Assembly: GCA_022712895.1 (NCBI GenBank)
Contig: JAFLJS010000001.1
Coordinates: 1-46,576 of the forward strand
DNA length: 46,576 bases
Reading direction: 5' to 3'
DNA from: Desulfocapsa sp.
Lineage (GTDB): Bacteria; Desulfobacterota; Desulfobulbia; Desulfobulbales; Desulfocapsaceae
Translations under genes and position numbers: made by a program
The notes under the pieces: model-generated
The model's input: only the letters and a program-made list of their open reading frames with translations
Database searches by the model: none
What the model was told of the DNA's origin: nothing
Part shown: positions 1 through 46,576 of the stretch, piece after piece
Numbering within the stretch: the first letter of the stretch is position 1
How the letters are laid out: each line of letters begins with the position of its first letter

Positions 1-111
1 TTCAACTATATTGAAGTCTACTACAATCGTCGGAGAAAGCATTCAACGAATGGGTATAAGTCACCTGCTCAATATGAGTCGGAGTGGTGGGATAATAGAA
101 AAGCGGCTTAA
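1..111 (+). CDS. IS3-family transposase OrfB, C-terminal fragment (integrase catalytic core end)
   Basis: Frame 1 reads FNYIEVYYNRRRKHST, then NGYKSPAQYE, then a TAA stop at 109-111. This is the hallmark C-terminus of IS3-family DDE transposases: the YIEVFYNRxRxHSxLGYxSPxxFE block just downstream of the catalytic Glu. Only 36 residues are visible because the gene begins before the window. The catalytic DDE residues are therefore not seen, and whether the element is active cannot be judged. Confidence 0.85.
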   Translation, partial: FNYIEVYYNRRRKHSTNGYKSPAQYESEWWDNRKAA

Positions 112-141
112 CCGTGACTCCACTTTTATGTGGCAAGATCA
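1..141 (+). mobile_element. Right end of an IS3-family insertion sequence (truncated by window edge)
   Basis: The first 111 bases encode the C-terminus of an IS3-type OrfB transposase. The following roughly 30 bases look like the element's terminal segment, ending near ...GGCAAGATCA at about 141 (IS3 elements end in CA). Immediately after that the reading frame of an unrelated RAYT-like transposase resumes, which supports a junction near 141. The left end and the opposite inverted repeat lie outside the window, so the exact terminus and target duplication cannot be verified. Confidence 0.7.
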
Positions 142-232
142 AGTTGGTAGTGATCGTTTTAAGGAAGAGCTTGAGACGTTGACCGGGAGACGTCTGAAAT
201 CTAAACAGAGAGGACGCCCCGTAGGATGGTGA
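142..232 (+). pseudogene. RAYT / IS200-like transposase remnant, C-terminal fragment
   Basis: The reading frame from about 142 gives VGSDRFKEELETLTGRR, followed by a basic GRP tail and a stop at 230-232. This resembles the C-terminus of REP-associated tyrosine transposases (the xxGSxxFxEExxxxxGRRxxxxxRGRP pattern). The catalytic HUH and Tyr region is missing because the IS3 element sits directly upstream. I read this as a RAYT gene cut by the IS insertion. The match is a short motif recognised by eye, and the rest of the gene may lie left of the window. Confidence 0.6.
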
Positions 233-960
233 AAGAGTAATGATGTAAAATGTGCAGCAACGAAGGATATGGAGAGTCTTCCCCCTAACTACGGGCCTAA
301 ATACTACGCCATCAAGGTTGTTTAAATCATGTTTGTTTTGTGCCCGCTTACTCTGGCTTTTTCTGCTTGGAAAAAGCTGTGATGTCTCTCAATAGTGTCG
401 TTTGTTGTTTGATATTCAAACAATTTGGGGACATCCTGTCCGATGACATTCAATTGTGTAACCTACATCAATAATAGGTTCTGTTTGGCCATGCGAAGTG
501 GCCTAAACAAATTGAATGTATCAGCCATATTTATGGGGGGATTATCGTCCTGAAGTGAAGAATAATTAATGTTATCCCTTATGTGGGGACGTACCACCAA
601 AAAAAACAGATGTGCTTTAGTGATGAAAAAGTTTGACTTTGATGCTTCGGAAGTGATTAAATTGTTCAATACTTGTAGTTGTTAACGACAAAAAAGAATC
701 GTCTGCGGTAACGATTGGAAAATGGATTCATTTTCAACAGACTTTTAGGAGATATTTGGCTATATTAAAAAAAGAATAGAAACTGCTCTTTTGCCACGTA
801 TTGTTGTTAGGGATTATCTTCTTTACATACGTCCTGTGTTCCAAACGAAACCTGAAAGAGATTTATCTGCAAAGAATTCTGAAAACGCATGACTTGCCGA
901 AGTAGAAGAGGATATCCAGCGGCATCTCTCACAGAGATACATGGGGGAAATATTTTACTT
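233..960. other. Gene-poor, apparently decayed intergenic region
   Basis: No convincing gene is visible in these 730 bases. A 68-codon minus-strand frame (463-669) has no recognisable family, no good ribosome site and an odd composition. A short perfect palindrome-like inverted repeat, TTGTTTGA-TAT-TCAAACAA, lies at 405-423. Around 800-940 short plus-strand frames look protein-like but are broken by stops, consistent with a degraded gene. With the IS and RAYT debris beside it, the stretch looks like a site of past insertion and decay. Confidence 0.5.
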
Positions 961-1041
961 ATGAAAATGAAAAGCTATTTTGGTGTTTTAGGTTTTTTCG
1001 TATATTTCGTTGTACTTATCGGTTGTTTTTTATCTTTTTAG
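961..1041 (+). CDS. Possible 26-aa leader or truncated signal peptide upstream of the hybrid kinase
   Basis: ATG at 961 opens a 26-codon frame, MKMKSYFGVLGFFVYFVVLI followed by GCFLSF and TAG. It has a basic N-terminus, a hydrophobic core and an LIGC lipobox-like end, so it reads as an isolated (lipo)protein signal peptide. A purine-rich GGGGGAAA lies upstream. It sits 40 bp before the hybrid kinase. The paralogous kinase at 39805 has a full periplasmic binding protein in the same position, so this could be what is left of such a gene. It could equally be a small membrane peptide or chance. Confidence 0.3.
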   Translation: MKMKSYFGVLGFFVYFVVLIGCFLSF

Positions 1042-1081
1042 AGCACGTTGAGTGTAATAACTATTGTAGAGTCTGATTGAC

Positions 1082-4000
1082 ATGGCAAAATCTATTCTCA
1101 AACAGTACCCACTTCTCTTCCGATTGGTTTTGTATGTCATCGGGTTTTCATTGTTTGTTGCCCTCTTTCTCTCTGGCGTTCAGCTATGGTATGCCTATAC
1201 CGGTGAGCTTTCACGAATTCAGAATCAGCTCGCAGAGTTACGAGTCAGTCACGAAGATTCCCTCGTCAAGAATATCTGGAATATGGATAAAGAGGGAATA
1301 GATATACAGTTGAACAGTATATTGCTGATGCCTGACGTCGTTGCAGTGGTGTTGGAAGATAATGAAGGGCAAATAATGTTACTTGGTGAAGTCCCAGTCG
1401 ATCTTTCCAGAAGTTTGATTGAAAGTTTTCCACTCATAAAACATCTGAAAGAAAAAAGTCTCTCTCTTGGCCGGCTAACCCTCTACGCTCAGCCTGGAGA
1501 ATTGAAAAAACGACTGTGGCAGGAAGTTCCTATCAGCCTGGTGGCAGAGGCAATAGCCCTCATGTTAACAGGTACTTTTATTTTACTTATTTTTCTTTTT
1601 AAATATAACAGGCATATCAATCGTATTGCTGAATTCGCTAATAATCTTGAAATTGATAACCTTGATACACAACTAAGTCTTGATAGAAAAAAAGACGGGA
1701 CCAGCTTACCCGATGAACTCGACCGTATAGTGGCTTCTTTTAATGAGATGCAGTCTCGGGTGCGAGAAAAGGTACTGGCACAGCAGCAGACTGAAAAACG
1801 CCTACAGCGTGAGATAACATTTTCAGATGCGATAATAAACAGTCTTCCTGGATTGTTTGTTGTTTTTAACGAAAAATTACAGGCTGTTTTGTTTAATGAA
1901 CTCTACGCTAAAAAGCTTGGATTAAAGAGCGGTGACGTTGCCGACTATTTGTTCCTGGAAAGGGTGGTGCCAGAGGATCAACAGAGGTTTGAGAAAACAT
2001 TACAGCAGATTTTTGTAAATAAAAAACCTGCAACACTTGAAATTGAGTTATTGGCAGTTGATGGGGAAAAAGTCTCGTATCTGTTTAACGGTAGCTATTT
2101 TGTTCTTGAGGAGAATGGATATATTATTAGTCTCGGTACTGACCTCTCAGACCAGAAGAAAATGGAAAACCTGCTCAATCAGGCTCAGAAGATGGAAGCC
2201 ATCGGTACACTTGCCGGAGGAATTGCCCATGATTTTAATAATATTCTCTCGTCAATCATGGGTAATCTGCAATTAGCACAACTGGCCAGACGTGATCCAG
2301 AGAAGTTGGAAGGGTACCTGCAATCAGGTGTGGATGCTTCCCTTCGGGCAAAGCATCTTGTAGGACAGATTCTCACCATGGGGCGTCATGAACAGCTGGA
2401 AAAACAGACGCTACAGATGTCACTCATTATCAAAGAAACGATGAGTCTTTTGCGTGCGACCATTCCATCCACCATCGATATTCAACAGCACCTCGAATCC
2501 AAAGCTTATATCTGGGCAAATACTACTCAGATTCAACAGGTATTGATGAACCTTTGTACCAATGCCTACCACGCCATGCAAGATTCTGGTGGTACCCTCA
2601 CCATAACGTTGAAAGAAAAAGAGTTTACCGAGATGCAGCATCTTTCAGCCATTGACATCCCCCACGGGAAATATATAAGTCTGGAAATTACGGATACCGG
2701 TTGTGGTATGGATTTGAAAACGCAAGAAATGATTTTCGAACCCTATTTCACAACAAAAGAGAAGGGGGCTGGAACTGGACTTGGTCTGGCAGTGGTACAT
2801 GGTATTGTACAATCTCATGGAGGCAACATCACGGTACACAGTGAGCTTGGGCAGGGTACAATCTTCAGTGTATATTTCCCGCTGGTAATTGATCCCTTAT
2901 TGAGCCCTGATGTCGGTGTTCTGGAACAGGAATTCCCAAGAGGGACAGAGCGTCTACTTGTTGTCGATGACGAAGAGGAAATTCTTTCTGTTTATTCTGA
3001 ATTGCTCCAGCTGTACGGCTATTCCGTAAAAACCTTTTCGAAGAGCCTTGATGCCCTTGCCCATTTTAAAGAAGATCCTTCAGCTTATGATCTCTTGCTG
3101 ACGGATATGACAATGCCAAATCTGTCAGGTGATATTCTCGGAAAAAATGCCATTGAAATCAGACCTGAAATCCCTGTGGTTATCTGTACCGGGTTTAGTA
3201 AAATAATGGAATACGGAGATTTTCTTGATGCCGGTTTTGCTGCATATCTCACGAAACCGGTGGCGGCAGGAAAGCTGCTTGTCACCATCAGGAAAGTTCT
3301 AGATGAGAACCATTGCAAATCTTTACATGTACTTCTTGTGGATGACGATCCATACAATCAGCAGGTGGTCAATCTGCTTCTTCAGGCACAGGGACATCAG
3401 GTAAGTATCGCTGAAAACGGTAAAGTCGGTTTGGAAAAAATTGGGAGTGGTGCGTTTGATGTTATTTTTATGGATATGCAGATGCCGGTATTAGACGGTT
3501 TGCAAACTACAGCAATTATCCGAGCTTGCGAAACCGGCGATTCACAACAATCAGATTTTGAAAAACATACAGGTAAATCAGGGCACTTTCTGTACGGCAA
3601 GCATGTCCCCATCATTGCTATGACCGGAAACCTTGATGACGAGTCCAGACAGAATTGTAATGATGTCGGGATGGATGACTTCTTGTCAAAACCATTTACT
3701 CTTAAGGCTGTCAGCAGTATCCTTGCATCTATTACAAAACAGAATGTTGTAGTATGTGATGATAGGGAAGAGCCTCAGGATGAGAGCGTTTTCCAAGAAG
3801 TGATTGAGTTGGCGGCAGCGTCCATTGCGCACTTGAAGAAAAAATACCCATTGAGTGATGAGCAACTCCAGCAATTGCTAGCTGAATCGGTAAAATCTAT
3901 CGGACAAAGTTTACAGATGATAGAAGAGGCTTTAGCCCAGGCAGATTTCTCAAGTTTAGCAAGTGGTGTACATCGAATAAAAGGTACTTTGCTCGGACTT

Positions 4001-4123
4001 GGTGCAGAGCAATGTGTAGCCCTTTGCCGGAAAATTGAAATACTCGCAGGAAAAAGTGAGCTGAAACAGAGCAAGATATTGTTTGAGCAGCTTAAGCATT
4101 TGTTACACTCTCTACGGGATTAA
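1082..4123 (+). CDS. Hybrid sensor histidine kinase with two receiver domains and HPt
   Basis: A 1013-residue membrane phosphorelay kinase. Two membrane segments (about 12-37 and 155-178) flank a roughly 115-residue periplasmic sensor region, and a PAS-like region follows (about 245-360). The DHp helix carries the phospho-acceptor His383 in GGIAHDFNN. The ATPase domain has DTGCGMD and the G2 box GAGTGLGLAVVHG. Two receivers follow, with phospho-acceptors Asp675 (LLLTDMTMPN) and Asp798 (MDMQMPVLDG), then a C-terminal HPt with His964 (GVHRIKGTLLGLG). All relay residues are present. The next gene is an HD-GYP response regulator 7 bp downstream, which the HPt probably phosphorylates, linking an external signal to c-di-GMP breakdown. 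The ligand is unknown. The start has a poor Shine-Dalgarno site but gives an intact first membrane helix. Confidence 0.93.
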   Translation: MAKSILKQYPLLFRLVLYVIGFSLFVALFLSGVQLWYAYTGELSRIQNQLAELRVSHEDSLVKNIWNMDKEGIDIQLNSILLMPDVVAVVLEDNEGQIMLLGEVPVDLSRSLIESFPLIKHLKEKSLSLGRLTLYAQPGELKKRLWQEVPISLVAEAIALMLTGTFILLIFLFKYNRHINRIAEFANNLEIDNLDTQLSLDRKKDGTSLPDELDRIVASFNEMQSRVREKVLAQQQTEKRLQREITFSDAIINSLPGLFVVFNEKLQAVLFNELYAKKLGLKSGDVADYLFLERVVPEDQQRFEKTLQQIFVNKKPATLEIELLAVDGEKVSYLFNGSYFVLEENGYIISLGTDLSDQKKMENLLNQAQKMEAIGTLAGGIAHDFNNILSSIMGNLQLAQLARRDPEKLEGYLQSGVDASLRAKHLVGQILTMGRHEQLEKQTLQMSLIIKETMSLLRATIPSTIDIQQHLESKAYIWANTTQIQQVLMNLCTNAYHAMQDSGGTLTITLKEKEFTEMQHLSAIDIPHGKYISLEITDTGCGMDLKTQEMIFEPYFTTKEKGAGTGLGLAVVHGIVQSHGGNITVHSELGQGTIFSVYFPLVIDPLLSPDVGVLEQEFPRGTERLLVVDDEEEILSVYSELLQLYGYSVKTFSKSLDALAHFKEDPSAYDLLLTDMTMPNLSGDILGKNAIEIRPEIPVVICTGFSKIMEYGDFLDAGFAAYLTKPVAAGKLLVTIRKVLDENHCKSLHVLLVDDDPYNQQVVNLLLQAQGHQVSIAENGKVGLEKIGSGAFDVIFMDMQMPVLDGLQTTAIIRACETGDSQQSDFEKHTGKSGHFLYGKHVPIIAMTGNLDDESRQNCNDVGMDDFLSKPFTLKAVSSILASITKQNVVVCDDREEPQDESVFQEVIELAAASIAHLKKKYPLSDEQLQQLLAESVKSIGQSLQMIEEALAQADFSSLASGVHRIKGTLLGLGAEQCVALCRKIEILAGKSELKQSKILFEQLKHLLHSLRD

Positions 4124-4130
4124 AAGTACT

Positions 4131-5156
4131 ATGACTCTTAATGAAGATCTTCATGAAAATGCTGGCCTGACCATCTTGCTGGTTGACGATGAGTTAGGTC
4201 AGCTTATGCTACTGCGAATGCTCCTTGAACAACAGGAGTATAAAGTCGTAACCGCTACCAACGGGCAGGAAGCGCTGGAAGTATTCAGGAAAAATCCTAA
4301 TATCCGTCTGGTCGTGACCGATATTGATATGCCGATAATGGATGGTTATGAGCTTATCCGCTGCATAAGAAATGAACAGAGCAGATATACTTACACCATC
4401 GTTCTCACCTCAAATGAGGATAAAGACTCGGTGGTTAAGGCCTTGAATTATGGTGCTGATGATTTTCTCACTAAGCCAGCCCTCAACGAAGAACTCCAGC
4501 TACGAATTAAAAGTGGTATTCGACTCCTTCGTCTGGAAAGTCATGATGCACTGATTTTGTCCCTTGCTAAACTTGCTGAGTACAGAAGTGAAGAAACCGG
4601 TTTTCACCTGGAAAGAGTTCAGCGATATTCCTGGCTTCTTGCCGAAGATCTGGCTGATAATTGCCCAGATCTTCAATTGACCATGGCTTTTGCCGAAGAA
4701 ATTTCACAGGTTACTGTGTTGCATGATATTGGTAAGGTTGCCACGCCTGATAATATTCTTCACAAACCGGGGAAACTTACCGAAAGTGAATTTGAAATCA
4801 TGAAAGATCATGCCACCATTGGTGGTAAAATGCTTCTGGATATTTTTTCCCAGACAGGCTCACATTATATTAAGACAGCCAGTGATATTGCCATGTACCA
4901 TCATGAAAAATTTGATGGAAGTGGTTATCCTGACGGCTTGGCTGGTGATGCAATCCCTATCAGTGCAAGGATTATGGCACTGGCAGATATCTACGATGCC
5001 ATGAGTTCAAAGCGCTGTTATAAAGAAGCATTTTCACATGAAAAAGTGAAGGCCATTATTGTTGAAGGACGCGGCAAACATTTAGATCCTGATGTCGTCG
5101 ATTCCTTTCTGCGACAGGAATATGTATGGCTTGCTATCAAAGAACGCTACCAATAA
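4131..5156 (+). CDS. Response regulator with HD-GYP domain (c-di-GMP phosphodiesterase, RpfG-like)
   Basis: 341 residues. An N-terminal receiver (about 12-125) has the acidic pair in VDDE and the phospho-Asp in VVTDIDMPIMDG. The HD-GYP phosphodiesterase domain follows (about 145-341) with HDIGK, the HHEKFDGSGYPDG signature and the ALADIYDAM helix. HD-GYP proteins hydrolyse c-di-GMP to pGpG or GMP, and all metal ligands look present. The ATG at 4131 is preferred: the longer frame from 4083 would overlap the kinase by 41 bases and add a non-homologous N-terminus. The tight spacing behind the hybrid kinase indicates co-transcription and makes it the likely output regulator. Confidence 0.93.
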   Translation: MTLNEDLHENAGLTILLVDDELGQLMLLRMLLEQQEYKVVTATNGQEALEVFRKNPNIRLVVTDIDMPIMDGYELIRCIRNEQSRYTYTIVLTSNEDKDSVVKALNYGADDFLTKPALNEELQLRIKSGIRLLRLESHDALILSLAKLAEYRSEETGFHLERVQRYSWLLAEDLADNCPDLQLTMAFAEEISQVTVLHDIGKVATPDNILHKPGKLTESEFEIMKDHATIGGKMLLDIFSQTGSHYIKTASDIAMYHHEKFDGSGYPDGLAGDAIPISARIMALADIYDAMSSKRCYKEAFSHEKVKAIIVEGRGKHLDPDVVDSFLRQEYVWLAIKERYQ

Positions 5157-5362
5157 AGCAAGCCTGTCTTTTTAGTCGTAACATGTCTTCTTGTGTTCAT
5201 ACTATTTGTTTCTTGGTGTAGATTACAGTTACGTTGACACGCGGTTAACACGCTATTGAGAGATATTCAGAATAATGCCTCCATGGCCTGTCGACTTCAG
5301 TAGATCCTTACTCACAAACAAGAAATTATATAAAACTCTTAAAACACTATTTTTAGCTGGTT

Positions 5363-7078
5363 ATGAAAAAATTTGTATATGCAGCATTGTTATTCTTCTG
5401 TGGCCTTGGCCTGTTCTTCTTTTTAAGGAGTGATCAGAGCAAGACAGTTCAGGCAGCCGATGTGTTGCCTGCTGATGTTATGCTCTATGTGGAGCAGCAT
5501 GATTTCGTGAAAACGTACCAGGAGTTTGCCGGAAGCAGACTCGGCAGGGTGCTTACCCGTATCGATTATGTCGATATCACAGTTGAACTTGGTGGGGATA
5601 AGGATACTGTTGTTGATGCACTAAACTTGTGGAAGGAGATAGACAAGCTTATTAATGAACCAGCCTTTGACCAGCTGCTGGGCAAAGAGTTTGCCCTAGC
5701 ACTTTTCCCCATGCCCGGGTTCTCTGGAGATGATCCAATAAAGGTTTTGCAAGAGAGGTTGTTGCTGATAGCAAAACCACGGCATAACGCCAAAGTCCTC
5801 CAGTTTCTGGCATCTCATATTGCAAAAGATGTTGAGCAGTCAACCGTGCAATACGGGAGCCACACTATCACGCGATATAAAATTAGCGAAGAGTATAAGC
5901 TTTCCATTGCAACAGTTGCCGGGCTGGTTTTGGCGGCAGTTGACGAACGGCTTATACGCAAGAGCCTTAGTACATTCGATGATCAAATAAATACTCTTGC
6001 CGGGAGCACGCAATACCAGCAGTTGCGCAAGAATTTTGAAGAGGCAACACTCTTTAAATACTTGTCCATAGAGCTTCTGAAAGAACAAGGAAAAATACTC
6101 GCAGAGAAATTACCTGAGAGCAATCGGCAACAGTTGTTGGAACTGCTTGACCAATGGAGCGGATGGAATGCTGGTGCCTATGGTGCCTGGGATAAGAAAG
6201 GAGTTATTAAAGAAAAACTCGAAATCCTCTACAATCCTGAGAAACTTGATAAGGACATGGCCAGAATATTTGCCACAGCACCTGAAAAAAATAACACCCT
6301 TACTATGGTGCCGGCTGATGCTCTTTTTTATTACTGGGGAAACAACCTGAACTTGCCACTGCTTTATGACATGTACAGTGATATGTTTGTTGAGCAACGT
6401 CCTCAAATGTTTGATCTTTTACAACAGGAATTACAAGATACTGTGGGGATGAGACTTGAGGGAATACTGGAGTTGGTCGCCAACGAATGTGGAATCATTA
6501 TAGAAAAGATCGAAGGGGAGGGCGTGCCACTTCCTAGAGTGTTGATGATGCTTGAACTGAAAGATCCTGATAAATTTATGCAAATATTTCAAAGGCTTCT
6601 TGAGGAGGCAGCTATCCCAGTTAGCACCAGCCATTTTCAGGGGCAAGAGATCAGCTACTGGGGAGTTGCCCCTCAGGAAGGTCTGCAACCTGCTTTTACA
6701 TTGTCAGGGAACTACTTACTGCTGTCAAACTCCAGGGATCTTGTTAAGCAGGTTGTGGCTTTGCAGAAAAATCCAGTTGATACACTGGTAAATAATCCGG
6801 CATTAAAAGAATTGCAGGGTGAGCTGACTCAGAGTAATAACTCTACGGCCTACGTGCATATTGCACTTATGGCTGATGCTTTCAAAACCTTGGCAACCTG
6901 GGCTGGAGGAATAGCAGTTCTTCAAGGACCTGAGAGTGCTCACAAAGTGAATGTAGTTATCGAAGAGCTTGTATTGCCACTGCTTGATGGGGTCGCGATG
7001 TATACGCAACTTGCCTCCAGAACTGAAGTGAAGGAAAAAAGTATAGTTGTGGAAACCTCCATTCTTGTGGTTGATTGA
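5363..7078 (+). CDS. DUF3352-like exported protein
   Basis: 571 residues with an N-terminal hydrophobic segment (about 4-22, MKKFVYAALLFFCGLGLFFF) that acts as a signal peptide or membrane anchor. A large soluble part beginning LPADVMLYVEQHDF follows. The 'LPADTxxYV' start and the alternating alpha/beta pattern with repeated FLK/LSGNYLLLSNS-like elements resemble the DUF3352 family of envelope proteins of unknown function. No catalytic motif is visible. A 206-bp gap separates it from the regulator upstream. It is followed after 47 bp by a small protein gene and then thiL, possibly as one transcript. The family assignment is from memory of the pattern and is moderately sure. Confidence 0.75.
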   Translation: MKKFVYAALLFFCGLGLFFFLRSDQSKTVQAADVLPADVMLYVEQHDFVKTYQEFAGSRLGRVLTRIDYVDITVELGGDKDTVVDALNLWKEIDKLINEPAFDQLLGKEFALALFPMPGFSGDDPIKVLQERLLLIAKPRHNAKVLQFLASHIAKDVEQSTVQYGSHTITRYKISEEYKLSIATVAGLVLAAVDERLIRKSLSTFDDQINTLAGSTQYQQLRKNFEEATLFKYLSIELLKEQGKILAEKLPESNRQQLLELLDQWSGWNAGAYGAWDKKGVIKEKLEILYNPEKLDKDMARIFATAPEKNNTLTMVPADALFYYWGNNLNLPLLYDMYSDMFVEQRPQMFDLLQQELQDTVGMRLEGILELVANECGIIIEKIEGEGVPLPRVLMMLELKDPDKFMQIFQRLLEEAAIPVSTSHFQGQEISYWGVAPQEGLQPAFTLSGNYLLLSNSRDLVKQVVALQKNPVDTLVNNPALKELQGELTQSNNSTAYVHIALMADAFKTLATWAGGIAVLQGPESAHKVNVVIEELVLPLLDGVAMYTQLASRTEVKEKSIVVETSILVVD

Positions 7079-7125
7079 TAACTGTATACAAAAAGTCCTG
7101 AGTAGACATAAATAGTGATAAGCAA

Positions 7126-7509
7126 ATGGAAAAATTAATAAAAGAATTACATCAGCTCGTGCCTTTTAAAGAAACAACAGATATTGGAGATCTGGTTCTT
7201 GTTGTGGCAAAAGAGCCACAAATGCTCGTTTATGCTCTGGTGACAGATATCACTCGTGATACATCAAGAAAAGCGGAGTGGTGGCATCTGGGGCTTACCT
7301 TTCTCACCGTTCCTCCTCAAGAAGTAACCTGGACTCTGCGAACTCCACAGATGACGGGTCTGGAAGTTTTTACCATGGGGGGAGAAGAACGTTTTGTGAA
7401 GGCTGTCAATATGACACCGTCCCCGAAGAAGGTTGAGGATGTACCTTCCTCAAAAGGACCTGAAAAAGTAAAAGAAAAAAAGATACCATTCCTGAAACGG
7501 GTTAAGTAG
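7126..7509 (+). CDS. Conserved small protein of unknown function
   Basis: 127 residues, cytoplasmic, with no signal peptide or membrane segment. The core (about 1-95) is a compact beta-rich sequence containing GDLVLVVAKEPQMLVYALV and EWWHLGLTFLTVPP. The last 30 residues are Lys/Pro rich and probably disordered. I do not recognise a named family. Its stop codon overlaps the first base of the thiL GTG start (TAGTG), so the two are translationally coupled, and selection to keep this frame open is likely. Confidence 0.75.
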   Translation: MEKLIKELHQLVPFKETTDIGDLVLVVAKEPQMLVYALVTDITRDTSRKAEWWHLGLTFLTVPPQEVTWTLRTPQMTGLEVFTMGGEERFVKAVNMTPSPKKVEDVPSSKGPEKVKEKKIPFLKRVK

Positions 7510-8498
7510 TGGCTGCCTGGTCAGAGCGAAAACTCATTAGCAGAATTCAAAAAGCTGCTGCAATCCATCGTTCCGATGTTCTGTTGTCTATCGGTGATGA
7601 TTGTTGCGAATTAGCTACCGGCGTCAGTACCCTTATTTCCACCGATACGCTGGTGGAATCGGTTCATTTTGACACCTCTTTTCATTTGCCATATTTGCTT
7701 GGTCGAAAAGCAATAGCCGTAAATCTAAGTGATATCGCAGCGATGGGTGGAATTCCTCGCTTCGCCTTGTTGTCACTCTGTTTGCCAGAAGAGCTGGAGC
7801 AAGAGTGGATTGACACATGGATGGATGGTGCATTGTCCATGCTTCATGAGTTTGATTGTGTTCTGGTGGGTGGCGATACTGTAAAGGGGAACAATCTGGT
7901 CTTTACGGTGACAGTGCTTGGTATTCCTGTGAATGAAGGTGCATTGTATCGCACAGGTGCTGGTATTGGGGACTCAGTGTGGGTGACTGGTGTTTTAGGG
8001 TCGGCTGGTGCAGGGCTTGAACTGTTGAAAAACAGAAAGAAAAATCCTGAAACAGTTGACAATGAGGCCTGGGAAACTCTTTATGAGGCTCACTTGAATC
8101 CGTTGCCAAGGGTGCATTTAGGTCAGAAGCTTGCTCGTAGTGGTTATGTCACAGCCATGCAGGATATCTCTGACGGAATTGCCACTGATCTTGCCCATAT
8201 TTGTCGGGCATCGAAGGTTTCTGCAACAATAGATTCCGAACTGCTCCCCATGCATGGTTCGCTGCTACAGGCTGCTGCTTTTCTTCACATGTCTCCCACC
8301 ATGTTCATGCTTCGTTCCGGTGAAGATTACCAGCTTGTGTTTACCGTGAGAGAAGGGAAAGGAAAGTCATTTGTTGAATACATGGGAGAGGATAAACGGC
8401 TGGTTACGAATATCGGTAGTGTTACCAGTGGGGAAGGGGTTTATTTACTCAAGAACGGAAAAGCAAGAGATATATCGTTCCAGGGGTATGAACATTGA
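7509..8498 (+). CDS. thiL: Thiamine-monophosphate kinase
   Basis: ThiL phosphorylates thiamine monophosphate to thiamine pyrophosphate with ATP, the last step of de novo TPP synthesis. The 329-residue length is typical. Family features of the PurM/ThiL superfamily are visible: the N-terminal SIGDDCCEL metal site, the ISTDTLVESVHF strand, GRKAIAVNLSDIAAMGG, the central LVGGDTVKG, and QDISDGIATDL near the active site. The GTG start overlaps the upstream stop codon by one base, indicating coupling. The next gene is convergent with an 11-bp gap. Confidence 0.95.
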   Translation: MAAWSERKLISRIQKAAAIHRSDVLLSIGDDCCELATGVSTLISTDTLVESVHFDTSFHLPYLLGRKAIAVNLSDIAAMGGIPRFALLSLCLPEELEQEWIDTWMDGALSMLHEFDCVLVGGDTVKGNNLVFTVTVLGIPVNEGALYRTGAGIGDSVWVTGVLGSAGAGLELLKNRKKNPETVDNEAWETLYEAHLNPLPRVHLGQKLARSGYVTAMQDISDGIATDLAHICRASKVSATIDSELLPMHGSLLQAAAFLHMSPTMFMLRSGEDYQLVFTVREGKGKSFVEYMGEDKRLVTNIGSVTSGEGVYLLKNGKARDISFQGYEH

Positions 8499-8509
8499 TC
8501 TGTTCAGCA

Positions 8510-9022
8510 CTATTCATTCGTCGTAAAAAGCTGTAAGGAAACTTCTCTGGTCTCACTTGTAAACTGTCTATATTTTGTTTTCGAAATATCCAGCATAAGT
8601 TTTGATGCTTTCACCGAATCACTATCCGCATATTTGTCAGAGAGAAAAATAATCTCTTTAATCCCAGCCTGAATAATGACTTTAGTACATTCGTTGCACG
8701 GAAAGAGTCCCACATAAATTTTGCAGCCTTTCAGATTTTGAATTGTGGTGTTGAGCACAGCATTGAGTTCAGCATGGCAGACGTAGGGGTACTTTGTATC
8801 AAGATAGTCACCTTCGCGGGACCAAGGAAGCTCATCGTCAGAACATCCCCAAGGGAATCCATTATATCCAACTCCCACAATTTTGTTGTCAGGGCTGGCA
8901 ACACATGCACCAACCTGAGTGCTTGGATCTTTACTGCGCTGTGCAGAAAGAAGGGCCACAGCCATAAAATAGTCATCCCAACTCAGATAGTCAGTGCGTT
9001 TTTTTGTTTGTATCTCCTGCAT
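8510..9022 (-). CDS. Deoxycytidylate (dCMP) deaminase family protein
   Basis: 170 residues of the zinc cytidine/deoxycytidylate deaminase fold. The zinc and catalytic motif HAELNAVLN (His plus the catalytic Glu) and the second ligand motif PCNECTKVIIQAG are intact. TQVGACVASPDNKIVGVGYNG is typical of ComEB/dCMP deaminases, which convert dCMP to dUMP for dTTP synthesis. An extra conserved stretch, GFPWGCSDDELPW, precedes the catalytic His, as in dCMP rather than cytidine deaminases. The gene heads away from thiL. The upstream solute-binding protein gene ends 13 bp before it on the same strand. Confidence 0.92.
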   Translation of the reverse strand: MQEIQTKKRTDYLSWDDYFMAVALLSAQRSKDPSTQVGACVASPDNKIVGVGYNGFPWGCSDDELPWSREGDYLDTKYPYVCHAELNAVLNTTIQNLKGCKIYVGLFPCNECTKVIIQAGIKEIIFLSDKYADSDSVKASKLMLDISKTKYRQFTSETREVSLQLFTTNE

Positions 9023-9035
9023 AGTCAGGCCTCTT

Positions 9036-9842
9036 CTACATAAATGGGATTCTGGCTCGAATCATTGGTAACAGTTGTTGCTTTTCCTTAAGATCTGCCA
9101 GGAATGCATTACTCTGCTCGAGGAGTTCGGTGTCATCTCTTCGCATGCCCCAGGCCAGGTACTCTTCTGTGGCCAGGGTCAGAATGGGGCTGAGCTTGGC
9201 ATTTTCATTCACGGCGGCATAGTGGCAGATTATGGGCGCATCATACACAAAGGCATCAATGTCTTTATTAATCAGAGCCTGAACAGCATCGGTTGGTTCT
9301 GTGAAATATTTTACCTTGGCACCGTTAATGGTACTGGTAATGAACAGGTCACCGGTGGTGTCTTTTATTATGCCAATCACATACTTGGAGTTCATCAGAC
9401 TATAGATACCTGTTGCAAAGCGAGCTTTTTCCTGGAGGCGGACCAGTAGAATCTGCCCAGACCTGAGATATGGGTTTGAGAAAGCGATACGATACTGTCG
9501 TGCCTGGGTGATGGACATGGACGACATGATAATATCTATTTTGTTAGCTTCTAAAGCAGGGATCAATTTGTCCCAGTCCATGTCAATAAATTGTACTTTT
9601 TTCCCCACATAACGACCAAGCTTTTTTGCAAGATCTACTTCAAGTCCAGCAAATTGTTTCCCGTTTTTATAAATAAGGGGAGGTGCATTGGCTGTGACCC
9701 CAACGCGAAGGATGGAAGGATTTGGAGCTATGGCCACTTGCCCCCGTGGTGTTCCTGCGGGAGCGCAGCCAAGGAGTCCTGTGAGTAGGTAACTACTGAG
9801 AAAAATAAGAAGAACAGTCTTTAACGTTACATGCCTCATCAT
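9036..9842 (-). CDS. Solute-binding lipoprotein, family 3 (amino-acid-type SBP)
   Basis: 268 residues. The N-terminal signal peptide ends in a lipobox (LLTGLLGC, Cys about 26), so it is probably an inner-membrane lipoprotein. The mature part has the SBP_bac_3 pattern: LRVGVTANAPPLIY, GLEVDLAKKLGRYVGK, DWDKLIPALEANKIDIIMSS and LINKDIDAFVYDAP. No ABC permease or ATPase gene is adjacent, so it may act as an orphan binding protein, a signalling subunit, or with a transporter encoded elsewhere. Its start codon overlaps the hydrolase stop by one base, indicating operon structure. Confidence 0.9.
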   Translation of the reverse strand: MMRHVTLKTVLLIFLSSYLLTGLLGCAPAGTPRGQVAIAPNPSILRVGVTANAPPLIYKNGKQFAGLEVDLAKKLGRYVGKKVQFIDMDWDKLIPALEANKIDIIMSSMSITQARQYRIAFSNPYLRSGQILLVRLQEKARFATGIYSLMNSKYVIGIIKDTTGDLFITSTINGAKVKYFTEPTDAVQALINKDIDAFVYDAPIICHYAAVNENAKLSPILTLATEEYLAWGMRRDDTELLEQSNAFLADLKEKQQLLPMIRARIPFM

Positions 9843-10765
9843 TAGTATTTCTCCTGCCCGGTTTTCACCGATTTTCTGCGTTTACGCCAGTCGGTTGCGC
9901 CGGTGAGTTTATTGATAAACGTTTTGATGGTTTCAAAGTAGAGACGGCCTCCAACGGCAATCATGGTATTATGTTGAGCACCGGGAATAATAACAAATTC
10001 TTTCGATCGTGCACCGCTATGGGCTTGCAGCTTTTCGGCTTCTGCCGCAGGAATCAGTTCGTCACGGGCTCCATGGAAAATAAAAGTGGGTTTGCTTACT
10101 TCTTCAATCTTTTGAAGATTCCTGAAGCCGTCTTCTTCTGTGAAATCGATAGATTCAAGCTCAAGGCCCAGATTTTTGGCAAGCGGCATGGTGTCAGCGA
10201 TGGCACTTTCAAGGATTAATCCTCTAATATCATCTTCATGGTTTTTAGCCAGATCAATGGCTGGGACGGAGCCAAGGGATCTCCCCATCAGGAAAAAAGC
10301 GCCGGAGAATTGATTGTAAGATAGCCAGTTGCGTGTTTCCTGAAATAATACTTCAGCATCTCCAAGCATGTTTGTGACCGTTGGTGTGCCATTACTCCAT
10401 CCATAACCGCGGTAGTCAACAACCAGAAAATTCATACCCGCGGCATTGTACATGGGCCCGATTTCATCATAATCGCACACCTTTTCACCATTTCCATGAA
10501 AAAAGAGGATGTTGGGACTGCTTTTATCGTGGATATAGAATCTGCATCCGATAACAATATCTTCTGCGACCTCGATGTCTATATTTTCAGCATTTTCGGG
10601 CAGTACAGTTTTGGAACATTTTTCCGGATAGAAAATAGTGGCCAGAACTTCAGGTTGGTCAAGTTTTGTGTAGGTTTCCATAGCGTTACAATCTGTAGTG
10701 ATGAGCAGTAAGAAGAAGCACACAAAAGCAATAGAAAGTGTGTTCTTCCGGTCTTTTCTCTTCAT
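9842..10765 (-). CDS. Exported alpha/beta hydrolase
   Basis: 307 residues with an N-terminal signal sequence (about 9-28, SIAFVCFFLLLITTDC; a lipoprotein Cys is possible but the box is imperfect). The alpha/beta hydrolase core has ILFFHGNGEKVCDY (oxyanion-side HG), VDYRGYGWSNG, the nucleophile elbow LMGRSLGS (GxSxG-type with Ser), FIFHGARDELIP (catalytic Asp) and GAQHNTM (catalytic His). It resembles BEM46/YqkD-type serine hydrolases. The substrate is not predictable. It is co-directional and overlapping with the solute-binding lipoprotein. Confidence 0.9.
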   Translation of the reverse strand: MKRKDRKNTLSIAFVCFFLLLITTDCNAMETYTKLDQPEVLATIFYPEKCSKTVLPENAENIDIEVAEDIVIGCRFYIHDKSSPNILFFHGNGEKVCDYDEIGPMYNAAGMNFLVVDYRGYGWSNGTPTVTNMLGDAEVLFQETRNWLSYNQFSGAFFLMGRSLGSVPAIDLAKNHEDDIRGLILESAIADTMPLAKNLGLELESIDFTEEDGFRNLQKIEEVSKPTFIFHGARDELIPAAEAEKLQAHSGARSKEFVIIPGAQHNTMIAVGGRLYFETIKTFINKLTGATDWRKRRKSVKTGQEKY

Positions 10766-10839
10766 AGGGAAAAGTAAGTGTTTGTGATGTGATACTTAAA
10801 AATAGAATTATGAATTCCAGGTAACTATAAGGAATTTTA

Positions 10840-11304
10840 TTATAAACAGCAACGTTTAAACTTTTTCCCGGAGCCACAGGGACATGAGGAATTCCTGGCG
10901 ATTTTTGTAGTGGCCGACTTGGGGATGCCATCAAGATAAAACCATATATCATCTTTTTTTGTAAACCGACTTTTTTCCTGTAGATGACAGAGGTGACCAG
11001 AGACAATAAAGCTGGCAATAAAGCTTACTGTACCGCTGTTATCTTCTGAAGAGCCCTCTTCTGTGTCCAGTACTTCAAGGCCAATCCACTTGATAGGCAC
11101 TTCATCGGTATCCAGTTGCTTTGGGCGGGTTTCTTTGGCCCAACTGGCGAGCAGGTATTCATTCTCCTTTTTGCTGAAGGCAGTATAGCGTGATCGCATG
11201 AGTTGTTCAGCTGTTTCAGCCATTCCGTTCCCCTGGATAATAGGCATGCAGCATTCAGGAAAAAGTTTCTTACTGCCACAGGGGCATTGTTCTTGTTTGT
11301 TCAA
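10840..11304 (-). CDS. YchJ-family protein with N- and C-terminal SEC-C motifs
   Basis: 154 residues from a TTG start at 11304 that is preceded by a strong AGGAGG at 7-nt spacing. Both ends carry a SEC-C-type zinc-binding motif: CPCGSKKLFPECC near residue 6 and CPCGSGKKFKRCC at the C-terminus. The middle part (QLMRSRYTAFSKKENEYLLA) is the YchJ/NTF2-like domain. The longer frame to 11457 would run through the neighbouring small membrane-protein gene and lacks a ribosome site, so I reject that start. Its biochemical role is unknown. Confidence 0.88.
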   Translation of the reverse strand: MNKQEQCPCGSKKLFPECCMPIIQGNGMAETAEQLMRSRYTAFSKKENEYLLASWAKETRPKQLDTDEVPIKWIGLEVLDTEEGSSEDNSGTVSFIASFIVSGHLCHLQEKSRFTKKDDIWFYLDGIPKSATTKIARNSSCPCGSGKKFKRCCL

Positions 11305-11308
11305 TTTC

Positions 11309-11527
11309 TTACCCTCCTTTTTTTGTGCGAAATACCTTGATAGCAAGCAGGATAAACGGTGCACCATGATAGAGAAGGTCAAATATATCCAAGGGTTTTT
11401 TGAGATTACCCTGGCTGAGCATTCGTACTTTCTCAAGGAGGTGCGGTTCGGGTACAAAGGGCGCGAGTCCTAGTAATACGCAGAGGACTAACAGGATACT
11501 CATGGGGATGCTGTCAATAAATTTCAT
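11309..11527 (-). CDS. Small conserved membrane protein
   Basis: 72 residues with two hydrophobic helices (about 7-25 and 50-65) around a conserved loop, PFVPEPHLLEKVRMLSQG, then DIFDLLYHGAPF. The pattern matches a widespread bacterial family of roughly 70-residue membrane proteins of unknown function, often loosely annotated as transporter-related. It lies between ppsR (14 bp) and the ychJ-like gene (4 bp) in one minus-strand run. No function can be assigned. Confidence 0.8.
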   Translation of the reverse strand: MKFIDSIPMSILLVLCVLLGLAPFVPEPHLLEKVRMLSQGNLKKPLDIFDLLYHGAPFILLAIKVFRTKKGG

Positions 11528-11541
11528 GGTAATGTCGAAGC

Positions 11542-12360
11542 CTATATGTGTGGTAAACGGGATAGAGAGAGTTGTTGAGCCACTTGAGTGGCAGTCTCTT
11601 CAATAGATCCGCCATCAGAAGAGATAATAGGTATGTCATATCGTAAAAAAATCTGGTTTGCCTGACTAATTTCGTGTGTGCAGGTGGTAAGTTTGGCGTA
11701 ACGGCTTCCTTTGTAGCGTTTTTCTCTTACAAAATGAAGGTTCTGTGGTGTTGTGGAGAGGCCGATAACCTTTCTTCTATTTTTTACAATTGCAGATGGC
11801 AGACTGAGACTGCCCAGGTCTTCCTCGACAAGGGGGTAATTGGCGGCCTTTATGCCCATTTGGGTCGCAAGATAAACCGAAATTGGTGTTTTACCGGATC
11901 TTGAAACGCCTAAAAGAATAACCTCCGCCTCATCATAATCTTTAAGCAGGGAGCCATCATCGTGAGAAATGGAATATTGGATGGCACTTACCCGTTTAGC
12001 CATGCTTGATTCGTCAAGGTGACGGGCCGTACCGGAGATGCGAATGGGCTTTGCTTCAAGCAGCACTTCAAGTTTTTCAAGGTAATAGTTGCAGATATTG
12101 AAAAATTCGACCTCGGGAATATCCAGTATTCGGATAAGATCCTCGTTCATAATTGTTGAAAAAATAAGAGGATATCTTCCTGTGGATTGTGATTGAATAC
12201 GTTCAAGGGCTGCTTGTGCATCCTCTTCGGTCTGGATAAAAGGTATCTTTTCAGCGTTAAAGCTGATTTCAGGAAACTGGCAAAGCAATGATTTGCCAAG
12301 ATCTTCTGCAAGAATCCCTGTACTTCCTGAAAGATAATAAACATCTTTTGAGTGCCACAT
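11542..12360 (-). CDS. ppsR: Phosphoenolpyruvate synthase (or PPDK) regulatory protein, DUF299 kinase/pyrophosphorylase
   Basis: 272 residues. PPSR proteins reversibly (de)phosphorylate a Thr next to the catalytic His of PEP synthase or pyruvate phosphate dikinase, using ADP and Pi. Visible features are the VYYLSGSTGILAEDLGKSLL N-terminus, the P-loop LLGVSRSGKTP and the following YPLVEEDL region. The GISTTPxNL-type segment appears as GLSTTPQNL, and the family tail (IDVTxRSIEETA) appears here as ISSDGGSIEETA. A GGAG lies just upstream of the ATG. No pps or ppdK gene is in the window, so its target is encoded elsewhere. Confidence 0.93.
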   Translation of the reverse strand: MWHSKDVYYLSGSTGILAEDLGKSLLCQFPEISFNAEKIPFIQTEEDAQAALERIQSQSTGRYPLIFSTIMNEDLIRILDIPEVEFFNICNYYLEKLEVLLEAKPIRISGTARHLDESSMAKRVSAIQYSISHDDGSLLKDYDEAEVILLGVSRSGKTPISVYLATQMGIKAANYPLVEEDLGSLSLPSAIVKNRRKVIGLSTTPQNLHFVREKRYKGSRYAKLTTCTHEISQANQIFLRYDIPIISSDGGSIEETATQVAQQLSLSRLPHI

Positions 12361-12461
12361 CTACTTGTCTCCTCTGGTATGCTATGGTAATACAACGAAA
12401 CTGTTACCTTTGTATCAGAAAAAGCACTCTCTCGAAAGTTTTCTCTTCATTTTTACTAAAT

Positions 12462-12902
12462 ATGGCAAAAATTCGACAACTTCTCTCCTCTTACTCATTC
12501 TTAGGTTTGATTCGCTATTTTCGTATGCAGGTGATGAGCAAAGAGCTTATCGTAACCGGAAGTTGTAGGAATTGCGGAAGCTGCTGCCGACGGATAAATC
12601 TTGAAGGAAAGAGAGGATGGTTGCGACATCACAAGGATTTTTTTGAAGTTGCAGCGGATTACCCTGAGTATGAACGTTTTCAGATTAGTGGGAAAGATGA
12701 ACAGGGATTTTTACGTTTTTCCTGTGGTTGGCTGACAGCCGAGGGTTTTTGTAAGGATCATGAGAACAGGCTGGATCTGTGTCGTAATTTTCCGGACAAG
12801 ACACTGCATTTCTGTGGAGGAGTCTTACCTCCGGGCTGTGGGTATATGATTCAGGAAGTGCGTCCTTTTAAAAAGTATCTGGCAGATGAAGTCGGTGAGT
12901 GA
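12462..12902 (+). CDS. YkgJ-family cysteine-cluster protein (putative Zn/Fe chelating)
   Basis: About 146 residues. The N-terminal CRNCGSCCRR and the later CGWLTAEGFCKDHENR, LCRNFP and PPGCG give the spaced Cys set of the YkgJ (CxxCxxCC) family thought to bind Zn or an Fe-S cluster. The start is uncertain: ATG 12462 gives a short amphipathic leader, whereas ATG 12534 begins right before the conserved domain. It is followed 7 bp later by the glycosyltransferase gene. Molecular function in this family is not established. Confidence 0.85.
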   Translation: MAKIRQLLSSYSFLGLIRYFRMQVMSKELIVTGSCRNCGSCCRRINLEGKRGWLRHHKDFFEVAADYPEYERFQISGKDEQGFLRFSCGWLTAEGFCKDHENRLDLCRNFPDKTLHFCGGVLPPGCGYMIQEVRPFKKYLADEVGE

Positions 12903-12909
12903 GTTTACA

Positions 12910-14004
12910 ATGAAACGAATCCTGCTCCTTGAACCCTACTATGGTGGATCGCATAAACAGTTTCTGACAGGCGTTCAGCAGTGGGTTGATGCAGAATTTG
13001 TTCTGCTGAGCCTGCCAGCCCGTAAGTGGAAAATGCGGATGCAATTTTCTGCAATCTGGTTTGTAGAGCAAATCAAAGCAATGCCAGTCGCAAAACAGCA
13101 TTTTGATGTTGTGCTCTGTTCAACGTTTGTTGATGTGGCCGTCTTGCGTGCTTTACTTTGCTCCCTTCCACACTGGAACCAGAACGCGTGTGTGAAAACA
13201 TACTTCCATGAGAATCAGTTTGCTTATCCCAGTCAACAGAAAGATCTCTCCATGCGACAGTTTACTTCCATTAACTGCAATACCGCACTTGCCTCTGATG
13301 GTTGTGCTTTCAATTCGCACTATAATCTTAATTCGTTTGTCGAAGGTGTTCGTAAGGTAACAAAGTTTGCATCTGATATGAAGATTGTAGAGAGTGTTGA
13401 GGCTATTTGCAGGAAGAGTGTGGTACTCAGTCCGGGAATGGATTATTCCTTCATAGATGAGGTGCTGGCGCCAGTTAAAGAGGATGGGCCACCAGTGATT
13501 GTATGGAATCATCGCTGGGAACATGATAAAGGTCCGGAAGATTTTTTCGCAGCACTCTACAGCATACAGAAAAAAAATATCCCCTTTCGCTTGATTGTTC
13601 TTGGAGAATCCTATCCCAATATGCCCGCTTGCTTTGAGGAAGCGGAAAAACGACTGGCTAGTGAGATTGTTCATTTTGCTTATGCTGAGTCACGTAAACA
13701 CTATGCTAAGTTGCTTCGTCTGGGAGATATTGTCGTATCCACGGCGAAGCATGAGTTCTTTGGGATTTCTGTACTGGAGGCAATACGAGCGGGTTGCTAT
13801 CCACTTCTTCCGGACGATTTGTCGTATCCAGAGTTGTATCCGAAAGAGTTTCGCTATCCTTCCGGTTTGTTAGCAGAGCGATTAGGGGAGTTGTTACGAT
13901 TTCCTGTTACTCTAGGAGCTGAGAAAGCAAGCGAACTTACAGAACGCTTTTCGTGGCAACAATTACAGAAAATGTATAGACAATGGCTCCTTGAGACAAA
14001 TTGA
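12910..14004 (+). CDS. GT-B glycosyltransferase of the queuosine-tRNA mannosyltransferase (DUF3524) type
   Basis: 364 residues. The N-terminus MKRILLLEPYYGGSHKQFL, then DVVLCSTFVDVAVLRALL and YFHENQFAYP, is the DUF3524 domain shared with vertebrate GTDC1/QTMAN, which mannosylates queuosine in tRNA-Asp. The second half is a GT1/GT4-like fold with WNHRWEHDKGPEDFF (donor-site start), FRLIVLGESYPN and EFFGISVLEAIRAGCYPLLP (the usual EXnE nucleotide-sugar site). Family membership is clear. The queuosine-tRNA substrate is transferred from the animal enzyme and is an inference here. The ATG at 12910 removes an 8-residue non-homologous extension. The gene ends 10 bp before the kinase-like gene. Confidence 0.88.
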   Translation: MKRILLLEPYYGGSHKQFLTGVQQWVDAEFVLLSLPARKWKMRMQFSAIWFVEQIKAMPVAKQHFDVVLCSTFVDVAVLRALLCSLPHWNQNACVKTYFHENQFAYPSQQKDLSMRQFTSINCNTALASDGCAFNSHYNLNSFVEGVRKVTKFASDMKIVESVEAICRKSVVLSPGMDYSFIDEVLAPVKEDGPPVIVWNHRWEHDKGPEDFFAALYSIQKKNIPFRLIVLGESYPNMPACFEEAEKRLASEIVHFAYAESRKHYAKLLRLGDIVVSTAKHEFFGISVLEAIRAGCYPLLPDDLSYPELYPKEFRYPSGLLAERLGELLRFPVTLGAEKASELTERFSWQQLQKMYRQWLLETN

Positions 14005-14014
14005 CGGAGAGAAA

Positions 14015-14542
14015 ATGAAAAAGAATATCGTACTAATTGGTTTTATGGGAGTGGGCAAGGGGAGAATAGCAAGAATGCTTGCTGCGAAAACAGGACGCTT
14101 TGCAGTTGATTGTGACGATCTTATAGAAAGCTTTAGTAATTCAAAAGTAAAAAAAATCTTTGCTCAATTTGGTGAACCCCGTTTTCGTGAACTTGAGCTG
14201 GAGGTCGCTCTATGGTTGGAAAGTAATGTCAGGAAAACCATTATCTCAACAGGGGGTGGTTTTCTTCAGGTGCCCAATCTGTCAAAGATTGGAAAAGTGG
14301 TATATTTACATTCTGATTTTGATCAAATAGTGGAGGGCATTGTTGAGCACCCCAATGCCAAGAAAAAGATCAAGAAGCGTCCCCTGTTAAAAGACCTTGA
14401 AAAGGCGAGAATTTTATTTGAAAGCAGACTGCCACAGTATCGTAAGGTGGCTGATTGTGAAATACAGGTTGCTGGCAGAAGCATAGAAGAAATTGTAATG
14501 GAAATTATGGAAAAGGTAGATTTGAAAACCCGAGAGGTTTGA
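14015..14542 (+). CDS. Shikimate-kinase-like P-loop protein with altered Walker A
   Basis: 175 residues from an ATG preceded by GGAGAG. Most shikimate kinase landmarks are present: VLIGFMGVGKG (P-loop), DCDDLIE (DxDxxIE site), FGEPRFRELE (GExxFRxxE), STGGGF, and RPLL in the lid. The Walker A ends in GKG instead of GK[ST], so the Mg-coordinating Ser/Thr is lost, and the lid arginine region is lysine-rich (KKKIKKRPLL). It may be a divergent shikimate kinase with weakened ATP handling or a paralogue with another substrate. It lies between the DUF3524 transferase and gpmI in the same direction. Confidence 0.8.
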   Translation: MKKNIVLIGFMGVGKGRIARMLAAKTGRFAVDCDDLIESFSNSKVKKIFAQFGEPRFRELELEVALWLESNVRKTIISTGGGFLQVPNLSKIGKVVYLHSDFDQIVEGIVEHPNAKKKIKKRPLLKDLEKARILFESRLPQYRKVADCEIQVAGRSIEEIVMEIMEKVDLKTREV

Positions 14543-14573
14543 TTTTTTACACTCCCCTTGCAAAGAGGATATT

Positions 14574-16199
14574 ATGTCGGATTTATCATTAAAAGCACTC
14601 GCAGGATATAACTCATTTCCAGGGCCGGTTCTCACTGTCATCATGGATGGTGTGGGGTTAGGGCCAAAAGATGAAAGTGATGGGGTGGCCATGGCCTATA
14701 CACCGATGCTTGACGACCTGTTAAAGGGCGATCTGGTAAGGCCTCTTAAGGCACATGGTTTGGCTGTAGGGCTCCCAACAGACGATGATATGGGAAATTC
14801 GGAAGTAGGGCATAATGCTTTAGGCGCCGGCAGGATCTTCCCCCAGGGTGCAAAACTCGTGAATGAAGCCATAACTGATGGGACTATTTTTGAGGGTGAG
14901 TCATGGCAGGCAATACAACAACGAGTGGAACAAGGAGGGACCCTCCATTTTATAGGTCTGGTCTCTGATGGAAATGTGCACAGTCACGTGGAGCAACTGA
15001 ATATGATGCTTACCAGGTGCAGTGATGAAGGATTTGCAAAGGTTCGGGTGCATGGCCTGCTTGATGGGCGTGATGTAACACCCAAAAGTGGACTGGAATA
15101 TTTTGCTCCCCTTGAAGAAAAATTGACTGCATTGTCAGTAGATGGAAAAGACTACTGTCTCGCATCTGGCGGTGGTCGTATGATTGTCACCATGGATCGT
15201 TACGAAGCAGACTGGACTATTGTTGAAAAAGGATGGAAGGCGCATGTCCTTGGGATAGGACGTCGCTTTTCTTCAGGGTGTGAAGCTATACAAACCTATT
15301 ATGACGAAGATCCGGAATTGATGGATCAATATATGGACAGTTTCGTTATCGAACGTGAAGGTAGAGCAGTTGGAACCATCGAAGATGGTGATGCTGTCAT
15401 CCTCTTTAATTTCAGAGGGGATAGGGCCATTGAGTTTTCCCGTGCATTTGATGACGATCTGTTTACAGCTTTTGATCGGGTTCGCAGACCAGATGTTTTT
15501 TATGCAGGTCTTATGCAGTATGACGGTGATGCCAAAATTCCTGCACATTATCTTGTGGAGCCTCCTGCCATTGATAAGACCCTTGGAGAATATCTCTGTG
15601 CAGAGGGGGTTACTACATTTGCTATCGCCGAAACACAGAAGTTTGGCCACGTAACGTATTTCTGGAATGGGAATAAATCCGGTTATATAAATGAAGAACT
15701 GGAAAAATATGTGGAGATTGAATCTGATAAAATCACTTTTGACCTGCGTCCCTGGATGAAGGCAGCGGAGATAACAGATCAGTTGATAACCGCCATTCAA
15801 AGCGGGAAATACAAAAATATCCGAGTCAATTACGCCAATGGTGATATGGTCGGTCATACAGGAGTTCCGGTTTCCGTTAGAATTGCTGTGGAAACGGTAG
15901 ATCTTATGTTGCGCCGTTTACTTCCAGCATTGAGCAAAGTACAGGGTGTTGCAGTTATCACAGCTGATCACGGTAATGCAGATTGAATGTGGACTGAGAA
16001 AAACGGAAAACGTACAGCCATGGTGGCGCATACTAATAATCCTGTTCCTTTTATTGTTAAGGATTTTAGTGACTCTAATGCGTTTGTTTTACAGAGCGTA
16101 AAAGTTGCTGGGCTGGCAAATGTGGCAGCAACTGTATTGAATCTTCTTGGTTTTGAAGCGCCACTTAATTACGAGCCTTCTTTGATTAAACTTTCCTGA
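14574..16199 (+). CDS. gpmI: 2,3-bisphosphoglycerate-independent phosphoglycerate mutase with in-frame UGA (candidate selenoprotein)
   Basis: Interconverts 3- and 2-phosphoglycerate in glycolysis and gluconeogenesis using two Mn ions. The full frame is 541 residues, the usual family size. Catalytic Ser76 sits in DMGNSEVGH. Also seen are VHSHVEQL, HGLLDGRDV, NFRGDRA, and the second metal site ITADHGNAD. Directly after ADHGNAD comes UGA (15984-15986, codon 471). In-frame sequence continues with MWTEKNGKR, then MVAHTNNPVPFIV (the metal-binding AHT and conserved NPVPF) and a normal C-terminus to 16199. A bare stop would remove the conserved metal-ligand His, so recoding to selenocysteine is more likely than a short enzyme. 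A nonsense mutation or sequencing error remains possible. A SECIS-like hairpin follows. An AGAGGATATT ribosome site precedes the ATG. Confidence 0.85.
15988..16022 (+). promoter_or_regulatory. Candidate bacterial SECIS in gpmI
   Basis: Downstream of the UGA, an apical ACG-GAAAA-CGT hairpin lies at nt 17-27 (16003-16013), with G as first loop base. An outer helix can form between GTGG-A-CTG (15989-15996) and CAG-CCAT (16015-16021). This fits the bacterial SECIS rule: the apical loop lies roughly 16-37 nt after UGA and has a G near its start. The apical stem is only 3 bp, clearly weaker than the 6-bp hairpins in the hydrogenase operon, so it is suggestive only. Confidence 0.45.
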
Positions 16200-16563
16200 G
16201 TAGCAGTTCGGTTCTGATTGTTAGATTGCTGTTATCCAGTCGTTCCAGGGGACCAAATGCGGCGCTAATTTTTTTTTAGATAAAAAAAGTAATCGAGCAA
16301 CTGTCTGGAAGCACTGAAATAAAAGAGTTGTCTAGTGGTCATTATTCTCTTGACAGAAAAAAGTGGCATTAAGTAGAGAATTTCCCTGGTATTTTGTAAT
16401 TTCATCTTGTATTATAAGAAAACGTATAAATTGTGCAGGGTAACGGATGTACGACTCGATATGGTATTGAGTTATTTTTTGCGGTTGTTTCGTAGGGAAT
16501 GTTGCTCGGGTACAATAAAAAAGCATGATCACGCAGTTGATCAGTACTAAGGACAAGGGTATT
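16200..16563 (+). promoter_or_regulatory. Long 5' region of the cold-shock gene with possible promoter
   Basis: These 364 bases between gpmI and the cold-shock gene hold no recognisable protein. A TTGACA (16350-16355) followed after 18 bp by TAGAGA (16374-16379) could be a sigma-70 promoter. That would leave a transcript leader of about 180 nt, typical of cold-shock genes whose mRNA leaders act as thermosensitive structures. AT-rich runs near 16267-16287 may help end gpmI transcription. The assignment is by eye. Confidence 0.35.
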
Positions 16564-16764
16564 ATGTTAGAAGGCACAGTAAAATGGTTTAACGAGGCTA
16601 AAGGTTTTGGTTTTTTAGAGCAGGAAGGTGGAAAGGATGTATTTGTTCACTACTCTGCAATCAACAGTGACGGATTCAAAACCCTGAACGAAGGTGATCG
16701 AGTTGAATTCGAAATCACCGAAGGTCCTAAAGGTCCTGCTGCGGCGAATGTAAGAAAAATATGA
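16564..16764 (+). CDS. Cold-shock domain protein (CspA family)
   Basis: 66 residues, a single cold-shock domain. Both RNA-binding motifs are intact: RNP1-like KGFGFLEQ and RNP2-like VFVHYSAI. It starts [11 protein letters not shown] and ends [10 protein letters not shown]. It acts as an RNA chaperone binding single-stranded nucleic acid. The ATG at 16564 (MLEGTVKW) is chosen over the upstream in-frame ATG at 16525, which would add 13 non-family residues. A strong intrinsic terminator follows, so the gene is probably monocistronic. Confidence 0.95.
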
Positions 16765-16800
16765 TCTAAGACAAATTAATTTTTGTTAAAGTTCTCGAAA

Positions 16801-16840
16801 GGGGGCTAAGTCGTTTATAGCGATTTAGCCCCCTTTTTTT
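16801..16840 (+). terminator. Rho-independent terminator after the cold-shock gene
   Basis: GGGGGCTAAGTCG (16801-16813) pairs with CGATTTAGCCCCC (16821-16833) across a 7-nt loop. The 13-bp stem has one G-U pair and is followed by seven T residues. It is the clearest intrinsic terminator in the window. Confidence 0.93.
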
Positions 16841-16917
16841 GTGTTTCTGTTGTCCTTACGGTATGGTGTAAGAGAAAGTAGTAAAGAATTTGCTGAATAC
16901 TGAAACAGGAGTCAATT

Positions 16918-18606
16918 ATGGATGACTTATCCAAGTCACAACGTGCTCGTCTTGCAATACGCACTTTTAAAGTTATCTCTGATGCTCTCATATTGAGAGG
17001 CTTTTACAAGCCATCGGGGAAGTCTGGGGGAACACTTGCAGAAGCATTAAAAGTTTTTGATCCTGAGATATTCGGTTCCATGTCTGACCCAAGGGTTATA
17101 GAGCTTCAGGGCTTGGAATATGTGATGGATCGGATGCCACGCGGTATCGAAAAATGCAATCGAATTATCCTTACAGCTGATGAAGATTTCAGCGATACCT
17201 CTTTCGAGCAGATAACGCCTTTAAAACGAAGGCGACAGTCCTATATTGTTTCAGAAAAAGAGATTTGTTTTGTTATCACACGTGGTTTAACAGAGATATA
17301 CGATATTCTAACCAATCTGACTTTTCTCAATATTGAATCTCAAAAAATTCAACATCAGATCTGTAATAAAGACGGTGGAACCTGTGCTGCCTGGCATGAT
17401 CTTGAGACAATTGTAAAGAGTGGAGTAAAACCAGTGGGCACGGCGCTCGATCAGGCAATTTGGAATTTATCCATAATCATTGGCCGGACCTACCGTGAGA
17501 CTCGTAATTGTTATAAAAAATTTGATGTACATAATCAGGAGGATAAAAATTTTAACAACGGTATATTTGCCACCATTTATGGGATGGGTCAACGTATACT
17601 CGATGAAAATGAGTCCAGTGATAAACAACTGGCCATATATTTTACTCCTTCGTTGCAGGAAATGATCGGTGTTCACACTTACGCAACGCGTTGGGCGAAA
17701 AATGTTAAAAAGTTCCTTTTTGATAATAAATTTTTAAAAAGAGATATTCATGTTGTGAGTGCAAATATGCACTCCATGGTGAACTTACTTTATGGTGCTG
17801 GTTTCTTGCATGAACATAATATTGAAGTTCCTGATAATCTTTACGGTATGGTTGGCTCAATCAGAGAGTTAGATGAAGATATTTATGAGTACGCTTCGCA
17901 TTTTGGTTTTACATACCTAAAGGATACTTCCGAATCAAATATTGATGCCATGGTCATTGATACTTCAAAAATAAGGAAATCTTTTTTGCATAGCAGTATT
18001 CAATGTGACTTTGAGCTGCTGCAGAAAGATTGTCCTGTAATAGTAGTTATTGATTATGCTTTTGGTGCACAGGCGTTCGATATTATGGATGAGTTACTTT
18101 GTCCCTGTAATTTTGACGATTATGAGATAGCATTTAATATAAAATCTATCAGTATAATGGGTAAAGCTGGCATACTCTCTGGCAATAAGGGTGACATTAT
18201 GCTTGCAACATCGCATGTCATGGAGGGTACTCCGAATAATTATATAGTCGATAATGATTTGCATTTTGAGGATTTTGATGAAGGCTACCCCATCCATGAA
18301 GGCCCCATGGTAACAGTGCTTGGTACATCGCTTCAGAACAGAGACGTATTGCAGCGTTTTCACACCTCCAACTGGAAGGCTGTCGGGCTTGAGATGGAAG
18401 GTGGCCACTATCAGCGAGCCATTAGTGCAGCAATTATTCAGGGACATATTCCAAGGGATATCAAAACCAGATATGCATATTATGCCTCAGATAACCCTTT
18501 ACAGAACGGACAGACACTGGCTTCCGGTTCAATGGGGGATGCGGGTATCGTTCCAACCTATATGATCACCAAGGTCATTTTTCAGAAAATTGCTAATATT
18601 GCTTAG
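16918..18606 (+). CDS. Large conserved protein with nucleoside-phosphorylase-like C-terminus (possibly DUF6909)
   Basis: 562 residues, soluble, with no signal peptide. I do not recognise a characterised family, though the length and start (RLAIRTFKVISDALILRGFY) recall DUF6909. The C-terminal third has a phosphorylase-superfamily look: MVTVLGTSLQNRDVLQRFH, then KAVGLEMEGGHYQRAI, where a Glu in an EMEG-type motif binds ribose in purine nucleoside phosphorylases, then SDNPLQNG. A middle element, VIVVIDYAFGAQAFDIMDEL with SIMGKAGILSGNKGDIML, is also phosphorylase-like (GKAG-type). A nucleotide or AMP-nucleosidase-like activity is therefore possible but inferred. It is followed after 9 bp by a sensor kinase. 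Confidence 0.75.
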   Translation: MDDLSKSQRARLAIRTFKVISDALILRGFYKPSGKSGGTLAEALKVFDPEIFGSMSDPRVIELQGLEYVMDRMPRGIEKCNRIILTADEDFSDTSFEQITPLKRRRQSYIVSEKEICFVITRGLTEIYDILTNLTFLNIESQKIQHQICNKDGGTCAAWHDLETIVKSGVKPVGTALDQAIWNLSIIIGRTYRETRNCYKKFDVHNQEDKNFNNGIFATIYGMGQRILDENESSDKQLAIYFTPSLQEMIGVHTYATRWAKNVKKFLFDNKFLKRDIHVVSANMHSMVNLLYGAGFLHEHNIEVPDNLYGMVGSIRELDEDIYEYASHFGFTYLKDTSESNIDAMVIDTSKIRKSFLHSSIQCDFELLQKDCPVIVVIDYAFGAQAFDIMDELLCPCNFDDYEIAFNIKSISIMGKAGILSGNKGDIMLATSHVMEGTPNNYIVDNDLHFEDFDEGYPIHEGPMVTVLGTSLQNRDVLQRFHTSNWKAVGLEMEGGHYQRAISAAIIQGHIPRDIKTRYAYYASDNPLQNGQTLASGSMGDAGIVPTYMITKVIFQKIANIA

Positions 18607-18615
18607 ACTCGTTCA

Positions 18616-20451
18616 ATGAAAATAATACGAAAACAGCGGCTTGCAAGAGTCTCTCCCTGGGTTCTTGCTGCTGCGTGTGGATTACTCACGCTCATTATTG
18701 GAGTCTTTGCAGTGAACAATTATCGGCGTGATAAAGCGTTGATGACGGATATCCTGCTGGAAAAGGGGGCGACCATTATTCGTTTTGTCGCATCCAGTTC
18801 CAGGAATTCAGTCTTGGGAGGATTGCGCTCAGGAAAAACCCTCGATTCTCTGTGGCCTGAAAATGTACAACGTGTACTAGAACACGCCTCCGGGCACCCT
18901 GGTGTTGTGTTTTTGGCACTGGTTAATGATGAGGGGCTGGTTGTGGCGAATTCAGTACCAGAAGACAGAAACCGCATGGTTTCAACCCAGACAAAATCCT
19001 TTATCGCAGCCCTTGAAGAAGACAGTATGGGGTCCCGAACCTTTAGCTTTCGTATCGCAAATGACAAAAAGCCTTCAGTTTTTCAGATCGCTGCTATGTT
19101 GCCACCCATTGGGAAAGGTTTTCTTGAGCAGATGGCTGCAACGCACCGAGGGTCCATGAATGGAATAGGAAACGGTATGATGTCTGCTCGTAAACTTCAG
19201 GAGGCGTTTACCCAGGCTTGGGCACGAGACCTTCAAGAACTTAGTGAGCAACGATTTGTAATATTGGTAGAATTGGATATGGCTCAGTTTAATCAGCGCT
19301 TGCAGAGGCAGAAGCTTGAAATCATCATTCTCTCTATTGTTCTGCTGTTAGTCGGAATTGGTGGCTGGTTGTCAATTTTGACCCTTGAGGGCCTGAAAGG
19401 GTCACAGTCGAGGTTACGTCATATCGAGGCCTTTCGTGATATTCTCATATCTTCACTGCCCGTTGGTTTAATCGCAACGGACAGTAGTGGTAAGGTCATA
19501 CTGTACAACAGATTTTCTCAGGAATTTACCGGAATAACAGAAAAACAGGCAATGGATGCAGATAGTAGCGTCTTTCAGCATCTGCCTGAAATTTCAGAAG
19601 CTTTTGCCGAGTCGGGGACTGCACCGGCCGGAGCATATCAGAAAGAGGTGCAAATCGAGAGTGAAGGCAGGGAAAAACATACCCTGCAATTAAACCGTCT
19701 CTCCATCGTTGACCGCGACGATAAATTTGTCGGCACTCTGCTCCTGATGCAGGATCTCAGCCAGGTGAAGAGACTGGAAGAAGATCTCAGACGAAGTGAA
19801 CGTCTTGCTGCACTTGGAAAAATGGCAGCTGGAGTTGCCCATGAATTGCGTAATCCCCTGAGTTCCATTAAGGGACTTGCTCTTGTTCTTCAATCACGTT
19901 TTCAGGAAAACAATGGTGACCGGGAGACGGCAACGATTCTTGTTCAGGAAGTTGAGCGTCTAAACAGATCAATTTCTGAACTTCTGGATTATGCGAGGCC
20001 GCAACAGTTAAAGAAAGAGAACTTTGATATCGTTCAGTTACTGACAAAAGCTGTCTCTCTGATGCGAATAGATGCAGAAACAGCAGGTGTTGAGCTGGTT
20101 ACTGCTTTTGAAGACGGATTACCACCTCTTAACGCTGATGAGGATAAGCTGACTCAAGTGGTACTTAACCTGTTGTTAAATGGTATTCAGGCCATGGAGG
20201 ATGGTGGTACCCTTGCTGTTCGTGTGGGTGCAACCGACAGAAAAATAGAAATAGTGGTTACTGACAGTGGTTGTGGTATCTCTGAGGAAGATCTTGGCCG
20301 TGTATTTGACCCTTATTTTACCACTAAACCGGATGGAACGGGATTAGGAATGGCCATGTCTGCAAAAATTATCGAGGAACATGGTGGTGAGATTCGCTTG
20401 CAATCAAAGGTTAGGCAGGGAACTTCTGTCATAATTGAAATCCCCTGCTAA
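18616..20451 (+). CDS. Sensor histidine kinase (ZraS/HydH/AtoS type) with PAS domain
   Basis: 611 residues. A membrane segment at about 14-34, a periplasmic sensor region (about 35-235) and a second membrane helix (about 237-258) precede a PAS domain (about 275-385). The DHp has His409 in MAAGVAHELRNPLSSIKG, and the HATPase domain has DSGCGIS and GTGLGMAMSAKII. The architecture matches the kinases that pair with sigma-54 response regulators. No cognate regulator is adjacent; the only NtrC-type regulator in the window is at 45169, far away. The start lies 9 bp after the preceding stop, so co-transcription is likely. Confidence 0.92.
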   Translation: MKIIRKQRLARVSPWVLAAACGLLTLIIGVFAVNNYRRDKALMTDILLEKGATIIRFVASSSRNSVLGGLRSGKTLDSLWPENVQRVLEHASGHPGVVFLALVNDEGLVVANSVPEDRNRMVSTQTKSFIAALEEDSMGSRTFSFRIANDKKPSVFQIAAMLPPIGKGFLEQMAATHRGSMNGIGNGMMSARKLQEAFTQAWARDLQELSEQRFVILVELDMAQFNQRLQRQKLEIIILSIVLLLVGIGGWLSILTLEGLKGSQSRLRHIEAFRDILISSLPVGLIATDSSGKVILYNRFSQEFTGITEKQAMDADSSVFQHLPEISEAFAESGTAPAGAYQKEVQIESEGREKHTLQLNRLSIVDRDDKFVGTLLLMQDLSQVKRLEEDLRRSERLAALGKMAAGVAHELRNPLSSIKGLALVLQSRFQENNGDRETATILVQEVERLNRSISELLDYARPQQLKKENFDIVQLLTKAVSLMRIDAETAGVELVTAFEDGLPPLNADEDKLTQVVLNLLLNGIQAMEDGGTLAVRVGATDRKIEIVVTDSGCGISEEDLGRVFDPYFTTKPDGTGLGMAMSAKIIEEHGGEIRLQSKVRQGTSVIIEIPC

Positions 20452-20474
20452 ATTGTTTTTTTTATACGCGCCTC

Positions 20475-20504
20475 GAATATGAAGATTTTTACAAATCCAT
20501 ATTC
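20475..20504. terminator. Candidate hairpin between convergent genes
   Basis: GAATATG (20475-20481) pairs with CATATTC (20498-20504), and an inner GATTT pairs with AAATC around a TTAC loop. It lies between the stop of the sensor kinase gene and the stop of the convergent DUF4126 gene. It could end transcription in both directions, although there is no clean T tract immediately 3'. Confidence 0.4.
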
Positions 20505-20546
20505 AACTTTGGTGTTTTAGTAGCCCACAACGAATTGAGAGTTTCC

Positions 20547-21221
20547 TTAAAGTACCGGCAACTCTTTGGGTGGAGTGCTATCCTTACCTGTCTCAGGCGG
20601 ATTGTTTAGTTCTTTTTTTCCGGTGAAAAATCGCACCAGAGTCTGGAATACGGTTTTGACACCTGTCCAAATCTTGGGGATGAGCCAGATGGCAAGAAGA
20701 ATGAAAGCAGCAAAAAAGACTAGAAAGGCAAGAGGGTAATGAAGCATTGCCCATATGCCACCAATAACTACTACATCTTCAAATATTGAGGCTGTCCAGT
20801 TTGTCACAGGTTCGGGGGAGGTGTTAATTAGAACCCTTGTACCTGCTTTAATGGTGTGACTTGTTGCTGCAATTCCGCCTCCTAAAATGCCAGCGGCAAT
20901 AACAACACTGGGATTAACCTCACCAACTGCACCAGCAGCAAGCATTACTCCAGCAGGGATACGAATAAAGGAGTGGATAGCGTCCCATCCGGTATCAAGT
21001 CCTGGTGTTTTATCGACAAAAAATTCAACCAGATACATTACGGCCGCCGCAGCAATAATCATGGGGTCCTGTAAGATTTGCAGTTGTTCAGGAAGAACAA
21101 CATTTCCTGTTACGCCAAGTACTCCAAGTACTGCGATGGTAGCATACAGATTAATTCCTGCAGCCCATGCTGTCCCCATGGTCAGTGCCAGTGTGGTTAT
21201 GAGTTGTTGGTATGCGTCCAT
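20547..21221 (-). CDS. DUF4126 membrane protein
   Basis: 224 residues with about five hydrophobic helices. The N-terminal GTAWAAGINLYATIAVLGVLG, the segment EFFVDKTPGLDTGWDAIHSF, IRIPAGVMLAAGAV and the glycine-rich GGGIAATSHTIKAG are the DUF4126 pattern. Function is unknown. The C-terminal tail (about 195-224) is charged, Pro-rich and probably cytoplasmic. A 59-aa gene lies upstream on the same strand. Confidence 0.88.
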   Translation of the reverse strand: MDAYQQLITTLALTMGTAWAAGINLYATIAVLGVLGVTGNVVLPEQLQILQDPMIIAAAAVMYLVEFFVDKTPGLDTGWDAIHSFIRIPAGVMLAAGAVGEVNPSVVIAAGILGGGIAATSHTIKAGTRVLINTSPEPVTNWTASIFEDVVVIGGIWAMLHYPLAFLVFFAAFILLAIWLIPKIWTGVKTVFQTLVRFFTGKKELNNPPETGKDSTPPKELPVL

Positions 21222-21326
21222 CGTTCCTTCCTCGATGTTGTACAGTTTTTGGAAACAAAGCCGGTTGAGTTCTGTATAACTTCATCAAAACTAAGCAGTT
21301 TTGAATGTCATGGCAAGGGGAGGAGG

Positions 21327-21506
21327 TTATTTCTCAAAATTCTGGTTCAGGAATGTACACTCCACAGGTGTTAAATCAAATTTCATTTCAACCTCTTGCA
21401 AGAGTTCCTTTCTACTCTTTCCGGGATGTTGCTCCAGAAGGTGGGCAAATTCAGTTAAGGCCTGTCTGGTTTTGTCGCCGGTAGCTTGAGTGGGGTGTTG
21501 TGTCAT
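21327..21506 (-). CDS. Small protein (59 aa) of unknown function
   Basis: The ATG at 21506 opens MTQHPTQATGDKTRQALTEF, and the frame runs to TAA at 21327-21329 with helix-rich, charged sequence (FAHLLEQHPGKSRKELLQEV, later LTPVECTFLNQNF). AGGAC lies a few bases upstream as a weak ribosome site. Codon use and amino-acid composition look like a real cytoplasmic protein. It resembles small alpha-helical proteins seen near metabolic genes in Desulfobulbales, but I cannot name the family. It lies between glgB (53 bp upstream) and DUF4126 on the minus strand. Confidence 0.65.
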   Translation of the reverse strand: MTQHPTQATGDKTRQALTEFAHLLEQHPGKSRKELLQEVEMKFDLTPVECTFLNQNFEK

Positions 21507-21559
21507 GATGAGGTCCTATGTGAGTCGTTTAGTAGCGGTATTGTTGGTAGCAATGTCTA

Positions 21560-23767
21560 TTAACATGGTTTTAATACGATGCCAGCTAAAGGCGGTACTG
21601 CCACTTTGGCGTGATACTGTGCCTGTGCGAATGGTTCATTGATGGCTTTATAGATGACTTTGTCATCGCTACTGCAGCCAGCAAATCTGCTGGAGTCAGA
21701 ACAGAAAATCTGTTCATAGTTTGAATCAGTGGGCAGTCCCATTTTGTAGTCATAAAAAGCTTGGGGAGTGAAGTTGAGTAGACAGACGAGGTGGTCATTC
21801 TTGTTTTCAGCAAATCGAGCGTAAGAGATAATTGAATTTTCACGATCTTCAAGATCCATCCACTGGAAGCCTTCAGGATTAAAGTCACGTTCGTAGAGAG
21901 ACGGATTCTCTCTGTACATGGTATTTAATTTTTCAAAAAACTGAAGCATCTCCCCGTGCATACCGTTTTCCTCAAACAGATGGAAATCAAGACTCTGCTT
22001 GCAATTCCACTCCTTGCATTGACCAAATTCGTTGCCCATAAACACTAGTTTTTTTCCAGGATGCATCCACATACTAAGAAAAAACAGACGGAGATTGGCA
22101 AATTTTTGACCTAAATCTCCGGGCATCTTATCGATAAGCGATTTTTTTCCATGAACAACTTCGTCGTGGGAAATGGGCAGGATAAAATTTTCCGAAAAGG
22201 CGTACATGATAGAAAATGTCAGGTTGTTATGGTGAAATTTCCTGTAGATGGGATCTTTTTCAAAATAGTTGAGGATATCATTCATCCACCCCATATTCCA
22301 TTTGAAGCCAAATCCAAGTCCACCCATATCCGCGGGTTTTGAAACACCGTAAAAACTGGTGGATTCTTCGGCTATCATAAGGGTTCCGGGGTGACGCTCG
22401 TAAACAACGGAGTTTAAATGGCGTAAGAATTCTATGGCTTCAAGATTTTCACGTCCACCGTGGGCGTTGGGCAGCCATTCCCCATCTTTTCGTGAATAAT
22501 CGAGATAGAGCATGGAGGCAACGGCATCAACTCGTAAACCGTCTATGTGATATTTGTCGATCCAGAAGAGTGCATTGGCAATAAGGAAATTGCTGACTTC
22601 TTTTCGGCCATAATTGTAAATAAATGTTCCCCATTCGGGATGACTTCCTTTTCTGGGGTCATCATGTTCGTAGAGCGCAGTGCCGTCAAAGCGCCCGAGA
22701 CTATGCTTGTCTTTAGGGAAATGCGCTGGAACCCAGTCGAGGATAACACCAATATTCTCCTGGTGGCAGACATCTACAAAAAACATAAAGTCTTCGGGCG
22801 TCCCATAACGACTTGTTAAACTGAAGGGGCCTGTGACCTGATAGCCCCATGATTCATCCAGTGGGTGTTCCATCACCGGCATAAGTTCTATATGTGTAAA
22901 GCCAAGCTGTTTAACATAGGGAATCAGCTTTTCTGCTAGTTCTCTAAAGGTGAAAAAACGGTCGGGATTTTTAGGGTCTCGCTGCCAGGAACCGGGATGC
23001 ATCTCATAAATGGACATCGCATTATTGTAAGGATCTACCTTTAGTTTTGCTTTTTGCCACTGTTCATCCTGCCATTGGTAGTGGTCCAGGTAACGTACCA
23101 TGGAGGCTGTTTTCGGTCTGTGTTCGCCAAAATATTGGAATGGATCAGATTTAAGAAGGATCTTTCCACGCTGGGTACGGATTTCAAATTTATAGATTTC
23201 ATTTTCTTCTATTCCAGGAATAAATAACTCCCAGATACCTGAACCACCGAGGCTGCGCAAAGGGTGTACTCTGCCATCCCAGCCATTAAAGTCACCAACA
23301 ACAGATACCCTGGTAGCAGATGGAGCCCAAACACGAAAGATGGTGCCGGTAATTTGGGAATACATACCGGGCTGGGCTCCCATATGATTGTAGAGAAGAT
23401 AGTTGGTGCCAAAGTTGAATAGGTATTTATCCTGTTCACTTAATATCGGCATAAAACGATAAGGGTCATTTATCGTCTGTTGTACACCATCGTAGTAGTT
23501 GATTTCATATTGATAATTGTAGGGATCAAGATTCTTGTCAGCAATTTTACCTGTATCAACTTGCGCTTCAAACAGTCCTTCATCACGAACCCTTGTCATG
23601 GGGATGCGGATTTTATCTATAAGCAGAGAGACATCTGAGGCGTGTGGTTGAAAGCAGCGTATTATAGCAGTTTCTTTTTTTGCACCCGTAAAGTGAACTC
23701 CCAGAACCTGAAATGGATCGTAATGTTCGGCTCGTAAAAGACGGTCAACTTGTTCATTTATATCCAT
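21560..23767 (-). CDS. glgB: 1,4-alpha-glucan branching enzyme (GH13)
   Basis: 735 residues. It cuts alpha-1,4 chains and reattaches them through alpha-1,6 bonds in glycogen synthesis. An N-terminal carbohydrate-binding (CBM48-like) part has DPFQVLGVHF and FRVWAPSATRVSVVGDFNGW. The GH13 barrel follows with VILDWVPAHFPKD, GLRVDAVASMLYLDY (nucleophile Asp), LMIAEEST (acid/base Glu) and LPISHDEVVHGKKSL (third Asp). A C-terminal beta domain follows. All catalytic residues are present and the length is normal. No other glg gene is in the window. Confidence 0.97.
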   Translation of the reverse strand: MDINEQVDRLLRAEHYDPFQVLGVHFTGAKKETAIIRCFQPHASDVSLLIDKIRIPMTRVRDEGLFEAQVDTGKIADKNLDPYNYQYEINYYDGVQQTINDPYRFMPILSEQDKYLFNFGTNYLLYNHMGAQPGMYSQITGTIFRVWAPSATRVSVVGDFNGWDGRVHPLRSLGGSGIWELFIPGIEENEIYKFEIRTQRGKILLKSDPFQYFGEHRPKTASMVRYLDHYQWQDEQWQKAKLKVDPYNNAMSIYEMHPGSWQRDPKNPDRFFTFRELAEKLIPYVKQLGFTHIELMPVMEHPLDESWGYQVTGPFSLTSRYGTPEDFMFFVDVCHQENIGVILDWVPAHFPKDKHSLGRFDGTALYEHDDPRKGSHPEWGTFIYNYGRKEVSNFLIANALFWIDKYHIDGLRVDAVASMLYLDYSRKDGEWLPNAHGGRENLEAIEFLRHLNSVVYERHPGTLMIAEESTSFYGVSKPADMGGLGFGFKWNMGWMNDILNYFEKDPIYRKFHHNNLTFSIMYAFSENFILPISHDEVVHGKKSLIDKMPGDLGQKFANLRLFFLSMWMHPGKKLVFMGNEFGQCKEWNCKQSLDFHLFEENGMHGEMLQFFEKLNTMYRENPSLYERDFNPEGFQWMDLEDRENSIISYARFAENKNDHLVCLLNFTPQAFYDYKMGLPTDSNYEQIFCSDSSRFAGCSSDDKVIYKAINEPFAQAQYHAKVAVPPLAGIVLKPC

Positions 23768-23931
23768 GTGTAACCTCAGATATTGAGTGATGAAAAACTG
23801 TTTTGTTAACTCTATTTTCAGAGTAGCAAATCCAATCAGGAAAACATAGTTTAAAGCAACATTTCCTGACGCTTTTAAAAATAATCTGTTACTGTGCAGT
23901 CTAAATAATAGAATTTTATTGAGATAAAATA

Positions 23932-24507
23932 ATGGAACCTCTAGCCCAACCGATCATAGATAGCCTCACAGGGTCTTTCTTGCTCTCCACGCCACAGATG
24001 CCTGATCCCCGATTTTCTGAACAGGTGATCTTTATTTGTAGCCATAGCCACGAAGGAGCAGTAGGGATTGCCATCAATAAGCCTGATTTTTCTGTCAGTC
24101 TTGAGGAAGTACTTGCCAGTAACAGTTACCCTATTCCAGGTGGTCTGAAAGCCAATGTCTATATTGGAGGCCCTGTGGAGCCCAATGCCGCTTTTATTCT
24201 CTATGGCTCAGATTACCATACAGATCAGCACCTCGAGGTGAGTTCGTCAGTGTATATGACTCGCGATACACGGGTGCTTGAAGATATCGGTCATGGCAGA
24301 GGACCCAGCAACTTTTTATTTGCAGTAGGATATGCCGGCTGGGGACCTGGACAACTGGAAAAGGAACTTGTTCGTGAAGGCTGGCTGACGATTCCTGCAC
24401 AGGATTCTATTATTTTTGATGTACCAGACGAGGAAAAATGGCAGCGCGCTGCAGCTCTTTATGGAATTGATATTTCCATTTATCAGGACTGTATAGGCAA
24501 TGCTTGA
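23932..24507 (+). CDS. YqgE/AlgH family protein (UPF0301)
   Basis: 191 residues. The family signature is clear: SFLLSTPQMPDPRFSEQVIF, then ICSHSHEGAVGIAINKP, VYIGGPV, and the YAGWGPGQLEKELVREGWL block near the C-terminus. The family's biochemical role is unresolved; AlgH was linked to alginate regulation in Pseudomonas. It is divergent from glgB across a 164-bp gap and is followed after 48 bp by a YkgJ-type gene. Confidence 0.94.
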   Translation: MEPLAQPIIDSLTGSFLLSTPQMPDPRFSEQVIFICSHSHEGAVGIAINKPDFSVSLEEVLASNSYPIPGGLKANVYIGGPVEPNAAFILYGSDYHTDQHLEVSSSVYMTRDTRVLEDIGHGRGPSNFLFAVGYAGWGPGQLEKELVREGWLTIPAQDSIIFDVPDEEKWQRAAALYGIDISIYQDCIGNA

Positions 24508-24555
24508 GAATAACTGGTTGGAGTTCGTTCATGACTGTAAGGGAAAAAATACAAT

Positions 24556-24957
24556 ATGGCAGAGTTAAAAGATATATTTGAATGCGAACGTTGTGGCTAC
24601 TGTTGCCAAGGCGAAACCACTGTCTCTCTTGATGAAGATGACCAGAAAAGAATGGTTGCTGCTTTAAATCTGAGCCGGGAAGAGGTAGCGGAGAAATACT
24701 GGCGTATCACCGGTAATGTCGTGCAGATGAAGATTGTTGATGGGCATTGTATCTTTTATGATGAAGGTTGCACTGTCCATCAGGGACGCCCGTGGCGTTG
24801 TGCGCAGTGGCCGCTCCATCCCTCGATGCTCAGTGATGAGAATAATTTTAAAACTATCCGTGAATCTTGTCCAGGCATCAATCAGAAAATTGACTACGAA
24901 GCGTTTTGTAAGCTTTTGACAGAGCTTATGGAACAGCAAGCCAAGATACACTGTTGA
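24556..24957 (+). CDS. YkgJ-family cysteine-cluster protein (putative Zn/Fe chelating)
   Basis: 133 residues. FECERCGYCCQG gives the CxxCxxCC cluster near the N-terminus, and GHCIFYDEGCTVHQGRPWRC followed by AQWPLHP gives the second Cys set. This is a cleaner YkgJ match than the protein at 12462. The LSREEVAEKYWR helix region is typical of deltaproteobacterial members. It is 4 bp ahead of rlmH, so co-translated with a ribosome-modifying enzyme. Molecular role unknown. Confidence 0.9.
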   Translation: MAELKDIFECERCGYCCQGETTVSLDEDDQKRMVAALNLSREEVAEKYWRITGNVVQMKIVDGHCIFYDEGCTVHQGRPWRCAQWPLHPSMLSDENNFKTIRESCPGINQKIDYEAFCKLLTELMEQQAKIHC

Positions 24958-24961
24958 ACCG

Positions 24962-25429
24962 ATGAAAATCAACCTGCCACTTTTGGGGAAAACCAAGAAC
25001 TCTTTTATTGAAACAGGAATGAAAGAGTACAGCGGAAGACTTAAGCACTATACACCGATCACTCTGAATGTTCTGAAAGTAAAAAAGAAAAAAGGGTGGA
25101 CTGAGCAGCAGGAACGGCAGGAGGAAGGGCGAATATTGCTGGCAAATACAATGCCTGGTGATGTGAAAGTCGTGCTCGATTCGACGGGTAAACAGTTGAG
25201 CTCTGAACAATTCGCAGATCTTCTTTCCCGCTGGGAGCAGGATGGAAGAAAGCAGGCATCATTTCTAATTGGCGGTCCAACCGGGCACAGCAAAGAGGTC
25301 CTCCAGCAGGCTGATGTCACCCTTTCTCTTTCCCGAATGACTTTCACCCATGATATGGTTCGCATGTTTTTGCTTGAGCAGCTGTATCGTGCCTATACGA
25401 TAAAGGCCGGTGAAAAATATCACAAGTAG
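24962..25429 (+). CDS. rlmH: 23S rRNA (pseudouridine1915-N3)-methyltransferase
   Basis: 155 residues of the SPOUT (trefoil-knot) family. RlmH methylates N3 of pseudouridine 1915 in helix 69 of 23S rRNA on assembled 70S ribosomes, using SAM. The knot motifs are visible: VVLDSTGKQLSSEQFADLL, FLIGGPTGHSKEVL, and LSLSRMTFTHDMVRMFLLEQ with the C-terminal LYRAYTIKAGEKYHK. Length is standard. It ends convergently to the large fusion gene, 60 bp away. Confidence 0.96.
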   Translation: MKINLPLLGKTKNSFIETGMKEYSGRLKHYTPITLNVLKVKKKKGWTEQQERQEEGRILLANTMPGDVKVVLDSTGKQLSSEQFADLLSRWEQDGRKQASFLIGGPTGHSKEVLQQADVTLSLSRMTFTHDMVRMFLLEQLYRAYTIKAGEKYHK

Positions 25430-25489
25430 AGTTCCTCTGTTCTCGCAATAGCCATCCGGCTGTAGATGTATTCTCGGTTACTTACACAC

Positions 25490-28120
25490 TCAGGTCATAT
25501 AGCAGAAAGCACCTGCAAAAACTGATAGAAAGCTGAACGGTAGTAACAAGTCCAGGGCTCTTACTTCTGTCTCCTGCTTTGCCCTTTCCACTATTTTGTA
25601 AGTGGCGTAAAATGCAGCTAACAGACCACCGCCTACGATTAGTGTTTTTAAGACATCGGTACTGTCTTGACTAATCAGACGCAGATTTTGATAAGAATAG
25701 GTAAGGTCGAGTATTTCACGTATATTTGGTACAATACGTCTAGCTCCTCTGATGAATATTTCTAGATGGAATGCCAGGTAACCACCAAGTATCAGAGGTA
25801 TAAATCCATATCCCAACAGTGGTCGAAAAAGTTTTTTGTTCATCTTCACAACGAGACACTGTGCCTCAACAAGCAGGAAATACCCCACTTGAAAAAGGAT
25901 AATGAGACCGAAAAACAATATACTTGCAGCAATATAATCAGAGATTACCAGTCCATTTCTGGCTGAAAAGGAGACCAGTTGTACCGTCAGTTCAGAGAAT
26001 TTGGCGTTTAGCGCAAATGGAAAAAGAATCGCTCCCATGGATACAATAAGAAAACTGTCTGCTTTTCTTGGAGTTCCCTGTCCCCATAACTCTTCCGGGG
26101 CTAACCTGACATTTAACTGGATGGAACCGTTACTACAGTTTTTGATACATTTTCCACACATTATACAATCGCGGTTATTATCAACCAGATATGGATGCCT
26201 GAACATGGGACAACCTGGAGATACCGCATCACCTGCAAAGCAGGAATGGTTCCTACATTGTTTTAAGCATACATGTTGGTTGGCGCGTAATTCAAGTATG
26301 GCAGGCATGGAGAAAATTGCATTGACTGCACCCAGAGGACAAATATATCGACACCAGGCTCTCCTGGAGAAAAGGGCACTGAAAATGATTGATCCAAATG
26401 AGATAACGAGAAGAATTCCACCGGTGAGGTAAGGGTTTTCATAAGCATTCCAAACGATTTCTACCCAGAATACAAGTATACAGAGTACAGCCATTATCCA
26501 GCCGGAATACTGCTTTATGAAAGCAGGTGCTCTTTTGTAAGGTTTTATTATGTTCTGTAGCAGTGATCCAGGAGTTGCAAGGGGGCAGACGCTGCACCAT
26601 ATTCTTGCAAGAAAAAAAAATGAAAAGAACATTAGTGGCCAGCCGATTGTCCACCCCATGGTCAGGCCAATGTTTGCACCTGAATCCTGAGTTCCAAAAA
26701 AAAGGCAGAGAATTGTGACTAGTAGTACACATGCAATAATGATTTGCGGAACCTTTGGAAAGATGGAACTGTTGAGGAATTTATTCACCCAGGGGATGCG
26801 CAGAATATTATACTCCCATTTCCCCTCGCTTTTGGGTAAGCCGAGGAGAATTTGATCGGGAGTGATTTTGTCTTCTTTGGACAGCATCACTGCCCTGCGG
26901 ATAACACCTGATAATTCCTTCAAATTTCCTGGCCAATCATAGTTCATTAAAACGCCCAGTGTTTCCTGCGGTAGCTGGTGAACACTTTTCCCGTATTCTT
27001 TGCTGTAATAACTAAGGTAATGGGAGATTAGCCGGGGGAGATCTTCTTTATGCTGACAAAGGGGGGGGACGGAGAAACTCTGTTTTTCGAAAATCTCAAG
27101 TAGTTCAGGGAGTAAATATTTATTTGTTTTTAGATCATCAAGATTGTGATCTGATAAAAATACAATTCGTGATTGAAGTGCATGTTGCTGACTACTGCCA
27201 ACACGAGTAAAGGTCTGGTTTCGCAGCAATCCCAATAAACATTCTTGCAGTTCTTTGCCCATGAGGTGTACATGGGTAAACGTAAGGGTACCACCGGAGG
27301 TCTTTTCAAATAATCCTGCTTTTGGTGCCGGGGCAAAGGGGTGGAAGTTTTGTCCTTCACCAAAAAGCTTCCTGCCGATATGTTCAAAACTATCTTTCCG
27401 CAGGTCAAGTTCCCGATACGGACTCTCTTTTCGTGATGATTGCAGGTGAATCTGTCTTGCAATGGTTGATTTGCCCGTGCCAAACTCTGCACAAAGAATG
27501 TAGGGCTCACTGTTCTCTGCACAGTTATCTATAAAGGCCTGCGTTTTTCGAGCTGTTTTTGATGTTCGGATAGCGGCGTTTTTTTTTGCAACAACTCTCG
27601 GTAGTCGATGGCTCTGTACGGATCTGTCTTCAAAAAGCATCACGTCATCTGCGTTCAACTCTTCTCTGTCGTAGTATTGTCTCCTGTGGGCTTGTGCTTG
27701 ATAAGCAAACCTGAGACGGTTAGCCAGAACTGCGTCGAGTTTGCTGTGGATTCTGCTGTGACCTAGGATGGATGATCTGAAAAATCGCTTGTCAAAACAA
27801 ATAAGAACAAGGTCATTGTGTGCCCGTACATCGAGTGAACGTGGTTCTGATCGCAGGAGCCCGGTCTCACCAAAATGACCGCCAGGTCCAATACGACAAA
27901 CGATTTTATTCTCTTTGTCTGGCAGTGAGACTATAAGCTCCACTTCTCCAACGGCGATAATATAAAAAACATCACTGGCGTCACCTTTCTTGTAGAGATA
28001 TTTTCCCTGATTTATTCTCTCTACCCTGGCAACTTCAGCATAAGAACGTAGCTCGGAATCACTAACATCTTTTAAAATAACAGAATGTCTAAGGTGTTTG
28101 GTGATGAGTGTTCGTTGCAT
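25490..28120 (-). CDS. cNMP-binding / degenerate sigma-54 AAA+ / NapH-CcoG-type membrane polyferredoxin fusion
   Basis: 876 residues. About 15-120: Crp-type cyclic-nucleotide-binding fold (GDASDVFYIIAVGEVEL, GPGGHFGETGLL). About 190-430: an AAA+ domain of the sigma-54 activator type with intact Walker A (AEFGTGKSTIARQ) and the sensor/lid region (LMNYDWPGNLKELSGVI). The GAFTGA sigma-54-contact loop is absent and Walker B is changed to GGTLTFTHVHLM, lacking the DE pair. From about 450: membrane helices and a polyferredoxin like NapH/NosR/CcoG (CSVCPLATPGS, CRYICPLGAVNA, CIMCGKCIKNC, then more helices). No C-terminal DNA-binding HTH is present. It may be a redox- or nucleotide-gated membrane electron-transfer protein or sensor. 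It lies beside the hydrogenase operon, same strand; a functional link is inference. Confidence 0.88.
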   Translation of the reverse strand: MQRTLITKHLRHSVILKDVSDSELRSYAEVARVERINQGKYLYKKGDASDVFYIIAVGEVELIVSLPDKENKIVCRIGPGGHFGETGLLRSEPRSLDVRAHNDLVLICFDKRFFRSSILGHSRIHSKLDAVLANRLRFAYQAQAHRRQYYDREELNADDVMLFEDRSVQSHRLPRVVAKKNAAIRTSKTARKTQAFIDNCAENSEPYILCAEFGTGKSTIARQIHLQSSRKESPYRELDLRKDSFEHIGRKLFGEGQNFHPFAPAPKAGLFEKTSGGTLTFTHVHLMGKELQECLLGLLRNQTFTRVGSSQQHALQSRIVFLSDHNLDDLKTNKYLLPELLEIFEKQSFSVPPLCQHKEDLPRLISHYLSYYSKEYGKSVHQLPQETLGVLMNYDWPGNLKELSGVIRRAVMLSKEDKITPDQILLGLPKSEGKWEYNILRIPWVNKFLNSSIFPKVPQIIIACVLLVTILCLFFGTQDSGANIGLTMGWTIGWPLMFFSFFFLARIWCSVCPLATPGSLLQNIIKPYKRAPAFIKQYSGWIMAVLCILVFWVEIVWNAYENPYLTGGILLVISFGSIIFSALFSRRAWCRYICPLGAVNAIFSMPAILELRANQHVCLKQCRNHSCFAGDAVSPGCPMFRHPYLVDNNRDCIMCGKCIKNCSNGSIQLNVRLAPEELWGQGTPRKADSFLIVSMGAILFPFALNAKFSELTVQLVSFSARNGLVISDYIAASILFFGLIILFQVGYFLLVEAQCLVVKMNKKLFRPLLGYGFIPLILGGYLAFHLEIFIRGARRIVPNIREILDLTYSYQNLRLISQDSTDVLKTLIVGGGLLAAFYATYKIVERAKQETEVRALDLLLPFSFLSVFAGAFCYMT

Positions 28121-28228
28121 CTTTAATTGTTCGAATTCACAGTTGCTGAAAAGTGAGAATCCAGATGGAAATCATAAGAGTTTAACCTGGAGGTCATAAA
28201 TGGGTATGCGGTTGTGCATGGTGTAGAA

Positions 28229-28471
28229 TTACTGTTCCGCCTCTGCTTTGGCTTTCATGGTTTTGTAGTGGTCAGAATCAGTAACTTTCATCTGTTCCAA
28301 CTTTTCTATTTCAGTGCGAGTTAAATGGAAATGTCCGCAAGCTGGGCAGCTTCCATCAAATTCACTGCCGACAGATCGCTCCTTGAGTTCTTCGACGGTC
28401 ATATGATCTATCTTGCCACATACTCCGCTGGGGTTTTCTGCTCGGACCTGAGTTCGTTTATGAGCTGACAT
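28229..28471 (-). CDS. Small zinc-ribbon-like protein at the end of the hydrogenase operon
   Basis: 80 residues from an ATG at 28471 preceded by GGAGG at 5-nt spacing; the longer upstream frame lacks a ribosome site. It contains GVCGKIDHMTVEELKERSVG and GSCPACGHFHLTRTEIEKLE: one isolated Cys, one CPxCG pair with nearby His residues, and helical charged ends. A rubredoxin- or zinc-ribbon-like metal site is plausible. I do not recognise the family. It follows mvhA by about 110 bp, with a stable hairpin between, so its expression may be uncoupled from the operon. Confidence 0.75.
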   Translation of the reverse strand: MSAHKRTQVRAENPSGVCGKIDHMTVEELKERSVGSEFDGSCPACGHFHLTRTEIEKLEQMKVTDSDHYKTMKAKAEAEQ

Positions 28472-28513
28472 GTGAGCCTCCTGTGTCATGTATAAAGTTG
28501 TCGTAAAAAGCTT

Positions 28514-28559
28514 CATTATGGCAAAGGTTCTTATAAAAAAACTTCCCTTCGCCATAATG
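28514..28559 (-). terminator. Hairpin between mvhA and the zinc-ribbon gene (attenuator or terminator)
   Basis: CATTATGGC (28514-28522) and GCCATAATG (28551-28559) are perfect 9-bp inverted arms, extended inside by AAGG/CCTT. On the minus strand the hairpin is followed by AAGCTTTTTACG, a modest T run. It lies 20 bp after the true mvhA stop, so it is placed to terminate or attenuate the hydrogenase transcript, or to protect its 3' end. Confidence 0.55.
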
Positions 28560-28578
28560 AGTGGCATTAAAGAAACTG

Positions 28579-30027
28579 CTAATTGAGAATCCTGTCGATT
28601 TCATTTCCTTCAGGGTTAACAATACTTATTGCAATGGGGATACCGCCATCCAGGCGGTGAGTTGCGCAGGACATTCAGGGGTCGTAAGCTCTTACAGCCA
28701 TTTCCACTTGGTTGAGCAGTCCTTCATTGTACACACCATTTTTAATAAGGGTGGTGGCGGCTTGTTTCACACTCATATTCATTGGTGCGATATTGTGCGT
28801 CGTGCCTACTATAAGGTTTGCTTTGACGATACAGCCATTGTCATCAGTGGTGTAGTCGTGGATAAGTGTTCCTCGCGGGGCTTCCACTATGCCCACACCT
28901 CTTCCAGCTTTTGGCTCCGCTTTAGTTCGCACGTTGGGGTCAGTGATACCTTCCCATTCGAGCAGTTCAATGGTTCGCTCGCAGGCATACACCATTTCAA
29001 TCAGTCTCGCATAATGATACAACAAGGTTTGCTGGGCGGGACGTCCAAATGTACTTCGAAATGCTTCAAATGCTTCTTGGGCTCGTGGTGTTGAAATGGA
29101 ATCACACACATTGATACGGGCCAGAGTATTTGCTCGGTAAATACCCTTGGGAGCATCCAGGCTCATGTCAAATCCTTCATTCCAGGATTTGGCATAGGGC
29201 ATTTTTGAGTATCCCCATGGTTCTACATGTTCGCCGATATAATCAAGATAGTCTTCACCTTCAAAATCTACATAACTGCCATCGATTTTCATCAGTCGCA
29301 GCTTTCCATCATAGAGCCGCAAAGAACCATCTTCACGATCAACAGTTCCAAGAAACCCGGTGTTGATTACACCAAGTTCTCCAATAACATCCATATATTT
29401 TTCAAATACATGGGTTATACCAAAGTCCAAAGCAAAACTGGCAAAGTCAAGGAGTGTTCTTGTTCCTTCCAGGAGTTCAAGACGCTCTTCTTCTGTCATC
29501 GGTTTGGCAAAACCACCAACTACACCGGCCACAGGATGAATTGCTTTGCCAGCAAATTTGTCGAGCATCATCTGCCCTAACTGGCGCATTTTAACAACTT
29601 GGGTTGCAATTTCAGGGACAGCCTTGACCACTCCCATAACATTCCTTACGGAATAGTCTGAGTCTGGGCCAAGGATGAAATCGGGTGACGCCAAGAAGAA
29701 AAAATGCAAAATCTTATCGTTTATGTGTGCCATAACCTGACACATCTCTCTTAACTTATGACCAGTGGCTGTGGGTGTTACCCCAAAGGCTTGATCGACT
29801 GCCTTGGTTGATGCCAGGTGATGCATCCATGGGCATATACCGCAGATACGGTTTACAATACGAGGAACTTCCTCTGCGGGCCGGCCCTCAATAAATTTTT
29901 CAAATCCGCGAAGGGACTGGATGTGGAGAAATGCGTCCTCCACATTGCCGCTATCATCAAGATGAATAGCAATTTTGGCATGTCCTTCAATGCGGGAAAC
30001 TGGTGCAATATTTATTACCTTTCCCAT
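28579..30027 (-). CDS. mvhA: [NiFeSe] hydrogenase large subunit, F420-non-reducing (Mvh) type, selenoprotein
   Basis: 482 residues including Sec451. It holds the Ni-Fe site that splits H2. The N-terminal proximal motif is RICGICPWMHH. Near the C-terminus the sequence reads AYDP-U-MSC-ATH, i.e. DPUxxCxxH, with UGA (28675-28677) replacing the Cys that normally ligates Ni. The frame continues 25 residues past His457 (RLDGGIPIAISIV...) to TAG at 28579-28581; that tail is what the maturation protease should remove. A perfect SECIS-like hairpin follows the UGA. It starts right after mvhG, with GGAG in the mvhG end. A gene caller treating UGA as stop would lose the second Ni-ligand motif. Confidence 0.96.
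28642..28658 (-). promoter_or_regulatory. SECIS hairpin in mvhA
   Basis: On the minus strand ACCGCC-TGGAT-GGCGGT lies at nt 17-33 after UGA: a perfect 6-bp stem with a 5-nt loop containing GG. The same offsets and loop size recur in mvhD and the HTH-HdrCB gene, which strongly supports SelB-dependent selenocysteine insertion. Confidence 0.88.
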
Positions 30028-30028
30028 C

Positions 30029-30973
30029 TTATTTTTTCTCCGTTACAATCTTTTTTTTCGTAGGGCGTAGTCTTCCATGGGCCCCGGAAAACCTTAATAG
30101 TGATTTTTTGTCAATAACAGTTTTATAGTCAATACCATTACTTGCAAGGGCATTCATCATATCTAACAACTGGTTCCCATCTTTGCGAACAGGGCCAAAA
30201 CAGCCTCGGCAAGGAACCCTTGCACTGATACACCTTGGTGCACCTCGTTTGGCACATCCAGCAGCAGTTACCGGGCCCATACACATATACCCCTGTTCTA
30301 GAAGGCATCGCATCTCATCTAAAGGGGCACCAGGTTCAAATTCAGCATTTTCAAGGAATCGTTTCACCATATCCACGGCACCCTTCCCTTCACGTTTTGT
30401 GGGGCAGGTATCACAGACACTTTTTGTGGGAAGAACTGGGGGCCTGTCTTCCAATAGAGAAAAAATCACCTCAGCAATAAGTTCTGGATTCGGTGGACAG
30501 CCAGGAAGCTGCAAATCAATTTTGACTTTTTCATCACAGGCATAGACGCGATCAAGGGGGGCGGGAACCTCAATGGTTGGAACCTCAGAACCAGGATCAG
30601 TGCTTACTGTATTAAATATTCCCTGCCAGCTGTCAGCCCGATCCTGCCCATTCATAAGGGCTGGAATACCACCATGGGTGGCGCAACTGCCAAGGGCTAC
30701 GAGCACTTTACATTTTTTTCGCATTTCTTCGAGTATTTCCAGGTGCTCGTGGTTGCATACTCCACCACTAACAATACCCACTACGGCGTCGGGGATGGTA
30801 AGTGTCACCCCTTCACCGCATTGACCAAAATATTTGTGATCCATCAGGACAGGTGAATGAACTATGTCCAAAGCTTCTGTGATGATTGGAATGAGGTCTT
30901 CACCAATGTTCAGGATGGCAATTTCACAACCTGAACAGGATCCCAACGATTCCATAGCAGTAGTTACTCCCAT
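30029..30973 (-). CDS. mvhG: [NiFe] hydrogenase small subunit, Mvh type
   Basis: 314 residues. It carries Fe-S clusters moving electrons from the Ni-Fe site toward MvhD. The proximal-cluster motif SLGSCSGCEIA is at the N-terminus without a Tat signal, so the enzyme is cytoplasmic. Other Cys motifs are ALGSCATHGGIPAL, LPGCPPNPELI, CDTCPTKREG and the C-terminal RCISARVPCRGCFGP. The sequence matches F420-non-reducing hydrogenase gamma subunits. AAGGAG precedes the ATG. It ends one base before mvhA and starts 12 bp after mvhD, in a tight operon. Confidence 0.95.
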   Translation of the reverse strand: MGVTTAMESLGSCSGCEIAILNIGEDLIPIITEALDIVHSPVLMDHKYFGQCGEGVTLTIPDAVVGIVSGGVCNHEHLEILEEMRKKCKVLVALGSCATHGGIPALMNGQDRADSWQGIFNTVSTDPGSEVPTIEVPAPLDRVYACDEKVKIDLQLPGCPPNPELIAEVIFSLLEDRPPVLPTKSVCDTCPTKREGKGAVDMVKRFLENAEFEPGAPLDEMRCLLEQGYMCMGPVTAAGCAKRGAPRCISARVPCRGCFGPVRKDGNQLLDMMNALASNGIDYKTVIDKKSLLRFSGAHGRLRPTKKKIVTEKK

Positions 30974-30985
30974 TGTGTTCTCCTT

Positions 30986-31405
30986 TTATACCGCACTGGC
31001 GACTTCGCCATTCACAGGTCCTAGTTTTTTAATACGCTGAGTCATTTCAGTGACCGCTTCAACAAATTTGTCGGGTTCGGCAGAGGATACCCAACTCAGG
31101 CTAAGTCTTTCGGGTTCGTAACCGAAGTCTTGCAACAATTCAGTTACCATATCCTTCCGATCAAGTGCTTTTTGATTACCGTCCAGGTAATGACATTCAC
31201 CGAGGTGTCAGCCAAGTATCATGACTCCGTCGGCTCCTTGAGATAACGCATCCATAATAAACTCGGGATGCACCATACCCGAACACATCACCCGGATAAT
31301 TCGAATATTGTGTGGATACTGCATTCTTGCCGTTCCTGCTAGATCAGCTGCTGCGTACGAGCACCAGTTGCAGCAGAATGCAACAATTTTTGGCTCAAAA
31401 CTCAT
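30986..31405 (-). CDS. mvhD: MvhD-type hydrogenase iron-sulfur subunit, selenoprotein
   Basis: 139 residues with Sec66. MvhD links the hydrogenase to HdrA through a [2Fe-2S] cluster. The N-terminus has [18 protein letters not shown] and [11 protein letters not shown]. Then [21 protein letters not shown] matches the family motif GCHPGDCHY with UGA (31208-31210) in place of Cys. The remaining 73 residues, including the DLxxxLGxxxERL-type segment ([13 protein letters not shown]), are in frame to TAA at 30986. The corresponding position is also Sec in methanogen VhuD. GGAG precedes the ATG. Reading UGA as stop would leave only 65 residues and no full cluster site. Confidence 0.95.
31175..31191 (-). 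promoter_or_regulatory. SECIS hairpin in mvhD
   Basis: On the minus strand ATTACC-TGGAC-GGTAAT lies at nt 17-33 after UGA. It has the same offset, stem length and loop type as the mvhA element, although the stem bases differ. Conserved shape with different sequence argues for a selected RNA structure. Confidence 0.88.
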
Positions 31406-31457
31406 GTGATCTACTCCTTTTAAATAATAATGAATTTATAGTTGCCTTGAGTTATCG

Positions 31458-31489
31458 TTGGCTTTCACAAGAAGTTTTGTGAAAGCCAA
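31458..31489 (-). repeat. Perfect 13-bp inverted repeat between hdrA and mvhD
   Basis: TTGGCTTTCACAA (31458-31470) and TTGTGAAAGCCAA (31477-31489) pair perfectly across a 6-nt loop. It sits in the 113-bp gap between the hdrA stop and the mvhD start, inside the operon. There is no T tract after it on the minus strand, so it is more likely an mRNA-processing or stability hairpin setting different hdrA and mvhDGA levels than a full terminator. Confidence 0.7.
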
Positions 31490-31518
31490 ATATATTTCAA
31501 GGTCGCATTATTTAGTTG

Positions 31519-34500
31519 TCAAGCTGCCAGTGCTGCACTGATTTGTGCTTTAATTTGCGGCATTGTGAATCCCGCAACATATACACCTCTTTTAGGGCAG
31601 GTACCCTGACACAATCCACAGCCTTTGCATTGCGCTTTGTTTATTAGAATATATTTATTCTCAGAACCATCTTCAGCAGTCTCTTCTTTGAGAGTGATCG
31701 CATGGTATGGGCACACATCAATGCAGAGAGCACAACCATCACAGAATTCTTTGTCAACTGTAGCCTTTATGGCGTCCAAGGCGACTTCTGTTTTGGAAAG
31801 CAGAGTAACTGCCCTGGCCGATGCGGCAAGTGCCTGGGTCACTGATTCTTCAACAGGTTTTGGATAGTGTGCCATTCCGGCGACAAACATACCGTCTGTT
31901 GAAAAGTCGACAGGTTTTAGTTTGACGTGGGCCTCCTGAAAAAAACCGTCACTGTCCACAGGTACCTTGTACAACTTCCCAAGTGTGGAAGCGTCCTTCC
32001 TGGGGCGTATTGCCGTGGCAAGGATGACCATATCGGCTTTCAGTGTCATGGGTCTGTGCAAAACATGATCCATGACTTCGACTTCAATATCAGATCCTGT
32101 TTCGGTTACTTTGGGTTTCTCGTGTAACTCGTAGTTGATAAAAATAACACCGAGTTTCCTGGCCTCCCTGTAGAGGGATTCGCGCTGGCCATAGGTACGC
32201 ATATCGCGATAAAGAATGTAAATGTTACGGTTTGGATTTTCTTTTTTGAGGGCAATAGCTGATTGTACTGAGTGGGTACAACAAACCTTCGAACAGTACA
32301 TATTGCCTTTTTCACGGGAACCTACACACTGAATAAACACTAGGTTTTCTGCTTGCTTGACATGTGTTTCGTTCAACTCGTAGAGTTTGTCAAACTGGAT
32401 AGCAGTTACAACCCTTGGGATTGAATCGAAGTTATACTCTGTGGGAACATAAGGTTCCCCACCGGTGGCAACGATTCCAGCACCATGCTCAATTACAATC
32501 TTGGATTTGTTCAGTCCTGTAATTGTTGAGCGAAAGTTTCCGACAAATCCTTCAACGGCTGTCACCTCTGCATTCTTGTGTATACTTATTTTTGTGTTTT
32601 CAGAAACCAGTTTAACCAAATTGGCAAGAGCTGTGGGAATATGTTCTCCAGACCAAGTGTGTTTTAGATCGCGTGCATTTCCGCCAAGGACATCGGTTCT
32701 TTCGACGAGATGGACCGGAAATCCCTGCTTTGCAATATTAAGGGCTGCTGTCATGCCCGCGACTCCGCCACCTATGACTAGTCCCGTCTGCGTGATACCA
32801 ACAGCAATAGGCCGCAGGGCTTTGTTGAGTAGTACTTTTGCAACAGCCATGCGCACGAGGTCATTTGCTTTTGCAGTGGCGGCCTTAGGGGTGCTGCTGT
32901 GGACCCAGGAGTTATGGTTTCGAATATTCGCCATTTCTACGAGATACTCGTTTAAACCGGCCGCTTTCAACGTTTCGCGAAACAGGGGCTCGTGGGTTCT
33001 GGGGGTACAGGCAGCAATGACAATCCGGTTCAGCTTCTTTTCGCGAATGGTTTGGGTGAGCATGTCCTGTGTATCTTGTGAACAGGAAAATAAATTTCGC
33101 TCGACGTATACAACGTCCGGGAGAGTAGCAGCATATTTTTCAACTGCTTCAACGTCGACAACTCCGGCAATATTGGAGCCACAGTGACAGACAAATACGC
33201 CTACACGAGGATCTTCGTCAGCGACTTCTCTTTCATCAGGAAACTCGACTTCAGTTGAAAGTTCAAACCGAGCAGGGGCAAGCAGTTCAGCCACAGATGC
33301 GGCAGCAGCTGATCCTTCAACAACACACTGAGGGATGTCTTTTGGACCTGCAAATGCACCACAGGTAAATATTCCCTGTTGTGAGGTCTGAACGGGAGAG
33401 AAGTCAGAGGTTGCAGCAAAGTTGTCCGCAGTAAGTTTTATTCCTGCATTTTGTGCTAGCTCAAGAACATGTTTTGGTGTCTGTAGTCCAACGCTCAAGA
33501 CAACAAGGTCGTAAGATTCTTCGATCTGGCGACCATCATCGTTGACGTAACTAAGGCGCAGATCTCCTTCAACTCCGTCGGTCTCAACGCCATTTACCCG
33601 ACAGCGAACAAAGCGAACGCCGGAGTCATTTTTGGCACGTTCCATGTACTGGTCAAAATCCTTGCCATGGGTTCTCATGTCCATATAAAAGATGGAGGCA
33701 CTCAATCCAGGCACGTGATCTTTTGCGATAACAGCTTCTTTGATGGCATACATGCAGCAAACGGATGAGCAATATCCGTTACCGCATAAATTCTCATCTC
33801 TTGAGCCGATGCATTGCAAAAAAGCGATTTTGTGAACAGGCTTACCGTCTGATGGTCTTACCAGGTGGCCTTCAGTTGGTCCTGAAGCGGCAAGGTAACG
33901 TTCTAGCTGCATGGAGGTGATTACATTAGGGAATACGCCATACCCCCATACTTTTGCATCAGTGGGGTCGTAGACTTCAAATCCTGGCGCAAGAACCACT
34001 GCACCAACATTGATCTCGTGAGTTTTCTCAGTATCATCAAAAAGGATGGCGCCTGCATCACAAACTTGTTCGCAGAATCCACATGCACCAGGCTTTTTAA
34101 GTCGGATACAGGAGTTAGGATCTATCTGGTACTTAAGCGGAACTGCCTGGGCGTATTTGACATAAATGGCTTTACGTTTACCCGCCTCAGCATCATATTC
34201 ATTGTCAACTTTTTTGGGACATTTATCCGTACAGGCTCCGCAGGCAATGCATTTGTCAGGGTCAACATAGCGAGGGGATTCTTTAACAGTTACAGTAAAA
34301 TTTCCGGCTTCACCTGAAATTGCAGAAACTTCGCTGAGAGTCAATAATTGTATATTTAAGTGCCGACCGCACTCCACCAGTTTTGGCGCAATTATTCACA
34401 TCGAACAGTCGTTGGTGGGGAATGTTTTATCAAGCTGGGCCATGGCACCGCCAATGGCACCGGATTTTTCAACGAGGTAAACGTAATACCCTGAATCGGC

Positions 34501-34578
34501 AAGATCCAGTGCAGTCTGCATTCCTGTGACTCCACCGCCTACGACCATTACTGATCCGATTTTTTTTGTGTCAAGCAT
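31519..34578 (-). CDS. hdrA: HdrA-type electron-bifurcating flavoprotein (long form), selenoprotein
   Basis: 1019 residues with Sec61. HdrA binds FAD and splits electron pairs from MvhD between ferredoxin and the HdrB-type disulfide site. An N-terminal Rossmann motif [16 protein letters not shown] is followed by [20 protein letters not shown], where UGA (34396-34398) replaces the Cys of the family motif CSMC. A ferredoxin motif [12 protein letters not shown] lies at about 105-120, a second FAD motif [16 protein letters not shown] at about 600, and two C-terminal 4Fe-4S motifs ([24 protein letters not shown]). The length fits the duplicated HdrA form. ATG 34578 has GGAG 9 nt upstream; the upstream in-frame extension lacks homology. 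HdrA with Sec is known from methanogens. Confidence 0.95.
34358..34374 (-). promoter_or_regulatory. SECIS hairpin in hdrA
   Basis: On the minus strand GAGTGC-GGTCG-GCACTT lies at nt 22-38 after UGA: a 6-bp stem (outermost pair G-U) with a 5-nt loop starting GG. It is 5 nt further from UGA than the other three but within the usual bacterial window. Confidence 0.8.
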
Positions 34579-34651
34579 GACAGATGTCTCCTTACAATTA
34601 TAAAAGACGATTACCCGAACCACTTATTAATGGTAGGGGGAATTAGTTTTC

Positions 34652-36103
34652 CTACTGTTTAGTTGGCAGGATCAGCGAATCAGCAACAAGTTCCCAAAGG
34701 TATTTAACCTCAACGTTGAGGTCATATTCTGTATTGAGGGATTTTTTTATCTGATCGCGGCAGTTGTGGCATGGCGCAATTACAAGCCTGGCACCAGATT
34801 CTGAAATCTGTCTTGCCTTGATGCGCCCATAAAAAACCCTCTCATCAGAGTAGGGCAATGCCCATGCGCCGCCTCCTGCGCCACAGCAATATGCGCCATT
34901 TTCCGCAGGGATGAGTTCTCTTACGTCTTCACAGCAGGCTCCGGTAATAGCTCGGCCTTCTTTAAAATATGCCTGGCCAAAGGCTTTTAAGGATTTTCTG
35001 CCATAGTTGCAGGGGTCATGATAGGCCACTGCTTCGTTGTGGATGGAACGGTCAAGTTTGATTTTTCCTTCCTCTATGTATTCAAGGAGAAGATCAAAAA
35101 CCGTTACAATTTTGAATTCTTTAAGTGCTTCAGGGTACCATCTGTTCAACCCGGACCGGGTTGCAAAGTATGCGTGGCCTCACTCGGGTAGGAGGAGGAC
35201 CTGACAGTTCAGCCTCCTCATGTTGTCTACGATTCTGCCAACAATGGCGCGCATTGCGTCATCGTCTCCGGAAAAGAGTCCCCAGTTAACACCTTCCCAG
35301 TTCTCGGAAGAAATTGTCCATGATTCGCCGGCTGCGTGAAAAATCTTCCACCACCATTTCATGTCATCCGGTTCGCCGAAAGGTTCTTTAGAGTTCACGG
35401 TCACCAGTACTCTGGCACCCTGTACGTCAACGGGTGCTTTGAAGCCGGGGCATTCGTCTGCGGCAAGTTCTTCTCCAAGATCTTCGCAAAGAAAGAGGAA
35501 GTCGTCCTTTGGAATACCCAGGTTATTTCCACGCTCCAGACACATCATCACACCTTTGTGGATAGGTCCTGGAACTTTATCGCGTTCGCGGGAGCCACGG
35601 ATTTTTCGCATGAGGGCAATTATCTGGATGTTGGCGGGGCAAGATTCTTCACATTTGCCACACATGGTGCATTTCCATGGCCATGAAGAATCAATTAGTT
35701 CGTCACTCATGCCAAGGGCAGCCATGCGTACAATTTTTCTCGGATCAAGCCCATCAACACCTGAAATAGGACATGCGCTGGCACATGTTCCACAAGTAAG
35801 GCATTCACTTGCCATGGAAGGATCAATGGCGAGTTGGCTTTTTGCCCCAGCCATCGGTATGGGTATGGCTTTGATATCCTTCAATGCTTCAATTGCAACA
35901 GGGTGGACATGGTTACCCGGATGGACATGTGGCTCACGCCCAAACTTTTCGCAGAGTTGTCGGTAGTCTTCGAACGGGATAAGGTATTTTTTGCCCGGAC
36001 CTTCTTTTGCTGCTAACGTGCCAGCGTTGATCCAGTTCCTTATTGTGTTACGGTGGACGCCAAACTCTTCTGCCATCTCGCTGACTTTAAATTCGTACAT
36101 CAT
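34652..36103 (-). CDS. HTH domain fused to HdrC/HdrB-like (CCG-domain) iron-sulfur protein, selenoprotein
   Basis: 483 residues with Sec308. About 1-55: MerR/excisionase-type HTH (FKVSEMAEEFGVHRNTIRNW, then PGKKYLIPFEDYRQL). About 100-165: two 4Fe-4S motifs, CLTCGTCASACP and CTMCGKCEESCP, as in HdrC. The HdrB/HdrD-like part follows: a first CCG region lacking its cysteines, then LLLPE-U-GHAYFATRSG, where UGA (35180-35182) replaces Cys of the LPECGHA motif. A complete second CCG domain follows (DPCNYGRK, GACCEDV, AYCCGAGGGAW, APCHNCRDQI). It would be the terminal disulfide- or unknown-acceptor-reducing subunit. ATG 36103 is chosen because GAGGTG lies 6 nt upstream; the GTG at 36112 is too close. 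The HTH may bind DNA autoregulatorily or serve as a protein-contact module. Confidence 0.92.
35147..35163 (-). promoter_or_regulatory. SECIS hairpin in the HTH-HdrCB gene
   Basis: On the minus strand CAACCC-GGTCC-GGGTTG lies at nt 17-33 after UGA: a perfect 6-bp stem with a 5-nt loop beginning GG. It has the same geometry as the mvhA and mvhD elements. Confidence 0.88.
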
Positions 36104-36113
36104 AAAGATCACC

Positions 36114-36608
36114 TCAATTAGCTGTATCGGTTAGGATTTTTGAAATTCTTTTACATGCTTCAGTTACTGCGCCAGACATGGCGGTAGATAATCCCGGATG
36201 GATTTCATCGGGGATAAATTGGACTTGTGCAGCAAGGATCAATATTTTTATTCCAGTATGCTCTTGAATTTCCTGGAGAAGGTTTACTGTTGGAAATTGA
36301 TGTAGGGAGAAATCGTGGATTTTTTTGGCTGGGATCATTTCAGGAAGTATCTCAAAAACTTCTCCAGGCTTACGGTCAGGAAAGTCGACAGCATCCAGAA
36401 TGATAATCTGTTCTGGACGACCTTCTTCAACTAAAAGGTAGTCGAAAAGATACTCACGCACGCATGTGCCAACATCTATGGCTTGAACAGTATCATCAAG
36501 GTCGTAGTGACTATTAAGCTCGTCAACAACAGCAGGGCCGTATCCATCATCGCCCATGATCAAGTTGCCGCATCCAAAAATCATCTTTGAGTATTGTTTC
36601 TGTTTCAT
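36114..36608 (-). CDS. Hydrogenase maturation endopeptidase (HycI/FrcD-type)
   Basis: 164 residues. It removes the C-terminal tail of the hydrogenase large subunit once nickel is inserted. The family's metal-binding Asp/Glu pattern is visible: IFGCGNLIMGDDGYGPAVV near the N-terminus, then IILDAVDFPDRKPGEVFEI and HDFSLHQFPTVNLL, with LILAAQVQFIPDEIHPGLS later. Peptidase M52 proteins nick after the His of the DPCxxCxxH motif. Here the substrate would carry DPUxxCxxH and a 25-residue tail. It leads the operon and stops about 10 bp before the HTH-HdrCB start. Confidence 0.93.
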   Translation of the reverse strand: MKQKQYSKMIFGCGNLIMGDDGYGPAVVDELNSHYDLDDTVQAIDVGTCVREYLFDYLLVEEGRPEQIIILDAVDFPDRKPGEVFEILPEMIPAKKIHDFSLHQFPTVNLLQEIQEHTGIKILILAAQVQFIPDEIHPGLSTAMSGAVTEACKRISKILTDTAN

Positions 36609-37110
36609 TGTGCAAACTATGCCTCATGTCAGAGTTGAAGTCTCTAAGTAGCATAATGGGTTGATGTTGGCAAGGGCTTTTTGAAGTAAATTTAGGATAG
36701 GTAAAATGTCGTAGGGTTGCGTGGTCACGTTTGTTTATGACGCTGACTGTGGCTTGTTGGGGATGGTGACCCTGCCGCTTAGTACGGTGTGCGAAATATG
36801 CAAAGTATGCACGAGGTGACTACGGTGGCCTGCTAGTGTGGCCAGCAGGATTTCTGTGTCACCAGATTTAAGCATCCACTTTCCTGACCTATCTAGTTCA
36901 TTCAATCACACTTAAAGTAAGACTGACGAGAAGTGGAAACTGGATTGACGCAGTGCTTGATAATCTATGGAACTTTTCCAGGAAGCAGTTGACTGTAGTT
37001 GTGTCTCTCACATATTCGCTGGATGTAGTCTCACCATATGATATAAGCTATGGAACGGGTTGTGAGGGCGAAGTGTCTGAGGTTGTGAGCTGGTCGGGCA
37101 GGCTTGGTAA
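36609..37110. other. Gene-free region upstream of the hydrogenase operon
   Basis: No supported gene is visible in these 502 bases. The hydrogenase operon promoter probably lies in the first 150 bp, but I found no clear -35/-10 pair and no GG-N10-GC sigma-54 site in the correct orientation. The distal part adjoins the decayed DUF1566 gene and is likely degraded sequence from it or its former neighbours. Confidence 0.45.
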
Positions 37111-37640
37111 TCAATAAATGGTGTTACTGTCTCTAAGTAAGGTGCGAACGCACCGAACATGATAGCTTTCAGTCTTCGCTTTCCAGAGATCGTCGCCATT
37201 TTCAAAAAAAACAACCCATGCACTTTGGTGGGCATCATTTGCAACAGTTGTTGACGACCAGTAGCTTGATGAATGGCTGGAGAGTACAGGATCTATGGCG
37301 GGAGAATATCTTTTGTAGTCGGTCAGCATATCAAACCCGTATGTGTGTCTACAACGGTCTGGTTATCGCTCTTCCGGTAGGAGGGTGATGTCGTTTGACA
37401 CTGTGCATCCAGACCAAAAAGGGGACGCTCGGCTGGTGGACAACTGGTCTCAGATCCGTTGGTATTAAAGCGTTCTGTCTGTCCTGTGTCCGGTAAAGGG
37501 TTCAAGTTTGTGGGCCTCGCGGAAACGGGTGCCAATAAGAGTGTAATAACCAGCAACACCCTATGTGATGCCTGAATACCGGATTTGGAAGTGGCGGAAG
37601 TGGAACAAGCTACACATAGATTAGGTCGTTGATTTTGCAT
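37111..37640 (-). pseudogene. Decayed DUF1566 (Lcl C-terminal domain) protein
   Basis: The upstream frame (37323-37640) has a signal-peptide-like start (VLLVITLLLAPVSA) and the DUF1566 lead-in NPLPDTGQT, then SYRKSDNQTVVDTHTGLIC before a stop. The downstream frame (37111-37329), one base shifted, carries the domain end: PAIDPVLSS, YWSSTTVANDAHQSAWVVFF, and YHVRCVRTL. In intact DUF1566 proteins these parts are joined by about 40-60 residues including a DWRLP motif, which is missing. I read this as a frameshift plus internal deletion. Confidence 0.75.
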
Positions 37641-37665
37641 GTTCTGTTCTTGTGGTATAAAAATG

Positions 37666-38757
37666 CTATTTGATTCGCCACTTTCGTTTTCTCTGTTTGT
37701 TTAATATCAGGTAATTTAAGGCTCCGTAAAGGAAAAATCCGAGTACCAGCCCCATAAAGAACTTTCCCCAGCCATTGTTAGCGTCATTTCCCATCTTTTT
37801 TGTGGCGGCAGGTGCGTTTTGTACCTTGTTCTGTTCAGTAGAGGGTATGTTTTCTTTTGATTGGATTTCAGAGAGTGTTTTCCGGGGAGAGGAAATAGTT
37901 GTCATTTCAGGTTGGCGAGGCACCATGGCAAACCCTTTATTAATAAGTTCAATGGCCTTGGCATCACGAGTTTTTCTGTTTTTACTGCCCATGACAATGG
38001 CAATAATACGTACTCCACCACGTTTGGCCGTGGCAGCAATTGAGAAACCGGCCTTGACGAAATAACCGGTTTTAAAGCCGTCGCAGCCATCCACTTGCTT
38101 GAGCAGGTGATTATGCGTTCGCATGATAAACTCACCTCCACGAAAATCCCTAACTTTGGCAGAGGTGTATTTAAATACTTCAGGTTTGGTGCTCATGTAT
38201 CTGCATAAAATCCCAAAATCCCGGGCACTGCTCACATCCACTTTCTGTCCCTTAGATGGGGGTAACCCATGGACAGAGTAGAATGTTGTCTTTTTCATAC
38301 CGAGTTCCCGGGCTTTCTGATTCATCATTTTGACAAAAGCGTCCTTAGATCCTGCAACGTGACTGGCAAGGGCAACGGCTGCATCGTTAGCTGATTGAAT
38401 CATCAGTGCGTAGAGCAGATCCTCAACGGGGAACTGCTCTTTAGGGTCGAGATAGACCTGCGAGCCTCCCATTTTATAGGCTTCCACAGTCACCTGTACC
38501 ACGTCATCCAACTTCAGGAGTCCCTGTTCTATTTGTTCGAGTATAACAAGGAGTACCATCAGCTTTAAACTGCTGGCAGGATAGATAGTGGCGTCTGCGT
38601 TTTGTTCAAAGAGTACCTCTCCTGTGCCGGCATTGAGAAGGAGTGCAGAACGGTAGGGATCTGCCGATACATTCTGGATAGAGGCTCTTCCTGCAAACGT
38701 TGTTGAGGAAAAAATGAGTAAAAGAAATATGCAAACTAATGGATATGTGATTTTCAT
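37666..38757 (-). CDS. D-alanyl-D-alanine carboxypeptidase (S11, PBP5/6-like)
   Basis: 363 residues with an N-terminal signal peptide (about 5-22). It trims the terminal D-Ala of peptidoglycan pentapeptides in the periplasm. The three catalytic boxes are present: SxxK in YPASSLKLM, SxN in QSANDAAVAL, and KTG in GFKTGYFVKAGFS. The C-terminus has a linker (about 270-325) and a hydrophobic anchor (FFMGLVLGFFLYGALNYLIL) with a basic end, replacing the amphipathic anchor of classical PBP5. It is monocistronic and divergent from the binding protein at 39039. Confidence 0.94.
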   Translation of the reverse strand: MKITYPLVCIFLLLIFSSTTFAGRASIQNVSADPYRSALLLNAGTGEVLFEQNADATIYPASSLKLMVLLVILEQIEQGLLKLDDVVQVTVEAYKMGGSQVYLDPKEQFPVEDLLYALMIQSANDAAVALASHVAGSKDAFVKMMNQKARELGMKKTTFYSVHGLPPSKGQKVDVSSARDFGILCRYMSTKPEVFKYTSAKVRDFRGGEFIMRTHNHLLKQVDGCDGFKTGYFVKAGFSIAATAKRGGVRIIAIVMGSKNRKTRDAKAIELINKGFAMVPRQPEMTTISSPRKTLSEIQSKENIPSTEQNKVQNAPAATKKMGNDANNGWGKFFMGLVLGFFLYGALNYLILNKQRKRKWRIK

Positions 38758-38942
38758 AGCGTGGAAGAAGGATGTGTTAACGATTACAATGTGATGGTTT
38801 TTTATAACGTATCGTCAGGCTAAGGATACGTTGTTGTTTGCTCGTGAAATGTTTGACTTATGCTCTTACTTTCTAGTAACATCTGATAGGTAGCCAATTG
38901 TATAGTACTTGGGGAGGGGCATTCCTGAATACTGTTGCTCAG

Positions 38943-38985
38943 ATTTTTGTCTTGTATTCATTTGCAATGATTACAAGACAAAAAT
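38943..38985. repeat. Perfect 14-bp inverted repeat between divergent genes
   Basis: ATTTTTGTCTTGTA (38943-38956) and TACAAGACAAAAAT (38972-38985) form a perfect 14-bp stem with a 15-nt spacer. It lies in the divergent intergenic space, 54 bp upstream of the binding-protein start and about 185 bp from the carboxypeptidase start. It could be an operator for a dimeric regulator, a leader-RNA hairpin, or a terminator. AT-rich ends give U-runs on both strands. Confidence 0.6.
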
Positions 38986-39038
38986 TCATTCTAGGGGTTG
39001 TTAATGGCTAGCTGTAATCTTTGCATTGGAGGTGTCCA

Positions 39039-39797
39039 GTGACTTTTCCGAATGTGTTCACAATGTGTTTTACATCTAGGGGCTTGTCCCTCTTTGTCTG
39101 TGCAAGTCTTCTGCTCAGTTGTTTTGTGAAAGATTCTGCTTTGGCACAGCAGTCCTTTACACTTAATACTGCCGATAAACCACCGTATTCAACCGAAACG
39201 AACACTGGAATATACGATAAGATTATTGCACAGGTGTTTGCGAACATTGATATAAGTCTTAACATTAATCATCTGAAATCTGCAAGATCTATCGAAAATG
39301 TTGATGTTGGTATAGATGATGGAGAGTATGCCAGAATTAAAGGCCTTTGCTCTAGTTATAAAAATATAAGGAGAGTAAAAGAGAAGTTAATAGATTTTAC
39401 ATTTACTGCTTTTGCGAAAGACTCTTCTATAAAAATTGATGGATGGGAAAGCCTCGCTAATTATAATGTCGCCCATATACGAGGATGGAAAATTTATGAA
39501 ATGAATGTGGAAAATTCGAACTCTACACTAGTTGTCTCCTCCGAAGAAGAACTGTTTCAAGTACTTATACATAACCGAGTGGATATTGTTTTGTATGAGC
39601 GTCTCAGAGGGCTCGATTTTATGAAGAGAAGACAGCTCCACGGGATCGTCGCTCTGGATGAACCGCTTTCAGTGAGAGGAATGTATCTCTATGTAAATAA
39701 GAGGCATGAAAAAATGATTCCGGATATTGATAACGCACTGAAACACATTAAGCAAAATGGTCAATATCAGAGGATTTTAGATTCATTTATCCATTGA
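39039..39797 (+). CDS. Periplasmic binding protein, SBP family 3 type
   Basis: 252 residues from a GTG at 39039, chosen because GGAGGTG sits at ideal spacing upstream. The signal peptide contains GLSLFVCASLLLSCFV and is cleaved near ALA-QQ. The mature sequence is a divergent SBP_bac_3: FTLNTADKPPYSTETNTGIY, DVGIDDGEYARIKG, LANYNVAHIRGWKIYEMN, and FQVLIHNRVDIVLYERLRG. No transporter genes are adjacent. The gene ends 7 bp before a hybrid kinase, so it is probably a ligand-binding partner of that kinase rather than a transporter subunit. Confidence 0.85.
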   Translation: MTFPNVFTMCFTSRGLSLFVCASLLLSCFVKDSALAQQSFTLNTADKPPYSTETNTGIYDKIIAQVFANIDISLNINHLKSARSIENVDVGIDDGEYARIKGLCSSYKNIRRVKEKLIDFTFTAFAKDSSIKIDGWESLANYNVAHIRGWKIYEMNVENSNSTLVVSSEEELFQVLIHNRVDIVLYERLRGLDFMKRRQLHGIVALDEPLSVRGMYLYVNKRHEKMIPDIDNALKHIKQNGQYQRILDSFIH

Positions 39798-39804
39798 TTC
39801 AGCT

Positions 39805-42111
39805 ATGAAATTTATCAGCCTTAAATATAAACTTCTTTACTCTTCTGTAATCATATCATTTTTGTTGACCGTCGTTATGTCTATTGTCGAAGTAAATTAT
39901 GGTATAAATAACTACGAAAACCTACTCCAGGATGAGCTGAGTCATTTTGAAAAATCGAAATCCAAATATCTGGCTTCTAAAGTTTGGTCAATGGAGTACG
40001 ATTCTTTACAATTATTTGCTGAATATGAAGTTGGTGGTAAGTGGATTGCCTGGCTTAAAATAATTGATGTTCGAGGAGCTACTATTGCTGAAGCTGGTAA
40101 AGATCTAAATGAAAAATCCCTCCAGCGTGTCACCAGCCTGACCTATTTTCACAATGGCAAAGAAAATATCATTGGCAAGCTCTATTATGGTGGAAATCTT
40201 CCTGGTTTTTATGCCATGCTGCAAGATCGATGGGGGACTATTTTTCTACTCAATGGTTTTTCTGTCGTTATTATCTTTTTGTTATCATATGTTTTATTTT
40301 ACAAAAACATATTATATCGTCTTCTTGACATTATTCAATTCACAAACAAAAAACCTATTGAAGGTGAACAGGTTAATACCATCTATTCGCCGCCCCATAA
40401 AAACAGTGTGGATGAGATAGATCTTTTAATCGATTCCTTAAATAACCGTGCAACCCGTATTGCCGATGAATTTGCCGGGAGGCTCACCGCTGAGTCAGGT
40501 CTAGAACAAAAAAATATTCAGTTAAGTGATGAAATAGAAGAGCGGCATATCCTTGAACAGGAGTTGCGAGAGAGTGAAGAGAAGTACCGGAATTTTCTTG
40601 AGTCAACCTCTACAGTTCCCTGGGAGATTGATTTGGCAAGTGGCAAGTTTACCTATATGGGGAAACAGGTTGAATTAATTCTTGGGTACTCGGTGGAATC
40701 GTGGGTGGATTTCGACTCATGGGCTAGCAGGTTGCATCCAGAAGATAGGGACGATGCTGTTAATTTATGTGCGATTGAAACGAACAAAGGGAATGATCAT
40801 GACTTTGTTTATCGATCTCTGTGCAAAGATGGCTCGTATCGCTGGATAAGAGATATCGTATCGGTTGTAATGGTCGACAATACTCCGAAAAAGCTTGTTG
40901 GGTTCATGCATGATATTACTGAACATATGGAGCTTGCAAAGGAAAAAGACAAATTAGAAAGTCAATTACGGCGATCGCAGAAGATGGAGGCTATTGGGAC
41001 CTTGGCTGGTGGCATTGCGCACGATTTTAATAATCTACTTTCAGTCATCCTTGGCTACAGTGAAATGATTGAAGGGCAGCTGGCTGAAGATGATCCGATC
41101 AGAAAAGATTTGAGTCTGATTCTTATAGCTGGAGGTAGGGCCGTTGATCTGGTGAAGCAGATCCTTACTTTCAGTCGTCAGGGAGAAGAGGATTTAAGAC
41201 CAGTAAAAGTGCAGGTTATTATAAAAGAAGTCCTCAAACTTTTGCGATCCTCACTGCCAACAACTATCTCTCTAGAAAATAATATCGATTCAGATTGCGG
41301 TATGATATCGGCAGATCCTATCCAGATACATCAGGTGTTGATGAATCTTTGTACCAATGCCAAAGATGCAATTGGTGAAAAAATTGGAACCTTGAGTGTG
41401 TCGTTAACCGAAGTACAGGTTACAGAAACAGAGCGCATTCGAGAGTGTCCACAAATGTTATTTGGAAGGTATCTTGATCTTAAGGTCAGTGATACAGGGT
41501 GTGGAATGAATGCCTTGACGCAAGCAAGAATATTTGATCCATTTTTCACAACCAAAGAAACCGGGAAGGGCACCGGGCTCGGTTTGGCTGTTGTTCACGG
41601 AATTGTAAAACAGCACAGGGGAGAGATTATTGTTAGCAGTGAACCGGATCAAGGAACCACTTTTCATATTTACCTGCCGCTAATCGATGAAGCGAAGAAA
41701 CAAGCTGAGCAGAAGGTCATAGGCGATGTGCCACGCGGGAAAGGTGAACGGATACTGTTTGTGGACGATGAAATTGTTATTGCCGAATTGATGCAACGAA
41801 TACTAACTAGTCTTGGGTATAGTGTAAGCAGTTTTTCCAGTAGTCCTAAGGCACTTGAGGCGTACACGCAGAATCCTGATGGCTTTGATTTGGTAATTAC
41901 CGATATGACCATGCCGGAAATGACAGGAATAGATCTGGCCAAGAAATTACGTGCTCTGCAACCGGAGTTACCTGTTATATTGTGTACTGGCTTTAGTGAG
42001 TCGATTGATGAGGAAAGGGCCAAATCATTTGGTATTCGAGAATATATCAAAAAACCAGTTGATAGGTTAACATTAGCAAAAGCAATTCAGCAGGTGCTTA
42101 ACCCTTCGTAG
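39805..42111 (+). CDS. Hybrid sensor histidine kinase with PAS and receiver domains
   Basis: 768 residues. Membrane segments at about 8-28 and 148-170 enclose a periplasmic sensor region, and a HAMP-like or coiled linker follows. A PAS domain at about 250-375 includes SYRWIRDIVSV and LVGFMHDITEH. The DHp has His406 in GGIAHDFNNLLSVILGY. The ATPase has DTGCGMN and GKGTGLGLAVVHGIV. The C-terminal receiver carries phospho-Asp700 (VITDMTMPEMTG). It shares the same DHp and G2-box wording as the kinase at 1082, so the two are paralogues, but this one lacks the second receiver and HPt. The binding protein directly upstream likely supplies its signal. Confidence 0.93.
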   Translation: MKFISLKYKLLYSSVIISFLLTVVMSIVEVNYGINNYENLLQDELSHFEKSKSKYLASKVWSMEYDSLQLFAEYEVGGKWIAWLKIIDVRGATIAEAGKDLNEKSLQRVTSLTYFHNGKENIIGKLYYGGNLPGFYAMLQDRWGTIFLLNGFSVVIIFLLSYVLFYKNILYRLLDIIQFTNKKPIEGEQVNTIYSPPHKNSVDEIDLLIDSLNNRATRIADEFAGRLTAESGLEQKNIQLSDEIEERHILEQELRESEEKYRNFLESTSTVPWEIDLASGKFTYMGKQVELILGYSVESWVDFDSWASRLHPEDRDDAVNLCAIETNKGNDHDFVYRSLCKDGSYRWIRDIVSVVMVDNTPKKLVGFMHDITEHMELAKEKDKLESQLRRSQKMEAIGTLAGGIAHDFNNLLSVILGYSEMIEGQLAEDDPIRKDLSLILIAGGRAVDLVKQILTFSRQGEEDLRPVKVQVIIKEVLKLLRSSLPTTISLENNIDSDCGMISADPIQIHQVLMNLCTNAKDAIGEKIGTLSVSLTEVQVTETERIRECPQMLFGRYLDLKVSDTGCGMNALTQARIFDPFFTTKETGKGTGLGLAVVHGIVKQHRGEIIVSSEPDQGTTFHIYLPLIDEAKKQAEQKVIGDVPRGKGERILFVDDEIVIAELMQRILTSLGYSVSSFSSSPKALEAYTQNPDGFDLVITDMTMPEMTGIDLAKKLRALQPELPVILCTGFSESIDEERAKSFGIREYIKKPVDRLTLAKAIQQVLNPS

Positions 42112-42138
42112 CTACCTTAATGGCTGCCGCCGTTGAGG

Positions 42139-43791
42139 TTAGCAGGCGGATACAACTCTGTTTCTACCACTCTCTTTGGCGCTGTATAGTGCTTTATCTG
42201 CAATTTCTATCAGCCCGCTGAGTGTCATTTTTGTACGGAACTCGGCAACACCACAACTGATACACACTTCACAATTCAGTTCAATGTTGTGTCTGACTTT
42301 TTCAGCAACCAAAACTGCATCTATGCTGTTCGTCTCCGGTAAAACGAGTAAAAATTCTTCTCCACCATATCGGGCAACCAGATCTGAGTCACGAACGGTG
42401 TCCTGCATAATTTTTGCGATGGAACAGAGCAGTTTATCACCCGCAGCATGACCAAACTGATCATTATAATTTTTGAAATGGTCAATATCCGCCATAATAA
42501 TCGAGAATTCTCTCTTGTAGCGATGAAACAGAGACAGCTCCTGCTGCAGGCAATCTTCCATCAGCCTTCGGTTTGGTAGACCAGTCAGTGGATCATGTAA
42601 AGAAACTTCTTTCAGTTCGCTGTAGGCAAGAGATCTTTCTACAGCGACTCCCACTTGATTGCCTATACTTTCAAGAAGCTCATGATAATCTTCACTCACA
42701 GTAATGTCTGGTCTGGTGTATAGGCAGAGAACAGCAAAAACTTTCTCTTCAGTTTTGAGTGGCAGGATAATGTGACCGTGATCGTAAGAAGACAATGGAA
42801 CTTTCTCCTGTTCGTTTAATGCATTTTGACAATGGTCTACAATCACTAGCCCTCCTTCATTTGCACATTTTCCGCAGAGACATTGTAAGGGGTCAAGACC
42901 TTGCTGGCAGGATAAATGCTTTGGATCTACACCAAGTTGAGCGATAATTTCCATTGTGTTGTTGTGGCAGAGGAATGCCACACCTCTCCTATGGATATCA
43001 AGAAAAGCGAGGTGACTGAGGAGTGTCTGTAGGACATTTTGCAGGAGTGCATCAACCGGAAGCGAGCGACCGAGAACCTTGGACAGGTCGTAAAGGATAT
43101 ACAACTCATTATTTCGCTGGGAAACTTTGTCTTTAGCGTCTTGAATCAGGTGGAGATAGCGTTTGGCCTGAATGGTAATGCTGATAGCGAGAATAAACAG
43201 CAAAAGGCTGACACCTCCAGCCAATAATGACGCATTGCGAATTAACTGATTGAGTAATTGTTTTTCTTTACTGATGTCATAGTAAATTTCAAAAGCCCCG
43301 TGGAACTTGCCATTCTCCATGATGGGTATGTAGGTCTCTACAAGGTCACGGCCATAGGCCTGGTCTTCAAGGCTGGGGTCTTCTTTATGGACGAGATATG
43401 TCAGTGTATTCCCCTTTGCAACATGATTATGGAAATAGGGGCTCTGGTTTACAACTCCGATATCCTCGGCGCTGGTCGAAAAAAGGGTTCGGCCAGCCGC
43501 ATCAAAAACCTTGATCTTGAGTAGAGCAAAGTCGAGGGCTGCATTTTTTATAATATTCTCATTTTCTACAGGGAGCGTCTCTTGACGAAACAGTGCCAGA
43601 TCGTCAATCAATGTGTTTTTAAGGTAATTGCCAATCTGCACAGCCTCCTTTTCTTTCATGGAGATTATAAGGCTGTCAATTGCGGGAAAGAGCGTTACTT
43701 TCCCATACATGGCAAAGAATAATGCCAGGGCAAAAGAGCACATCAGGAGAATGATTATGAGCCAGTCTTTCTTGTTCTGCCTAGTAGTCAC
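42139..43791 (-). CDS. Diguanylate cyclase with periplasmic sensor and cysteine-rich GAF domain
   Basis: 550 residues. An N-terminal membrane helix (about 13-30), a periplasmic sensor (about 31-190) and a second membrane helix (about 192-210) precede a GAF domain (about 235-385). The GGDEF domain follows, with LHDPLTGLPNRR at its start, DIDHFKNYNDQFGHAAGD, and the active-site ARYGGEEFLLVLPE. It makes c-di-GMP from two GTP. An RxxD inhibitory site is not evident before GGEEF. The GAF part holds four cysteines close together (SCQQGLDPLQCLCGKCANEG), suggesting metal or redox sensing. It opposes the HD-GYP enzyme elsewhere in the window. Confidence 0.93.
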   Translation of the reverse strand: MTTRQNKKDWLIIILLMCSFALALFFAMYGKVTLFPAIDSLIISMKEKEAVQIGNYLKNTLIDDLALFRQETLPVENENIIKNAALDFALLKIKVFDAAGRTLFSTSAEDIGVVNQSPYFHNHVAKGNTLTYLVHKEDPSLEDQAYGRDLVETYIPIMENGKFHGAFEIYYDISKEKQLLNQLIRNASLLAGGVSLLLFILAISITIQAKRYLHLIQDAKDKVSQRNNELYILYDLSKVLGRSLPVDALLQNVLQTLLSHLAFLDIHRRGVAFLCHNNTMEIIAQLGVDPKHLSCQQGLDPLQCLCGKCANEGGLVIVDHCQNALNEQEKVPLSSYDHGHIILPLKTEEKVFAVLCLYTRPDITVSEDYHELLESIGNQVGVAVERSLAYSELKEVSLHDPLTGLPNRRLMEDCLQQELSLFHRYKREFSIIMADIDHFKNYNDQFGHAAGDKLLCSIAKIMQDTVRDSDLVARYGGEEFLLVLPETNSIDAVLVAEKVRHNIELNCEVCISCGVAEFRTKMTLSGLIEIADKALYSAKESGRNRVVSAC

Positions 43792-44155
43792 TCTGTCTGC
43801 GTCCCACGATTAAAGCAAAATAGGTCTCATGCAACTCGTTAATTACTTTGAGTGTATGATATTTATTGCAGCAATGTCAAATGTCAGGCTTGAGACATTA
43901 GCCATATAAGCAGAGGGGAAAAACGGCAAAAGGTATTCTTTCAGTGGTGAGGCATACGGTACCTATGCATGACCGCACTGGTTGAGAGGATTAACAGTGA
44001 TTGAACTACTATTTACGAAGATTTGTGTTTTCTCAGGGTGTGGGCAAAAACTGTGTGCCAGTGGTCTGGTTTCGTAAATGTTTTCGAACGTTCCTTGAAA
44101 AGATATAGGGTTTTTGCATTTGGATGGAAGTACTGATGTAGAAATTGTGTAGTGA
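43792..44155. other. Intergenic region upstream of the diguanylate cyclase gene
   Basis: No gene is supported in these 364 bases. It must contain the diguanylate cyclase promoter and the end of the potassium-channel transcript. A 9-bp inverted repeat ATTTACGAA / TTCGTAAAT lies roughly at 44010-44080 with a spacer of about 50 bp. I found no riboswitch or RNA gene by eye. Confidence 0.4.
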
Positions 44156-45172
44156 TCAGGTGGGACTTCGATCTTTTGAGATTACCAGTAGATTGTCATT
44201 TTTGGAAAGACAATAATCGATATCAGGGTTGGATATAAATTCTCCTGTGCTGCCTTTCTGAACCCCTAATACAGTGGCATTGGACTGGGTTTTCATCGCA
44301 ATAAATACATCGATGAATTTCAAATTGATCATCTCTTTCGGAAGTGGCATGGAGTAGAATTCATTGCCATAACGGCTGCTGAGAAGCTCGGAGATTACTT
44401 TGCTTATGCCGTGATCACTGGCAGCACTGGCAATGAGACGACTGCTCAGTTCACTTCCGATTATGATTTCATCGGCATTGGCCCTCAGGCAATGCTGCTC
44501 ATTGATCTTGTCTACCAGCTCTACCACAGTATATGCATCAGGATTCATACTTTCTATGGTAAGAGTTGAAAGTACAACCTTCGCATCCCGAGCTGTTGTT
44601 TCCACGGAGTCATCGCCAAGGACGATGACAGTGCGTGCTTTTTGCAAATTGGCCTTGACCAGAGTTTCTTCGCTTACGGTACCCCTTATAAAAAACAGGT
44701 TATCATCATCAATTGGTTTTTCTTCGATATTTGCAATGAGTACAAGGGGGATATTACTGGTTTGGGGATCAGCCCGAAGCTCATGTATAATGGCGCGAGT
44801 CCGGTGGTTCCACTCACAGATAATAATATGATTGTCGACGGTTGATGCACGCATCCCCTTGTCCTCCTTCATTCGTTTACGTATTAATAGAGTAGCAAGA
44901 CTGGCGCTCAGCATACCAAGCAGGCCGATACCAAAAAACATGATGAGTACAGCCAGGATTCTTCCTCCTGCTGTACTTGGTGAAATGTCACCATAGCCAA
45001 CTGTCGTCAGGGTGACAATACTCCACCAGACACCGGAGGCAAAGGAAAGATTCGGCTCAAAAAAAGCGATCAGTGCGCCGCTGATCATGACAATAACCAG
45101 AATCACAACCAGCAGGTTTATTACATTTTCTCGTTGCAGGAAGAGAAATAACTTTCGCATATTTCTGTTCAT
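44156..45172 (-). CDS. Potassium channel with RCK (TrkA-N/TrkA-C) domains
   Basis: 338 residues. Two membrane helices (about 18-37 and 70-95) flank a pore helix with the K+ selectivity filter TLTTVGYGDISPS. A cytoplasmic RCK domain (about 112-235) begins IIICEWNHRTRAIIHEL, lacking the classical GxGxxG nucleotide motif, as in MthK/BK-like channels where Ca2+ or another ligand gates the pore. It is followed by a TrkA-C-like end (about 255-338). Its start overlaps the upstream regulator gene's stop by 4 bp, so the two are translationally coupled. Confidence 0.93.
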   Translation of the reverse strand: MNRNMRKLFLFLQRENVINLLVVILVIVMISGALIAFFEPNLSFASGVWWSIVTLTTVGYGDISPSTAGGRILAVLIMFFGIGLLGMLSASLATLLIRKRMKEDKGMRASTVDNHIIICEWNHRTRAIIHELRADPQTSNIPLVLIANIEEKPIDDDNLFFIRGTVSEETLVKANLQKARTVIVLGDDSVETTARDAKVVLSTLTIESMNPDAYTVVELVDKINEQHCLRANADEIIIGSELSSRLIASAASDHGISKVISELLSSRYGNEFYSMPLPKEMINLKFIDVFIAMKTQSNATVLGVQKGSTGEFISNPDIDYCLSKNDNLLVISKDRSPT

Positions 45173-46518
45173 GTTTCGAGTTTTCTATGGATGGTCTTGC
45201 GATTAATCCCAAGTAAAGACGCGGCTTTTTGCTTGTTGCCCTTACATTTATCAAGCACATACTTGATATATTTGATTTCTATTTCAGCAAGAGGCCTTAC
45301 CTCGGTAAAAGGAAATATCTCCTGCTCCTGACAGGCAACGAGCATCTCTTTTGGCAAGTCACGAAGAGAGATTTCACCATCTTCTGCCAGGAAGACACAA
45401 CGTTCAATCACATTTTCAAGTTCACGGATATTTCCGGGCCATGGATAGTCAAGGAAGAAACGCATGACCTCTCTTCCCACGTCAGCCTTCATACCGTTTT
45501 GTGCATGCCGAGCCAGGAATTCGTGTACCAGTAGAGGAATATCCTCACGTCGTTCCCTAAGAGGAGGAACTTCTATTTTGAAAATATTCAGCCTGTAATA
45601 GAGATCTTCACGGAAGCGACCTGCAGTGACCTCTTCTTTTAGGTTTTTATTTGTAGCGGCAATGACTCGTGCATTGAAAGAGACAGATCTGTTTGAGCCC
45701 ACAGGTTTTATCTGCTTTTCCTGTAACGCCCGTAATATTTTGGCCTGGATAGCAATGCTCATTTCACCAATTTCATCTAACAATATTGTACCGTCAGCAG
45801 CTGCTGTAAACAAGCCCTTTTTGTCAGAATGCGCATCAGTAAATGCTCCTTTTACATGTCCGAATAGCTCACTCTCTAAAAGCCCTTCAGGGATAGCAGC
45901 ACAGTTGACGGGAACAAAAGGTTTGGTTGCTCGAATGGAGATATGATGGATAGCTCTGGCGATAAGCTCTTTACCTGTTCCTGTATCCCCCTCCAGCAAG
46001 ACATTACCGGGTGAGTTGGCAATTTTTTCTACAAAACTGAAAAGAATACGCATCGACGAACTTTTACCAATTAGCTTATGCAGACTATACTGACCTTTAC
46101 TAATCTGCTCAAGTTTCTCGATTTTTAGGCGTAATGACAGTTCATTGGCAGCTTTTTTGACTGCAATAAGAAGCTGTTCGAGCTTAAACGGTTTAATGAT
46201 ATAATCGTAGGCTCCACGATTAATCAACTGGATGGCATCATCAATATCCCCAAAAGCCGTTATTAAAATAACAAAAGGTTTTAATGCATCTCTTTTATTG
46301 ATCGTTTCTAGAAGAGTGATCCCGTCCATAACCGGCATCTTTAAATCTGAGACAATGATAGGGAAAGGCCTCTCGTTAAAGCGTTCCAAGGCTTCTTTGC
46401 CGTTGGTAGCTGTGGTTACAGCATAGCCTTTCTCAGAAAGAACCTCCTGAATGAAATCACGCATGTCCTTATCATCTTCAACCACGAGGATCTTGATTTT
46501 AGAATCCTGAGTCATCAT
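45169..46518 (-). CDS. Sigma-54-dependent response regulator (NtrC/ZraR type)
   Basis: 449 residues. The receiver (about 8-120) has ILVVEDDKDM and phospho-Asp in VSDLKMPVMDG. The AAA+ domain (about 145-385) has Walker A LEGDTGTGKELIARAIH and Walker B GTILLDEIGEM, and the sigma-54 contact loop reads GAFTDA rather than GAFTGA. The Fis-type HTH at the C-terminus contains CKGNKQKAASLLGINRKTIH. It activates sigma-54 promoters when phosphorylated. The GAFTDA variant occurs in some family members, so activity is likely kept. The potassium channel gene is coupled downstream; a kinase gene may precede it outside the window. Confidence 0.95.
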   Translation of the reverse strand: MMTQDSKIKILVVEDDKDMRDFIQEVLSEKGYAVTTATNGKEALERFNERPFPIIVSDLKMPVMDGITLLETINKRDALKPFVILITAFGDIDDAIQLINRGAYDYIIKPFKLEQLLIAVKKAANELSLRLKIEKLEQISKGQYSLHKLIGKSSSMRILFSFVEKIANSPGNVLLEGDTGTGKELIARAIHHISIRATKPFVPVNCAAIPEGLLESELFGHVKGAFTDAHSDKKGLFTAAADGTILLDEIGEMSIAIQAKILRALQEKQIKPVGSNRSVSFNARVIAATNKNLKEEVTAGRFREDLYYRLNIFKIEVPPLRERREDIPLLVHEFLARHAQNGMKADVGREVMRFFLDYPWPGNIRELENVIERCVFLAEDGEISLRDLPKEMLVACQEQEIFPFTEVRPLAEIEIKYIKYVLDKCKGNKQKAASLLGINRKTIHRKLET

Positions 46519-46576
46519 TGTTCTAGTTGGGCTTTTTGTGGCCGGTAAGGTGCCTGGTTGGTGAGGGGGATACCTC
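46515..46576 (-). CDS. Possible C-terminus of an upstream gene overlapping the regulator start
   Basis: The third minus-strand frame reads GIPLTNQAPYRPQKAQLEQ and ends in a TGA (46515-46517) that overlaps the ATGATG start of the regulator. Such ATGA overlaps are typical between a sensor kinase and its regulator. Only 20 codons are visible, so the product cannot be named and the frame could be chance. Confidence 0.3.
   Translation of the reverse strand, partial: GIPLTNQAPYRPQKAQLEQ

Follow-up and report, generated by a model that had tools for sequence, protein, structure and literature searches.

A Desulfocapsa operon with four recoded UGA codons, a helix-turn-helix-bearing HdrCB subunit and an operator-like direct repeat

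The analysed window, a stretch of 46,576 nucleotides from Desulfocapsa sp., contains seven genes in the order maturation protease, HTH-HdrCB, hdrA, mvhD, mvhG, mvhA and a small gene encoding an 80-aa protein (Table 1). HdrA, MvhD, MvhG and MvhA are encoded together, as in the HdrABC-MvhADG complex. The complete order, headed by the protease and ended by the 80-aa gene, was found in 49 of the 60 loci of the class and in 51 of the 80 named loci. The 80-aa gene also occurred in hth-hdrA-mvhD clusters without mvhGA (4/60 and 3/80 loci); its product belongs to a family without a name, had no Pfam match above the cut-off, and was not described in the literature searched. The domains assigned to HTH-HdrCB, HdrA, MvhD and MvhA in the initial annotation were supported by profile, homology and fold matches, with most NCBIfam matches of the operon products falling below the models' own cut-offs.

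Table 1. Features of the operon and its upstream region in the 46.6-kb window.
Feature	Position	Strand	Evidence
Second repeat copy, GCATATTTCGCACA, ~180 bp upstream of operon head	36788..36801	-	pattern match
Candidate operator, GCATAGTTTGCACAA, 9-bp direct repeat touching protease start codon	36608..36622	-	pattern match
Hydrogenase maturation protease (HycI/HupD family)	36114..36608	-	PF01750 72 bits (cut-off 23), TIGR00072 115 bits (cut-off 47)
HTH-HdrCB, predicted selenoprotein ('GlpC' in literature)	34652..36103	-	HTH, linker, HdrC-like 4Fe-4S, HdrB/HmcF-like domain
HTH_17/excisionase-type helix-turn-helix of HTH-HdrCB	35930..36103	-	PF12728 37.7 bits (cut-off 27)
Sec codon of HTH-HdrCB, LPEUGHA	35180..35182	-	full-length frame with TGA as U; UGA, Cys or Ser in relatives
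bSECIS-like hairpin of HTH-HdrCB, loop read GGUCC	35147..35163	-	-8.8 kcal/mol; 0/200 synonymous shuffles as stable
hdrA, predicted selenoprotein, tandem HdrA-HdrA	31519..34578	-	NF040770 977 bits, under its 1100 cut-off
Sec codon of HdrA, DCSMUII	34396..34398	-	full-length frame with TGA as U; homology to archaeal HdrA
bSECIS-like hairpin of HdrA, loop GGUCG	34358..34374	-	6/200 synonymous shuffles as stable
mvhD/vhuD, predicted selenoprotein	30986..31405	-	PF02662 188 bits (cut-off 22); MvhD of PDB 5odc, 8rvu, 9sw2
Sec codon of MvhD, GVMILGUHLGEC	31208..31210	-	full-length frame with TGA as U
Candidate bSECIS hairpin of MvhD, loop UGGAC, weak	31175..31191	-	69/200 synonymous shuffles as stable, not significant
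mvhG/vhuG small subunit, without in-frame UGA	30029..30973	-	NF045875 203 bits (cut-off 450), PF01058 100 bits (cut-off 27)
mvhA/vhuA, [NiFeSe] hydrogenase large subunit	28579..30027	-	VhuA model 495 bits (cut-off 800); MvhA/VhuA-type chains of PDB 9sfi, 9sw2, 5odc
Sec codon of MvhA, DPUMSCATH	28675..28677	-	full-length frame with TGA as U; VhuU model NF041786 36 bits (cut-off 70)
bSECIS-like hairpin of MvhA, loop UGGAU	28642..28658	-	0/200 synonymous shuffles as stable
80-aa Cys/His protein (CG..H..CPxCG..H), final conserved operon gene	28229..28471	-	best Pfam match CPxCG_zf 14.8 bits (cut-off 27.2)

Sequence comparison confirmed that four genes each carry a selenocysteine codon in the form of a recoded UGA. 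As the initial annotation had proposed, reading one in-frame TGA per gene as U restored the full-length frames in the expected contexts, including DPUMSCATH of MvhA, which we take to be the Ni-ligand motif. A second TGA in the hdrA frame (31521-31519) is the hdrA terminator, because homology to archaeal HdrA stops there and the fold that follows is only weak (-2.4 kcal/mol). Among loci of the class, the HdrCB codon was TGA in 36 of 60 (Cys in 21, Ser in 3), the HdrA codon in 36 of 58 (Cys in 22) and the MvhD codon in 34 of 57 (Cys in 23). Homologues of these three proteins align with Cys at the same codon, in agreement with the proposed family Cys positions. The MvhA codon was TGA in all 50 class loci and in 52 of 53 named loci, the exception being a 50-bit match, and neither locus set held a clear Cys orthologue of MvhA. 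No TAA or TAG occurred at the Sec sites of the relatives covered, which had UGA, Cys or, in HdrCB only, Ser, with N at one locus. Under translation table 11 all four frames do break: among open reading frames of at least 80 aa, HTH-HdrCB splits into 310 + 165 aa, HdrA begins at an internal GTG, MvhA is shortened to 450 aa and MvhD is absent. The further expectation that standard annotation would break all four genes is nevertheless too general, because NCBIfam includes a VhuU selenoprotein model and accessions for Sec-HdrA and Sec-MvhD appear in the available part of a 2026 review, in a table (PMC13188914).

The source genome also contains selA, selB, selC and selD, all above their cut-offs: tRNA-Sec (selC) scored 77.3 bits (gathering 47), selB 384 (cut-off 242), selA 614 (cut-off 268) and selD, which itself has one TGA, 373 (cut-off 125). 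In all four genes, hairpins with 5-nt loops lie 19-24 nt past the UGA. They exceeded the expectation from synonymous shuffles at three of the four sites (HdrCB, HdrA, MvhA), while shuffling the 48-nt segment that starts with the UGA by dinucleotides singled out only HdrA (5/200 as stable, vs 53 for HdrCB, 75 for MvhD and 43 for MvhA). Across the loci, a hairpin with z<-1 was present in 36/36 Sec rows and 6/21 Cys rows of HdrCB, in 35/36 and 7/22 of HdrA, in 13/34 and 5/23 of MvhD, and in 49/50 Sec rows of MvhA. The UGAs might instead be real stops, in genes that have decayed or yield truncated and separate products, which is how table 11 reads all four frames. We regard this as highly improbable, given UGA or Cys at the same codon across dozens of genomes with both flanks conserved, the complete Sec machinery, and hairpins of HdrCB, HdrA and MvhA that are kept in nearly all Sec rows but in a minority of Cys rows.

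HdrB is defined by two CCG cluster motifs, and in archaea VhuU is a separate chain. The HTH-HdrCB protein has one CCG stretch only (Pfam PF02754, 362-456), so HdrB-type chemistry cannot be assumed. Its sequence matches HdrC of PDB 5odc/9sfi, and its predicted structure (pLDDT 84; residues 64-86 under pLDDT 50) matches EtfD, HdrB and HdrC folds in Foldseek. The models of GlpC proper were not reached (PRK11168 47 bits, cut-off 278; TIGR03379 34 bits, cut-off 279.9). Its best NCBIfam matches were HmcF, TmcB and DsrK of sulfate reducers (194, 172 and 131 bits), far under the cut-offs (750, 735 and 400) and starting past the HTH. The 'GlpC' subunit thus named in the literature here combines HdrC and HdrB in one polypeptide, preceded by a conserved helix-turn-helix at the N-terminus. 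In 79 of the 80 named loci the match started at query residue 5 or earlier, the remaining locus being cut by its contig, and G16, V17, R19, N20, T21, R23 and W25 were invariant in the alignment.

A four-selenoprotein operon of this kind is already known since 2006. In Syntrophobacter fumaroxidans and Desulfotalea psychrophila it takes the form glpC-hdrA-frhD-frhG-frhA with Sec in four genes, according to the available part of Zhang et al. (2006, PMC1794560), and the available part of the 2026 review restates such an operon for Deltaproteobacteria (PMC13188914). Compared by description, the operon of PMC1794560 shares the gene order, the four selenoprotein families and a self-clustered hdrA ('hdrA-hdrA gene'), whereas that part of the paper is silent on any operator, on an HTH in the protein encoded by glpC, and on genes for the maturation protease and the 80-aa product. 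Desulfobacterium autotrophicum HRM2 likewise has a Sec cytoplasmic hydrogenase adjoining Sec-HdrA (mvhA2DG-hdrA1) and a reported Sec-HdrD of HdrCB type, but in the available part of PMC2702500 this HdrD is not described as HTH-fused and the cluster adjoins HysAB. The archaeal Vhu/Mvh-HdrABC complexes (PDB 5odc, 7bkb, 8rvu, 9sfi, 9sw2) share MvhA, MvhD, HdrA and HdrC homology and the HdrB fold; they differ in having HdrB and HdrC as separate chains, a non-tandem HdrA of ~650 aa and, in PDB 9sfi, a VhuA that ends at 418 aa. To this known system the Sec operon described here brings many further members and a clear Sec/Cys series. In our view, the HTH fusion and the operator-like element matter more. 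Neither the HTH fusion nor the 9-bp repeat was found described in the literature searched, including the available parts of PMC1794560, PMC2702500 and PMC545781.

The pattern GCA[CT]N5GCACA has two matches in the window, both upstream of the operon. At the operon head, GCA(C/T)-N5-GCACA occurred in 61 of 75 usable named loci vs 1.1 expected, and a backward-read control gave 0; these operon heads had also served to define the pattern before it was counted in them, and the -200/+50 frame followed an earlier count of 60/80 in -150/+60. The independent checks are the class scan and the hydrogenase small-subunit test. Elsewhere the repeat preceded genes for the hydrogenase small subunit, HypF and HdrA, while 19 of 50 further repeat regions had no recognisable hydrogenase or Hdr gene. 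The source genome contains 12 matches to GCAYN5GCACAA vs 5 for the backward pattern. Beyond the site in the window, a look at the four longest ORFs per locus placed none of these clearly beside a hydrogenase gene, and the genome's own small-subunit gene (C53) is without the repeat. A strict sigma-54 promoter pattern was found in 0 of 68 upstream regions (49 in the window vs 44 expected, no excess), and the best inverted repeat in 3-4 of 65, the signal being a direct repeat. A role as ribosome-binding or coding element was rejected because same-strand copies lie 90-533 bp before the small-subunit Tat motif and because the frame of the repeat relative to the gene varies between clades (by eye).

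Taken as a whole, the locus is probably best explained as a seven-gene, repeat-controlled operon for an H2-driven Mvh/Hdr Sec complex. Its products would be a soluble hydrogenase of the [NiFeSe] Mvh/Vhu type and, attached to it, a heterodisulfide-reductase module, and homology fits a soluble H2-oxidising complex in which bifurcation is inferred. MvhA would cleave H2 at its Ni-Sec site, and the electrons would reach the FAD of HdrA by way of MvhG and MvhD. HdrA would then bifurcate them, one branch leading to ferredoxin and the other across the HdrC-like clusters to the HdrB-like site in HTH-HdrCB. There, Sec close to the cluster motif would assist in the reduction of an acceptor with a disulfide or trisulfide, perhaps DsrC, a family found twice in the source genome and linked to the operon by co-presence only. 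Alternatively, HdrA and HTH-HdrCB might hand the H2 electrons to one acceptor (e.g. DsrC or a thiol carrier), or work in reverse and make H2. The single CCG stretch, the best but far sub-threshold matches to HmcF, TmcB and DsrK, and a tandem HdrA unlike archaeal HdrA (residues 10-387, 457-613 and 849-1017 matching 143-513, 1-157 and 483-642) are in line with this alternative. We consider it rather unlikely, however, as HdrA retains FAD-type and ferredoxin domains (Pfam) and MvhD is kept, as in solved Hdr-Mvh complexes.

Transcription of the operon is probably governed by the GCAC-N5-GCACA repeats, as part of a hydrogenase regulon, and the regulator may be the HTH of HTH-HdrCB itself. Binding of the repeat by this HTH is plausible. 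Two features of a trigger enzyme are present, a DNA-binding domain in an enzyme subunit and, at the operon that encodes it, a conserved operator-like element. A tentative reading, somewhat less likely than not, is that HTH-HdrCB, the acceptor-side subunit of the H2-driven Hdr complex with its Sec and iron-sulfur clusters, acts as transcription factor of a hydrogenase regulon in Desulfobulbales-type bacteria. It would bind the 9-bp direct repeats both at the operon that encodes it and at genes for the hydrogenase small subunit, HypF and HdrA, and thereby couple hydrogenase expression to the redox (or selenium) state of the active site. There is, however, a nearly even chance that another regulator binds the repeat and that the HTH is structural or acts elsewhere. 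The repeat preceded the small-subunit gene in 32 of 60 genomes with HTH-HdrCB vs 5 of 42 without detected HTH-HdrCB (G025, G027, G029, G060, G147), among 102 genomes forming the clade at ~70% identity or more and counted by coordinates (178/257 with some match). This association was not significant within genera (p 0.22), and seven motif-bearing genomes without the orthologue had no relative of the HTH domain (G027, G029, G044, G061, G107, G147, G252), which favours another regulator. Against it, besides the overall difference, each of the five exceptions comes from an assembly in 320-640 contigs and from a genus in which other members have HTH-HdrCB, and in 5 of 9 loci without a protease gene (L142, L169, L171, L172, L190) the repeat lies at most 153 bp before HTH-HdrCB. 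An HTH on an electron-transfer subunit and a conserved operator-like element, also at other hydrogenase genes, together make a testable model of how hydrogen metabolism is tuned.

The Sec/Cys series also revealed joint switching, which was not found described in the literature searched. HdrCB and HdrA lose Sec together while MvhA stays Sec, with independent events too few for significance. On a quick IQ-TREE tree of HTH-HdrCB only, with long-branch warnings, independent pairs agreed in 3.5 of 4 cases for HdrCB-HdrA and in 2.6 of 3 for both HdrCB-MvhD and HdrA-MvhD, and none were opposite, numbers at which sign tests cannot reach 0.05. The joint change to Cys, with MvhA remaining Sec, suggests that the HdrCB and HdrA sites work as a unit.

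With TGA read as selenocysteine (Sec), the minus strand of the window encodes HTH-HdrCB, HdrA, MvhD, MvhG and MvhA. The initial annotation had placed a UGA in four of these genes, and all four codons were recovered by the Sec-reading translation at the positions claimed (coordinates in the table refer to the last base of each codon). In hdrA, a second TGA further on is the terminator. All four genes were broken under translation table 11. As contig C4, the window is part of a genome of 3.68 Mb with a listed completeness of 100%, and a search of this genome for selA, selB, selC (tRNA-Sec) and selD found all of them above the cut-offs.

Coordinates of the Sec operon and other features
Feature	Position	Strand
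HTH-HdrCB, hdrA, mvhD, mvhG, mvhA	36103-28579	-
UGA in HTH-HdrCB	35180	-
UGA in hdrA	34396	-
UGA in mvhD	31208	-
UGA in mvhA	28675	-
876-aa protein	25490-28120	-
Stretch of about 1 kb without convincing gene, upstream of the operon; contains the second repeat copy	36609-37665	
Second Sec-MvhD gene of the same genome (L197)	C45:22080-22448	

The operon adds to an already known type, because a 2006 report describes genes in the same order, four of which (glpC, hdrA, frhD and frhA) encode Sec, in three operons of Syntrophobacter fumaroxidans and in Desulfotalea psychrophila (PMC1794560). A 2026 review restates the 'four-selenoprotein-gene operon' (PMC13188914), and a Sec MvhA2DG-HdrA1 cluster is reported for HRM2 (PMC2702500). 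The cultured relatives Desulfopila aestuarii (L133) and Desulfoprunum benzoelyticum (L139) also carry the operon. The full order, from the protease gene through HTH-HdrCB, hdrA, mvhD, mvhG and mvhA to the gene of an 80-aa Cys/His protein, was present in 49 of 60 loci and in 51 of the 80 named loci (the best 80 of 144); many loci without the full order appear to sit on short contigs. HTH-HdrCB, hdrA and mvhD occurred without mvhGA in L072, L073, L093-L095, L097, L142, L143, L169, L171 and L172. A Pfam search with the 80-aa protein gave no match above the cut-off. Next to the operon, the 876-aa protein combines cyclic-nucleotide-binding, sigma-54 AAA+ and NapH-like 4Fe-4S domains, and Pfam (threshold 0.001) found no DNA-binding domain in it; among 80 relatives (the best 80 of 144), two had matches to it close to the operon, all of them weak.

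MvhD, MvhG and MvhA matched Vhu/Mvh families, and MvhD and MvhA also matched chains of solved complexes. The top NCBIfam match of HdrA was HdrA2 (977 bits; cut-off 1100). Its parts map to residues 143-513, then 1-157, then 483-642 of a solved archaeal HdrA; judged by its sequence, it is a tandem, N-terminally shortened HdrA. HTH-HdrCB contains an HTH_17 domain (37.7 bits, above the cut-off; HTH at about residues 1-60) besides a 4Fe-4S region resembling that of HdrC and a single CCG stretch, and it matched HdrC of solved complexes by sequence. Its predicted structure (pLDDT 84) has a low-confidence linker between HTH and body (blocks 61-100 at 43 to 66), and in Foldseek the body matched EtfD, a LutA model, HdrB and HdrC. 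GlpC models rejected its identification as GlpC.

In the best reading, electrons would pass from H2 to the Ni-Sec site of MvhA and through MvhG and MvhD to the FAD of HdrA, where one branch would lead to ferredoxin and the other to the HdrB-like site of HTH-HdrCB. Motif and fold would place the Sec of HTH-HdrCB near the cluster. DsrC, found twice in the genome, is a candidate second acceptor by analogy with HmcF/TmcB/DsrK, which have a role with DsrC.

We compared the codons at the Sec sites in 60 loci from genomes of the same class, a set overlapping the 80 named loci. The HTH-HdrCB codon was TGA in 36 loci, Cys in 21 and Ser in three; HdrA had TGA in 36 and Cys in 22 (two not covered), and MvhD had TGA in 34 and Cys in 23 (three not covered or set aside). 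The MvhA codon was TGA in all 50 covered loci. Among the best 80 of the 144 confirmed loci, the patterns of HTH-HdrCB, HdrA, MvhD and MvhA were UUUU (37), CCCU (9), UUCU (4), SCCU (2) and incomplete (28). The codons of both HTH-HdrCB and HdrA could be read in 75 of the named rows; 54 of these pairs were U-U, 18 C-C, two S-C and one S-U, with no U-C or C-U pair. This co-change corresponds to about four independent contrasts on the tree, none in the opposite direction, and a sign test cannot reach significance because the contrasts are so few. The Ser codons (TCG, TCA, TCC) at the HTH-HdrCB site occurred in L080, L082, L088, L145, L157 and L192, the last of which still has Sec in HdrA. The window's own genome holds four MvhD genes, two with TGA; the second Sec-MvhD adjoins an HdrA.

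Hairpins with five-base loops (GGUCC, GGUCG, UGGAC, UGGAU) follow 19-24 nt 3' of the UGAs. Synonymous-codon shuffles were equally stable in 0/200 cases for HTH-HdrCB, 6/200 for HdrA and 0/200 for MvhA; the MvhD hairpin did not exceed its shuffles (69/200 as stable). Against dinucleotide shuffles of 48 nt, the HdrA hairpin alone stood out. Mean z from synonymous-codon shuffles was -4.5 (HTH-HdrCB), -2.7 (HdrA), -1.9 (MvhA) and -0.9 (MvhD) in Sec rows, and -0.4 (HTH-HdrCB), -0.2 (HdrA) and -0.45 (MvhD) in Cys rows. Some Cys rows retained the hairpin (z < -1 in 7/22 Cys-HdrA rows), as would be expected of a recent Sec-to-Cys change. The SECIS-like hairpin (-8.8 kcal/mol) behind the Cys codon of hdrA in locus L070 may be a fossil of such a change.

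A search for the target of the HTH brought up a direct repeat with a 9-bp period, GCA(C/T)-N5-GCACA, at the operon head. Its 10-mers were common to 17 of 65 upstream regions (at most three in shuffles). Between -200 and +50 of the operon head, the repeat occurred in 61 of the 75 loci with operon-head DNA among the best 80 of 144 (1.1 expected), at 79 times its density in the rest of the loci, counted on the related loci from which the pattern itself was derived. The backward pattern occurred at no operon head and three times elsewhere in the named loci. Both matches in the 46.6 kb of the window lie upstream of the operon. In five of nine loci without a detected protease gene (L142, L169, L171, L172, L190), the repeat lay at most 153 bp before HTH-HdrCB. 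The stricter GCACWNTTYGCACAA was present in 65 of 257 genomes of the class (four matches for the backward pattern): 53 of the 94 that have an HTH-HdrCB match at E < 1e-100 and 12 of the other 163 (p = 5e-18 by Fisher's test, uncorrected for relatedness of the genomes).

Of 60 genomes that encode HTH-HdrCB, 32 also had the repeat within 800 bp upstream of the hydrogenase small-subunit gene, compared with 5 of 42 without HTH-HdrCB (p = 2e-5); the backward pattern occurred there once in 77.7 kb. A hydrogenase regulon bearing GCA(C/T)-N5-GCACA is well supported. That HTH-HdrCB regulates it is put forward as a hypothesis, because the association disappeared within genera (32 observed vs 30.6 by permutation, p = 0.22) and the five exceptional genomes carry the repeat upstream of the small-subunit gene without a detected HTH-HdrCB.

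Fifty repeat regions, chosen from the class scan of GCACWNTTYGCACAA with most operon heads left out, were classed by the ORFs beside the site, with names assigned by eye and eight proteins tested by profile. Eighteen were near a periplasmic-type hydrogenase small-subunit gene, six before a divergent hdrA, two at hypF, two at a dihydroorotate-dehydrogenase-like gene and two at the operon head; one was cut by a contig end. Nothing recognisable stood beside the site in 19, five of which are one coding sequence common to one genus. The operon shares an intergenic region with such a gene in L265 (hypF) and in L266 (small subunit). In the profile test, two small subunits (TIGR00391), both HypF (TIGR00143) and both dehydrogenase-like proteins exceeded the cut-offs, and HdrA2 was the top match of two HdrA proteins, at 795 and 810 bits against a cut-off of 1100. 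The repeat lay 85-281 bp upstream of the dihydroorotate-dehydrogenase-like gene in L217 and L253, which belong to two genera.
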